The translations under genes were made by a program, and so were the position numbers. DNA of 64,000 nt, taken from contig JACZZP010000017.1 in the NCBI GenBank assembly GCA_015183035.1, positions 372,001 through 436,000 on the forward strand, given 5' to 3'. Origin of the DNA: Meloidogyne chitwoodi (Eukaryota > Nematoda > Chromadorea > Rhabditida > Meloidogynidae). A model generated the notes under the pieces. That model had not been told where the DNA came from, did not search any database, and saw only the letters and a list, made by a program, of their open reading frames with translations. Positions 1 to 64,000 of the stretch are shown in pieces. The stretch's first letter is position 1. Every line of letters starts with the position of its first letter.

Positions 1-1438
1 CTAGGTAACATCCATCTAGCAATAATTAAAACCAAAAATAATGTATAAGTCAAAATTTGTGGTAATAATAAAATTCCTTCGTTTGGAAGAAAATTTGGCT
101 GTAGCCCCAAAGATGTAAAAATTGATGAAATATTATTTTGTAAATTTATTGGAGAATTAATTGTATAATCACACAAAGAACTTAACATTATCCAGATGGC
201 TGGGATCTTTTTAAAAAAAATTAATTTTTAATTTTTTAGAACAAATAATTTTCTACCGTAGCCAAAAGGTAGAGGGCAATTGCTACAGAAAATCTAAAAA
301 ATTAAATCCCTTTATAAGAATCGAACCTTTTTATAAGAAAATTTTATTTTTAAAAATGTAAAGTAAAAATATTCTAAAAAAATTTTTTGACCATTTTGAG
401 TTTTTACCATTTTTAATTTTTACCATTTTGACTTGGTGACCATTTTTAATCTTCAACCTTTTTTATGTCTTAATCAATTTTTTGTTTTTATAAGGTTTAT
501 TAAAAAAGTAAAAGGACAAAAGAGTCTTAAATAATAAAACTCACAGTCTCGGTTCATCCCCAGCCCTAACAAAAACAGCATAACAACCTTCCCCAACTAA
601 ACAAAATGCTATCAATGAAAAAGCCCAAATAGAATTTTCTGCTTTAAATTCAGCTGCTGTCCAAATACAAAGTATTGAGTGTGACTTAAAATTAATTAAT
701 ATAATTACAAAATAAATTTATTTAAATCAGAATTATATTTATTTATTTTTAAGCTATCTACTAGCTTGTATATGTAAAATTCTGATTATTTAAACAAAGT
801 TCTGATTTTTTAATAAAAGTTCTGATTTTTTAAATAAAAGTTCTAATTTTTTAAATAAAAGTTCTGATTATTTAAATAAAAGTTCTGATTTTTCAGATTA
901 ATAAAAAATCAGAATTTTTTAAAGCTGAGAAATCAGAATTCTGTTCACAATTCTGATCCTTTTAATTTTATCAGAATTCTGTTTTGATTAAAAATAAAAC
1001 TTAACAATTAATATAATTCTGACAATTAATGTTCTAATTATATTAGATAATAATGAAGTTGAATTAGATTGAAGCATTAAATCACCACTGAAATTTGAAG
1101 ATCTGTGGCCACATACTCCAGTTGTAGAATGACGGACAGTTGTGGAATTAACTGCTGCTGTTGATACACTCCTTTTTTTTGATTTTTTGTATTTTTAAAA
1201 AATTAATTAATTACTTTCTTTGTTTAGGAGCATTTGTTCCAGAAATACTTTCCTTACTTCTACTTTCCCTTCTCGGTGCCATTTGTACATGACCAGTAGA
1301 TTTTCTTTGTTCAGTAGAACTAGTAATATTATCACCTTTATCTAGACCAGTACCACTACCACTTCTATCTCTACTTTCCCTACGACCACCACTCCCAGCA
1401 GTTTGTTGCTCTAAACCACTACCAGAAAAATAGAACCA
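1..1438 (-). CDS. TMEM26: TMEM26-like multi-pass membrane protein, 3' part missing
   Basis: Five exons can be read: 1438-1215, 1171-1006, 684-545, a 37-nt microexon 293-257, and 206 running off the window edge. Phases close at every junction. The membrane part begins with RTLIVRIILI, continues with a TAAEFKAENSIW block and a second hydrophobic helix, then LFSVAIALYLLAT joined to IPAIWIML, and ends with LIIARWMLP. This is the order and spacing of the first helices of TMEM26 (compare the family motif GRWLLP). TMEM26 proteins are poorly characterised membrane proteins. Unlike the vertebrate protein, whose first helix starts almost at residue 1, this one is preceded by about 110 residues rich in Ser, Arg and Gly. 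The first exon start is uncertain: a short exon with ATG near 1482 does not join in phase, so the N terminus is unresolved. Confidence 0.72.
787..905. repeat. AATTCTGATT-type tandem repeat in TMEM26 intron
   Basis: About five imperfect copies of a 26-bp unit (core AAAGTTCTGATTTTTTAAAT) lie in the intron between exons 1171-1006 and 684-545. They belong to the TCTGATT word family found across the window. Confidence 0.7.
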
Positions 1439-2963
1439 CTATAATGAAAAAAATATTTATAAAGAGAAAAATATACTTGCCATTGTTTTAAAAAGATTTT
1501 TTTTAATTAATTAATTTTTCTGAAAAAGATTAATTTAATTAAATTTAAATAAATACTTATAAGATAAAGGCGTGGGGTGAATACAAATCTGAGGTAAAAA
1601 ATAAAATAAAATAAACTTAACAAATAAATATAAATTTCCTTTGCTTCTGGGACGTAAAATTGATATAAAAAAAGTTTATTTTATCAACTCATTTATTTTA
1701 TGAAAAAATGTTAGAGAAAATTCCTTTTATATATCCTCCCAATGCTTACACAGGTCAATTCAAACAAGAACATTATTTTTTTAAAAATTAAAAAAAAAAT
1801 TTTTTTTAATAGCAAAAGGCTTTGATGGATTAAAAATTGTTGTCTTTACCATTTTTGGCATTTTGTTTATTTTTTATAATTTTTTTTAAAGAGCAGAGAA
1901 TTTTTTATTTTGGGGAGAGTATAGCGATTCAATATTTTTGATTCCCTATGGTTTAATACATCTTTTTGAGGCCATTTTATTTATCTTTTGTGTTTAGAAT
2001 AAATAAAAAAGCGAGAAAAAAAAAGTTGTAAAATATAAAAGAAAAAAAATAGGGGACGAAAAGTTTGCTTACTAAGGCGTTTTTAGGCGCGAACGCGGTT
2101 TGGCGCGCATTTATATATCTCAAGAAGATGAATACTTAAAAATTTGAAATTTTGCAGAAATATTTTAAATAGTGTTTTTTAGTTTATTTAAAAATTTAAG
2201 AATTTTCTATAAATTATTTTTTATGTTATAAGCGAAAAGAAACGAAAAAGTGACATGTTACTCTTATTTAAGTGACACTTTTATTTATAATTATTCTGTT
2301 TTTTAACCAAAAATTATGAAATTTGGAAAAAAGAAGATAACACTATTGGGGATATTTATGCAAAATTTCAGCTCCATAGGTTTTCATAATTCTATATATT
2401 TTATAATCTGCGCCTAATTATTACTGCGCCAAAGAACATTATTATGGCAACCACAAAATTCTCTATTTCTCTCTTTTCTCTGATTCCCAAGGGAGTGGCA
2501 TTCATCCAATCTCACAAAATTTGGCAAAAAACTCTCCCAATGTTTTTTAGAAAAAGATTTTAGGGAAAAGGGTTGCGAGTAAAAGTGCAAAGGCAAAAAA
2601 ACTAAAAGTTTAAAATAAATATTTTTTTTAATTTCAAATTTTATTATTTTTGTCAAATCTTACTCTTTAATTAGAGTTCTATTGTATTTTTATTTAAAAA
2701 AAAAGTTGCATTTTATTAAAAAAAAGAAACTTTTTACACCAAACATTAACACTAAAAAAGAGAAAAACAAATAAACTAAATTTTTATTTAATATTTTAAA
2801 AAATAAAATAAATTAATTACAAAATTATAAAAAATAAAAATTAGAATAAGTGGTGAAAAGAAAAATAAATTCAAAGAAAAAATAATTAAAATTTGTTAAA
2901 AAATTAAATAAATATTTGCACTTTTGACATTAAAAAAATTCAAATAAAATTGTTAAAATTAAT
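1439..2963. other. Non-coding spacer, AT-rich
   Basis: No coding exon could be supported here. Most of the stretch is homopolymer-rich AT sequence. An 80-codon open frame at 2414-2656 on the minus strand shows no recognisable domain and lies at the end of a repeat element, so it is not called as a gene. Confidence 0.5.
2075..2430. mobile_element. Candidate non-autonomous element with GGCGC ends
   Basis: The stretch opens with a GC-rich GGCGTTTTTAGGCGC block and closes with GCGCC-containing sequence in opposite orientation. It contains an ACACTATTGGGGATATTTAT / CAAAATTTCA segment that recurs in diverged form near 25431, 44455 and 61525. This pattern fits a dispersed MITE-like family; no ORF is evident. 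Confidence 0.45.
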
Positions 2964-3236
2964 TCAATTTAAATGGTAAATGAGAAAATTGCTATAAAAA
3001 ATATTATTTTGTTCTTCTTCATTTTCTTCTAATTTATTTTGATGATTTTTTTGGCATTTTGAACATTTCTGATTTCTTTTTGAATTACTAATTGTTTTTG
3101 TTGATTCCTCATCTTTAAAATAAACAACTGCTATTCTGCTGCTTTTCCTCTCAATATTTTTATCTGTACTTTTTCCAACAATAAGCAACTTTGCTTTTGC
3201 AAAATGTAAAGCTTTTTGTAATTGAACTTTAAGCAT
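2964..3236 (-). CDS. Small hypothetical protein with CxxC-H motif
   Basis: This is a 90-residue open frame starting at ATG 3236. The first third is hydrophobic and basic (MLKVQLQKALHFAKAKLLIV). A central CSKCQKNH motif could bind a metal, and a Glu-rich tail follows. I do not recognise a family. Its composition is more balanced than the homopolymer ORFs nearby, which is the only reason for keeping it. There is no clear signal peptide and no splice-linked neighbour. It could be a small real gene, one exon of a larger gene, or chance. Confidence 0.3.
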   Translation of the reverse strand: MLKVQLQKALHFAKAKLLIVGKSTDKNIERKSSRIAVVYFKDEESTKTISNSKRNQKCSKCQKNHQNKLEENEEEQNNIFYSNFLIYHLN

Positions 3237-5152
3237 TTTTTAAATTAATTAAGTTTTTAGATGTTTTTAGATGTTGTAGTTAAACAAATAAACTAAAACA
3301 AATAAGTTTAAATGTTTTAAATAAAGTTTTTAGATGTTGTAGTTAAACAAACAAATTAAAAAAACTTTGTTGTTTAAGTTTATTTAAGTTTGTAAGAAAT
3401 ATATTAGACAGTATGCAGCAGAGTGTTAGAGAAAAAGTTTATTTATTTTCTTTAAGTATGCGTTAGAGATAAAACAGAGACTGTGATCATCTCGCCTTTT
3501 CTTTACCATTTTATAGTGAAATTTTTAAAAATGGGCGTTTTGTTAAAAATACATTCTTTTGTATAATTTTAGTTCCTTTTACTCACTTTTTACTTTTTAT
3601 CGTCTTTTTTTCTATTTTTATTAATTTTATTTATGTCTACGGCCATAAAGATTTTGTTGTGTTCCACTCATATAGTCTTTCAGTCTTATTCATCCACTTT
3701 TTTTCATATTTTAGCATTAAAATGGATTGCGCATAACATAAAATTTTCGCTGAATCAGATAGATAGAGTTTTACACTTTCTCTATCCAAAATTGTGTAGT
3801 TATATTCATTTAAGTATATACAAGGAATTTGCGCAAGAGCCAAATTAGGCGAATAAAAAGGGTATTTTTTGTTGGAATTTTTGTATGACGCTATCAGTAA
3901 AATAAGAAAGATGGTAGATGATTAATAAAAACACAAGATGATATATTTTTAATTCTTTAATCCTGAAAAATGATGAGTATGACTGAGTAAGGACTAAAGG
4001 TTGATTAAATTGATAAAATTGTTTTAAAATTTATCGAATTAAAAAATCCAAAGTTTTAAAATTTCCATAGCTATAAAGGTTTTATTAAATTTAGAAACAA
4101 ATATTTATTTTTATCATTTTATCAAACAATTTATCAATTTAATAGCCTCACATGATTTAATTAAAAATATACAAAAATTTCATACCTTCACCTTTCATAT
4201 TAATTTTATTTTAGGGATCAGTTAATGTCCTTTTCCCTCTCAATTTACTTAAAACGGGTTTTTAAACATTTTTCATCCTCCACGAGTTGTTGACAAATTT
4301 TGTTAATTTATTATAGTTAAATATATATTCTGCTGCATTCCATTATTGTGTATATATAATTTGTAGTATGTATATATTTTTAGAATAAATATAAAATTAA
4401 TTATAATTTATGACAAATTTTATTATTAGTAATTTTTAGTAATAAATTATTAATAATATTTAGTAATATTATCAGAAATTGTGTAGTTCATTAAAAATAC
4501 AAAATTTATACAATTATGTGTTTTATTTGCTAAGTTTATTTAAATGTTTGCGAAAACAAAACACAAATCAGAATTATTAAATAAAAACACAAATCAGAAT
4601 TATTATAAAAATCAGAATTATTGTTAAAATAAATCTAAAACACAAATCAGAATTATTAGTTGTTGAGTAAAATCAGAATTATTGTTAAAATAAAAAACAC
4701 AAATCAGAATCTAAGAGTAAAACTATTCCAAGCTTGTTAATTTTTCTCCTCTATTTTTCTCAAATTAGGGTTATGTATAAACTAAAAAATAATAAACTCA
4801 TAAATTAAACAAATTTATTCATATTTTCGAGATAAATGACAGAATATCATAAATAAATTTTAAAAAAATTCTAATTAATATTTTACTAAATCAAATATTG
4901 ATCTATTTATTTATTTTAGAAAGAAAACGTTTGTTTTTCTAATGGAATTAAACAGAAAGATTATTTTTTATAATATTAAAAAATTATCATTTTTAACACC
5001 GAAAAGACAGTTTATATTCCAATCTCTCAAAAATAACATTTTGTTAAAAATGACAATTTATCCCAACTCTAAGGAGGTGTTTTTGATTTAAAAAGGCAGC
5101 CCTAGAAGGAAAAAACTAGTAAAGAATTTTATTTATTAAATTAAAAAATCTA
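3237..5152. other. Non-coding spacer with ATCAGAATT repeats
   Basis: No gene is supported. Overlapping open frames on both strands at 3633-3848 show no domain and shadow one another. At about 4551-4710 there are repeated AAATCAGAATTATT words separated by short AT spacers. Confidence 0.5.
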
Positions 5153-8100
5153 TCAATTGAGGTTTGCAATTGCCTTATTTGCAACATTAATATTCATATT
5201 TGTTGTTAATTTACAACTAGAATTTTTAATTTGCCATTTTATCAGGGGAAGGGCAACACCTCCTAAATTTTCCACTGCATAATTGATTTCCTTAAAAAAT
5301 TAATTTTTTTTTAAATTTTTTCAGAATTTTTTGAACATTTTTAACTAAAATTTATTTATTTTTTAAGTACTTACAATATCTATGTCTCCTTCATCAAAGT
5401 CAAATTCATGACTTATTTCGAAATTTTCCTGTGCTGGTACATTTATATTTATTATTTTTTTATTTTTATCATTTTCTTCATTTTTTTGTTCACTTTCTTT
5501 TTCTATTTCTTTTTTTTCTGATTTTTTTATTTCTTTTTCTTCTGATTTTTTTTCTGATTTTTTTCCTTTTTTATTAATTTCTGTTTTATCAGAATTTTTA
5601 TTTTTTTCAATTTCAACATCAGGTTTTAACTAAATATAAATTAGGTAATTATAAATCAGAAATTTAATAAAATACTGATTTTTTTATAAATTCTGATTTT
5701 TCTAAAATAAATTCTGATTTTTAATAAAATAATTCTGATTTTTAAAAAATAAATTCTGATTAAATTATTTTTATTTTTAAACAGAATTTTATTCAATTCT
5801 GTTTTTAATAATTTCTGATTTATATTTTACAATAATTTTTGTATTTTAGTACCTTTTCCTTTTTAATTTCTTTTCGTTCTGATTCCTTTTTTGTATTTTT
5901 CTCCTTTTCTGCTTCTTTTATTTTTTCTTCACTTTTTTCTTCTTCTGCTTCTTTCATTTTTTCTTCACTTTTTTCTTCTTCATTCTCCCCAATAATTTCA
6001 CTTTTTAAATTATTACGGACAGTTTCACGTGAATGTTTCTCTTCTTTTCGAGTATTTTGTCTTTCATTATGGTTAATATTCATTACTATTTTTGTTTTTT
6101 TCCTCTTATTATTCATTCTTGGAAAATGTTCATAATGTTCATTTTCAAAATGTCCATACTCATTTTGGTCAAACCCAAAATTTCCTTTATTAACAGATTG
6201 CTGCCATTGAGGAGAACCATAATTAATATTATGGTGTAAATAAAAAGAAGATTGAGGTGATTGTTGTTGTTGGGGAGGATAAGGATATTGCTGTCCATTA
6301 TAAAAAGAAGCCTGAAAGTGTTGTCCTCTCGGGTAATATTGTTGTGAAGGATTATAATGACCAAAATGAGTAGTTGAATCAAAATTATGTTCATCCTCTT
6401 CATTTTCAAACCACGAAGTATGTGGTTTGTCATGTCTTTTCTCTTTAAGAATTGCCAAACGTGCGGGGGAAGTTTTTACTGAAGAAGAAAAAAAATATTT
6501 TTTTTTCTTCCAAAAAATTGGAAAAAAAAAAATTAATTTTTTTTTGTAAAATAGACGAAAAAAATTTCAAATTTTTTTATTTTAAATTTTACCCCTTATA
6601 GTACTAGTATATATTTCTCTCTTTTGTCGCAGCTGTTGAGTGTCATTTGCCTCAACACCATGTTTTGCACAAGCTCCTTTCCCAACATCCAAAATTCTAG
6701 GTACAATCTTTTGACAATTAACTAAAAATTAAAAAAAATATTAATTTTGACAAAATGGCAAATTTTCCTCTTTTGGACATTTTTAAAGATTTTAGGTTTT
6801 GGGTGTTTTGAATTTTTTTTTAAATTTTAAAATATTTTTAACAAATTTTAAGGCATTTTATAAAGATATTTAAGTGTGTTAATTATAAAAATACCATTTT
6901 TTGAGAGAAGCCATTTTGACAATGAAAGTTGTTTATTCTCTTCCAAAGGAAAAATAAAATCAACATATTTTAGACTTTCAAATAATTTTTCTGTTTTTTT
7001 AGTTGACAGGAAATTTGAAGAATTATCCAGTTGGATTGCTAAAAAAATAAAAAAAAAATATATTTTTTAAATTATTTACCAATAATTCTTCTTGGTGTTT
7101 TTTTAATGTTTGAAGCTTTCTCTGAATGCAATGATAAAAGAAAATCGCGTACAAATTCTGCCAATTTGTCAAATTCTTCAAAACCTTCTGTCAAATCCAA
7201 AACAAAACCATCATATATGCGAGCATTTTTCTGAAAAAATTTTTATTGGTTATCTTTTATCATTTTGATATGAAATTTAACAATATTTACTAAGACATTT
7301 TGTCATTGGACATTTTGTCATTGGACATTTTGTCATAATTTTATACATACATAAATTGTTAAATGATTATTTAATTCTACCTGTTTTTTTGTAATAGTCT
7401 CGATAAGCTCAATCCTTGTCGAAGACCCACGTTTTTTGCCCAAATTTGAATTTTTAATATTTGCATTTTTTAATTTATAAAATTCTGCTAATTTGTATTT
7501 AATCAACTTTGTAGAGGAATAAATCTAAAAATAAATTTTATTAAATTATTTATACAGGTTAAATGCTTTGGACATTTTGTCTTTTTGACATTTTGTCTTT
7601 TTGACATTTTGTCTTTTTGACATTTTGTCTTTTTGACATTTTGTCTTTTTGACATTTTGTCTTTTTGACATTTTGTCTTTTTGACATTTTGTCTTTTTGA
7701 CATTTTGTCTTTTTGACATTTTGTCTTTTTGACATTTTGTCTTTTTGACATTTTGTCTTTTTGACATTTTGTCTTTTGGACATTTTGTCCAATCCGTATG
7801 TTATATTTCTATTCAAATATTTAAAAAATTATAAAAAAATACTTTGATATCTGCTTTTTTAAATTTCTCAATTTCATCAGCCTTCAAATGACCACTATAA
7901 TCAATAATATATGAACATTCTTTAACTGCTGAATTAATCGTTTCAGAAAGAAGTGAAGAATAATTCTCTAAGGTACAAACAACTTTTGGAGTAGATGTTC
8001 TAGGGCAAAAATCTGTCAAAAAATTTAAATTAAAAAAGTTTTTTTTAATTTTTAATTTAAGTTGAACGTGGCCGTTTCAGAGTCTAAAACGTTCAATTTA

Positions 8101-8856
8101 TTGTACCCTGAAACGGCGACTCTGAATCGTCCACTACAATTTTTCTAATTTTTTACTTTGTTTTTGTTCATTAATTATTTTTTTATTAATTTCATTATTT
8201 TTATTTTCCTCTTCTTCTTCTTCTTCAATTTCTTCTTCATTATTCTGTTTTTTAATTTGTTCATTTAAACCTAAATCTAATGAAAGGGCACGTTTTTGTT
8301 GAATAATTGGAGATAATGAACGAGGCAATAATAAACTTGCTGAAAAAAATTTAAAAAAAAATATAATTTTTTTTCTGCCCATTTTTCTGCTTATTTTTAA
8401 TTTTTTAATAATTAATGTTCCTTATATTTACCTGCTCTTTTCTCAAATTGTTTTTCTTGGGCATTTTTACCATTAACTAATTTGTCAATTATTTGTTGTT
8501 CGTCCTGAGTTAATTTATTATTATCTATTTTTTCTGGTGTTTTTATTCCAATTAAATTTAATTCTGATTTTTGTTTTTGATTTTTTTCAAAATTTTTTAA
8601 ATTTTCCAATTTTTCTGATTTTTTAAAATTTTCTGATTTTTTCAATTTTTTTGATTTTTGTTCTTCCAGAATATTTTCATTTTTATTTAATTTTTTTTCT
8701 TTATTATTTTTAGGCAAATCTTTAATTAAAAATATTTTAATAAAATAATTTAAAAAAAAACAAACTTTTTTTGTTTTGTTTTTTCTTTTTAGCATTTATT
8801 TCATCAAAACACAACAATGCAATTAAGACAGCGACAACAATAAACTTTAAATTCAT
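5153..8856 (-). CDS. CHID1: Secreted chitinase-domain protein (CHID1/SI-CLP-like), degenerate GH18
   Basis: Eleven exons close in phase to 772 residues: 8856-8766, 8719-8432, 8339-8157, 8012-7843, 7524-7381, 7230-7080, 7038-6895, 6721-6593, 6478-5853, 5629-5375, 5290-5153. A signal peptide (MNLKFIVVAVLIALLCF...) opens the protein. A Lys/Glu-rich stretch (residues 30-185) follows. The GH18-like core then runs from KVVCTLENYSS through YDGFVLDLTE, YVDFIFPL, LSLSKWLL and SPARLAILKEKRHD to a C-terminal NLGGVALPLIKW. This matches the block order of CHID1 (stabilin-1-interacting chitinase-like protein). The GH18 catalytic signature DGxDxDWE reads DGFVLDLT, so the acid is missing and hydrolysis is unlikely. 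About 270 residues rich in Gln/Tyr/Asn and then Lys/Glu interrupt the C-terminal third. A saccharide-binding, secreted role is inferred. Confidence 0.68.
7571..7789. repeat. 16-bp minisatellite, GACATTTTGTC core, 14 copies
   Basis: Thirteen almost perfect copies of TTTTTGACATTTTGTC plus one variant copy lie in the intron between CHID1-like exons 8012-7843 and 7524-7381. Related single words occur at 7300-7336. The open frames predicted across it (period 16 residues) are artefacts of the repeat. Confidence 0.95.
8064..8124. repeat. Interleaved inverted repeats in intron
   Basis: GCCGTTTCAG (8071-8080) is the reverse complement of CTGAAACGGC (8108-8117). CAGAGTC (8078-8084) is the reverse complement of GACTCTG (8118-8124). 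The order A-B-A'-B' would allow a pseudoknot-like fold as well as a simple hairpin. A third pair, GAACGT/ACGTTC, is at 8064 and 8089. It lies in the intron between exons 8339-8157 and 8012-7843. Confidence 0.75.
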
Positions 8857-10538
8857 TTTTGCATTCCCACACTTTTCTTAAAGCCTTTAAAATTGCTCTT
8901 TTTATTATAATTAATCAAGAGGCTAGGCTAAAAATAAATAATTTAATATTTTTAAAAATCAGAATTTATTATTTAAAAATCAGAATTTATTATTTAAAAA
9001 TCAGAATTTATTATTTAAAAATCAGAATTTATTATTTAAAAATCAGAATTTATTATTTAAAAATCAGAATTTATTATTTAAAAATCAGAATTTATTATTT
9101 AAAAATCAGAATTTATTATTTAAAAATCAGAATTTATTATTTAAAAATCAGAATTTATTTTTAGTTGATTAAGTGCAATAATTTAAGAGAATTAGCTAAA
9201 TAAAAAATACGGATTTGCACTAAGACGGATTTGAGTATATTAAATTTAAAATAAATAAAAAAAATAAACTGAATATAAAGAAAATTTGAACTGTCTATTT
9301 ATAAAAGAATAATATCTATTAAAAAATTTAATATTTTTAAATTTGTCTAAAGTCTGGAAAAAACTCGTGAATGTTTAATAGGGCAAACTCGTGAAAAGGA
9401 AATGAATGGAAAAGAAAAATTAAAGTGTAAATTCAAAAAAATATTTTTGGCGAAAATCCATGAGGTTAACCCAATAGATCGAAACCATTTAAAAAATTTA
9501 AAAATATTTTTTGGATATTACGCCAACTGGACATAATGCCACTAACGCTTGTTTACAGCCTTGTAAACACCGAAATTTAAACAGCAGAATATTTAACAAT
9601 TGGAAAAAATTCATTTTTTTTTAATTACGTAACTTTTTTGAAATTTTCATAATACCAGAAATTCTGAAATTTTAAGAAAACTCTCCAAATTGTAGAGGGA
9701 AGGTTTTTTTACTCCTCGTTTTATTGAAATTAACCTTCTCTCCATTTATATAACTTTCATTGTTTTAATTTTCTTTATCAATTTTGCATGTAGAGTTGTT
9801 GATCTTTTGGATATTACTTTACTCATTAATCGGCTAAATATCGTCTCGTTTGTCTACAAATGGTTGTGCCGCCCAATTGCATAATAAAGTGCAATTTATG
9901 CCATTAATAAAATACTAAAAAGAAAAAAGAAAAACATGTGAATAAAATATGAAAAAGTACAAAAATAAAGAGAAAAATAAAATCTCAAAAATAATTGACT
10001 AAAATTCTTTAAATAAATTAAAACAAAAAATTTAAAAATATAAAAACACAACATTATATACTTACAATTTGTTTTTTTTAATGTTAAAATTTTGATTAAA
10101 ATTAATTAGAAGAAGAAACAAATTTTTTAAATTATTTAATTATATTAGTGAAAAAGTAAAAAGTGAAGAAGAAATAAATAGTAGGAGATTAATAGTCTTT
10201 GGTGATGAAATGACTAAATTAAAATGTTGGAGAGGAAAAGTCCTTCCTTTTTGTGTGGTTGTTTGTTAATTTTCTTATTTTTTTTCTTGTTTTTTCTTAT
10301 TTTGTTTTTTTTTGTTTTTTTTTGTTTTTTATTCTTTACCCTTTAAATTAATTATAGTAAATATTAAATTTTAATGATCAATAGGTTTTATTCTGAAAAA
10401 TTCAAAAGAAATTCTTCCCCTAAAATATTTAATTTTTAAGTTATTTTAGAGAAAAAAAATATATTTTTCTCTAAAAAATTCTTTTTTTATTTTATTTAAA
10501 TTTTAACTAATTAATAATATTTAAGATTGCATAAAAAT
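8857..10538. other. Divergent spacer between CHID1-like gene and nucleoporin
   Basis: The spacer holds the 5' flanks of two genes that point away from each other. Apart from the tandem array at 8949-9158 I see no gene. T-rich runs at 10260-10335 and a TTTAAG acceptor-like site at 10521-10525, just before the nucleoporin ATG, are compatible with a promoter and a trans-splice acceptor, but this is not proven. Confidence 0.45.
8949..9158. repeat. 21-bp tandem repeat, AAAAATCAGAATTTATTATT, about 10 copies
   Basis: About ten near-perfect copies of a 21-bp unit lie just upstream of the CHID1-like gene. The unit length is a multiple of three, so an open frame with a repeating KIRIYYL peptide runs through it. 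There is no reason to think it is translated. Confidence 0.95.
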
Positions 10539-13500
10539 ATGTCTTTAATCAACAAAAATGAAAATTTAGAAAAACAATTAGTGGAACAAAATCAAAATGT
10601 GGAGGAGAATAATAAAGAAGACGAGCAAAAGCGCCAACTAGAAGGCTTAAATAATTTATTATTTTCTACAATTTCTGAATATACTAAAATTAGAAATGAA
10701 CATGCAAAGATGTTAGAGCAACAATTATGTCCGATTAGATGTGATATTGAAAGAAGAATTCGTTCAACTGATTTAGGTTTTTTCTTTTATTGTTTTTGGG
10801 TGGGCAAACAATTTTTCTGCCCCTTGGAATCCTTTTTTTATTTAAAGTTTTTTGTGTAGTTATTCACAGAATTTTACTTCTTTTCAGTATGGAATTTAAA
10901 ATTACGAATTTTTAAAAATTACAAGTTATTTTAATCTTTAAAAAATTAGACTGAGTCTGTATTTGTGTACAAAAAGCCTCAGACCAAAAACCTTTTTAAC
11001 CTTCTTTTTTCATTAATTTGATAAATCTAGATAATTTTGACAAAAATAAAATGAGCACGGTTTGTTCTGAATTATTGACTGGATTGTTGCAGAAAGGGCA
11101 TCAATTTAGTGATCTCTGTGAAGCTATTAAAATGAGCTCAGAAAATATAAATCAATTAAAATTGTGCTTCTCTGAATGGAAAAAGGAGTCTGGAAAAATA
11201 CCGAAAGGATTTGGACTAATATCTTCGTCTTTTGACATTGTTAATTTTTTTTTTTAATTTTTGAGAATATTTTAGGAATTTTTTTATTTAGCAAAAACGA
11301 CTTGAACGTATTGAAAATCATTATGATAAATCTTTGAGCGATTTTGAACGTTTAAAAAACGATTTGGACAACTTGGACAAACATTTGAAATTTGACTCAA
11401 ATTTAATCGAAAAGAGGTTTTTATTTTTTTACTAAATTATCGTTTGGGAATATTATATTCTTTTTTTTTGTTTATTTAAAAGAATTGTCCGCATGGGTTT
11501 ATATCTTTAAGTAATTTTAAATTTAATTTTTTGATATTACTTAAAAAAAATTAAAAAAAAATTTTTTTTTAGTTCAACAAAAACTAACGATGTTTTAAGA
11601 CCTCTAGCACAGCATCAATTAATTCGAACAAATGATAACATTACTAAAATATATACAAAGTTGGAAACAAAAATTAGACAGATTCGAACACTTTTTGAAG
11701 AAAAGAAAAATTTTGAAGAAAAAAACAAAAAAGATAAAATTAATTTAAAATATTCTGGTGATGCTGTTGCTGCTTCTTTTTGTGTGCTTAAATTGGAACA
11801 ATTAAATCTTTTTGATGACAACAGCAAAATTGATGTTAATGAAGAAAAAATGATTTTATCCAATTCTTCAACAAATTTTGGGCAAAATTTGTTCAACTTT
11901 TTTAAGGTTTTTTTTATTTAAAATTGTATTTTTATTTTAAAAAAGTGTTTCTAGTGTTTTAAAGATCATCCTTTATCTTTATTTTCTGCTTTTTTGGTAT
12001 TTTTTCATTTTGCGGCCAAAAAGTCCGCAAGTTTTGTCCGCAACTTTTTTATATTTTTTAATTACTTGAGGCTTAAAATCTAAAAATTTTTTTTAAATAT
12101 CATTTCTTCTTTTTTGCCGACCTCAAGATTCTTATTTGCGGAGAAAACTTGCGGACTTTCTCGGTCAATAAATTAAAGCAAAAAATGCATTAAAGATTTG
12201 TTTAAAGTATTCCGAAATAATAAAATTAGGCTAATTTTTAATTTTAATTATTTAAATTAAGAATCATGACCAATACAAAAAACCTTTGGAGAGTAATTGT
12301 ATTCGTAAAATTCAACCAATTCGACCAACTTGTTCTTCAATTAAAGAAAAAGAACAAAAATTAAATATATCTGATGAACAAAAATTAAAAAATGTTCTTT
12401 TAAACGAATTTAAACAACAAAAAAAACCACAAGTTGTGTCTATTGGAGTACAATCGCCTGATCATTTTTTGGCTAAAACAACAACTCTTATTAGTAGTAG
12501 TACACAAAAAGGTTTTTTATTTTTAATTATTTATTCTAATTTTTAGTAAACAAAAATGTTGAAAAAAAGAAAAAAATAATTTGTAATTATTCTCCTTCTC
12601 CTTCTATTATTATTACTAATAATAATAATAATAAAAATGTTTCTCTTCCATCAACAAATACAAATAAAAATATTATTAATATTACTTCTTCTTCTTCTCC
12701 TTCTTCAGTTGTTGTTAATGATGATCTTTTAATAAAAACAACAACAAAACCAAAAACATTATTAAAAGAAAATGAAAATGAAGAAAAAGAAAAAATACAA
12801 AAAAAACAAAAAGAAGGAGAAGAAGAAAAGAAAGAAAAAGAAAAGAAAGAAGAAAAGAAAAAAGAAGATTTTGGTATTAATTTAACAAAAAATGATGATA
12901 ATCAAAATACTAAAAATAATAAATTAATAATAGATGAAGGAATGGAAGATGAAGCAATTGTTGCAATGGGACCAATAGCTAATAATAATAATAATAATTT
13001 AACAACAACATCTAAAGAAGAAGAAAATAAATCAACAATTTCTAATTTTAATTTTAATTTGTTTGTATTTTTTTAATTTTTTAATATTTTTTAATTTAAA
13101 TTAAATTAAATTAAATTTATTTAAATTTTTATTTAAATAATATAGAGGTTTGGGTGCAACTTCAACTCCAATAAATAATAAAAATAATCCTTTTGGATCA
13201 ATTATTTCATCAACTAAACCTTTTATTAATAATAATAATTCTGCTTCTTTATTTGGAAATAATTCTAATAATAATGCTTTTGGTAGTTCAATTAATCAAC
13301 AACAACAACAAAATAGTGGTGCTTTTGGATCTTTTGATAATAATACAATTATAAATTCAGGATCTACAGGTTTATTTTTTATTTTATTTTGAAATTAATT
13401 AATTTAAATTAATTTAAATTAATTTTTTTCTCTAAAAGGTGGTTTTGGTTCTTCTCCTTTCGCTTCTGCTACTGCTCCATCTTTTGGCGCATCCCCTATT

Positions 13501-14249
13501 TTTGGAAAAGCAACTTCTCCTTTTGCTTCTAATAATGTTATTTCTTCTTCTTCTTCAAGTCCTTTTGGTGATAATTTACAACAAAATTCTTCAATTTCTG
13601 TTAGTAAAATTGGGGCAACTAATTCAATGTTTGGTGGAGGAATTAATAATAATAATAATAATGTGTTAGCAACAACAGCAACGGGATTTTCTTCGTAAAT
13701 TAATATATTTTTATTTTTTTTTTATTTTTTTTTAATAGATTTGCTTCAAAATCAACAGCTTTTGGTCAATTAGCAGCACAACAACAACAACAATCTTCTT
13801 CTTCTTCTTCTCTTTTTGGTGGAGGTAATATAATAAATAATTATATAAATAATAATAATATTTCTTCTTCTGAAGGTGCTGATTCTGTTGGAACAACAAA
13901 ATCATTTTTTGGAGGAGGGTTTGTTTGTTTTTTAATTTAATTATTTATTATTTAAATAATTGAGAGAGAGAGAGAGAGAAGAGTTCCTTCCGACCACCCT
14001 ATTATTTTCGAAAATTGGCGGAACTTGAAATTTTTTTTTTTAATTTTTTTGTTGTTTTTTATGTGTACTACTTTGCTTAAATTTAAACAATAATTTTTTT
14101 TTATATATTTATTTTTTTTTTTTAGATTTGGTGGAACTTCTAATATTGGAATTAAACCTGCATTTGGTCAACAAAAATCGTATAAAATTATTTAATTTTT
14201 TTTTTAATTTTAATATTTTAGTTCTGCCTTTACTACATTCCGAAAATGA
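10539..14249 (+). CDS. FG-repeat nucleoporin with N-terminal coiled coil
   Basis: Eleven exons close in phase to 803 residues: 10539-10776, 11031-11239, 11292-11416, 11573-11906, 12262-12511, 12547-13060, 13146-13369, 13439-13694, 13739-13918, 14126-14179, 14222-14249. The first about 300 residues are heptad-like and charged, predicted coiled coil. A Lys/Glu and Asn-rich linker follows. From about residue 557 the protein is an FG domain with PFG, SLFG, AFG, MFGGG and FFGGG motifs in Ser/Thr/Asn/Gln-rich spacers, ending in AFTTFRK. FG domains form the permeability barrier of the nuclear pore. Coiled coil followed by FG region resembles the C-terminal part of Nup214/NPP-14, but no beta-propeller exon is visible upstream, so the exact family member is open. 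The ATG at 10539 is chosen because an acceptor-like TTTAAG lies just 5' of it. Confidence 0.74.
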
Positions 14250-15049
14250 GATGATGAGATATTTTTTTTTATTTAATTTATAAAATTAAATAAATTCAAT
14301 TTATATATATTTTAACACACAAATATACATTTCATTATTAAAAAAATTAATTTTTGTGTTTATACAATTTTTTAAAGTATTAAAAATTTAATTTTCAAAA
14401 AAAAAAATTTTTTTTCTTAAAATACGTTTTATTTTATTGAAAGGGTGGGAATTTATAAAAAATAAAGTTGCTCTAAATAAAGTTGCTAAATTTTAATTAT
14501 TTATTTTAAATAATTTTTGTTTTAAGCCAAGTGAAATATTTAAAAATATATTTATTTTTTAATAAATAAATAATTCAATAATTTTGTATTTTAAATAAAA
14601 TTTGTCTTTGCTTTTTTTATTTAAAAAAAAAATATTTTTAGATTTTTAAAAATTTTTTTTTTAAATAAAGCAAAGCTATTGTACACACGCTATCTATTAA
14701 TTAAAAATAATTTTTTTTAATTTATTTTTAAATAATTAAATGTTTTTTTGTTTTTAAATTTTTATTGTTTGTTTAAATTAATTTTTATAATTTTTAATAT
14801 TTATTTTTGTTTTATTTTAAATATTTATGTCTTGTTTCCTTATTAAATTAATTTTTTTATTTTATTTATTCTTGTTTTTTTAGTTTCTCTTAATTCTTGT
14901 TTTCTAAATATTTTTATTTGGTAAATTCTGATTTTTGTATTTCTGTTAGGTTTAAACAAATTCTGATTTTATGTTTTATTAATTCTGATTTTTGTATTTT
15001 CTAAGTTTTATTAATTCTGATTTTAAAACTTAAGTTCACAAACATAAAA
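14250..15049. other. Spacer, T-rich, with TCTGATT words
   Basis: AT homopolymer-rich sequence with no coding evidence. Several AATTCTGATTTT words occur at 14925-15030. A TTAAG acceptor-like site immediately precedes the receptor ATG at 15050. Confidence 0.5.
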
Positions 15050-16577
15050 ATGAATATCTCCTCAACAACAACACAAAATAATACCTGTATTGTATTATCT
15101 CCATTTGCTTACTCATTATTACAAATATTTTCTACTAATGTAGTAGCTTCTCATATTATTGCTGCAATTATTGGAATACCTTCTGCTTTGCTTTATATTT
15201 TTGAATTAATTATTTTATTTAAATATTGGAAAGAATTTAAATCTTCATTTTTTGTTCTTTTTATTCTTAGAGCTATTATTGTAAATTATTTTTATTATTT
15301 ATTTAATTTTTTTAAGTGTCTAACAAACTTCTTCTTTTCCTATATGAATCAAAGGTTCCTTAAACTTGGTTGGTTTATCCCTATTTATCAACAAATGCCT
15401 ACTTTTGTACTTGCCATTTTCTACTTTTTCATTTACTATCCTTTTCATGTTGAAAATATTATTAGTGTTTTACTTATAATTAACAGACTTACTTCAATTG
15501 TTTTTCCGCTAGAATATGAGCTGGTTAACTTTAATAATAATTTTATATTTCTTATCATTAAGATTTGGAAAAAGTCTCGAATGATTGCAGTAGTACTGTT
15601 TTCCTATTTGGCACCTCTAGCAGTTACAATTCATATTTTTCAATATAATGTTTATTTAAAGCAGATAAAGCCTAATGGTTGTATGCTTTCATATTCTGCT
15701 TTAACTGGGAGTAATTTAATTGTAAGTTTTGATTATTTATTTTAAAATATTTTTTGTTCTTATAGTTCAATATTAAGGGATTTATTAATGGTCAACAATT
15801 GTTTGGACCATTCTATTCAAGCAACAATGGTGTTGCAACACTAGCCTCTTTCCTTTTTATGGGTATTACAATAATTTTAAATATTTACACTTTAATACGT
15901 TATAAACAAAAACATAATATTCCTCAAAACAATCCTCAATTATCCGCTAATAAATTAAAAGTTGAGCGCAGAATTACAGTTTATGTTTTTGTCACATTTT
16001 TTGGTCAATTACTTGTTTCCATTTTTATGGTAAAACTTGAAAAAACAAACATTAAAATCAGAATAAATTTTAAGATAACATGGTATACGGTATCATCTCC
16101 ATTAAAACCATATTTTGACGTTGATACTTACAATATTACTAATTTTGCAGTTCAAAATCAGAGTAAGTTTATTTATTTAACCTTTAAAACTTCTGATTTT
16201 TGTATTTTAATTAAAACTTCTGATTTTGTATTTTAATAAAAACTTCCGATTTTTGCATTTTAATAAAAACTTCTGATGTTTATAAATTTACAGGCCCTTG
16301 GGTAATTGATATTTCTACTATCGCATTGCCTGCTTGGTTTATGCTTTGGGCTAATGATCGTTTGAAACAAGCAATTTTTCGTCTACTTTTTAATGCTAAA
16401 GTTAACGTTCTTCACTTTTTTGGTTATAAAAAACAATCTTTGGTTACAGTCTTTGATATTAGCAATTTACCAAATATTAATCAAAAAAGAATTTCAATTC
16501 AAAAAACATTGGCCAGTGATGTTAGAAAAAATCTAACAAATACATTAAATAAAAATGAAGACCCCAGAGGAGTTTAA
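15050..16577 (+). CDS. Serpentine chemoreceptor, Srg-like seven-helix GPCR
   Basis: Six exons give 410 residues: 15050-15280, 15317-15523, 15563-15721, 15766-16029, 16075-16162, 16294-16577. Three introns are only 36, 39 and 45 nt long and in frame, so they read through as false coding sequence. They are called introns because removing them restores the Srg pattern: IGIPSALLYIFELIILF in helix 1, SSFFVLFILRAII in helix 2, then NRLTSIVFPLEYEL joined directly to IWKKSRM after helix 3. The final exon carries SPWVIDISTIALPAWFML, the seventh helix, followed by a basic cytoplasmic tail. Srg receptors are nematode-specific chemosensory GPCR candidates; the ligand is unknown. The 3' end lies about 210 bp before the next gene on the same strand. 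Confidence 0.75.
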
Positions 16578-16789
16578 TATTTCTAACTCAACGTTTTAAT
16601 AATTATTTTAATAAAAAATAAAAATAATTAAATACTAATGTTCAATAAAACAATGTTTAAATAAATAAATAAATATATTCAGTTGTGCAAATAAAAAAAA
16701 ATAAAAATATAATAATTGTTTCATTTACTAAAAGAAAAACAAGGCTTTTATTGTCTAATAATGTCCAAAAATTATTAAAAAAATATCCA

Positions 16790-17601
16790 ATGTTTTCTCC
16801 TTATTTTATAATTTTTCTATTATTTTATTTTTTTAATTTTTCAAAATGTCAAGAAAATTTACCTTTTTCATTATCACAAATAGAAGACCTTGAAAGACAT
16901 TCTAAAAGACATAAAAGTACTAAAAAGCCAAAAATAATAATTTTTAAAATTACAAAAACAACAAAATTACCTTTAATTGGTAAAGAAAAGTAAGGGAAAA
17001 ATTTTAAAAAATTAAAATTAATTTTAATTTATAGTAATGAACATAATCCAAGAATTGGACCAATAATTTTACCGAAAGATTCTTTTGAAATATGGCCTGA
17101 ACATAAGGGAAAGAAAAATGAAATTTATGATAATAAAAGTAAAATAAATTGATAAAATTAAAAAAAAATATTTTTTTAATTTTAAAGTCACTCCAGCCCC
17201 TAATAAAGCAAAAAATTGTCAATCACTTGCAAAGTATTGCAACCATCGTTCTTATAGACGAATATTACAAAGGTTTTTTTTATATTTTTTAAAAATTAAG
17301 AAGGAAAAATTATTTGAAAATTTAAAAAGTAATTTTTTTAAATTAAGAAAAATTGAAATTTTAATTTTTTTTTTAAATATCAAAATTTCAAAAATTTTCA
17401 GTTCAGGCATTGCCAAACAACCTGTGGAAGAGATGATTGTTTAGATCAAAGAGGAGATCTGTAAGAAGAAAAATTAAACTTTATTTTATTATTTATTTTA
17501 GTTGTTTACATTGGGAAAACAGTGGATTCTGTAAACATCCATTTTATAAAAAAATGCGTTGGAAATGTTCGCGAACATGTGGACTTTGTAAAATAAATTA
17601 A
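16790..17601 (+). CDS. Secreted protein with two ShK-type cysteine domains
   Basis: Five exons close in phase to 180 residues: 16790-16989, 17035-17138, 17188-17272, 17407-17460, 17502-17601. The ATG at 16790 begins a strong signal peptide (MFSPYFIIFLLFYFF, ending near FSKCQ). A basic linker of about 90 residues follows, then two adjacent ShKT domains. The first is NCQSLAKYC..HCQTTCGRDDC and the second is CLHWENSGFCKHP..KMRWKCSRTCGLC, which has the classic C-terminal MxxxCxxTCGxC signature. Nematodes use ShKT domains in many secreted proteins, including cuticle, peroxidase-linked and host-interaction proteins. Here no catalytic domain accompanies them. The second acceptor at 17406 is chosen over one 5 nt upstream because the latter gives an immediate stop. 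An upstream in-frame extension lacks an ATG. Confidence 0.85.
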
Positions 17602-18160
17602 AATGTGTTTTTATTGTTTTTATTTGTTTATAAAATACATAAGTGTTTTTTTCGTATTCTGATTATGGTTCTATTATTTTTAAAATTCTGATTTTTATTT
17701 AATTTCATTTTAATTTTTAAATTCTGATTTTTTAATTAATGTTTTTTTTTAATTCTGATTTTTCTTTGTTTAAATTCTGATTTTTCTATTTTTAATTCTG
17801 ATATTTATTTTTCAATAAATTCTGTTTTTAAATTCTGATTAATTGTTCTTTTTCCCCTCTTTTCTTCTTACTAATATTTAATCCTTTTTATTCGTTTACT
17901 TTTCTTCTAGTCTCTTACTCTTTCTTAAAGAATTTTATTTATGATTCATTTTTATTTTTAGCTATTTTCACATTATTTAACCTTTTATTTATTTTAAACA
18001 GCTGTATTTTTATTTTTTTACTTTTATTTTCAAAGAAACAAATTTATTTTTATTTTTTAATTATTTTTCTTATTTTTACTTATTCAATAAAATAAAAATA
18101 AAATTCAATTTTGACAATAATAATATTAAATAATTTTTAAAATTTAAGATTAAAAAAATA
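17602..18160. other. Spacer with AATTCTGATT cluster
   Basis: No gene is seen. Between about 17650 and 17845 there are around nine TTCTGATT words spaced irregularly in T-rich DNA. The remainder is homopolymeric. An AATTTAAG acceptor-like site at 18141-18148 lies 5' of the TTR start codon. Confidence 0.5.
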
Positions 18161-19015
18161 ATGAAAAGATTTACTCAAATTATATTTTTATTTTTGTCAA
18201 TAATTTTAGTAATAGTAAATTCATTTCGTCAACAAACGATAGGAATTAGAGGTCGTTTAATGTGTGGTAATCAACCTTTGAAGGACACACAAGTAAAGCT
18301 ATGGAACAAACATTCTTTGGGTAATTTTTAAAAAAAATCCGCAAAATTTTTGCGGACAAAAATTTTTGTCCGCAAAATTTAAAAATTTTTTAAAGGAAAT
18401 GATAACCAACTTTCTGCCATCAAAACAGACAAAAACGGCAATTTTGAGTTACAGGGAGGAGTTGGGCAAATAACCAAAATGGATGTTCATTTTAAAATTT
18501 ATCATGACTGTAATGATGGAATTAAGGTATAATTAATTATTTAAAAAAATTAATTTTTTTTTATTTTTTAAATTTAGCCATGTCAAAGGAAAATTGACCT
18601 TGGTAAGTATTTATTTATTTTGAATCATTTAATCTTTTCTCTTTTACCTACAAATGGTCAAATGGTCAAAAGGACATAATGGTCAGACAGTCAACAATTA
18701 AGCTTAAATTACTTTATTGAAGATTTCTTACTGAATGACCATTATGTCCCAGTGACCATTTATAGATAAAGAGGAGAAATATTGGAAAAGATGGGAAAAT
18801 GTGTTAAATAGAGAGAGCGTCCTTTTTTTTAATTTATAACAAAATTTCTAGGAGTGCCAGTAGAATATATCACACGATCTGATAAAGTTAATAAATGGTT
18901 TGAGGCGGGTACCATGAATATGGTAAAAATTAATTTAAAATAAATAAATAAATTAATTAATTTTTTTAAAAAGGAATTTAAATATCCTGATGAAGAACGA
19001 AGCTGTATTAATTAA
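18161..19015 (+). CDS. Transthyretin-like (TTR/TTL family) secreted protein
   Basis: Five exons close in phase to 142 residues: 18161-18320, 18396-18526, a 25-nt exon 18578-18602, 18852-18922, 18974-19015. A signal peptide ([19 protein letters not shown]) is followed by the family hallmark [20 protein letters not shown], then [35 protein letters not shown] and a C-terminal EERSCIN. The four Cys of the family (MCG, HDC, PC, SC) are present and length is typical. TTR-like proteins are a large nematode family of extracellular proteins; some bridge apoptotic cells or are secreted by parasites, but the ligand of this one is unknown. Confidence 0.93.
18640..18775. repeat. Long hairpin element in TTR intron
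   Basis: The arm CTCTTTTACCTACAAATGGTC ... GGACATAATGGTCAG (18640-18687) pairs with CTGAATGACCATTATGTCC ... TGACCATTTATAGATAAAGAG (18731-18775). The loop is about 45 nt. It fits a small foldback/MITE insertion in the intron 18603-18851. Confidence 0.8.
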
Positions 19016-19075
19016 TGAAAAAATTTATATTTTATAAACAATATAAAAAAATATTTTTTTTTAATTAAAATTTAA

Positions 19076-22000
19076 TTAAATTTTGGCTTGATTTTCTTCT
19101 TTAAAATTTTCATCTATTTTTGAATGCGAAAGTAATGATTTTTGGCTTTGTTCATATTTTATTGAATTTTGATTATGTAAAGGAAGGTTTACACCTTTCC
19201 AAGTACAAGCAAACGAAATCCTTAAAAAATAAAATTATTTTTTATTTTTTTTTTTTAAATTTTAACCTTTTTTGTTCTGGACTTTGTCTTTGTTTAAAAA
19301 GAAGACTGACAGAAAAACCAATTATTAAAACAAGAATTAAGCCTAAAAATTAATTTTTTAATAAAATTGAGATCCTCTAAATATATTAATAATGTTTTTT
19401 CTACCTAGAAGTTTTGTTATATAGTTCATTAAAAAAATTAATTTTTACTTACCAACAGTGGCATAAGCAAAAGGAGAAAGTCTGCTTAACATTAAACTTT
19501 GAGGATGACCGTAAAAGAAATTAATATTGTTTTGTCTAGAATATTCTTCATATCTGGCATAAAAATAAAATTTAAATATAAACGGACAAATAAAATACAG
19601 AAAAAATAATTCTGATTGAACTGTATTTGTTCCGGTAAAGAGTAATAGAAAATACATAAGCATATAAAAAATTCTGGTTTTGTTTTTATATAATTCTGGT
19701 TTTGTTTTTAGATAATTCTGGTTTTGTTTTTAGATAATTCTGGTTTTGTTTTTATATAATTTGTTTTTATATAATTCTGCTTTTGTTTTTAGATATTCTG
19801 GTTTTGTTTTATATATAGAATTCTGGTTTCTTTTTATAAAATTAATTTTAATATACTTACCTTAAATTTCTTGTCAAAGTCTCCATTTCATCATATTTTA
19901 AACATCCAGCAGAAGTATTATTATTTAATTCAATTTTATTAGAAGAAATAACAAAATTTCGATAAGGATTATTTAAATTTGAAAATATACAAATAATTAT
20001 CATAACAAAAATTCCAATTCCTAACCCAAAAAATGCACCAATTTTATTTGCCTTTGGAAAAAATATTCCAAGGAAAAAAAGGCCAACAAGAGGGCCCGAA
20101 ATTGCACCTAACATTGTTAATATTATTTGAAATATTCCTCCAAAATTGGAACAGGCAAAAGCCATCGAAGTTGCTAAAATTCCGAAAAATACCTGAAATT
20201 AAAAAAAAATAAAATTATTCTAATAGAAAGACACTGAAATAAATTTTTTGACAATATTTAAAAAAAACTTACAGAAATTATTTTCATTAAAATTGATGTT
20301 CTATTATTATTTAATTTCTTCCCAAAAGTTGTATCTTTGATAAAATCCTCCCATAAGACGGCAGTTAAGGAATTAATTCCAGAACTTACTGTACTAAGTG
20401 TAGCAGAAAATATAGTTGCTAAGAAGAGTCCAGGTAGTCCAGGAATACCATCCGAAAAATTAAAAAAAATTAATTAAATAATTTACTAATTTAAATATTA
20501 CCAAAAATTCTATTAGCTAATAAAATAGTCAATTGATCTATTGTTTGTACATCTTTAAATCCAACAGGGTCACAACCCTGGAAAAAGGCAACCATAAGAA
20601 ATCCAATATAAGTTATCATTAATTCTAAATATTTTTTTTGTTTAAAAAATAATTATTTAAAAAAGTCTAACGTATAATTATATTGGCAGGAATAGTTAAA
20701 TTTAATACGTGACGAGCAGTTTGCAATGTTGACATTGAACAATACTTTAAAAATAAAATAAATTTCAGAATATTTTCAGAATTAATTTCAGAATCTTTCA
20801 GAATATTTTTCAGAATTAATTTCAGAATCTTTCAGAATATTTTTAAGAATTTTTCAGAATTAATTTCAGAATATTTTTCAGAATTTTTCAGAATTAATTT
20901 CAGAATATTTTTCAGAATATTTTCAGAATTAATTTCAGAATCTTTCAGAATTAATTTCAGAATCTTTCTGAATATTTTTCAGAATTAATTTCAGAATTGT
21001 TCAGAAATAATTTCAGAATATTCTTCAGAATTGTTCAGAATTAATTTCAGAATCTTTCAGAATATTTTTCAGAATTGTTCAGATTGTTTTCTCAAGATAT
21101 TTCAAGCTTTGAATATTCCCAAGCTGTCTAAAAAAGACTTTAATTACCCTTTGCATAGCCATTTGATTAAGACCATAAATACAAGTCCATGTAGTAATTC
21201 CTCCAATAATTTCTACCCAAAGATTACTATACTAAATAAATAAAAATAAATTAATTAATAAATTAAATTTAATTATTTTTATACCTGTAAAAGTGAAGGA
21301 TTAATAATTAATCCTTGCCAAATTCTTCCAGTTTTTTTATTTATTTGAAAAACATTGTTAAATCCACCTTTTAAATATAATAAAAAAATTAAAATTTTAA
21401 ACCTGCTTCAATTGTTCCTTTAACAATAATTATGCCTAAACCCAAATAAATAAATGATGCTTGAAGTGTGTCTGTCCTTTATTTAATATTAACTTGTTTG
21501 TTTATTTTTTAGTTTAAGTATTAAAAAATCAGAATTTGTTAGAATATTGTGTTAATTAAATTAAAAATCAGAATTTACAAAAGTCAGAATTTATAAAAAA
21601 TCAGAATTTATAAAAGTCAGAATTTATAAAAATCACAAAAATCAGAATTTCTAAAAAACAATTTATAGAAAATTCTGATTTTTAAAAATTCTTTTATTTA
21701 ATTTCAAAAAATCAGAACAATAAACATTTTTTATTTATTTAAAAAATAAAATACCAAATCACTGCTTTAATTCCCCCTGCAGCCGTATAAAATGTTGAAA
21801 CAAAACCAACAATTAAAATAAAAGGCCATAAAGAAAGTTGAGTTACTCCAGAAAGTGCTATTGAAGGAGCATAAATAACTACCTAAAAATTAATTAAAAA
21901 ATAAAAAAAATTTAAATTTTTAAATAAAAATATTTACAGCCATATAAATAAGTGTATTTAAGATAAAAATAAGTGTAGCAATTCTTCTGAGTGTTTTGCT

Positions 22001-22509
22001 ATGAAAACGAATTTCAAAATATTCGTAAGCATTGAGGCACTAATTAAAAATTATTTTTATCATTCGGAATATGTTCAGAATTTTTTATATTTTTCAGAAT
22101 TAATTCAAAAATTTTCAGAATTAATTCCAGAATTTTTCAGAATATTTTTATAATTTTTCAGATTTTTTACCTTAATTTTATAAAAAATAGGAATAAAAAA
22201 TATTCCAATTAATGGAAAAGCTAAAGTTCCAGACATAATATAAATAAACATTCCAGAGCCTTTAGTATAAATTTCAGCAGGAACCCCCAATAAACCAATG
22301 CCAGAAACAAAAGTTGTTAATAAAGATAAACAAACAGGTAAAACTGGTAATTTTCTTCCTCCATCAAGAAAATCGCCAGTTTTTGAATTTTGTTGTTGTT
22401 GTTCATTATTTAAATTAAAGGAAAACCTCCCAATTCCATGATATAAACCAACAAAAAGTGATAAAAGCAAAAATATACCAAAAATACCAAAATCAATTAA
22501 TTGAAACAT
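19076..22509 (-). CDS. SLC5-family sodium/solute symporter
   Basis: Thirteen exons give 612 residues: 22509-22171, 22039-21938, 21882-21755, 21476-21403, 21367-21285, 21231-21148, 20744-20672, 20624-20502, 20451-20273, 20192-19861, 19553-19453, 19342-19267, 19220-19076. Family signatures are [20 protein letters not shown] near the N terminus, [15 protein letters not shown] in helix 4, [14 protein letters not shown], and [20 protein letters not shown] followed by [16 protein letters not shown], the Na2-site helix. Several further helices and a cytoplasmic tail follow. This pattern is closest to the SMCT/SMVT branch (SLC5A8, SLC5A12, SLC5A6), which carries monocarboxylates, iodide or vitamins with sodium. 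The substrate cannot be fixed here. One junction, before 20451, lacks an AG acceptor (GG instead); see findings. Confidence 0.87.
20760..21090. repeat. TTTCAGAAT satellite-like array in symporter intron
   Basis: More than 20 imperfect copies of TTTCAGAATNTTT / CAGAATTAATTTCAGAAT fill the intron between exons 21231-21148 and 20744-20672. The repeat supplies many acceptor-like TTTCAG strings, which may confuse gene finders. Confidence 0.9.
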
Positions 22510-23721
22510 TTTTAATATTTTTAAGGCTAAAATAGTTAAAAAAACAATAATCAGAATTTTGTTATGTTTTATAGTAAAATTATTTGACAGAAATTGTAAA
22601 AGAAACCAAAATTCTGAAATTTATTTAAGTATTTATTAATTGAATATAAATTCTGATTTTTTTGAGTAAAAGAAACAGAATTCTGATTTACTTAGTTAAC
22701 ATAAATTCTGATTAATTAGAATTTTGGATCAGTATAAAATCAGAATTCTGATTCTTAATCTTCTGTTTAACTTATAATTTTCTGATTAACCAGAATTTTT
22801 TGTTCGAAAAATTCTGGTTTGTTTAAATAAACTTTTCCGGAAAATATTTCAGGAAATACAAAAATCAAAATTATAGCATTTTTTTGTCGTTGTTTTTAAT
22901 TCTTAAAGATAAATTAATAAAATGACAAAGAGAAAACATTAAAAAAATTTTTTATTATTCTAATAATGCGATTTTAACGTTTTATTTAATTAATTTATTT
23001 TTAAAAAATGTTAATTTAAATTTAAAAAATATTTGTATTATTTTAAATATTTTTTATCAATAAAAAATATTTTTAATCAATTTCTTATCTTTCTAATTTT
23101 TTTTTAATTTTACGGAAAAGGAAAAAGAATTTAAATTAATAACAAAAAAATTTTTTAAGGTAAAAAATTATAAACAATTAAATAAAAATGTTAAGTTAAT
23201 AAGCTTAAAATATACAGACATATTTACCTATAACTATTTATTTAAATTAAAGTATTAATTTATTTTCCTTATAAATTTTTTTGAATTAAAAATTATAAAA
23301 ATAATAAAATAAGATAAATATAAAAAAATATTAATATTATACATATATTAGGTATTTATTTTTAAAACAATATTTATGTAAATGTGTGTGTGTAAAGGAT
23401 TGCCACAAATTTAAAAAATTGTTTGAGTTGAAATTTTTTTTTAATTTTAATTTTTCTTCAAGACCTTCATGGCACATCCTTATTAAATAATATAATATAT
23501 TTAATAACCCGTTTGAGGTAATTATTTTTGCAACAAAAAATAAAAAGAAACTATATCTTACCCCTTCAAAAAATCTTTTTAATAACACACTTAAATACCC
23601 AAATCTCTCTAAGTTAGTTCTAAGTTATACTTTTCTTAAAACAAAATTTTTAAAATAAAGGGTATGGGATAAGATAGAGATCCTTAATAAATAAAATAAA
23701 ATTTTTTAAAAATTCTTAGTC
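22510..23721. other. Spacer upstream of symporter and downstream of receptor kinase
   Basis: No supported gene. AATTCTGATT and ATCAGAATT words cluster at 22550-22850. An 83-codon minus-strand frame at 23337-23588 has no domain and lies in the likely 3' flank of the kinase, so it is not called. Confidence 0.45.
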
Positions 23722-26700
23722 TCATTTTCCTGAGGTTCCATTTCTTTCATTATCTTCAACTTTAATTTCTCCTTCTTCTTCTTCAATATTTAATTCTTCA
23801 ATATTTAATTCCTCTAAATTATTTACTTTTTCTTCATCTTCTCCTAATTGTTCTTTTAATTCTCCATATGAAACATTATAATAATCTTTAGAAGCATCCA
23901 ATTTTAAATAAGAATATTCATCGCTAACATTTTCCAATTGAAGAGCTAATTGTTGTCTTATAGCAGCAAAGTCTAAACGCATTCTTGGATCTGCTGTCCA
24001 ACAGGCACACATTATTTTATAACTTTAATAAATTCATTAAATTTTAATTTAAGGGAACATAACATATGTTCCTTCCACACCAGGCATGGACGAAACACCA
24101 AAAATTTTTCCAAAGAAACGAAACGAAACAAAAAAAATTAGAAAATTGTTTCGTCACGAAACGAAACATTTTAAATTTATGTTTCGTCACGAAACGAAAC
24201 GAAACGGAAAAAAAGTAACGAAACTAACGAAACGTTTCGTCCATATCTGTTCCACACCATGAGTAGTGTGAAGGGAACATAAAACTATGTTCCTTCCACA
24301 CCATGAGTAGTGTGAAGGGAACATAAAACTATGTTCCTTCCACACCATGAGTAGTGTGAAGGGAACATAAAACTATGTTCCTTCCACTCTATGTGTAGTG
24401 TGAAGGGAACATAAAACTATGTTCCTTCCACTCTATGTGTAGTGTGAAGGGAACATAAAACTATGTTCCTTCCACTCTATGTGTAGTGTGAAGGGAACAT
24501 AAAAATATTTTTTTTAAATTACTATTCATCTGGACAATTGTCAGGTTGAGTTATACGACGGCCTGATTCAAGAAAGGCAAGCATATCATCAGGTTGAATC
24601 CCAGGGTACGGAGTACCTCCTAACGTAATTATTTCAAACATTAATATTCCAAAAGACCAACTAATGAAAAAAATGTAAATAATATTATTTGTTTTTTTGC
24701 ACAAAAATGGCCAACATTGGTTTTGGCACCAAAATGACCCATTTAATTTTTTTTTAATTTAGGTTAAAATAATATTAAAATAAATTTAAAAAAAGTTCCA
24801 AACATACACATCTGAGCTAGTTGTAAATTCATAATGTCGTATAGCCTCAGGAGACATCCTAAAAATATTTTTTTTAATAAAAAAATTTTGCTTAACCATT
24901 TAATAGGAAGTCGTCCACCTCTACCTTTATAATTAGAACTATCAGCATAAATAAACCGACAAAGACCAAAATCCCCAATTTTTGCATGTGTTTTGTCATG
25001 AACAAGAATATTTCTAGCAGCTACATCTCGGTGAACAAAACCCTTTTGAGTTAAATATTCCTAAAAAAATTATTTTATTTTTACTTTTTTTAATTATAAT
25101 ATTTAAAGAGGACGACCATAAAAAAATTAAATAATTAATTTCTTTTTATTTTCACTATTTTTTTGTGGGAAGAAGGCGTTCACTAGTGTAATTCAAGTGC
25201 TTATAACTTTTCCAATTTTGCAAATAAACTTTTAAAATTTTGCTTAATTATTTGTCATTGTTTTAGCTTCTTCCTCTAAAAATTTTATAATTTTTTGTTA
25301 AGTTCAAAAAAGTTATGGTCAAAAAATTGAGGAAAATGGACAAAATTTTGAAAAATTGTAACATTTTTGGCCATAATTCTGCTACTAATTAACCTAAAAT
25401 TAAGAAATTTTTATAAATGTTGGATAACACTATTAGGGACATTAGTACAAAATTTCACGGCTCTAAGTTCACGCTTGTCTGTTTTATAAGCACTCGAACA
25501 GAAGTTACTTTACCGTAACCTGCCCTTGTTAAGAAAATAAAAATAAATAAATTAATTAATTTCAACAAATAAATTAATTAAAAAATTAATTAAAAAATTA
25601 ATAAAAAATCTCACCAATCCATAACTAATTTGAACAGAAAACATTAACAATTGTTTTACTGTCATAATCATTGAATGATCAAATTCTGCTGTACAATCAG
25701 GGTCAGAATAATAAATTCCAGCATCATCTAATTCTAACATATATTTACATCGAATACGTAAAAAGTGAAGTAAATCGCTTTAAATTTAAATTTTATTTTT
25801 TTATAAATTATTTTTATTTACCCGTCACTGCAATATTCGACAACAAGACAATAAGGCTCAGATTGCATTACACAGGCTAACATATTCACTAATCTCTCGT
25901 GATAGCCCAAAGTCTTCATTAATGCTATTTCTCGTAAAAATTCGCTTTTAGATAAATCATCCGCATATTCTAAGCAAAAAAATAAAATTTTAGTTTGTAG
26001 GAAGGGCAGTTACTTCTATAAGAGGTTGACTCAGTTAAAAAAGGTTTACTCGAGAAAAAATAAACTTTAAATAATTATTATTGATAAAATTGGATAGAGG
26101 AGAAAATTATCTACAAAATAAAAAATAAATAAAAATTTTTCAGCATTTGACCAAAAAGTTGTGAACAAAAAACTATAAAATTCGTAAAAAATGCGTAATT
26201 TTTGGAGGTTTTTCGACCAGAACATTTTTAAAAAAGAACCGAAAATTCTGATTTTAATATATTTTGTAGCAAATTTAATTCTCTATTAATTAGATTAAAT
26301 TTATTTAAAACGATTTATTTTTGATAAAATTAAAGAGGTCGGAAGTAAACTGGTTTATGACTCAAAGATCCTCCACCAAAAAAATTAAATAAAAATACCT
26401 GGCAACATTTTAACTGCAACAAGTGCATTTTCTGCTCTTAAAAGACCTTAAAAATTGTAAAATTAAAAAAAAAAAATTTTATACCTACCAATACTTAAAT
26501 TATTCCCAGCTGCCTTTAATCGACTTATACCCACCAATTTACCCAAATAAACTGCACCAAATGCACCTGCACCAAGTTTTTTATCTTCATAAATTATTAA
26601 ATTTCTTCTTTCCAATTCCCAAGGGTCTTCTCTATATTAAAAAATTTAATTTATAATTTTATTATATTTAAGTGTCCTTATAACGAGAGTTTCCTCTCTA

Positions 26701-29700
26701 CCCTCAAAATGCCTTACTATTAGAGAGTGCCCTTTTAAATTAAGGTCTTAAACAACTCCAATGCTCTTCATAAATACCTTTTCAAGTAATTTTTGATGAA
26801 TAAAAGACCTCCAATCTAATTAAAATAATCAACTTAAAGGGAGGGTAGAGGTAACGTCCACTGACACTTTTGCACTTATTTCGAAAACATTTACTTATTT
26901 TACAAAAGATTTTTAAGAAATTAAATTTTTTACGTACTTTCTTGAAGGAAAATCCATATATCTTTGATCTCGATCTCTTCGCATAGCCTCAAATGTTTCC
27001 CTTTTCTTTTTAAGTTGTTTTTTTGAACGTCTAAACCAACAAAAAATAGCAATAACTGAAACAATCAGAAGAAATACTAAAAAGAGAACACCTCCAATCA
27101 TAAAACGAATAAATCGTTTTGCCTTGAAATAAAAATAACGAGATTAATGAGATTATCCGAGGGTGTCCTTATACCCGGTAGTGTTCTTATAACGAAAGTG
27201 TCGGTATATCTAAGAGTGTCCTTATATCCGGTAGTGTTCTTATATCCAAAAGTGTCGGTATATCTAAGAGTGTCCTTATATCCGAGGGTGTCATTATATT
27301 CGATAGTATCATTATACCCTGTCCTTATAACCAATGGTTTCTTATAACGAGAGTAAACTATTACCTTATACCCTTCTATTTTCCTTCTTTCTTCTTCCTC
27401 TTCACTACTTTCTTCACTTTCAGTTCCATTTTCTGATTTTTGATATTTCCCTTTTTGCAAATAAATTTCAAAAGCATTAGGTTTTACAGACCTATCAGTT
27501 GTATTAACCTCAGGAAAAGTTAAATTTTTTTGGTCAATTACTGCACAAAGCACTACCTTTAATTTAATTTAATTAATTAAATTATTAATTAATTACCCCA
27601 TATTTTGTATTTTTCTTTAAATTATTTAAAATAATTGAATTATTTGATTGAAAATTCTGAAATAAATTATAGTTAAATTTAATATTTTTTTAATTTATTT
27701 AATACCTTGCAAGTTTTATCATCCCCAAATTCTTTACAATTAGTTTGTTGACCTAACACATTTGTCATATTTACACCAAACATAAAACGCTGAAAAAAAG
27801 ATAAAATATTTTTATTATTCTAATAGTCGCCTCTAAGCGATATTCTAATATAATTATAGGTGGGCGACTATTAGAATAATATTTAAAAAATATTTTTTTT
27901 ATTAATTTTATTATTCTTCAAAAAAGAAGATAGCCCAAAAAAAGTTTATTTTTTAACAGTAAGATTAATAGGATTACGGTAATACAAACTTTCCTCATTA
28001 TTCCCATATTTATTAAATATTCGTATTTTTCACCTCAGCATTGTCTTTATAATCAACAGCATTTCCATACAATGCTACATAATATTTTGGATTTAAATGC
28101 AAAATTCGTTGAAGTGGTTCAAACGTAATGTTGATAGAAAAGCTCTTTTCTTTTGTTTTTGGGTCAAATGTCTTTTGAAAGAAAGAAATATTAAAAATAT
28201 AAAACTATCAAAAATCAGAATTTCTGATTTTTGCTAGAAATTCTGATTTTTTTAATCAAATTTATATTAAAAATCAGAACTTCTGAAAAAACGAAATTAT
28301 AGTCAATCATAAAATATAATTCTGAAAAAACCAGAATTCTGTTCAAACAGAAAAAACAGAATTCTGATTTAACCAAAAACCAGAATACTTAAACATAAAA
28401 ACCATAGCTATGCTAAAAATCACTAAAAACAAGATTGAACAAAATTATCAGAATTTTACAAAAAATCAGAATTTTATAAAAATTTTACAGAAAAATCAGA
28501 ATTATGATGTAAAAAATAAATAATATTTTTATTAACCTGTCCAATAACAGAATAATTAAAATTATCAAATTGCCCACAAATAGGGGGTGGAGCTTGGTTA
28601 TTTTTTGTACAAACACCATTTGGAACTTTGCTCGAATTAGTAACAGTATTACAATCTAATAAAGTTAAAAAAATTAATTTTAAATTTTTTAAATTATTTT
28701 TAACTAAATTCAATTGACTCATAATCCTTTTGACTAGCAGAAATTGAAAATTGCCTTTGGCATCTGTTTGAGTGAATTTCCTCTACAGCATAAACAAAAC
28801 GACAACGACGAGTGAGAATATCAGCTCCTATTTTTTAAATTAAAAAATTCTGATTTTTTAAAATTATGATTTTTAACACGAAATAATCATAATTTAGACT
28901 TTTATTAAAATACATTGGAATATTTTTTAAAAATTATTAAGTTACCTAAATGTGTTGTTACTGTATTTGGTTTTGAACCAGGACTCTGACAATGAGAAGA
29001 AAAAAATATTATTGTTAAAAAAATATTTACAAATTCTGGCATAGGCATTGCTTGGTTTAAATCAGGTTCTGCACAACTTAGCAAATGAAAAATTGGAATA
29101 ACTTCTAAATCTTCAATTCCAAAAGGCCAGCCTAAAAAAATAATTATTTATTTATTTTATTTTAAAATAGATAAATAACCATCAAATTTAAATAAAAGTT
29201 CAACATCCAAAGTTCCATTTGTTTGTGAACCATCAGTTATGAAAGGCGTTTCCTTTAGAAAAAATTTAATTAAATAATTTAAATGTAATATGTAAGATCA
29301 GAATTTTTAGGAATCAGAATTTTTAAGAATCAGAATCTTTAAAAATCAGAATTTTTAAGTATCAGAATTTTTAAATTTCAGAATTTTTAAGAATCAGAAT
29401 TTTACAAATATTAAAAATCAGAAATAGTAAATATTAAATAATTACATTATAAGTAGTAGCAAAAAGCTGCATTTTAGGCGGAATAATAGGTTTCTTTTCT
29501 TCTAATTCAAAGGGCTTGGTAAAAATTCCAATTCCCTTTTCAGCATTTACTGCAGCTAATCGTATATTTACTGGGCCACAAACATTTTCTGCTGATGGAA
29601 AAGCCATCCCAGAGTGTGAAATTCCACGGGAAAACTTTAAAAAATTTTTAAAAATTTAATAATTAAAAAAACAAACAATTTGTGCACTTTTTTGTTCAGG

Positions 29701-30200
29701 AAATTCAGCTTGTAGTCTAATCATATAAATTGGAATGTTTTGTGAATCAATTCCAGGCTTCCAACTAACATCTATTGTGTAATTATCATTAATATTTGCT
29801 TGTACATCTGTTGGTGGAGAGAGGGGAGGACCTTCTGCTTTTTTTAAAGTCAAATCCTTGCACTTTCCCCAACATTCATTATCGTCTTTAGACTGAAAAA
29901 CTTTGTTAAAAAAATGTCATAACGAAAGTGAACTGTCCGGAAGTGAACTGTCCGTATAACGGAAATAAAAAAACTTCAACTTACACAAAGTCCTAGTTGT
30001 CCATACCGTCTACACTCTTTTCTGCACTGATTTAGACTAGTTTGTGGTTTTTCGTTTGAACATTTAGCCAAACAACGGCCATAGCATTGCACAGGTAAGG
30101 GAATTTCTGGTTGTTGTGGTCCATTACAAAAAACAAAATAATAAATTAAATGAAGTAAAAAAATATAAATAAATAAAATAATGCCAATAATATTGCTCAT
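23722..30200 (-). CDS. Receptor tyrosine kinase with fibronectin-III ectodomain
   Basis: Twenty-one exons close in phase to 956 residues; the first is 30200-29985 and the last 24022-23722. A signal-anchor-like N terminus leads into a Cys-rich module (CYGRCLAKCS..CRKECRRYG..CW). FN3-type segments follow (GPPLSPPTDV..DVSWKPG and later ones), then a transmembrane helix (GGVLFLVFLLIVSVIAIFCW, about residues 518-540). The cytoplasmic kinase has the glycine loop GAGAFGAVY, VAVK lysine, HRDVAARNIL, DFGLCRF, LPIKWMSPEA and WSFGILMFEIITLG, so all catalytic residues are present. A kinase insert (LELDDAGIYYSDPDC) and an acidic tail with YSYL, DYYNVSY sites suggest phosphotyrosine docking. The layout resembles nematode FN3 RTKs such as HIR-1, but orthology is not proven. 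Acceptor 28150 is chosen because the alternative 22 nt upstream breaks phase. Confidence 0.86.
24051..24500. repeat. 45-bp palindromic minisatellite plus GAAACGAAAC block
   Basis: About five and a half copies of a 45-bp unit (GAAGGGAACATAAAACTATG ... TTCCTTCCACAC) fill the last part of the intron between kinase exons 24660-24523 and 24022-23722. GGGAACATA and TATGTTCC make each unit self-complementary. At 24105-24240 a separate GAAACGAAAC/GTTTCGT-rich block interrupts the array. Confidence 0.92.
25171..25522. mobile_element. MITE-like insertion in kinase intron
   Basis: Terminal inverted repeats TTCAAGTGCTTATAA (about 25193) and TTATAAGCACTCGAA (about 25485) bound an AT-rich body with no ORF. 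The body contains ACACTATTAGGGACATTAGT / CAAAATTTCA, shared with elements near 2340, 44455 and 61525. Confidence 0.65.
27130..27360. repeat. Minisatellite GTGTCCTTATATCC in receptor-kinase intron
   Basis: Imperfect copies of GTGTCCTTATATCCGAGAG / GTGTCGGTATATCTAAGAG, with a period of about 21 bp, fill the intron between exons 27556-27365 and 27122-26938. Single related words occur at 26672 and 29925. A repetitive GYKDTLRYTDTF-like open frame is an artefact. Confidence 0.85.
27814..27880. repeat. 67-bp hairpin with TTCTAATAGTCGCC arms
   Basis: ATTATTCTAATAGTCGCC (27814-27831) is inverted at 27862-27880. A partial third copy, CGATATTCTAATA, lies in the loop. It sits in the intron between kinase exons 28150-28034 and 27789-27706 and is a likely MITE remnant. 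Confidence 0.8.
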
Positions 30201-31289
30201 TTTTTAATTTTTAGGCATTTAAGTACATTTAAATTTAAATAAAAAATTTTGGGAGAGAAAAAAAAAATTGTTGGAAAAAAAATTTTTTTTTTAATAATTT
30301 TTAAATTATCTAAAAAATTTTTTTTTTAATAATTTTTAAATTATCTAAAAAAATAAAAAAGATTATTATTTTTCTCTTACTAATCATTAAAAAAAAATAT
30401 TTTAAAAATAAAGAGCAACGTGGCAGTTCAATTTTTATATTTACATAAAATAAAAGTATTCCAACTTTGCGGGTCATTCTGGTGAAGGTTTAACCCAAAA
30501 GATCAATAAAAAATTAATCAAAAGCAAAAAAATAAATTAAAAAATATTAAATAATTCAAAGTAAAATTGCCCAAAATTAAATTTAGATTTTTAAAAAATT
30601 TAAAAACACAAAAAATAGAAAGATGACATATTAATTGATTTAAATAAATTTTATAAAAATTAATATATTAATTTCTCTTTCGTGTAAAAATAATTAAATA
30701 TAATTAATCAACTTTTGGCCTTCAAAAAATAAAAAATATAAAAAAATAATGGACAAAAAGAGAGCAAGGCCATTTTAATGTTCAATTATTGGACAAATAT
30801 AAATACCACCTTTTTTAATAAAATATAAGTAAAAATTAAAAAAAAAAATATACGCAATCAAATGAATGATCTAAGCAGCGGAGATATTAAGAAAATTAAT
30901 AAATATATTTATTTATAAAAGAAGAGAAGAGAGATATGCGCAGCCAAAGATGGGAGAAGAGTAGAAACAACAAACAAAAATACACATTAAAAGAGTGGTA
31001 GCGCATGAATTAGACGAAGAAAATCTCTTCTTTTTTTTGTAAAATAACTGAATTTTTTTTTATTTTTATTTTACACACAAAAATCGATTTTTTAGTGGTA
31101 AATTTATTATTTTAAATAAAAGTCCATTAATTTATTTAAGAATTTTTTTATCATTTATATAGAACAAATTCCAAAAAAAAAAATAATAATACAAGATCAA
31201 TTTCAAAAAAAGAAAATTAATAATTCAAAAAGAAAATCAAAAAGTCTTATTTAAATTCAAAAAATGTTTTTTTACTTTTATTTATATTT
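30201..31289. other. Spacer between kinase start and striatin stop
   Basis: This contains the receptor-kinase 5' flank and the striatin 3' flank. Only AT-rich low-complexity sequence is visible. Two near-identical blocks of AATTTTTTTTTTAATAATTT type occur at 30280-30350. Confidence 0.45.
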
Positions 31290-34200
31290 TCAAAGTTGAG
31301 AAGTTGCAATATTTTGTTGATATTTTTGTAATGGACTTGACCCTGCTGAAGAAGATCCAGAAGATGATGATGTTGGGGATGAAGATGTTGTTGTTGATGT
31401 TGAAAAAGTAAATGATCCAGTAGGAATGTTTTTAGCATTTCCATATACCTTTAAAAAATTAAAAAATAAAAATTTTAATTTTATAAACCTTAGCAAGACC
31501 ATCAGCCCCGGCTGATCCGATTAATTGTCTTGAAGGGTGAAAAGCAACTGTCATCACACCTGACTCAAATTTCTTTCTGTGACCCGCAATTTCCTTAAAA
31601 TAAAATAAGAATTAATTAAATTTAATTAACAACCTAATTATTCCCAAGAAAATAACTTTTTTCTTGCGAATAAATGGGGTGTGTACACAAATTTGATAAA
31701 TTATATAAAATATATTTTAATAAAAAAACCTGCAAACAAATTTTCTTTTCAGCATTCCAAAAACGAACAGATCCATCATGAGAACCACTTAACATATACA
31801 AACCATTTGGATCTATTGCTAAAGTTGAAACACCTTAAAAAAAATTTAATTCAAAAAAAAATTTTTTTGAATTAAATTTTTGAACCTTCAACATGTGCCA
31901 TTGTTGAACAAATAATTTTGCCTAAAAAAAATAAAAATATTCAATAAAAAAATAAAAACCTGTATTATTATCAAAAAATCTAATTTTTCTATTTTCACCA
32001 CCAGTTATTGTAACTGGCATAGTTGGATGAGAAATTATTTTGTTAACTTCATCTACAAAAAATATATTTAAAAAATTAAAAATAAACCTCCATCTTCAAC
32101 ATTTTGAAAATTTAAAACAATTTGCCCAGTTTCAAAATCACGAATGTGACATTTTGAACCAACACAAGAACATAAAAGATGTTGAGATTCTGTTGAAACT
32201 ACATCGATTGAACGAGGTTTTTCCAGCTCAGTGATTGTTTTAAGTAAAGGAGAAGGCATTGCACCATCTGCTAAACCAACAATCCTTTAAACAAAAAATT
32301 TTTTAAAAATTAAAAAAAAATTTTTTAAAAAAACCAAATTCTTATTGTTCCATCAGCAGATGCTGATATCAATCTATTTGATGAAGAATGATAACATAAT
32401 GACCAAATGGCATCTGTATGTCCAGTTAAACGTTCTTGCAATAAATTAGGGTCTAAAAGAGAGAAAATTAATTAATTTTTTTAAATTAATTAATTTTACC
32501 AAATGCTTGATAAATATCCAAACCAGAAGTAGAGGGAACAGTCCAACAACAAATTATACCATCCAATCCTGCTGTATAACAAGTTTCACCCATTGGAGAC
32601 ATATCCATAGTTAAAATAGAACCACTAAATAAAATAAATAATTAATTTTAAAAATTAAAAAATTAAAAATACCCTTGAAAAGGGTAAATAAATTCTGGAA
32701 AAGTTGTCATAATGTTTAGGTACACTCTCTGTTTTTTATAAAAATATTTTAGATCCCAAAATGACTTAAAGAAAATAAAATATTTTTGTGCGAATAAAAC
32801 GGGTGTGTAAACTTAAACTAGAGATTTACCCAAATAAAAAACAAAAATAATAACCGATGTCCTCTAAATGTATACAAAGGCTCAATATCAGCAATTCCAG
32901 TAGAAGAAAATTGAAAAGACTTTCCACTGCTGCTATCATCAAAATTTCCTCCACCAGTCTTTGACCCAGAAATAGAACTATTTAAATCCCAAAGCTTTGC
33001 TGTACCATCTTCTGATGCAGTAATCAAAACAGACTTTAATTTAAAAAAATTAAATAAAAAACATTCAAAATAATAAAAAAGTCCAAATATTTTCTAAATT
33101 TAAAAAAAAACCTCAATAGGATGAAACTGCATTGCCCGAATTGAATCATAATGCGATCTTAAAGTATAAAAAGTATTCCAATGCAATTGTTGAGTGTTTT
33201 CTTCGTCTCTCTAAAAATTAAAAAAAAATTAAAAAATTAAATTTAAAAAAATACATCAAAACCAGTCTTTATTCCTTCATATTTTTCTTCTTCAAAGGGT
33301 ATATCAGCCGATTGATTTTGTAGAATTGAATTATTAAGAGAATTACTAGCATCTTCCAAAGCTACCTAAAAATAGAAAATCAAACAAAAACAAGAAAAGA
33401 AAAGGAAAAAATTATTTTTAAATTTTTTTACCTCTGGCACAGCTTTGTTTCCGTCTCCACTTCTGCGTAATTCTAAGGAAATATTCTTTTCTATAAAAAA
33501 TTAAAAAAATAAGATTCTTATAAAAACCTCTAGCAAGACTTTTTTGACGTCTAATTTCTTGATCATACCTACAAAAAAATTTTTTTGTTAATTAAATAAA
33601 ATTTTGAAAAAAAAAGATTTTTGAAAGTTAAATTTTAAAAGAATTTTACTTGAATTTCTCTTTCATTACAGCCAAATTATCCTTTTCTTTCATTTTATGA
33701 TCCAAAGTTATTTTACGATTAGTCGACATTTCTTTGTTTGTTTCCTCTTTTAAAAAAGAAAATTCATTGAATGCTTCGACAGCGTCTGCATCCAAATCTG
33801 CTTCTGCGTTGTCATCAGAAGATGAATCACTTTTATACAACAAAATAATATTTAAATAAAATTAAAAACCTATTGTCAGCATTTTCAACATTTTTCTTCG
33901 AAAGCTCTGAAGAATTTTCCTGAAGTTGACGGGATTGTTTAATTGCATCGGCAGCTTCCAAAATGGCCTGAAAATGATAAATAAATGAAAATTAAAACCA
34001 AAAATTAATTTACATGTTCACTCTGTAAAAGTGCCAATTCAGTCGCATTAGGACGACGTTCATCACCACTATTTGTCTTTTCATCCTCATCAATTTTAGG
34101 CAATAAACCCAACAATTGATTAACTCGAAAAGAGCGCAAACTAAGAATTTTATCAGTGTAACCAATTTCCTAAAATTTTATTATGTAAAATTAAAATATT

Positions 34201-35014
34201 ATATAAAAACCTGCAAATATTGTTGCAATGTTTCACGTGCTTTTATTAATTCTCTATTGCTCAAAATTTCCCCATTTGATAGTTTATTGTCACAAATCTT
34301 TGGCGGCAGGATGGAATCGATATCAAATGGAACCGCAGACTTTGGACTGATAACTTTAAAAAATAAAAATATATTTAAAAAGAATTAATGTTTTTAAATA
34401 TAAATTAAGATTAAAAATGCTACCTCGGTGACCTTGTTCTTCATCATCATCCAGGTTGTCAATTTCTCCATTTTGCTGAGGCTGTTCATACTTTTTAATA
34501 ATTTCAAAATGCTTAGTCCTTTAGAAAAACGTTTAAATTTTAATTTAAAAATAAGAATAACTAAACCTTTCCTGTTTTAATACCAATTCTAGCATCTTTA
34601 TTCGACGAACTAAATCGTACTTCAAATTTTCTTGGGACTTTCTTTCGCCAATTAGAAAAGTGATTCGGGCCTATAAATAAAGAGAAAATAAAATTCTTTT
34701 AAATTAAAATTTTTTAAACTTTGAGCTCAGCCCTTTCAATCTCCCATTGGGACCTTTCAAGTTCATATTGACTGTATTGGTGTTGAAGAAAGTGTAAAAC
34801 ACCATCTATTGTATAAACAGAAGATTGTTGACTTCGTTTAGACTAAAAGATTAAATTGTAACAAATTTTATAAAATTTAAAAAATAGAAAAAACATCTGT
34901 ATCCTTCTGATCAGAATTTACAGGTACCATTGTGTTACTGTTAGCAGTTGAATTTGAAGCAGTTTCACTTATAGCTAATAATGAGGATCCGTTACTACGT
35001 TCTTTATTTTCCAT
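31290..35014 (-). CDS. cash-1: Striatin, STRIPAK scaffold (WD40)
   Basis: Twenty-one exons close in phase to 814 residues, from ATG 35014 (exon 35014-34895) to the stop at 31290 (exon 31448-31290), including a 36-nt exon 31921-31886. The N terminus has the diagnostic striatin block YTIDGVLHFLQHQYSQYE, the caveolin-binding and coiled-coil region, followed by RSQWEIERAELKARI and FLIGERKSQENLK. A central acidic region (DSSSDDNAEADLDADAV) leads to WD40 repeats from about residue 410: YTLRSHYDSIRAMQFHP, TASEDGTAKLWDL, LTGHTDAIWSLCYH, ISASADGTIRIW, SGSHDGSVRFWN. Striatin is the B''' subunit of PP2A and organises STRIPAK signalling; the C. elegans homologue is CASH-1. Unusual here is a Ser/Thr-rich tail after the last WD repeat. 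The gene is divergently paired with hnRNP K. Confidence 0.94.
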
Positions 35015-35520
35015 TACATAAAAAATTCTGAAAAGAATAAATAAATTTTAATAATTTGAAAAAAAGAAAACAAAGCTAAAAAACCGATTAAAGAAGAAAA
35101 AATATTAATATTTTTTAAAATTTTACATTTCGACATTCAGTAAATTTAGATATTTCGAAAAGTGGCCTTATGCTTTTAACATTATTGATCCAAATACAGT
35201 AGTTTAGACAATTTTCACCGTATTTATTAAACACTAAAGTCTCAAAATGAATTGAACAAGAAAATAAAATAATAATTTACTCTCGTAGATGCCTTTATTT
35301 GTATTGATTTTTGTCTCTTCAGTTTACCTAAGTTCTTTCTTTATCTTTTAAGAAATCTTCGATTAGATTTACCCTCAATTTTATCGAATTTCTTTAAATT
35401 TACATATCAAAATTATTTTTTTTTCAATTTTTTTTTGTTAATAAAACAGAGCTGAATTCATTTTATTATCACAGAATTGAAGATTCAACTTTAATTTGAC
35501 ATAATTTTTCCAAGCAGGAT
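35015..35520. promoter_or_regulatory. Shared divergent promoter region, striatin / hnRNP K
   Basis: About 0.5 kb separates the two start codons. It has more balanced composition than surrounding spacers. CCAAGCAG immediately before the hnRNP K ATG at 35521 is a good splice-acceptor match with no upstream coding exon, which suggests a spliced-leader acceptor. The promoter role is inferred from position. Confidence 0.5.
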
Positions 35521-37880
35521 ATGAAAAGACAATTTGATGGTCAAGATAGAATGTCAGGAAACAACAAAAGATATCGTTCTGACGGATATAATGATGCTTT
35601 AGCTGAGGGAAAATATGAATTGCGTTTTTTGATACCAACAAAGTCTGCTGGTGCAGTGATTGGCAAAGGTGGAGAAAGTATCAAGTCACTGCGCGCCAAG
35701 GTTTGTGTTTTGTATTTTGGTTTTTTGTTTGTGATATTTGTTTCTATAGGAATCTTTCTCTTTTGTACAATTTTAACCTTTCGAGTTGAGGTCTTCCTTT
35801 TAGTATATTTAACCGTTTGGTATATTTGCATTAATGAACATAATTTGTTCTTTAATTTAAGGATGGCTTTTACTTTGTTTCCGTCTTTAGAAAGTTTACT
35901 AATAATTAATTGTCCCCATCGAATTTAAACACTTAAATATTTCTTGTAAGTTGTACCAAAAGGGTTAGATTTTCTGGCACTTGCGAAGAAGAGGGGGGGC
36001 ACTTCCTGCGGATTATTTTTGCGGACAAATGGTTTATTACTTGTTATAAAGATTCTGCTTGAATTGTTTTTGCCGAAAGGTAATATGAGTTTACATGAGC
36101 CTTATTAATTCAAAAACAAATTGTACGCCCATATTGCCTTACTTAAACAATCAAATGACATGTATTTTTTCGCAAAAATATTACTCAGAAAATAACTCCT
36201 TTTCTCGCAAGTACCGATTTTTTTTTCTGGGTTATTTGCGTGATTTGTTTCTTTAATATTTTATACTTAATCTCAAACCGACCTTTGCAGTATGAAGCCC
36301 TTGTTACCGTCCCTGACCGAAGCACACCCGAGCGGTAATTTTCCCACAATTTGTACATATGCTTTGCCTAAAATGAAGTTCTAAATTGGTTCAAGGCTGG
36401 GATTGCTTTGTGTATCCCACATGCTCCTTCAATCCAACATCCGAACTCTCCAATGAAGCCCGATGTTTTTAAATTCCAAGCGATCCTGGTTGATTCCACC
36501 AATTTAAAAATTTCGAACCTTTATTTTTAAAAATTTTTAAAATTTTTCTGAACCTTTAAACATTAATTTGAGAACCGAAAAAAATATTTATATTAAAAAA
36601 TTACTTTTGGAACCAAAATAATAAAAAAAATCCAAAACTAACCAAATTTTCAAAATTTATAACCAATTTAGTTTTACTTAAAAATTTAAAATTAACATTT
36701 AATAATGTATTCGATTCCATATTCATTTTTAGCGTCTTAACAATTGTTTGCGCTCAAGAGAAAATTCCCGATTGTTTTCAAGAAATTCTTGATAAATTAG
36801 CAGAGGTAAATTTTTAAAAAATCATTTTTTAAAATTTTCATCTAAATTTTTAGGACCAAGGACGTGATGATGTCGAAGTTCGTATGTTAGTGCATCAATC
36901 ACATGCCGGAGCTCTTATTGGTAAAGGAGGTTCAAAAATCAAAGAGCTGCGCGAGATAACAGGTGCACAACTCAAAGTTTTCCAGGAATGTTGTCCTCTT
37001 TCGTCTGATCGAACAATGTTGATTACACTCAATCAGTAAGTGTTAAATACATTGATTAATTTTTTTTTAATTTCTCGCTTTAAGATCTAGAATGCCAGAG
37101 GCGATTAGAACTTTTATGGAATTTCTTAAAGAGGTTGAGCTTTTTTAAGTAAACTTTTTCATTTAAAAATTCATTTTCGCAGATTCCAATCAAAGGACCA
37201 ATAAAACCTTATGATCCAAGCAATTTTGATCCTCATCTTACTCAAGCTTATGGTGGTTTTGCTGGTCCTATGGGTGGAGGAATGCGTCGTGGTGGTGGCG
37301 GCGGGCATCGTGGTGGTGGAGGTGGAGGGATGGGCGGCGGAGGTGGTGGTGGAGGAGGTGTTACTTTCAATTTTAATTTTGATGAAAATACTTTTTCATC
37401 AGTTGGTTATGCTGGTTTTGGTCCAGGAGGTCCTCCTCGTGGTCCTCCTCCTATGGGTATGGGTGGTGGTGGTGGTTATATGCAGGAACCAGTTACAACT
37501 ACTCAAGTGGGTGACTTTATTTTTAATTTATAGTTTTTTTAAATTTATTTTATTTGAAGGTGACAATTCCAAACGAATTGGCTGGAACAATTATTGGAAA
37601 AGGGGGTGACCGAATCAACCGGTTTTTTTATTTAAATATTTAATATTAATTTTAACCTTCAGTATTCGCAACGAATCTGGATCTCGTATTGAAATTGGAA
37701 ATGCTTATGGAACAGATGAACGTATAATTACGATAACTGGTACTCCGCATCAAATTCAATCTGCGCAGTATTTACTTCAACAAAGGTTTTTTTAAAAATA
37801 TAAAATTAGTGTTTTCGTAAATTTTTTTTAGTGTTCGCACCTCTGAAGCAGGACGTCGTTATCTTCGTGAACAATGCTAA
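35521..37880 (+). CDS. hrpk-1: hnRNP K homologue, triple KH RNA-binding protein
   Basis: Nine exons close in phase to 361 residues: 35521-35700, 36291-36334, 36733-36805, 36854-37035, 37085-37133, 37183-37506, 37560-37621, 37663-37785, 37832-37880. Three KH domains carry intact GxxG loops: [13 protein letters not shown] (about residue 47), [13 protein letters not shown] (about 120) and [13 protein letters not shown] (about 293). KH2 and KH3 are separated by a glycine-rich region ([18 protein letters not shown]) that replaces the KI/RGG region. The protein ends [11 protein letters not shown] proteins of this type bind C-rich single-stranded RNA and act in splicing, translation and transcription. 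The first intron, 590 nt, is unusually long for this locus. Confidence 0.94.
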
Positions 37881-38617
37881 ATCAAAACAAAAAAAAAAGA
37901 TGAAAGTTTTTTTTAAGAAGAGGATTGATGTAAGGCATGTATTTTTTTAAATTTAAGTGGGACCTTTTGTTTCTTTTTTTTCGATACTTTTGCACCTTAC
38001 AATTTAGTGTCACCCTTTTGCTTTTTTTATAATTCACCAAAAACTACCTTTATTATTTTTTAAAGTTTACATTCCAAAAAATTGCATTTTTTGGTGGATT
38101 AGATAAATAAATTTTTTTATATAAAATTTGGATCGGACCAGAATTCATTATTTTTTTAAATTAAAATTTTTTCATCATTTTGGTCGTTTTTTTAATTTTT
38201 AGTAAGTCCCAATTTTTTTTTTGTTTTAGCATTGTTTACCATTTAAAAAAATATATTTGTAAACCGCTTTTCTGAATTTTTTCTAATTTTAATTATGTTA
38301 TCCAACAATCTTTTTTTTTTTAAAACACCACTAAAACTGAGATTAAAGGCGCAACAGTATAAAAAATTTTTTTGATTTATTGTGTTAATGTAAAATTTAA
38401 GGAAAGAAATGTTTTAAGCTATTGCGTCTTTTGGTTTTTTCCTTTTTTGAAACTGAAGAACACAAGGCAAATATTAAAAATCATATTATTATTTTGAATT
38501 ATTTAATTGAGTAAATGTTTGTCTCGACTAATTTTTTTTTATTTTGTAAAAAACATGCAAAATATTATTTAAATTTTAACAGAAATATTTAATTTTATTT
38601 TTTAAAACTTTTTTGAT
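37881..38617. other. 3' flank of hnRNP K and 5' flank of PQBP1
   Basis: T-rich non-coding sequence. The first part is probably the hnRNP K 3' UTR. No other feature is evident. Confidence 0.5.
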
Positions 38618-40260
38618 ATGACAACAAATTCATCATTACCACCTTTACTTTTACAGGTATAAAATGAAAAAAATTTTTCTACTAAAATTTTTTTCCTGAT
38701 AAATTTAGAAGCTTCAACGTCGTGGGATTGTACAGGATGAAAAAAAAAGAAGGTTTTTTTATTTTATTTTTGCTTTATAATTTTTTATACTTTTAAAGAA
38801 GTATTTGCTGAAAGTTATGACCAAGAAGATTCCACGGTTTTTTTTTTAATTTTTTAATTTTAAATATATAATTTAGAAAGTTGAGTCTAGTAAAGAAAAG
38901 TTTCGTGGAGGTGCTCCAGGCTGTCCAAACAAAAATATTCTTTTTCATGTCTGCACTGATTATTGTTTTGATCATTGGCAAGAAGGATATCCTGAATCAC
39001 GGTTTTGCTTTTATTTTTTTATTTTCTTGGAAAGTTTTGAACCTTTTGCGTATACTCTTTTGGGCTTTTAAAGCCTGCCTATTGGGCATGTCCAAAATGT
39101 TTTAATTTTTTTTAATCTTTTTAAAATTAATTTCTCTTTTAGTCTTTTCCCTTGGGACACATTAAAAACGTTTTTTCCCTTAATCTTTTTTAAAATTTAA
39201 TTTTTTTATCAAAAATTTTTTTAAAGTCTTTCTGAACGCTATTTGGAACAAAGAAAGAAAATGTTGCGTAATTATCCATTACCTGAAGGTTGGACAGAAA
39301 TTTATGATTCTGGAATGCGTAGGCATTATTACTGGAATCAAAATACTGATGAGGTTTTTTTATAAATTAAAAATAAATTATTATAATATTATTTTAAGGT
39401 TTCTTGGCTTTCACCAAAACATCCAAAGGCTGTTATCTCTGAATCTGCTCCAAAAATTGCTAGAGGTTTTTTTAAAATTTATAAAATTTGGGACCCATTT
39501 ATTCGCAAAAAATACTCAAAATGACAATTATTTTCTTGCGAATATATGGGATGTATGCCTAGAATTACGTTTCTATTTTAAATATAATTATTATATTTTT
39601 AAAAATTTTCTAGAAATGTGGAATTTAAGTAGTCACAAATTAGAAGATAATCAAGAGGAGAGAGTTACTGATAAAGGAAGAAATACTCGAAGTGAAAGAG
39701 GAAAGGATAAAAGGAGGGGAAGAGAAAATAGACACGAAAGGCGTAATGAAATGGCTTTAGCTAAACGAGGACGGGTAAATGAAAAAGTTTTTTTTATTTA
39801 AAAATAAATTGTTAGACAGCCGAGAATGACAGTGATGAAGAATCTAGACCAATTGCAGAATTAACTGAACGAGATAAACTTAGTTTGTTTGAAATAAATG
39901 TTTAAAATTAAAAAAAAAATTTAGAACGTGCAAAGCGTAAAGGAATTGACCCAATGGACCCTTCAGCCTATGGAGAGGCTGCTGAAGGTGCTTGGACCAG
40001 TGGACTTAGAGAAGATCAAGAAGTGAAGACTGGTGTTGACGTTACTGCTTCTGGACCGGTTAATTAATTAATTTTTGGGTTAAGGGACTTTAGAGTCTGA
40101 GATTTATTTTTGAATAAACTTTTTTCTTTTTAGTTGTTTCAACAACGCCCTTATCCAGCACCAGGTTTTTTTATTTATATAATTTTAAAAAATAATTTAT
40201 TATTTTTCAGGAGCTATTTTGCGTCGAATGCATCCGGACAAATATCCACCACCAGAATAA
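38618..40260 (+). CDS. PQBP1: PQBP1, polyglutamine-binding splicing factor
   Basis: Eleven exons: 38618-38656, 38709-38752, 38799-38836, 38877-39001, 39227-39353, 39399-39465, 39614-39774, 39816-39882, 39925-40058, 40134-40164, 40211-40260. The WW domain reads LPEGWTEIYDSGMRRHYYWN with EVSWLSPKHP. A basic Arg/Glu-rich middle region follows. The C terminus carries the U5-15kD-binding motif of PQBP1: GIDPMDPSAY, GAWTSGL, KTGVDVTASGP, LFQQRPYPAPGAILRR. A GCPNKNILFHVCTDYC block precedes the WW domain. PQBP1 binds the spliceosomal U5-15kD protein and polyglutamine tracts. Exon lengths sum to one nucleotide over a multiple of three: the 9-A run at 38739-38748 in exon 2 leaves phase 2 where exon 3 needs phase 1. 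An A-run one base shorter would give 293 residues. Confidence 0.9.
39486..39556. mobile_element. Hairpin MITE, ATTTATTCGCAA ends
   Basis: CCCATTTATTCGCAAAAAAT and the inverted TTTTCTTGCGAATATATGGG flank a short loop in the PQBP1 intron between exons 39399-39465 and 39614-39774. Member of the GTACACACCCC family described in the findings. Confidence 0.75.
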
Positions 40261-40621
40261 TAATACACAATTTTGTTTTTTATTTTTAAATTAAAAAATT
40301 TTTTTTTTTAATTTAAAAATTAATTTAATAAATCAAGTTTATTTAGAAATACATAATAAAGTAGTAAGTCTTTCAAAAATCAATTTTTTGTATTTAGGGA
40401 TAAATTATTGATTTATATATCTTTAAAAAATGATTTTCTTTTTTAATATTTTTTTGAAAGTTGTGGTTTGTGTACACACCCCATTTATTCGCAAAAAAAT
40501 TTTACATCCAAAATTGGCGAACAATAAAAAAGTTTTTGCGAATAGACGGTCCTTATTTTTCTGCGAATAGATGGGGTGTTTTTGCGAATAGATGGGGTGT
40601 GTACCCAAACCAATTTCCTTT
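40261..40621. terminator. Convergent 3' ends of PQBP1 and perlecan
   Basis: Only about 360 bp separates the two stop codons. An AATAAA polyadenylation signal candidate lies near 40329 for the plus-strand gene. A GTACACACCCC hairpin MITE (40466-40606) occupies most of the perlecan side. Confidence 0.5.
40466..40606. mobile_element. Hairpin MITE copies between convergent genes
   Basis: GTACACACCCCATTTATTCG at one side is mirrored by CGAATAGATGGGGTGTGTAC at the other, with an internal extra copy of CGAATAGATGGGGTG. This looks like a duplicated or rearranged member. Confidence 0.8.
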
Positions 40622-43600
40622 TTAATCAATTCTTCTTAAAATTCTCAATAATCTTCTCTTTTTTCTCAAAAAATTATTATTATTATTTGATTTCCAATAA
40701 TTACAAGGCCTAACATTTCTTCCATCAATAGCATTAGCCATTAAATCAATTTTGTGTTCATTTAATTCAATTTCTCCTAAACAACCAATAAAATTTTGAT
40801 TAAACATTCCAGCCGTCATAAAATTTAAATCTGGGACTCCACCAATAAATATATTTCCTTCAACATTTAACATTGCTAATATTCCACTACTTCTACCAAA
40901 TATTAATTTTTGGTTGTTATCTATTTGTAATGTTCCATTCCTTCCTTGACGTGTGGCACGTATCTTTTTTTTTAATTTTAAGTTAATTTTAATTTTTTTA
41001 GAAATTTTTTTTGAACAAAATTTTAAAAAGGAAAGTAGTAAATACCTAGAATATAACCTGGGAATGCAGGAAATTTGATAGGGGAAGAGAAAATACAGGG
41101 AAAGTATGCGGAAAAATAAAAAGATTTATATATAGGGGAAAGGATTAAAATCTGTCCAGACATTTCGTCGACAGAAATTGCACGACATTTCGTCACAACG
41201 GCAAAAAACAAGTGGCTCGGGTAAACGAAATGTAGTTTTTTTGCCGTAGTGGCGAAATGTCGTGCAATTTTGTTGGACGATATGTAAAGATTCCATTAAA
41301 GTTTCAATTAAAAAAGCGATGAAAATAAAATAAAATGCTGTTTGGTTTAGGTACACACCCCATTTATTCGCAAGAAAATATTTTATTGTTAATGTCAATT
41401 TTGGGTATAATTTGTATAAATTTGGGTGTGTACCGAAACTAGACAAGTTTTAGTGTTTTTGGTCGAATTTCTTAGAGAAGAATTTCTGAGTTTTTTGAAT
41501 TATAAAAAAATTCTAACCAAATGAGTCTTTCCATCATTTATCGGTTTTTCACTAATTAATTGTGCTGCTCCTCCCCCCAATTCATAAGTAAAAGACAGAT
41601 AACCACCCAACAATCCAATAGATATAAAATCCTCTCCAAATTGTTCTGTTACTTGTTTTTCGTCAATAGAAGGATATTGGCCTTGCCAAAATATTAAACC
41701 ATAACGTGCTTTTGTTCGCAATTTAAATTGAATAATTTCTTTCAAATCGCTAACCATATGGGGAAATTCTTCAGAGGAGAATACCTTAAATTTTAAATAA
41801 TTTGTATTATTATTATATATTTTTTTTATTTTACCACAAATGCAGAACCATCAAAACCTGCTGCATATTCTAGTGGTTGAACTTTAAATAAATTATTTAA
41901 AAATTATTAATTACCGTATTTTCAAAATAAAAGCCCTTAAATTAAAGCCTTCCTCTAAAATAAAACCCCCGATTGGAGAATTGTTGAAAAATAAAGTTCC
42001 GGGGGCTCTATTATTGGAAATACGGTAGACGGGAATAATGAAAGTTTTTCTGCAGTAATATAGGAAGGATATTTTCACTTAAGTGAAGGTTAAGTCACTT
42101 GACTTATGTCACTATAATCAGGCATATCTAGACTATTTTTTAAATTCTTTCACTACTTACATTCTTCACATAATTTCCCTGCCCAGAAGTCGCGGCAATT
42201 ACAAATTACATGTGTTGAATTTATTTCTTCACAATTTCCGTGTATTCCACATGTTTGTTGGTTACATAATCCTTTAAATATTCTTTGTTCTATTAACATT
42301 TCTGGTATTTGTTGATGTTTTATTGTTAAAATTGGATTTTTTTCTGTTGAGTAAGTTAAGGTTGGTGGTATTTTGTCAGTTGACGTTTCAATATTTGACA
42401 TTTTGTAAACTGGCGTTTCTACACTTGACGTTTCATCATTGGACATTTTGTCTGTTGACATTTTGTCACTGGTCGTTTTGTCTGTTGACGTTTCAGTATT
42501 TGACGATAACAATAAAATTGATGGAACAGGCATTAATGTAGTCTCTTCCATCTCTTCACTATTTTCTTCTTCACTTGTTACTGTAGGAGAATTAGTAGTG
42601 AATTCTTCACTTTCTTGTTGGATAGTATTATAAATTGTTTCTGTTGTTTGTTCTTCTTTAATAACCACAGGAAGAGGATCAGGTGCAATTGAATCAAGCA
42701 TTAGACCGGGATATGACTAAAAATTAAGGAAAAATTGAAAAATTTTTTTAAAAAATACTGTAGACAAATTAAAAATTATTTGTGTGAAAATAAACAAATA
42801 AAATGACATACAGGTTCAACAGAATTGTCTTCATCAACTAATTCATTTTTATAGTACTTTTCTTCTTCATTTCCACCAATTTGTTCATCTCGATGTTCAA
42901 CAATACTTTTTTCTTCAAGTAGAGGATCTTCTGTAACATTTGTCACTTTTATTGAAATAAATGTTGGAGAAATTGTTGTTATTAGCTCTTGGGAAAATTT
43001 CAATTATAAAAAATATTTTATTTTTTATTTTACCTTCACTATTTTGTTCTTCTTCTATTCCTCCATTTTCATCATATTTTAATTTACAATTATCCAAATT
43101 AATAGCAATTGTGTCCTTTTTATTGCTTAAATGTTTCAATCCCAAAGACTGTCCATTAACAATTAATTCACTCAGACAACCGGAAAAGGGCATTGCTTTG
43201 TCTATTAATACACTATTTTTGTTTTCTCTGCTTCTCTGTTGTTGTGGTAATAAATTTCCTAGCAAAAGTAGAATTTCTGAAGATTGTCCATCGGTATATT
43301 TCAAAGAAGGTAATTTCCATGTTCCTTTAGGTTTTCCATCTAAAAGTAATCCAATTTCGTCTTTTCCCAATTTTTCCAGGCGTATTAACATTGATTTTTT
43401 TGCTTTCAATTTTTTGACTAATGTAGGTCTTTTTTGAATTGGAGAAGAAGATTTTTGAGTTTCTGAAAAATAATTTTTTTAAAGTATTATTTTATTTCTT
43501 TTATTTCTTCCTTAGTTATACCAAGCTTCTAGTCATCCCTTCTCATTTATAGGGAGGTTGGGATAAGTGAGAGATTGGAATAAGTAAAAATTATTCCCTT

Positions 43601-46600
43601 TGAAATAGTGCTGGAATAAGTCAGAGTTAATTTTGTATATGTACTCGGAAAAGAATCTGACCATTTTGAATATTTACCATTTTGAGGTGACATAGTAACA
43701 GCTGCAAGTATTTGAGTATCTTTTTCCCTCATCAATATAGCCAACAATTGTTCTTCATTAAAGAATGTTTGAGTTGGATTTAAACGAAATTCTACCTTAA
43801 AAATTATTGAGTAAGTATAGTAATTATTAATTTACTAAAAATCCATTATTTTCACTCATTTCCCCCTCATCCTTTGTTGAATGCAGTGAAAATGCCAAAA
43901 GTGAATTTTGCCCATTAAATTCAATATTATTCGTTTCCTCATCAAATTGTTCATTTTTAAGTTCACATTGTTGTCCTAGCCATCCTGGAGGGCATAAACA
44001 TGTTGCTCTTCCATCCTCCCAAAGGCAAACACCTCTATAACACCAACGACGACCATCTGCTGGACAAACACCATCCATTGAACTTAAAGTGCAAAAACGA
44101 CCGGTAAATCCATGTTGGCATTGACACTGAAGGTAATTTAGATAAAAAGAAAAAGGCAAGATATACATTGAAAATTAGGTCATGGTGTGAGAGGAACATA
44201 AATGTAGGGCGAAAGGAACATTTAAGAGAATGTTTATAAATTACAAAATAATGAACGCCTAGAGCCATAAAAATTTTACTGGATATATTTTATAGCGTTA
44301 AATACCTCTTACATAATTTTCAAAATTTTTAGTTCAATATTTTTTGAGTTAATTAGGAAATTTGCATTTTTGAATAGTTGGACATTTTTGTGCCACAATT
44401 CTAAAACTAAACATCTAAAAATTCTCAGATTTTAAAAGGAGTTGGGTAACATTATTAGATATCTGAACAACATTTATCAGCTTTAAATGATTTTTTAACC
44501 ATTTTACAAGCACTGGCGCTAACTCGTTCCTTACGCACTACCTTCATGTTCCTTTCAGCCAATGATCATTTTTCTTTTGGGTTGAAATTTAACATATATA
44601 AATAATTTTCTACCTGAAACACACCCCATCTATCAAGAAAACATCGTCCTCCATTTTTGCAAGGCTCTCGGGAACATTCATTAACTCGTTGTTCCAAACT
44701 TGTTTTCTGTTCTTCTAAAAGACTCTCTCCTTGATTTTTATTTTGATTTTTTAAATCAACATCTTTTCCATTTAATTTTAGTCTGCCAATTGACCCCACA
44801 AAAGGTAAAAATGTTTTTTGAATATTTCTAGTTCTATAAGAGTCTACACCTCCGATAAAAATGCGTGAAGAACCATAAATTTCAGTTGATGGTTTTTCAA
44901 GTCTTCCGGGACTACTGTAGAAAATCTCATTTGGTGCTTCAGAGTTTACGTGAAGTGATGCTATATTTAAGAAAATTAATAAGGAAATTTGACCATTTCG
45001 AGCTTTGGGTATTTTGACCATTGGCAATTTGTCTTTATGAGTGTTGAAAAATTGGGTACTTTAATTTTTCGAATTTTTAAATATTTTTAGTTATCTTTTA
45101 AGTCTTAAAATAATCAAAAAAATAAATATTTGCATACCTCTCCCTCTAGGATTATTAATTAAACGTAGAATTGACCATTTATTCTTTTTTAATTTTGAAT
45201 TGCTTCTAACAATTTCTAAAATTTATTTATTTAAAAAAAAAATAAATTTACTTACTCTCTTTATTTTGATAAATATTTTTAAAAGAATATTGAGGATATC
45301 CATTAATTAATTCTAATCTGTGCATTATTGAAGGAGTACCAATAAAAGAAGGGGAAGCGGAGTTTGTTGCGAAGACAATAACTCCATTAGAAGAACGTGG
45401 AAGTACATAAAATTAAAAAAATAAATTTAAAAATATTTAATTTTTTTGGAACATGTGTTGTTTAGGTACACACCCCATTTATTCGCAAGAATTTTACTCT
45501 CAAGAAATTGACTTGGATAAAATATTTTCTTGCGAATAAATGGGGTGTGTACCTGTAAAAAATTTATTTTGTTTTTTACTGTTTAGGTACCCACTTATTC
45601 GCAAGAAACTATTTTATCTTCAAGTCAATTTTTGAGAGTAAAATTCTTGCGAATAAATGGGGTGTGTACCTAAACATACAAATTCCAATTTTTTAATACT
45701 TGTAATTCCAAGTCAATATAATCAAGTGTTTGATTTCTTTCTGAAGTCAATTCCAACGTCTCAGTTCCTAAAAATTCAATTTGTAGAGATGGAGGTGTTT
45801 CAAAATGTTCGCTTTCTTTAACAGTCGTTTCTGCAGCTTGAACTTCAAGTTGTTCATTTCTTCCTTTATTTTCTGCTGGTAATAAAGGATCCGGAATAGT
45901 TAAAATATTCTCTTGAAAAGAAGGCTTCAAAGTACTTTCTGAAAAATGAAATAATTTTAATTTTGGTTAATATCGATGAGTGAATGTCCGCAAAAATTTT
46001 GCGGACACTGACCTTTAGCAATAAAATTTTTTTTTAATTAAATTAAATAAAAAGGAGGCTTTCATATATTACTCTCATAAGTTTCTAATTTGATTTAATT
46101 TTTTTTATTTTAAATTAATTAATTATAATTCCCCAAATATTTACTAAAAATATTTTTAAAAAATACTTACACATCAGACCAAAAAAAAATTTTTTTAATT
46201 AGCACAACAATAAAAAAACAAAAAAAATTTTTTTTAATAAATTTATTTTTTAAAAACACAAAAATAAAAGGAAGTGAATATTTTCTTTTTCACTGGGGTG
46301 GCAGTGCAAAAGTAGAAGAAAGGCAAAAGTTTTTAATTTTAAATTATTAAAAAAATTAAAATTAAAAATGGCAAAAAGAAAAATATTATTTTATAAATTT
46401 TTAAGATCAGAATAATTTAAAAAAAATTAAAATTTTTGGGTATTTTTTAAATTCCATTAAATATTTTTATACACGAAGGCAGTTATTAAAAAAATAAAAG
46501 GCTTAAATAAAATAATAAAAATTCTGATCTTTATAAATGAACAGACTGTGAAAAATATATGTACACATTTTCGAATCAGATAAGTATAAGAAACAGAATC

Positions 46601-49600
46601 AGAATATTTTTGATTAATCTGAATTAAAAATCAGAACTTCTGATTAATCAGAAATTAAAAATCAGAATTTAAAAATCAGAACTTCTGATTAATCAGAAAT
46701 TAAAAATCAGAATTCAAAAATCAGAATTTCTTATTAATTATAATTAAATCAGAATTAAAAATCAGAACTTCTGATTAACATAATTTGTATTGAAAAATTA
46801 AATAATCAGAATTTTTTAAAATTGAGCGCTAATATATAAATGGCAATAATTATATAAAATAGTTAAAAAAATAATTTTATAAAAATATAATTATGACCAA
46901 AACCAAGAACCAAAAGTGCTATGATGTCGTCCAGAAATAGGTGGTAGATCATTTCTAATTTGATAATGATGATAACGTTTAATTAAATTATTATTATTGT
47001 TTTTATGGGAACGTTCTGTTCTGTGATATCTAAAAAAATAATTTTTAATTAATTTATATTCTTCAATATTTTTTAAATTAAATTAAAAAAAACTCCCTAA
47101 CCTTTCAGCTCTTCGCCTTAAATTTGCTCCTCTAACCTTTTTACGCGACTCTTTTTCTTCTCCTTTTGTTGCAATTAAATATTTAGAACCAATACCAATT
47201 TTTTTAATTAAAGCACGTCTTCTTGGATGTTTTAGTCTACGAAGACGTCGACGTGATTGATAAATTGGACGTTCAAGTTCAATCTTGAAAAAAGGAAATA
47301 AATTTAATAAATTATTTAAAATATTTATTTTAAGCTCAGATTTTTCATATGTCGAAAGTCGAACCCGGATTCGAACTTTCACATTTTATATTTTACTTTT
47401 TCCAAAATTTAAATTTTTTAGAAAATATAACTTTTTAAAATTAATATTATAATTTAAAAAAAGTTAAATTTTACTAATAAAACAATTTCTAAGAGTATTA
47501 TTGTAAAAAGGGGAAAGAGAGAAAGTTAACCTACTCTGCGCTCTCTGCCCTTTTCTAACACATACTGTGCTTTTATTTATTTTTTAAATTTAATTTTTGG
47601 GTAATCTTTGACTAAACTAAATATAATTTACCGTATTTACTCTAATAGAATGACACCTCCATTTGAATGACACCTCTATTTGAGTGACACAATTTGAGGG
47701 CATCGAAAAATAAAATGACACCCTCTATTTGAATGACACCTCTAATTGAATGACACTTTTGGGTTACCGTGAAATAAATTGCCTATGAATATACTTTGCC
47801 TAATTTTTTTTTCTTTTCATTATTTTTAAGTTTTAGATGGATAATTTTGATGAAAATATTGACGTATTGGGTAAATAACCAGTTGGATCCCTACCTGTCC
47901 GCAAAGAGAATTCGCTCTTTTCTTTCCTTCTCTTGTATTTTTGGCGTTAGGAGAAGTGCACGCTTATTTTTCCTTCTCCTCTATTATAATATGCCTTTTG
48001 GCATTTGGAAAGAAATTGATAAAATAATTAATTAATAATAAAGTGAAAATATAATTATTTTAAAAGTGACCAAAGATTAATAATCAAATAACATAAATTT
48101 GGGACAACATTCTCAAATATATTTCTAAAAGATCAGGTGAACCTGTTAAGGGATTATAATGAAGGGATAAAAACCAGTAAAAGGACAAATATTTAGGTAA
48201 TTCAGTTTTTGTATATATCTCATATGACGGATAATTCTGAATCTTAATCACTATTATTAATTAATTTTAATTATTTTATCCATTTCTTTCCAAATGCCAA
48301 AAGGCATATTATAATATAATAGAGGAGAAGGAAAAATAAGCGTGCACTTCTCCTAACGCCAAAAATGCAAGAGAAGGAAAGAAAAGAGCGAATTCTCTTT
48401 GCGGACAAGTAGGGATCCAACTGGTTATTTACCGACGTATTGAATTTGACAGACGAGGAGGGACCATCCGAAAAGAAACCAAGACAATCATTCACAATTG
48501 AGAAAATATATTAGTGATTCTTCGGTTGTTTAATTAATTAAAAATTTGAATAAATTAATGAAAAATTGGTCATTGAAAAATACAATGACACCCTCTATTT
48601 CAATGACACCTCTAATTGAATGACAAAATTTGAGGGTGTCGAAAAATAGAATGACTGTCATTCTATTAGAGTAAATACGGTATTTTTATTTTCAAAATTC
48701 CTCTAAAATAAATAATTAATTTAAAAAAAAAATTTGTAGATTTTATCCGGCAAAACAAGAAAAATACCCATTTTTAAAAAAATAATGATTAACCGGATAA
48801 ATAAATTAAATTTAAAATTAATTAACTTACAACTTCAGTATTAAATAATTCATCTTTTCTTTCTTCTTTTTTATTAATATTATTTACATCATTATTATCA
48901 TTATCAGCTAAAGTATATTCTGTCCCTTTAGGTGGTTTTTTATTATTTTTAATTATTTTTTTAGGCTTAAATAAATGTTTTCTTTTTCGTTTCTCTGCTT
49001 CAGTTTCTTCATCATTTTCGACGTTTAAAAGTGCTGAAGTTTCTAATATTCCTTCGGAAGTATGTGCTCTACAACGATATTTGCCTGTATTTTCAGAAGA
49101 TATTGAAGTAAACATTAAACGATTTCCTGAGACCTTTAAAAAATCAGAATTAAAAACAGAATTTAAAAATCAGAATTTAAAAAATACAAGAATTTAAAAA
49201 AATCAAAATTAAAAACAGAATTTAAAAATCAGAATTAAAAAAATCAGTATTTAAAAAATCAGAATTTAAAAAAAAAATTAAAAAAAATCAAAATTCTGAT
49301 CTTTAAAGAGATAAAAATCAGAATTTCCAGAACGGAATAAAAATCAGAATTTTTAAAATAATATTTTTAAAAATCAGAATTCTGATTTTAGACGTGTAAA
49401 ATAAGAATTAAAATCAGAATTAAAAAACCTATTTTTTAAAAAAAAAAGTGTTTGCTTACCTGAGCATTTTCAGGTAATTCATCAGAATCATCCTTTAAAA
49501 ATTCAATTTTTGCATTGGGATCACCAATAACCACACAGTCTAGCCATGCTCTAGAGCCTGTAGTTACTGATTCATCAGATACATTTAAAAGAACTTTTTT

Positions 49601-52600
49601 TGTAGTTTCAGGAACTAAAAATAAATTAATTAATTTTTATTTTATTTAATTTATTAAAAAAACCAAATATTTTAGCATCTAAAAATCCATTTACTGAATT
49701 TTGTCCATATTGGACATTACAACGATATATTCCGGTCATTGAATCGTCAAATTTGTCAATTCTTTAATTATAAAAAATAAATTTTTTAATTTAAATTAAA
49801 ATAAAAAAGGGAAATAAATAAGTAAAATCAGCTAAATTACTTTTAAAAAAATTATTCTCTTACACTAATTTATCAGCTTCAATGTGTGCCCCAGCAGGCA
49901 ATTGGTCACCATTTTCTTTGCTCCATTGAACTGTTGCTCCTGGGACTACAAAAACTGGACAAGTAAATATAGCTTCAGAATCTTCATCAAATTTAGATTC
50001 AATTGCATCTGTAAAATAAAAAATTAAAAAAATTAATTTTGGTGCAGCTATAGTGAGTGACCTACTAAACTTAAACCTCTATAACTCCTGAATGGTAAGA
50101 CATTTAAAAAAAATTTTGGTATCATTAAATAGAGCAGAAAATTTACTATAAAATAAAATAATAAAAAAAAATTTTTATATAGAAAAAAAATTTAAAATTA
50201 AAAAAAGGTGAAAAAAGTCTACTTTTTGAAAGTTTTTTGACCATAACTTTGTTTTAGATTTACCTAAAATTTTGATTCTTATATTTTATTATAGCCCATT
50301 TTCTTCTCTATAGAATATATAAAAAATTTTTTAAAAAGGTTTATTTGTTTAGGAGATATAGAGGTTGAAGTTCAACATACTCATGCTTGGAGAAAGAAAG
50401 AAAGAAAGGATATTGAAAAGTGCAAAGAAAAATGCGATAAAAAATGTTAATTTTGGGAAATAATGTTTTTAAGGAAGCGATAATATTAATTTAAAAATTT
50501 AAAATTAAAATAAAACAATTTACTAACTATCATCAGATTCAAAACCAACAGCCACAGCAGTCTGTGCCTGTCCCACTTGCTCCCCATCTTCACTTTCCAC
50601 TTCACATCGATATATTCCATAATCATTGCTAGGATCAGCACTTTTTATTTGTAATTGACTTTGTTTGCCTAAATCTCTAATAAGTGATCCACCACGTGCT
50701 AAAGACCAGTCATAATTGAATTTCCCGTCAGAATGCCCTGTAAATTTGTTTTTGGGCATTTTGTTAATTTTTATTAAAATATAATAATTATTTTTTTAGG
50801 AGGAAAGAACAATTAAAGTTGTAAATTTGTTAATAAATTATTTTTTTTAAATGTTAATCTAGTTATATAATTTAATTTTAATTAAAAAATGTGAAGGTCT
50901 CTTATGTTGGGTGGAAATTGGAAAAAATTTTTTTTAACTTTCAAAAAAATTCCAAAATAATAAAATTTATATCATTCGATCCGGCTCATTAAGCTGAATC
51001 GAATGAGCTAAAAATCACCATGATCGGAAATAAATGAACAAACTTATGATCAAAATAAGACAAAATTGCCTGAGGGCAAATTAATATAAATAGTCATAAT
51101 TAGTTTAGTTTTTTTCCAATTTTTTATTTTTAATATTAAAAAGCAAAGCAAAAAATAAGCAGAAAAAAGAAGAAGAAAAAGCCAAATGTGCTCCTTATAA
51201 TTTTCAAATATCTCTGACCATTTGGCCTTATGACCAAATAAAATGCCCGACTGTTGATCATTTGGCCATTTGACAATTTAGCAATAACTGCGTAAATTCC
51301 AGAATTTTCTACTTTAATATTTTTTAAATGAAGAATTTTAGAAGAAGAAGAGAAGAAATTGAAAAAGCAGAGAGAATGTTTCCCATAAAACCAATTAAAT
51401 TTAATTATTCGTTGAGAAAAGTTTGCTTGTCCTTGAACATTTGAGAGAAGAAAAAATATTTATTTTAAATTAAATTAACTAAAGAAAAAATAAAAAGCAA
51501 AATAAATAAATAAATCCCCCCTCTCCATTATTTTAAAAAAAATATTTAAAAATTAAATAAAAAAATTAAAATTTTTCAGACTCTAATAGTCCTTTTCCTC
51601 CTAAATTTGATAAAATAAATTTTTTTTTAATTTTCCAACCATGTACAATACAATCCAACACAATAGAGTCTCCCTGATTTACTACACGTATATTTGGCGG
51701 TGAAATGTCCACTTGTAGCAATTCGGGCGTTGTCTCGTCTTCGAGGTGAAGTTCTACCTTACTGCTGGCTATTACTTCATCTTTTCTATAAGCACTGCAT
51801 TCATATTCGCCTTTATCTTCTTCCTTAAATTTAAAATAATTTTTTAAAATATAATTAGGTAAAAATATAAGAGAAGATCTGACTTATCACTTCCAATTAT
51901 TCCAGGGACTCTAATACTACTTTTTCTTTATTTTTTCAGACTCTAGTAGTACTTTTTCTCTAATTTTTTCAGACTCTTATAGTCCTTTTTCTTTAAATTT
52001 TTTCCAGACTCTAATAGTCCTTTTCTCAATTCTCTTAAATCTCTCCGAATTATTCCAAGGATTGGATAAATAAAATTTATTCTCATCTACCTTAAAAGCC
52101 TCAAAGCGTAGAACACCTTTATCAACCTCAGCTTGTTCAGGCAACGCCTCCCCTCCAGCTCTACTCCACTCTACTTTATCAATAAGAGAAGAAACACTTG
52201 CTGCACAAACTAATTCTATTGGGTGCCCAAGAGGGGACCATTGGTGTTGGCCACCGAGAATTCCAACAGTTGCAAGTCCAGAGGGTTCAATGACTTGAAA
52301 AAAATTTTCAAAAATTTTTTGAAAATTTTTGAAAATTTTTAAAAAAATTCACACCTTCAATACAAATTCCCTTCGTTATAAAAGCATTTTTATGACTTGC
52401 ACGGCAAGTATAACATCCACTATTGCCTAGTCCAATACTTGGGTGTCGTAGAAATTGCTCAGAAATTGTAATTGGAACAAAATCATCGGGAAGGTCTCCA
52501 CGTTCTGGTCCGGGATCACTAAAATATTAAAAAACAAATTTTTGGATTTTGTCAAAAATTACTGTAGCCATTCAACTTCTGGTTCAGGCTCTCCGCGTGC

Positions 52601-55600
52601 CTCACAACGCACTTCTAAAGGCTCTCCAGCTATTAATTTGAGGCGTGAAGGAGCTGGTTTACCCGGTGGAAGAGTTATTATTGGTCCGTCGTCAGGCGGT
52701 GAAATGTTTGCCTTAATTAATAGTGAGTAGAGATATTAAAAACTAAAATTCTGATAAAATCAGAATTTTATTAAAAATCAGAATTTAATTAAAAATCAAA
52801 ATTTAATTAAAAATCAGAATTTAATTAAAAATCAGAATTTTTTAATAAAATTCTCGTTTAAAAAATCAAAATTCTGATTTTTAGAAAATAAGAGATACTT
52901 TTTTAAATCTTCTGATATTTTATTCAAACAATTAAACACTCTTAATTCAATTATCTCTACCTTTCCATCATCAGAAGCCTCTCCCAAAGGATTTGTGGCT
53001 GTACAGGTATACATTCCATCATGCAATTCTTTACTTGCATTAGTAATTTCCAATACTCCATCACCCAAATCAACAACTCCTTCAGGTAATTGACCTCCTT
53101 CATCATTTGAAGGGCCAGTCCAAGAAATTGTTGGGTAAGGATTTCCAGTTACATAACATTTAAATTGATGATTTTCGCCTGTTTTACCATTCCAAACTTT
53201 TGGTTCAACTCTAGCGGTTGGAGGCTCTTCTTCTTAAAAATTTTTTTTAATTTTTTTGGATCAAATGTCAATTTATTTTTTTAATTATCTTACGGTCAGT
53301 AATAGAAAGATGTACTGGGGCAGCCACTCCTTTTCCAAATTCATTAGTAGCAGAACAAACATAATCGCCAATGGTTGACTCATCCGCTGCGTGAATAAGA
53401 ATATCTTGGTCATCCACACTTACATCTGTTGGAAGAGCACCATTGGCAGAACCAAAGCCTATAGGAAATTAAAAAAAAAAATTTATGGAAAATTAAATTT
53501 GAGTTCTGAGTCTTGGAAAAATAAAATATTTAATTCAAAAAAAACTTTTACCCCAAAATATTTGTGCAGGTGTATCACTGTTTGGTTCACAATGGAAACG
53601 AGCGGGTTCTCCACGAGGAACTGTTTGATGTGGTGGAGTTGCAACAGGTGCAGGCGGTTTTCCAGGTGGTTTTTGTACATCCACAACTGTTGGTGGATTG
53701 ACAATGATTCGTGCTAGTTCAGAAACCTGTAATTTTGATTCTTATAACTTTAACTCTCCAATCTTTCCAAAATTTGAAATTTACAAAAATTTAGACAAAA
53801 AGTCCACAATCCCCTCCTTTTTTTATTTTTTTCCATAAAAACACCTGTGGATGAGCACCAGGAACATGTGGGAAATGTGCAGTGCATTCATAATCTCCTT
53901 CATGTTCTTTATATGTTTTAGCAATGTACAAATTTCCATGTCCATCATCTCTAGAATCAGATGGCAATGGACGTCCTCCAGGCTTGCTAAAACGAAGTTG
54001 GGCTTCTGAATCACCAGGTACCCAACAACGAATGCGTGAAGGTTCTCCTTCTGGGACGTGTTGTTCAGGTGGATCAATTAGTGGTTTTTTGGCTAAAATA
54101 GAGAATAAGAGTAAAAAATGTTAAATTGTACATGTAGTACTGTAATGGATGTGAATTTTGGTTAATATTTATAGCTGGATTGTTAACTTTCTTTACTTTT
54201 TATCTTCACACTACTATGTTCTCTTCACACTACTAAGGGATGTTCTCTACATACTACTAAGTATGTTCTTTTCACACTACTAAGAGATGTTCTCTTCACA
54301 CTACTAAGCGATGATCTCTTCACACTACAAAAAGTGTTCTTTGGCTTACGATGGTCTTCTAAAAATTCAAATAAAAATTCTACTCACGTTCATTCACATC
54401 AAGCTCTACAGGAGGTGATTTAAGCGTCTTTCCACTCTCTGGATGATAGTAAGAACAAATATATTGGCCGTCGTGTCCAGCAGCCACAGATTGGAATATT
54501 AAATGTCCTCCTCTATCTTCAGCTCCATTGGGTAGAGAGCCACCATTTAGAGGAGACCAAGTAAGTTGAGCATTTGGATCACCAGGTACCCAACAACGGA
54601 AACGTGCAGGTTGACCAATATTTGCGGTTATTCTTGGAGGATCAACTAATGGAGGTTGTGGTGCTTCAGGAGGCCTTCGTTGACGAACTTCTAACTAAAA
54701 AGATGGGAAAATGTCCAAAATACCAAAAATAGACAAAATGTCCAAAATACAAAAATAGACAAAATGTCCAAAATACAAAAATAGACAAAATGTCCAAAAT
54801 ACCAAAAATGAACAAAATGTTCAACTTTTAATAAAGAAAATATCAAAAAGTATCCTACCCTAACAGGTGTAGAATCAACAGGACGTTCTCCATGAGGGTC
54901 ATCATTTGGATCATAAGCAACACAAATATAATCACCCGCATGGTGCATTTCTGCCCTTTGAACGTTTAATTGAGCCCCATTATGAATTTGTTCAACACCG
55001 CTAGGTAAGCTATGTTGTTGGGCAGATTTCCAGCTCAAAACGGCATCTGGAAATCCTGGAACCCAGCAACGATAAGGCCTTGGAATTTGTTGACCTTCAT
55101 CGACAACTTGATACGGTGGTTCTACCTAAAATTTAAAAAACAAAAATTCAACAATTCTCAAAAATTAACTCAAAAGGACCCAAAAGATCACATAAAATTA
55201 TCAAAGACAAAAGATCAACAAAAAACTAAAAAATTAAAAAGATCAACACAGTAAATACCCAACTGACCAACACTAATAATTAAATGTCGATCTTTTGGAA
55301 AACTAAAATAAATTAATTACCAAGGGTTGGAATGGCTTTTTAGTTCGTATATTAAGCACAACAGGTGTAGAGTCAATTGGAGTTAATCCTTGAGGGTCTC
55401 TGGAAGGGTCATAAGCAGCACAAATGTAATGGCCTTGATTTGGGTATTCCACACTTGGGAAGTTGAGTAAACTTGAAAAAACAAAAAGAAATTTATGGAA
55501 AATGAGAAAAAAATTGTTTGAAATTTTTTTAAAAAATCCAAAAATTTACCCTTCTCTTTGCTCGGATCCATGAGGCAATGCCCCTCCCTGTCCTGGACGC

Positions 55601-58600
55601 CAAGTTAAAACAGCATCAGGTACTTCAGGCACCCAACAACGAAAACGTGCAGGATTGCCTAATTCAACTGTTTGTTCTGGGGGTTCTACCAAAACACGCA
55701 TTGTTGCTAAAAATTAATTTTATAATTTTTAAAAAGAATTTTTATTAAATAAATTAATAGTAGTGTAGAGAGCACGGTAACTTTGTGCTCTCTACCCTAC
55801 TATTAAAAAAAAAAAATTTTTTTTTCTTACGTTTTCTAATTTCCAATCTGCCAGGATCAGATGCTGTAGTACCCAATTGATGAGTAACAGAACATATATA
55901 ATCCCCCGCATGAATTTGTTGAGCATTTTGTACAATTATTTGATTTCCCCTTCGTTGCCAGCCAAAAGGTAAAGGACCCCCTAAACGTTGATAATGCCAT
56001 TCAACTTCACAGTCAGCATAGCCAGGGGTTAAACAAGTAAACACTGCTTGTTGTCCTTCATCCACAAGTTGATAGGGGGGAGTAACGATTGGCTTAGGTA
56101 AAGATATTTGTGCTGGGGCAGGGGGGATGTGTACTGGGGGAGGAGGTAAATGAGCTGCTGCTGCTGGAAAAAATAAAATAATTGAAAATTTTTTTTTTAT
56201 TTTTTTATATTTATTAGACCTTTAGGAAGCTTTTTAAATTAATTTTAAAAATTAGTAAAAAATTGGGGTAAAAAATAATTATTTTAAAACAATTACTTAT
56301 TTTACACCTAGTAGTTAATTAAAAAATTATAAATAATTTATAATTTTTTTTCAGAGGTTATTAAAATAATTTTAAATAATTTTCCTACTTTTTTTAATGT
56401 TATTTTTGTATTTTTAAATTTTTAGAATTTTTAGTTTTTTTTAATAATTTTTAAATGACTACCGTATACTAATTAATTTGTTTGCGGGGAATTTAGGCTT
56501 ATTTAATCAAAACTTTTTTTTTTCGATTTATTTATTAATTAATGAGTTTAAAAAATAATTTTTCCTACTTTATACAATGTTATTTTTAATTTTTTAATAA
56601 TTTTAAAAATAATTAATTAATTTGTTTAGGGAGAATTAGGTTTATTTAATTTAAATTAATTTATTTTCTTCCTTAAAAAAATTATTTTTTATTTTATTTA
56701 AATAATTACCAATATTTAAACTAGCTTCATCAGTAGATATATCTCCCTTTAATCTTCCTGTGCATCTATATTGTCCAACATCTCCATAATGTACTTGATC
56801 TATTATTAATTGATGACCAATTTGTTGAGTTTTTGAAGGTAATTCTGACAGTCCTATTTTACTCCATTTTATATCTACTAATTCTGGCTTTAATAAAATT
56901 ATTTTAAAATTATTAAAATAATTTTTAAAAATTATTTACTTTTGCTGCACTAACAATTTTACATGTCCATTTTGCCCTGCTACCTTCGTGAATACTTAGA
57001 TGCTTTGGGTGAAGAATTTCAACGCGTAAAGGTACTGTAAAATGGTAAAAATTATTTTTGAATAGAAATAGTGTTAATTATTATAAAATTTAAGGTAAAT
57101 AAATTTTTGACCGAAATGTCTTCTGACCGAAATGAAATTTGACCAAAATGTCTTTTTAACGAAATGAAATTATAACCAAAAATAACTAAAAAATTCTATT
57201 TCTGAAATAAACGTAGTATTTAACTTGCAAAATAGGCCAAAGGCTATGAAAATATATATCCACCATCACCAATTTTGACCAAGCGAGCAATTGAAGCAAG
57301 GCGAAAGAAGAAAAAAATAATAAAAAAAATAAAATTTATTTATTTAAATTTTTAAAATAAACAAATAAAGCTTTTAATCAAGTAAATAATAAATTGGGAG
57401 ATTATAATATTTTAAAATAAATTTAAAATTAAAAATAATAGGCGCTTGCTTCTCTTCCTTATTTTTAATTTTTTTAAAATTCGAGAAGCAAACACAAAAA
57501 AAAATATTTTTAAAAAATAATATAACAATGAGAGAATAGAAGAAAAGATTTATTTCTATTGAAAAAAATTTTTTTATTTTAATTAATTAATTTAAAAAAT
57601 AACAAAAAAGGCAGCAAAAAGAGTAATTATTTTTAAAGCATGTAAGCTGAAAAGCAAAGAAAAAAGCAAGGCACAGAAAATAAAATAATAAAAAAAAAGA
57701 AGGCTTTTAAAAATAAATTTAAATTTCGACATAAAATTAAGAAAAAATATTGACTAATTTAATCGAAATTTAAAAAATTAAAAATTTTTTTCTAACAAAG
57801 CCTTCCCTTATAAACTTAAAGAAAAACTAATATAACAAAAAAACTTTAAAAAAAATTAAAAAAAGCAGTTATTTTGAGCAATTATTTTTTGCCTAATTTT
57901 TTTAAAAAATGTCCTTTTAATTAGAATAATTTTTTTTCAATTTTTTAGAAAAAAGCGAAGACGTCTAACAGGTCTTTGATGGTCTCCACCCCCTTGAAAA
58001 CGGCTACGAATTCTATAACGACGTCCATGTGGACGAGGATTACCCCAACCACCACCACCTCCTCTATTATTATTAAAACTTCCTCCTCCTCTACGGTGGT
58101 TTTGTTGCCCTTCACGAAAAGAAGAAGAAGAAAGAGGAGAAGACAGCAAAAATTTCTGACCTTCAGGTGATGGTACAAAATCAACTTCTGAGGGGCGATG
58201 TCTTCCAATTGGTTCACATTCACGTCCACCACCTATTTGACTGCGAGTATAGCCTGGGGCACATCTGTGGAAGAAAAAAATTTAAAAAAATTAAAAAAAG
58301 ACCCACTCATCACAACGACCACCACCATAACCAGGAGGACAATTTTTGCATTGTACTTGTCCACGTTCATCTAAGAAACATTCTCTATCACCTCTGAAAA
58401 TTTAAAAAATAGGTAAATATTTTTTAAATTTTTTTAAAAGAATTTACGGGCAGGGACAAAGAGTGCAATCAAAAGGTGTTCCTCGTGTAGCTTCACCATA
58501 ATAGCCTTTTTTACAAACTTCACAATGGAAACCTTCAGTATTGTGTTCACATTGCTACAAAAATAAAGTTAAAATTATAAAGGATTTTGTTCCCTCCACA

Positions 58601-61600
58601 CTACCACATAGTGTGGAAGGAACATATATATTGTTCCCTCCACACTACTTTTAGGGTGAAATGAACATGGCTTTTGTTCCCTCCACACTACCACAAAGGA
58701 TGAAAGTAACTTATCCTTTGTTCCCTCCACACTACAACATAGGGTGGGAGGAACAAAGATATTGTTCCCTCCACACTACTCTTAGGGTGGAGGGAACATA
58801 ATTAGAAAATTTTTTCCAAAATTTGGTCATTTTTTTCTCCAAAAAATACAAAATAACATACAATACATCTCCCATAAGAATCACAACCCCTAGGTGAGTG
58901 ATTATTGCATTGACAAGATGGGCGTGCCGGTTGTTGTACAGGCAAGCAATCATTTGGAGTACCTCGGCGAGCGTCTCCAGTGAAACCTTGGGAAGATTTG
59001 ATGAAATTTTTTTATTTTTTGAATATTAAAAAATTTTTAAAAAATTTTCCAACCTGGTTTGCAACGTTCACAACGGTCTCCCTTAATCAAAATATATTTT
59101 AAATTAAATTAAAAATAATTAAATTAACTTCAGTATTATGTAAACATCCAATACATGCACCATATTCTTTATCACATTGGCTTGCATGACTATTACATTC
59201 ACAACGTTCACAAATACCCATATAAGGACCTCCTTGTGCACGGAAATAATTTGGGGCACAAATCTAAAAATTTTTTAAAAAATTTTTTAAAAATTTTTTA
59301 AAAATTTTCCTTTCCCCTTTTTTCGAAAATTTAAATAAATAAAGATTATTAAACTAGAAAATCCTCTTTCCAAAAATAAAAATATAATTTTTAAATTTCA
59401 ATTTTTGCGTCATTAAATTCCTTTCTTAAAAATTAAAAAAAAAGTAATCACATAAATTACTTTTTAAAATTAATTTTTTTAAATAACGGATTTAGTCACC
59501 ACCCACTTATATATACATTCACTCCTTTAACATTCACTTTTGTAAATATTTTTATTTAAAAAATTCAAAATGTCAAAAAGACAAAATGTCAAAAATTTCA
59601 AAATGTCAAATAATTAGACAAAATGCCAAAGAGGACAAAATTCAATGAAAATAAAATAAAATAAACTAATAAAAACATAAATCCTCTTATATATTAAACA
59701 TTTTAAAATTTAATATCTTACTTAATATACGTCAAACAAAGCAACGCAAGAAAACAAACTATAAGGGGATAGATAGAAGGGGCGTATAAGGAAGAATTAA
59801 AAAAAAAATTATTTATTTTATTTTAATTTTTAGTTTGAGAGATTCCCTTGGCTTTTTTAATTAATATTTTAAAAATGAAAAAATTAAAAAAAAATTTTTT
59901 TTTAATTTTTTCAGAAAAGTTTAAATTACTAATTTAATTTAAAAATCGTTTTTACCCTTTAATTTTTAAATTTTTTATTTAATATATAATTTTATATTTA
60001 AAATTAAATAAGAGGATTATGCCATTTTTTAAATATTTTAAACTTGAAAAAAAATTTTTTCTCTTCTTTAAAAATACTTGTAAAGCTTAAAATTTATTTT
60101 TAGAAAATAAATTTTAATTTTTTAAAAATTAGCCAATTTTTAAGCTTTTTTTTTTTTGATTTTTATTTATTCACTTTTTTCAACTGTAAATAACTACTAT
60201 CTTGAATTTTTCTCTCTTATCAGTTTTCTCAATGTCTCCCTGTTTAAAAAATTTTTTCTCTTTGGTATTATGTTCATTGTTATTTTTCTTTTTTTAATTT
60301 TTGGCATTTTGTCTTTTTGGCGTTTTATAATTTTGACATTTTGTCTAATGACATTTTGTCCAAAAATATTATTTAACTATAAAATTAAAGGAATTTAAGT
60401 TAAAAATAATAAAAATGTTTAAATCCTTTTTTAAATTTATATAAAGTCTGAAAGTGTGTTTATAATATGTTCTGAGAGAAACCACTTAACTGAAATTATT
60501 AGAAAATTCATAAATATTAATTTTATAAAAAAATTTTTTTTTTTGCTTATTTGATAAAAAAATGTCTTTAAATCTTTTTTTTTTAAATTAAGAAGATTGT
60601 ATAAGTATATATTTAATTTATAAAAAAATAATTTGATTGCGTTATCAAATATTTTATTTTTTTTATTTTTATTAAATTCCGGATTATTTAAAATATATTT
60701 AATTTATTTTATTTATATCAGTATTATCCATATAAAGTCCTCTTTTTCAACTTTTAATTTTTTTTAATATTTAAATATTTCCTTAAACCTTCTAAAAGCT
60801 CCTTTAAATTTATCTTTGAATAATTAAAATTGGGATAACTTAGAGATTACTGTAGAATCTTTATATTATCACACTTCTTAGGATAAGATCCAAGAGATTG
60901 GGAAATGTCGGAATAAGTCTGAATTCTTTAATCTCTATCTATCCCATCTAAAATAAAAAATCTCTATCTTATCCCAGTTGTTCCGAATTGGTATAACTAA
61001 GAGAGAAATGGTTAGAAAGGAAGGTCTTTCTTAAAATAATAAGATTAGTTACCTCACAAGAAGTTCCCTGATAGCCAGGAGGGCATTGACATTGTTCCAC
61101 ATCCAAAGCCAATTCCCCAGTTCCATAAGCATCAGCAATGTCCATTTGAACAGAAAGAAGTGAAGAAGTAGCACAATCACTTGTACAACTTATTTTAATT
61201 AAAACAACTTCTAAATCAGCTAAAGCCATTAGAAAATGTTCACGAGTTATGGGTTGACCATCTTGAGTACGTCGCCAACCTGCTTCTGTTAAGGGAACCT
61301 AAAAAATTTATAAAAAAATCAAAAGTTAACCAAAAAAATTAAAATTTTGTAAAAAGGTCCTTGATAGTATTATCTAACAGTTGTAAAATTTTTAAAATTT
61401 TTGGACAATTTTTAACATAAATATGTTCAAAAATGTCAAACTTTGAACACTTTTTTGGGGTTTTTTTATCACAAATTGAGTTATATTCGACCAAAAATTC
61501 TGAAATTTTTAGGGTTATTAAATAACACTATTAGGAATATCTATACAAAATTTCACAATTATATCTTTTCATAAGGCTAAATTATGAATTTTTGAGTAAA

Positions 61601-63076
61601 GTAACCTTTTTACCTCAAAACCTCTTAATTTTCTATTATTTTTTAATTTCTTACTTCAATAATATTTTCTTCATTTGGTTCAACATGTTGTTGATGTGTA
61701 TATTCTAATTGAATATTATTTCCACGTAAAATAACATCTGCATCAGCTCCCCCAAATGTTGATATTCCACTTGATGTACTTGTAAAACGAAAAGTATAAC
61801 GAAATTTTCCTCCATATGAAGTAACTTTGTCTCCTAGAAACTTTTGTGGAAGAGACCAATAAAGTTGTGTGCCTGTTGGAATATCGGTAAAATCATCAAA
61901 TTGAATTGCACCATCCGTTATCTGAAAATTTTTCAATTTTTAAATCAGAATAAAAATCAGAATTCTGAAAGGGAATAAATTTGATCAGAAATTCTAATCT
62001 GAAACAGAATTTCTGATAAATTCTGGTCATAAACAGAATTTTAAAAATCAGAATAAAATCGGAATTCTGACATTAATTATTTATCACAAAATCAGAAATT
62101 CTGGTCGAAACAAAAATTCTGATTTTTAAAAAATTCCAAAAATCAGAATAAATTTTTCAGAAATTCTGATTCATAAATATTAATCAAAAAAATCAGAATA
62201 ACAACCATAAATATCAGAATTTCTGAAATATAAATTCTGAAAATTAACCTGTGCCTGATTTGTTGATTTATAAGGACTTCGTTGATCAGAACTAACAGCT
62301 TCCAATTTATCTGTATCACCCCTAGAATAATCCAATTCTACACGTGAACGACGCCAATGACTACTTTCACAAACTGCTGTTACCCCAGAACACCAACAAC
62401 GAAGACAACCTGTTGGATGGTCTTTTGCTATATTATAAGATTCTGGGGCACATCTGTCACATGTTGATCCTTTAAATAATAATTTTATTTTTTATTTAAC
62501 TTTTTTAATTGAAAATTCTGATTTTTTAAACATTTTCTGATTTTAATTCTGATTTTTTAAAACTTTTTCTGAATTTAATTTTGATTTTTTAAAAATAATT
62601 CTGATTTTTTAAAACTTTTTCTGAATTTAATTCTGATTTTTTAAAACATTTTCTGAATTTAATTCTGATTTTTTAAAACATTTTCTGAATTTAATTCTGA
62701 TTTTTTAAAACTTTTTCTGAATTTAATTCTGATTTTTTAAAACATTTTCTGAATTTAATTCTGATTTTTTTTAAATAATTCTGAATTTAATTCTGATTTA
62801 TTACCAATAACATTTTGTTTGCATTGACATCTACCATCCCATTGTGGTTGTGTACTAAGTGCCCCAACAGAAGAGCATACAGGTTGTGATGGTTGTTGTC
62901 TTTTTGGAACACAATTTCCAAGGTAAAGACCACCAGGAATTCTTTCATAACCTTCAGCACAATCTTCACAAGAAGTCCCAGTATATCCTGGTGGACATTC
63001 ACACTGTTCTACTTCTAAGGCACGTTTATCTTGAGTATCCCTTGCTACTGCTATTTCTATACTTGTATCTCCAATA
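40622..63076 (-). CDS. unc-52: Perlecan (UNC-52), basement-membrane proteoglycan, 5' end outside window
   Basis: The readable exons run from 63076-62805 down to 40963-40622 and follow the perlecan order: laminin IV and laminin-EGF modules, thirteen Ig domains, then laminin G and EGF modules. Nearly all junctions are GT..AG and in phase from 63076 to 48831. UNC-52/perlecan is secreted into the basement membrane under body-wall muscle and anchors the myofilament lattice; the C. elegans gene is known to make short, medium and long isoforms. N-terminal LDL-receptor and first Ig modules must lie beyond 63076 and outside the window. Two odd points are recorded separately: alternative Arg-rich termini at 57937 and 46891, and an irregular junction at 45406. 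Whether the laminin-G part joins through the exon ending near 46911 is inference from phase. Confidence 0.9.
41155..41282. repeat. Hairpin with CATTTCGTC / AATTGCACGAC arms
   Basis: AATTGCACGACATTTCG and ACGGCAAAAAAC are mirrored by GTTTTTTGCCGT and CGAAATGTCGTGCAATT, with the loop near 41215. It lies in the perlecan intron between exons 41784-41518 and 40963-40622. MITE-like, no ORF. Confidence 0.8.
41346..41445. mobile_element. Hairpin MITE, GTACACACCCC family
   Basis: GGTACACACCCCATTTATTC at 41350 and a reduced opposite arm (GGGTGTGTACC) near 41424-41434 sit in the last perlecan intron, next to the 41155-41282 hairpin. Confidence 0.65.
41912..42027. mobile_element. 116-bp MITE with TACCGTATTT termini
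   Basis: TACCGTATTTTCAAAATAAA at the left is inverted as TTGGAAATACGGTA at the right, and GCCCTTAAATTAAAGCC / GGGGGCTCTATTATT continue the pairing. The TA at the ends fits Tc1/mariner-type target choice. It lies in the perlecan intron between exons 42716-42161 and 41881-41835. The TACCGTATTT terminus is shared with the element at 47629-48682. Confidence 0.8.
42371..42500 (-). repeat. unc-52: Coding 15-bp repeat encoding STDKM/SNxET pentapeptides
   Basis: Inside perlecan exon 42716-42161 the minus strand reads successive five-residue units: [40 protein letters not shown]. The DNA core GACAAAATGTC (DKMS) is the same as the intronic minisatellite at 7571-7789. The Ser/Thr/Pro-rich array resembles a mucin-like O-glycosylated linker; that role is inferred. 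Confidence 0.85.
44236..44530. mobile_element. Dispersed MITE-like element in perlecan intron
   Basis: Edges carry GAACGCC and GGCGCTAAC-type sequence. The body contains AACATTATTAGATATCTGAA and CAACATTTATCAGC, diverged from the ACACTATTAGG..CAAAATTTCA core seen at 2340, 25431 and 61525. No ORF. Confidence 0.5.
45461..45556. mobile_element. Hairpin MITE, GTACACACCCC family, copy 1
   Basis: GTTTAGGTACACACCCCATT with TTATTCGCAAGAATTTTACT is mirrored by AATATTTTCTTGCGAATAAA with TGGGGTGTGTACC. A complete, well-preserved copy. Confidence 0.88.
45585..45678. mobile_element. Hairpin MITE, GTACACACCCC family, copy 2
   Basis: A second copy lies about 30 bp from the first. One arm (TTTAGGTACCCACTTATTCG) has lost a few bases; the other, CTTGCGAATAAATGGGGTG with TGTACCTAAAC, is intact. 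Together the two copies fill the interval between perlecan coding blocks ending at 45700 and starting at 45406. Confidence 0.85.
46891..47283 (-). other. unc-52: Perlecan Arg-rich exons, candidate medium-isoform terminus
   Basis: Exon 47283-47102 follows the last Ig exon (ends 48831) in phase and reads [20 protein letters not shown].., with many Arg/Lys. Exon 47029-46891 continues with [20 protein letters not shown] and ends FGSWFWS and TAA at 46891. This would terminate the protein after the Ig region, as the known medium isoform does. For the long isoform an internal donor (TTTG|GTTCTT at 46911/46910) would leave phase 1, exactly what the laminin-G exon at 45938 needs. Confidence 0.65.
47629..48682 (+). 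mobile_element. 1.05-kb TIR transposon remnant (TACCGTATTTACTCTAATAG)
   Basis: Termini TACCGTATTTACTCTAATAG and CTATTAGAGTAAATACGGTA are exact inverted repeats with TA at both ends. Subterminal ATGACACCTC/TGAATGACAC repeats occur at both sides. Inside, from ATG 47837, a short frame [11 protein letters not shown] resumes after the nested insertion as [17 protein letters not shown] and stops at about 48514. The [11 protein letters not shown] end recalls the start of a pogo/CENP-B-type DNA-binding domain, but the rest is deleted. It lies in the intron between perlecan exons 49133-48831 and 47283-47102. Confidence 0.85.
47870..48433. mobile_element. Nested foldback element, 165-bp inverted repeats, 9-bp target duplication
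   Basis: The element begins GGTAAATAACCAGTTGGATC and ends with the reverse complement. The inverted repeats cover about 47870-48035 and 48268-48433 and are nearly identical. It is flanked on both sides by GACGTATTG (47861-47869 and 48434-48442). Long TIRs and a 9-bp duplication fit the Mutator (MULE) superfamily. No transposase is visible. It splits the short frame of the outer element. Another copy starts at 63936. Confidence 0.9.
50068..50380. mobile_element. MITE with AACCTCTATAACTCCT termini
   Basis: ACTAAACTTAAACCTCTATA with ACTCCT at the left is inverted at the right as AGGAGATATAGAGGTTGAAG. The body is AT-rich with no ORF. It sits in the perlecan intron between exons 50737-50528 and 50008-49864. 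Confidence 0.75.
54195..54345. repeat. TGTTCTCTTCACACTACTAA repeats in perlecan intron
   Basis: About six imperfect copies of GTTCTCTTCACACTACTAAG, roughly 24-30 bp apart, lie between Ig exons 54694-54388 and 54092-53845. The unit is related to the TTCCTTCCACACTAC minisatellites at 24051-24500 and 58571-58800. Confidence 0.8.
57937..58161 (-). other. unc-52: Alternative Gly/Arg-rich C-terminal extension of perlecan (short isoform)
   Basis: The laminin-EGF exon 58264-58161 has a GT donor (GAAG|GTCAGAAA) that joins the first Ig exon in phase. If the donor is not used, the same frame stays open to a TGA at 57937 and adds about 75 residues: a Ser run, [20 protein letters not shown], then RRYRIRSRF and [10 protein letters not shown]. 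An open, compositionally distinctive frame continuing past a donor is what an alternative terminal exon would look like. It would give a protein lacking all Ig and laminin-G domains. Confidence 0.6.
58571..58800. repeat. Palindromic TTGTTCCCTCCACACTAC minisatellite
   Basis: About five copies of a unit of about 40-45 bp (TTGTTCCCTCCACACTACNN followed by TAGNGTGGAGGGAACA) lie in the perlecan intron between exons 58986-58862 and 58554-58448. Each unit is self-complementary. Confidence 0.88.
59264..61052. other. Large perlecan intron
   Basis: This 1.8-kb intron is the largest in the visible gene. It holds GACATTTTGTC-type words at 59567-59640 (as CAAAATGTCAAAAAGACAAA) and 60300-60362, and no supported exon. 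Confidence 0.6.
61330..61612. mobile_element. Dispersed element copy in perlecan intron
   Basis: The stretch contains ACACTATTAGGAATATCTAT and CAAAATTTCACAATTAT, closely matching the core at 25431-25460 and 2340-2375. Boundaries are not clear. Confidence 0.5.
62510..62800. repeat. Tandem AATTCTGATTTTTTAAAACA repeat in perlecan intron
   Basis: About eight copies of a unit of about 34 bp (AATTCTGATTTTTTAAAACA plus TTTTCTGAATTT) fill the intron between exons 63076-62805 and 62469-62249. Confidence 0.9.
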
Positions 63077-63935
63077 CTTTAAAAATAAATAATTATTAAT
63101 TTATTTAATTTAATTAGTTTGTCTTATTTTTGTCCTTATTTTTTATTATTTCTGCATCCTTATTTAAATTTTTTTATCTTTTTATTTCAATATTTTATTA
63201 AATTAGGTATTTATTTATTTATTTTTAGTAAATTATTATTTTCCCATTATTTCCATTCTTAAAAAGAAACAATAAATTAATTGTATTTTTACTATTTTTA
63301 AATAATTTCAAAAAGATTTAAAAAAAATAATTATTCTAAAAATAAATTTTCATTTGTTTAGGTAATTAAAAAAAGAATTTTTTTCCTTTTTTGTTAAATC
63401 TTTCTTCATTTTTAGATTTTTTTCAAAAATTTCTAAAGTCATTTTGTATTATTTCCATTGGATTGGAAGGAAAATAAACAATTTAATTTAATTATTTAAA
63501 TCTCTCAGTTATACCATTTCTCTCTTAGTTATCCCAACATTTTCTATTTATCCTCTCTCTTAGATTTTACTATTATATTTAAAGTAGAGCAAAGACTTTA
63601 AATTTATCGAAGAATATAAATTAAATATATTTTACCGTTACAATACATACCTTAAATAAATATATTAGTCACCTTAAAATTAGTAAATAAATTTAAAAAT
63701 TTAAAATTTAATTTTTAATCTTTTTTAAAAAAATTAAAATATAATTATTAGGTAATCTAATATTTAATTATTATTTTAGTCAAAAATTAAATAAAAAATA
63801 AAATTAATTGTTTTTATAAAAATGGCAGTTAGAGTAATTATTTAATTATTTTTTAATAAGAAAAAATTGAATAATTTATTTATTTATTTATTTTCTCTTT
63901 ATTTTAATTAATTAATTTTATTTATTTTTATTTAA
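63077..63935. other. Perlecan upstream intron, no exon seen
   Basis: AT-rich non-coding sequence. The exon at 63076 begins in phase 2 after an AG acceptor, so the preceding exon must lie beyond the window or be too short to recognise here. Confidence 0.5.
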
Positions 63936-64000
63936 GGTAAATAACCAGTTGGATCCCTACCTGTCCGCAAAGAGATTTCGCTCTTTTCTTTCCTTCTCCT
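63936..64000. mobile_element. Foldback element copy, cut by window end
   Basis: Starts GGTAAATAACCAGTTGGATC and is almost identical to the left arm of the element at 47870-48433 up to the window end, with one difference in the GAGATTTCGC segment. Confidence 0.9.

What the first reader, a model, noticed from the sequence alone, without database searches (positions are those of the whole stretch)
42371..42500. An intronic minisatellite word has become a protein-coding pentapeptide array in perlecan
The 11-bp core GACAAAATGTC occurs as a pure 16-bp-period array in a CHID1-like intron (7571-7789), as scattered copies in other introns (54720-54810, 59567-59640, 60300-60362), and inside a perlecan exon. 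In the exon the spacing is 15 bp, which keeps frame, so it encodes DKMS-type units in a Ser/Thr-rich linker between laminin-G modules. A one-base change in period would separate non-coding junk from a coding array.
Basis: partly seen in the sequence, partly recalled or inferred. Interest (0 to 1): 0.75.

Follow-up and report, generated by a model that had tools for sequence, protein, structure and literature searches.

The report
Repeat-derived pentapeptide array in nematode perlecan
A short DNA word scattered through this nematode genome also makes up a five-amino-acid repeat in an exon of the matrix protein perlecan; relatives share that repeat with different unit numbers, so it looks like old repeat DNA put to use as flexible protein linker.

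Summary
GACAAAATGTC forms a pure 16-bp array at 7571-7789, and a nine-unit, 15-bp (pentapeptide) array lies at 42366-42500 (- strand) in an open 187-aa perlecan exon before an EGF-like stretch and a laminin-G module. The word is a genome-wide dispersed minisatellite core: 1282 exact copies against 14 for the reversed control. Codon choice in the exon (all five position-4 Thr codons are the rare ACG) fits descent from that word better than random recoding. The array is conserved: Meloidogyne hapla (8 units by my count), two unnamed sequences (12 each) and a partial one have it; Acrobeloides nanus has a Thr-rich linker there without it. A 15-bp array lies at 7294-7334 in short frames; 2 of 13 fifteen-bp loci lie in frames of 150 aa or more, against 1 of 17 sixteen-bp loci. 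The 16-bp array is itself open in all three frames of its strand. A second probable coding array (DILS units, other strand) lies on contig C7. Exact-core pairs cluster at 23-29 bp (458) and 15-16 bp (53), with 5 at 18-22. Whether relatives' genomes carry the word is untested.

The parts
42366..42500 (-). nine-unit 15-bp array encoding pentapeptides (DKMS / DETS type)
   Evidence: TRF rows within 42370-42493
42153..42716 (-). perlecan exon (open 187 aa; predicted acceptor just above 42716, predicted GTAAGT donor near the low end): linker + array + EGF-like stretch
   Evidence: homologues P0001-P0004
42915..43478 (-). open frame that I read as the end of the second laminin-G module and start of the linker
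   Evidence: similar stretch stands upstream of the array in M. hapla P0003 (by eye); no Pfam hit
40622..41850 (-). laminin-G module after the array, in two frames
   Evidence: Pfam PF00054/PF02210 in both frames
43827..44174 (-). EGF-like modules upstream
   Evidence: Pfam EGF_Teneurin above cut-off, other EGF models below
7294..7336 (-). 15-bp array of the same word in short open frames (longest 37 aa): counter-example to the period rule
54708..54824 (+). 26-bp array of the same word within the span of the perlecan gene
60303..60360 (-). loose cluster of the word within the perlecan span, one exact pair 15 bp apart

Best explanation
GACAAAATGTC is the core of a dispersed minisatellite family in this root-knot-nematode-like genome. 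Before M. hapla and this species split, a short array with a 15-bp period came to lie inside an already existing Thr-rich linker exon of perlecan. The core has no stop in any of its six frames and the 15-bp unit keeps frame. So the array was translated as D-K-M-S-x units and tolerated in a flexible linker, where whole units have since been gained and lost (8, 9 and 12 units seen). The encoded stretch most likely acts as an extended spacer rich in hydroxyl residues, perhaps O-glycosylated, before the last EGF/laminin-G modules. Shown: the array, its frame, its conservation and unit-number change in relatives, the genome-wide family, and the codon bias towards the DNA word. Inferred: the direction (DNA family into exon), the timing, and the spacer role.
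For: Genome: 1282 exact copies vs 14 for the reversed control; 566 exact pairs 15-45 bp apart vs 0. Exon: lag-5 residue periodicity P 2.5e-4; relatives P0001, P0002, P0004 at the test floor 5e-5; M. hapla 0.049. Codons: ACG for all 5 position-4 Thr vs 5 of 85 Thr codons in 1480 other codons of the gene; GAC 4 of 5 vs 14 of 75; TCA/TCC 6 of 6 vs 39 of 111. Synonymous recoding, background from 10 of the 17 frames used: 76 core matches observed vs mean 62.8, sd 2.7, maximum 72 in 50000 trials; grouped recoding P 0.005. Outgroup: Acrobeloides nanus perlecan (P0005) has a linker at the same place without 5-residue periodicity (P 0.73). Precedent in the same genome: a second array of the word inside a 337-aa open frame at C7:1854517-1854587, read on the other strand as DILS units, with the same codon signal (no recoding of 50000 reaches it; grouped P 0.017).
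Against: Units are not independent, so the small P values are optimistic. Given the residues D-K-M-S, the exact 11-mer is not very unlikely by itself (about 1 in 10, my arithmetic from the codon counts). Only 3 of 9 units match the core exactly or with one mismatch. The relatives' DNA was not seen. M. hapla shows only weak lag-5 periodicity. The composite search returned one nematode perlecan only, so the outgroup is a single species. Transcript inclusion was not tested.
Confidence: 0.66

Rival explanations
1. Protein-first: a Ser/Thr/Asp/Lys pentapeptide arose by slippage inside the linker exon under selection for a hydroxyl-rich spacer, and its likeness to the dispersed word is a coincidence of codon use.
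For: A Thr-rich linker exists without the array in Acrobeloides. Only two exact cores lie in the exon. Other Thr-rich pentapeptide stretches in this genome (TTTCP on C12, C2) use near-miss words in another frame.
Against: ACG 5 of 5 where the gene uses it 5 of 85 times; no synonymous recoding of 50000 reaches the observed core likeness, 0.5% when copies are recoded together.
Confidence: 0.24
2. Reverse direction: the exon array, or another coding array, was the source, and the word spread from there through the genome.
For: The exon array is shared with M. hapla and so is probably old.
Against: Most exact pairs are 23-29 bp apart (458, against 566 at 15-45 bp), with spacers unlike the exon's. 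Exon units are more degenerate than the 16-bp array.
Confidence: 0.04
3. One reading: non-coding arrays are 16 bp and a shift to 15 bp made one array coding.
Against: 15-bp spacing also at 7294-7334 and 60335-60360 in short frames; 11 of 13 fifteen-bp loci in frames under 150 aa; the 16-bp array has three open frames.
Confidence: 0.06

Closest known systems
Coding minisatellites / VNTR-type protein repeats (such as mucin repeats, or the Meloidogyne incognita MAP-1 repeats; both recalled, from no call)
   Same: In-frame tandem repeat with unit number varying between relatives, in an extracellular protein.
   Different: Here the unit also exists as a dispersed DNA word with other periods and spacers.
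Perlecan / UNC-52; Acrobeloides nanus basement membrane proteoglycan P0005
   Same: Laminin-B, Ig, EGF and laminin-G modules; a Thr-rich linker before the last EGF and laminin-G modules.
   Different: The linker here carries the pentapeptide array; P0005's does not.
17-bp CENP-B-box-like motif of Meloidogyne satellite DNAs (PMC3694981: outline, section 13 and passages; PMC9673304: passages)
   Same: A short motif conserved inside otherwise divergent tandem repeats of M. chitwoodi and relatives.
   Different: 17 bp inside satellite monomers; ours is 11 bp in units mostly of 15-29 bp. The box letters were not in the text seen, so no sequence comparison was made.
19-bp box of CenH3-associated repeats in M. 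incognita (Despot-Slade et al. 2021; not held, known from passages and references in PMC9673304 and PMC12643312 and from recall)
   Same: Divergent short tandem repeats sharing one box.
   Different: Sequence not seen; CenH3 binding not testable here.
M. hapla 16-nt chromosome-end repeat CCCAAGGTTTAAAAGG (PMC12643312, passages)
   Same: 16-bp period in a root-knot nematode.
   Different: Different sequence.

Membership tests
Nematode perlecan (UNC-52) | Laminin-B, Ig and laminin-G/EGF modules in successive frames of one strand | tested here: met
   Pfam hits to Laminin_B, Ig, EGF and Laminin_G on the - strand between 61.9 and 40.6 kb, in 7 of the 13 window frames scanned for this gene, one of them below cut-off only; best hit of the composite is a nematode basement membrane proteoglycan, 55% identity over 25% of the query. 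One continuous transcript not shown
Coding minisatellite | Tandem units in frame in an exon | tested here: met
   nine 15-bp units in a 187-aa open exon
Coding minisatellite | Unit number differs between relatives by whole units | tested here: met
   9, 8, 12, 12 units in window, P0003, P0001, P0002 (counted by eye; P0004 partial)
Coding minisatellite | Length polymorphism within a population | not testable with these tools
   no population data
GACAAAATGTC dispersed minisatellite family of this genome | Likeness to the core beyond what the encoded residues require | tested here: met
   recoding test P 2e-5 (floor), grouped 0.005
GACAAAATGTC dispersed minisatellite family of this genome | Spacing within the family's preferred ranges | tested here: met
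   15 bp; exact pairs at 15 and 16 bp: 11 and 42; 18-22: 5; 23-29: 458
CENP-B-box-like or 19-bp box repeats of Meloidogyne | Sequence match to the box | not tested
   box sequences not in the text seen; the 19-bp paper is not held

The most novel reading that the evidence does not exclude
GACAAAATGTC is a protein-binding box with helical phasing. Exact cores sit 15-16 or 23-29 bp apart and almost never 18-22, and the base after the core is A or C in all 70 sampled spacers between exact cores. The box keeps seeding new arrays with differing spacers, and because it has no stop in any of its six frames it enters exons as ready-made linker peptide on either strand (DKMS in perlecan, DILS on C7). 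The same DNA element would then serve the chromosome and supply protein repeats.
Probability: 0.12. Interest if true: 0.75.

Novelty: new member of a known kind. Interest (0 to 1): 0.42.

Why it matters
It is a traceable case of repeat DNA that probably became, and stayed, protein-coding in a conserved matrix gene, with relatives of the repeat still present in the same gene and genome. It can be dated and tested by sequencing one exon in a few Meloidogyne species. The genome-wide word, with its preferred spacings, is a separate and perhaps more interesting lead for anyone studying short conserved boxes in the divergent repeats of these nematodes.

Tried and rejected
Period rule (15 coding, 16 non-coding): rejected. 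Telomere repeat: the published M. hapla 16-mer has another sequence. Published report of the word: three forms searched in the PMC library; 18 papers listed, none with a title on nematode repeats, none opened. Viral-contig search: 8 contigs, G+C 0.33-0.37; all eight hold at least one longer hairpin GCGACAAAATGTCGC (1 to 3 copies), so I read them as unrelated; no chance expectation was computed, and several share flanks. A protein search of the genome with the 50-aa array stretch found only itself. Near-miss 15-bp sites: five short stretches were fetched, four of them on such sites. The C12 site lies in a 271-aa frame as TTTCP units, the C2 site in a 189-aa frame as TTTKPPTTTCP; the C6 sites lie in frames up to 110 aa, one reading VDKMSVDEMS; the C9 834-kb site in frames up to 62 aa. 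Core invariance: an early idea, weakened since 1-mismatch copies number 3421 against 811 in the control (subtraction). Spacers are not unrelated everywhere: several 26-bp arrays on different contigs share a loose spacer such as ACTAAGGGAAAATTG. The rule that A or C follows the core holds between exact cores in the sample; beside a mismatched neighbour T occurs (two rows), and also at the array end at 7294. The L030 frame of 165 aa counted among 16-bp loci looks like an intron tail running into an exon. CHID1 label: not confirmed. Of nine hits only P0005 is a perlecan; the rest are eyes shut, crumbs and Notch proteins.

Full report
Setting. The window lies in a 47.48-Mb genome of 30 contigs. 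The only named close relative of the exon is a M. hapla protein. Size and contig number fit Meloidogyne chitwoodi, but that name is recalled and was not confirmed by any search.

Observation. The exon array is 135 bp long, 42366-42500 on the - strand, nine units: [45 protein letters not shown]; 18 of its 45 residues are Ser or Thr. The frame is open for 187 aa and continues into an EGF-like stretch. The splice sites are plausible: the exon starts after TTTTTAG, and a GTAAGT lies at the end. Pfam finds laminin-G in the next two long frames downstream, EGF upstream, and Ig and laminin-B further up. The array exon itself has no Pfam hit.

Is it coding and how old? The exon finds P0001 and P0002 (52 and 54% identity over 97%). 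With a three-sequence alignment it also finds P0003 (M. hapla) and P0004 (partial). All four have the array. By my count from the sequences and alignment the units number 8 in M. hapla, 9 here, and 12 in P0001 and in P0002. The differences are multiples of five residues, as unit gain and loss in a coding array would give. Residue identity at lag 5 exceeds shuffles in the window (P 2.5e-4), P0001, P0002 and P0004 (floor 5e-5), and weakly in M. hapla (0.049). The matching linker of Acrobeloides nanus perlecan (P0005, the only perlecan among nine hits of a composite query) has Thr, Glu and Pro but no such period (0.73). So a linker without the array exists in a more distant nematode, and the array was in place before this species and M. 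hapla separated, or arose twice.

Does the array descend from the DNA word? In the gene outside the array (1480 codons from 17 trimmed frames) Thr is ACG in 5 of 85 cases. At position 4 of the array units it is ACG in 5 of 5, one transition away from the ATG of the word. Asp is GAC in 4 of 5 against 14 of 75. Ser at position 5 is TCA or TCC in 6 of 6 against 39 of 111. When the same residues are recoded at random with codon usage from 10 of those 17 frames (half a count added per codon), likeness to the word averages 62.8 matches (sd 2.7) against 76 observed; none of 50000 trials reached it. If equal residues at equal unit positions are recoded together, as a guard against copying, P is 0.005. 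I take this as good but not final evidence of a DNA origin.

The family in the genome. Exact copies: 1282 vs 14 for the reversed control. One-mismatch copies: 3421 vs 811 by subtraction. Exact pairs 15-45 bp apart: 566 vs 0. In separate searches 458 pairs lie at 23-29 bp, 5 at 18-22 bp, and 11 and 42 at 15 and 16 bp (zero-mismatch rows). Among 70 distinct spacers from 81 typed rows of the 100 listed, the base after the core is A (47) or C (23); T occurs beside mismatched copies. Some 26-bp spacers resemble each other across contigs. The core can form a weak 4-bp hairpin with an AAA loop as single-stranded DNA.

Test of the period rule. For distinct loci with a pair of at most one mismatch, the longest open frame across the pair was measured. 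At 15 bp, 2 of 13 are at least 150 aa (perlecan 187; C7 337). At 16 bp, 1 of 17 is (165 aa, probably an intron tail plus exon). Those 17 stand for the 30 loci fetched of 66 pairs, and two of the 17 lie 386 bp apart. Random places in the same loci give 5.1%. Fisher P is 0.56, and the 15-bp excess over background has P 0.14. Period thus does not decide coding.

A second coding case. At C7:1854517-1854587 the word lies in a 337-aa open frame rich in Glu and Lys, in the opposite direction, reading [30 protein letters not shown]. The codon test gives the floor P 2e-5, grouped 0.017. Pfam finds no family, and its conservation was not tested. Near-miss words also sit in frames of 271 aa (C12, TTTCP units) and 189 aa (C2) in another reading frame; whether they belong to the same family is open.

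Mechanism. The core reads without a stop in all six frames (visible from the sequence), and a 15-bp unit keeps frame. So an array with a suitable 4-bp spacer can persist in a tolerant, already Thr-rich linker. Unit gain and loss then follows as in other coding minisatellites. The spacer and O-glycan role is inference from composition alone.

Literature. The word was not found in a paper with a nematode-repeat title in the PMC library (listing only). Two papers on Meloidogyne satellites were read in part (PMC3694981: outline, one section, passages; PMC9673304: passages); they describe a 17-bp box and the second cites a 19-bp CenH3-associated box, whose letters I could not obtain. No paper held the terms minisatellite, exon, pentapeptide, tandem repeat and intron together.

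Verdict. A real, coding, conserved array with a probable origin in a dispersed minisatellite: a neat and testable example of a known kind. The proposed frame-shift story is not supported. The genome-wide word with its preferred spacings is the part most worth following.

Noticed in passing
G000:C7:1854517-1854587 (L014): Second array of the word inside a 337-aa open frame, read as DILS units on the other strand.
   Followed up: partly
G000:C12:517553-517593 (L078) and G000:C2:661418-661443 (L079): Near-miss words (GACAACATGTC) in 271-aa and 189-aa open frames, read in another frame as TTTCP-type pentapeptides.
   Followed up: partly
window 24250-24508, 54214-54340, 58583-58800: A second dispersed word, GTTCC(N)T(N)CACACTAC, in arrays of 44 and 24 bp (26 matches in the window with up to 2 mismatches, 0.09 expected); in the 24-kb array it alternates between strands.
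   Followed up: partly
window 47870-48433: Long inverted repeat (arms 123 nt, 98% complementary, 318 nt apart) within the span of the perlecan gene; both arms encode a similar short open frame. Possibly a foldback element.
   Followed up: partly
L027 (G000:C12:289082): By eye the array seems to fill a short intron of a helicase-like gene; arrays in L019, L021 and L030 also seem to lie just before intron acceptors.
   Followed up: no
L070-L077 (viral contigs): Pairs of the same 11-bp word in eight viral contigs, each with one to three longer GCGACAAAATGTCGC hairpins; cause unknown, chance expectation not computed.
   Followed up: partly
window, many places: Many arrays that contain AATCAGAATT or its complement, with varied periods: another dispersed word.
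   Followed up: no
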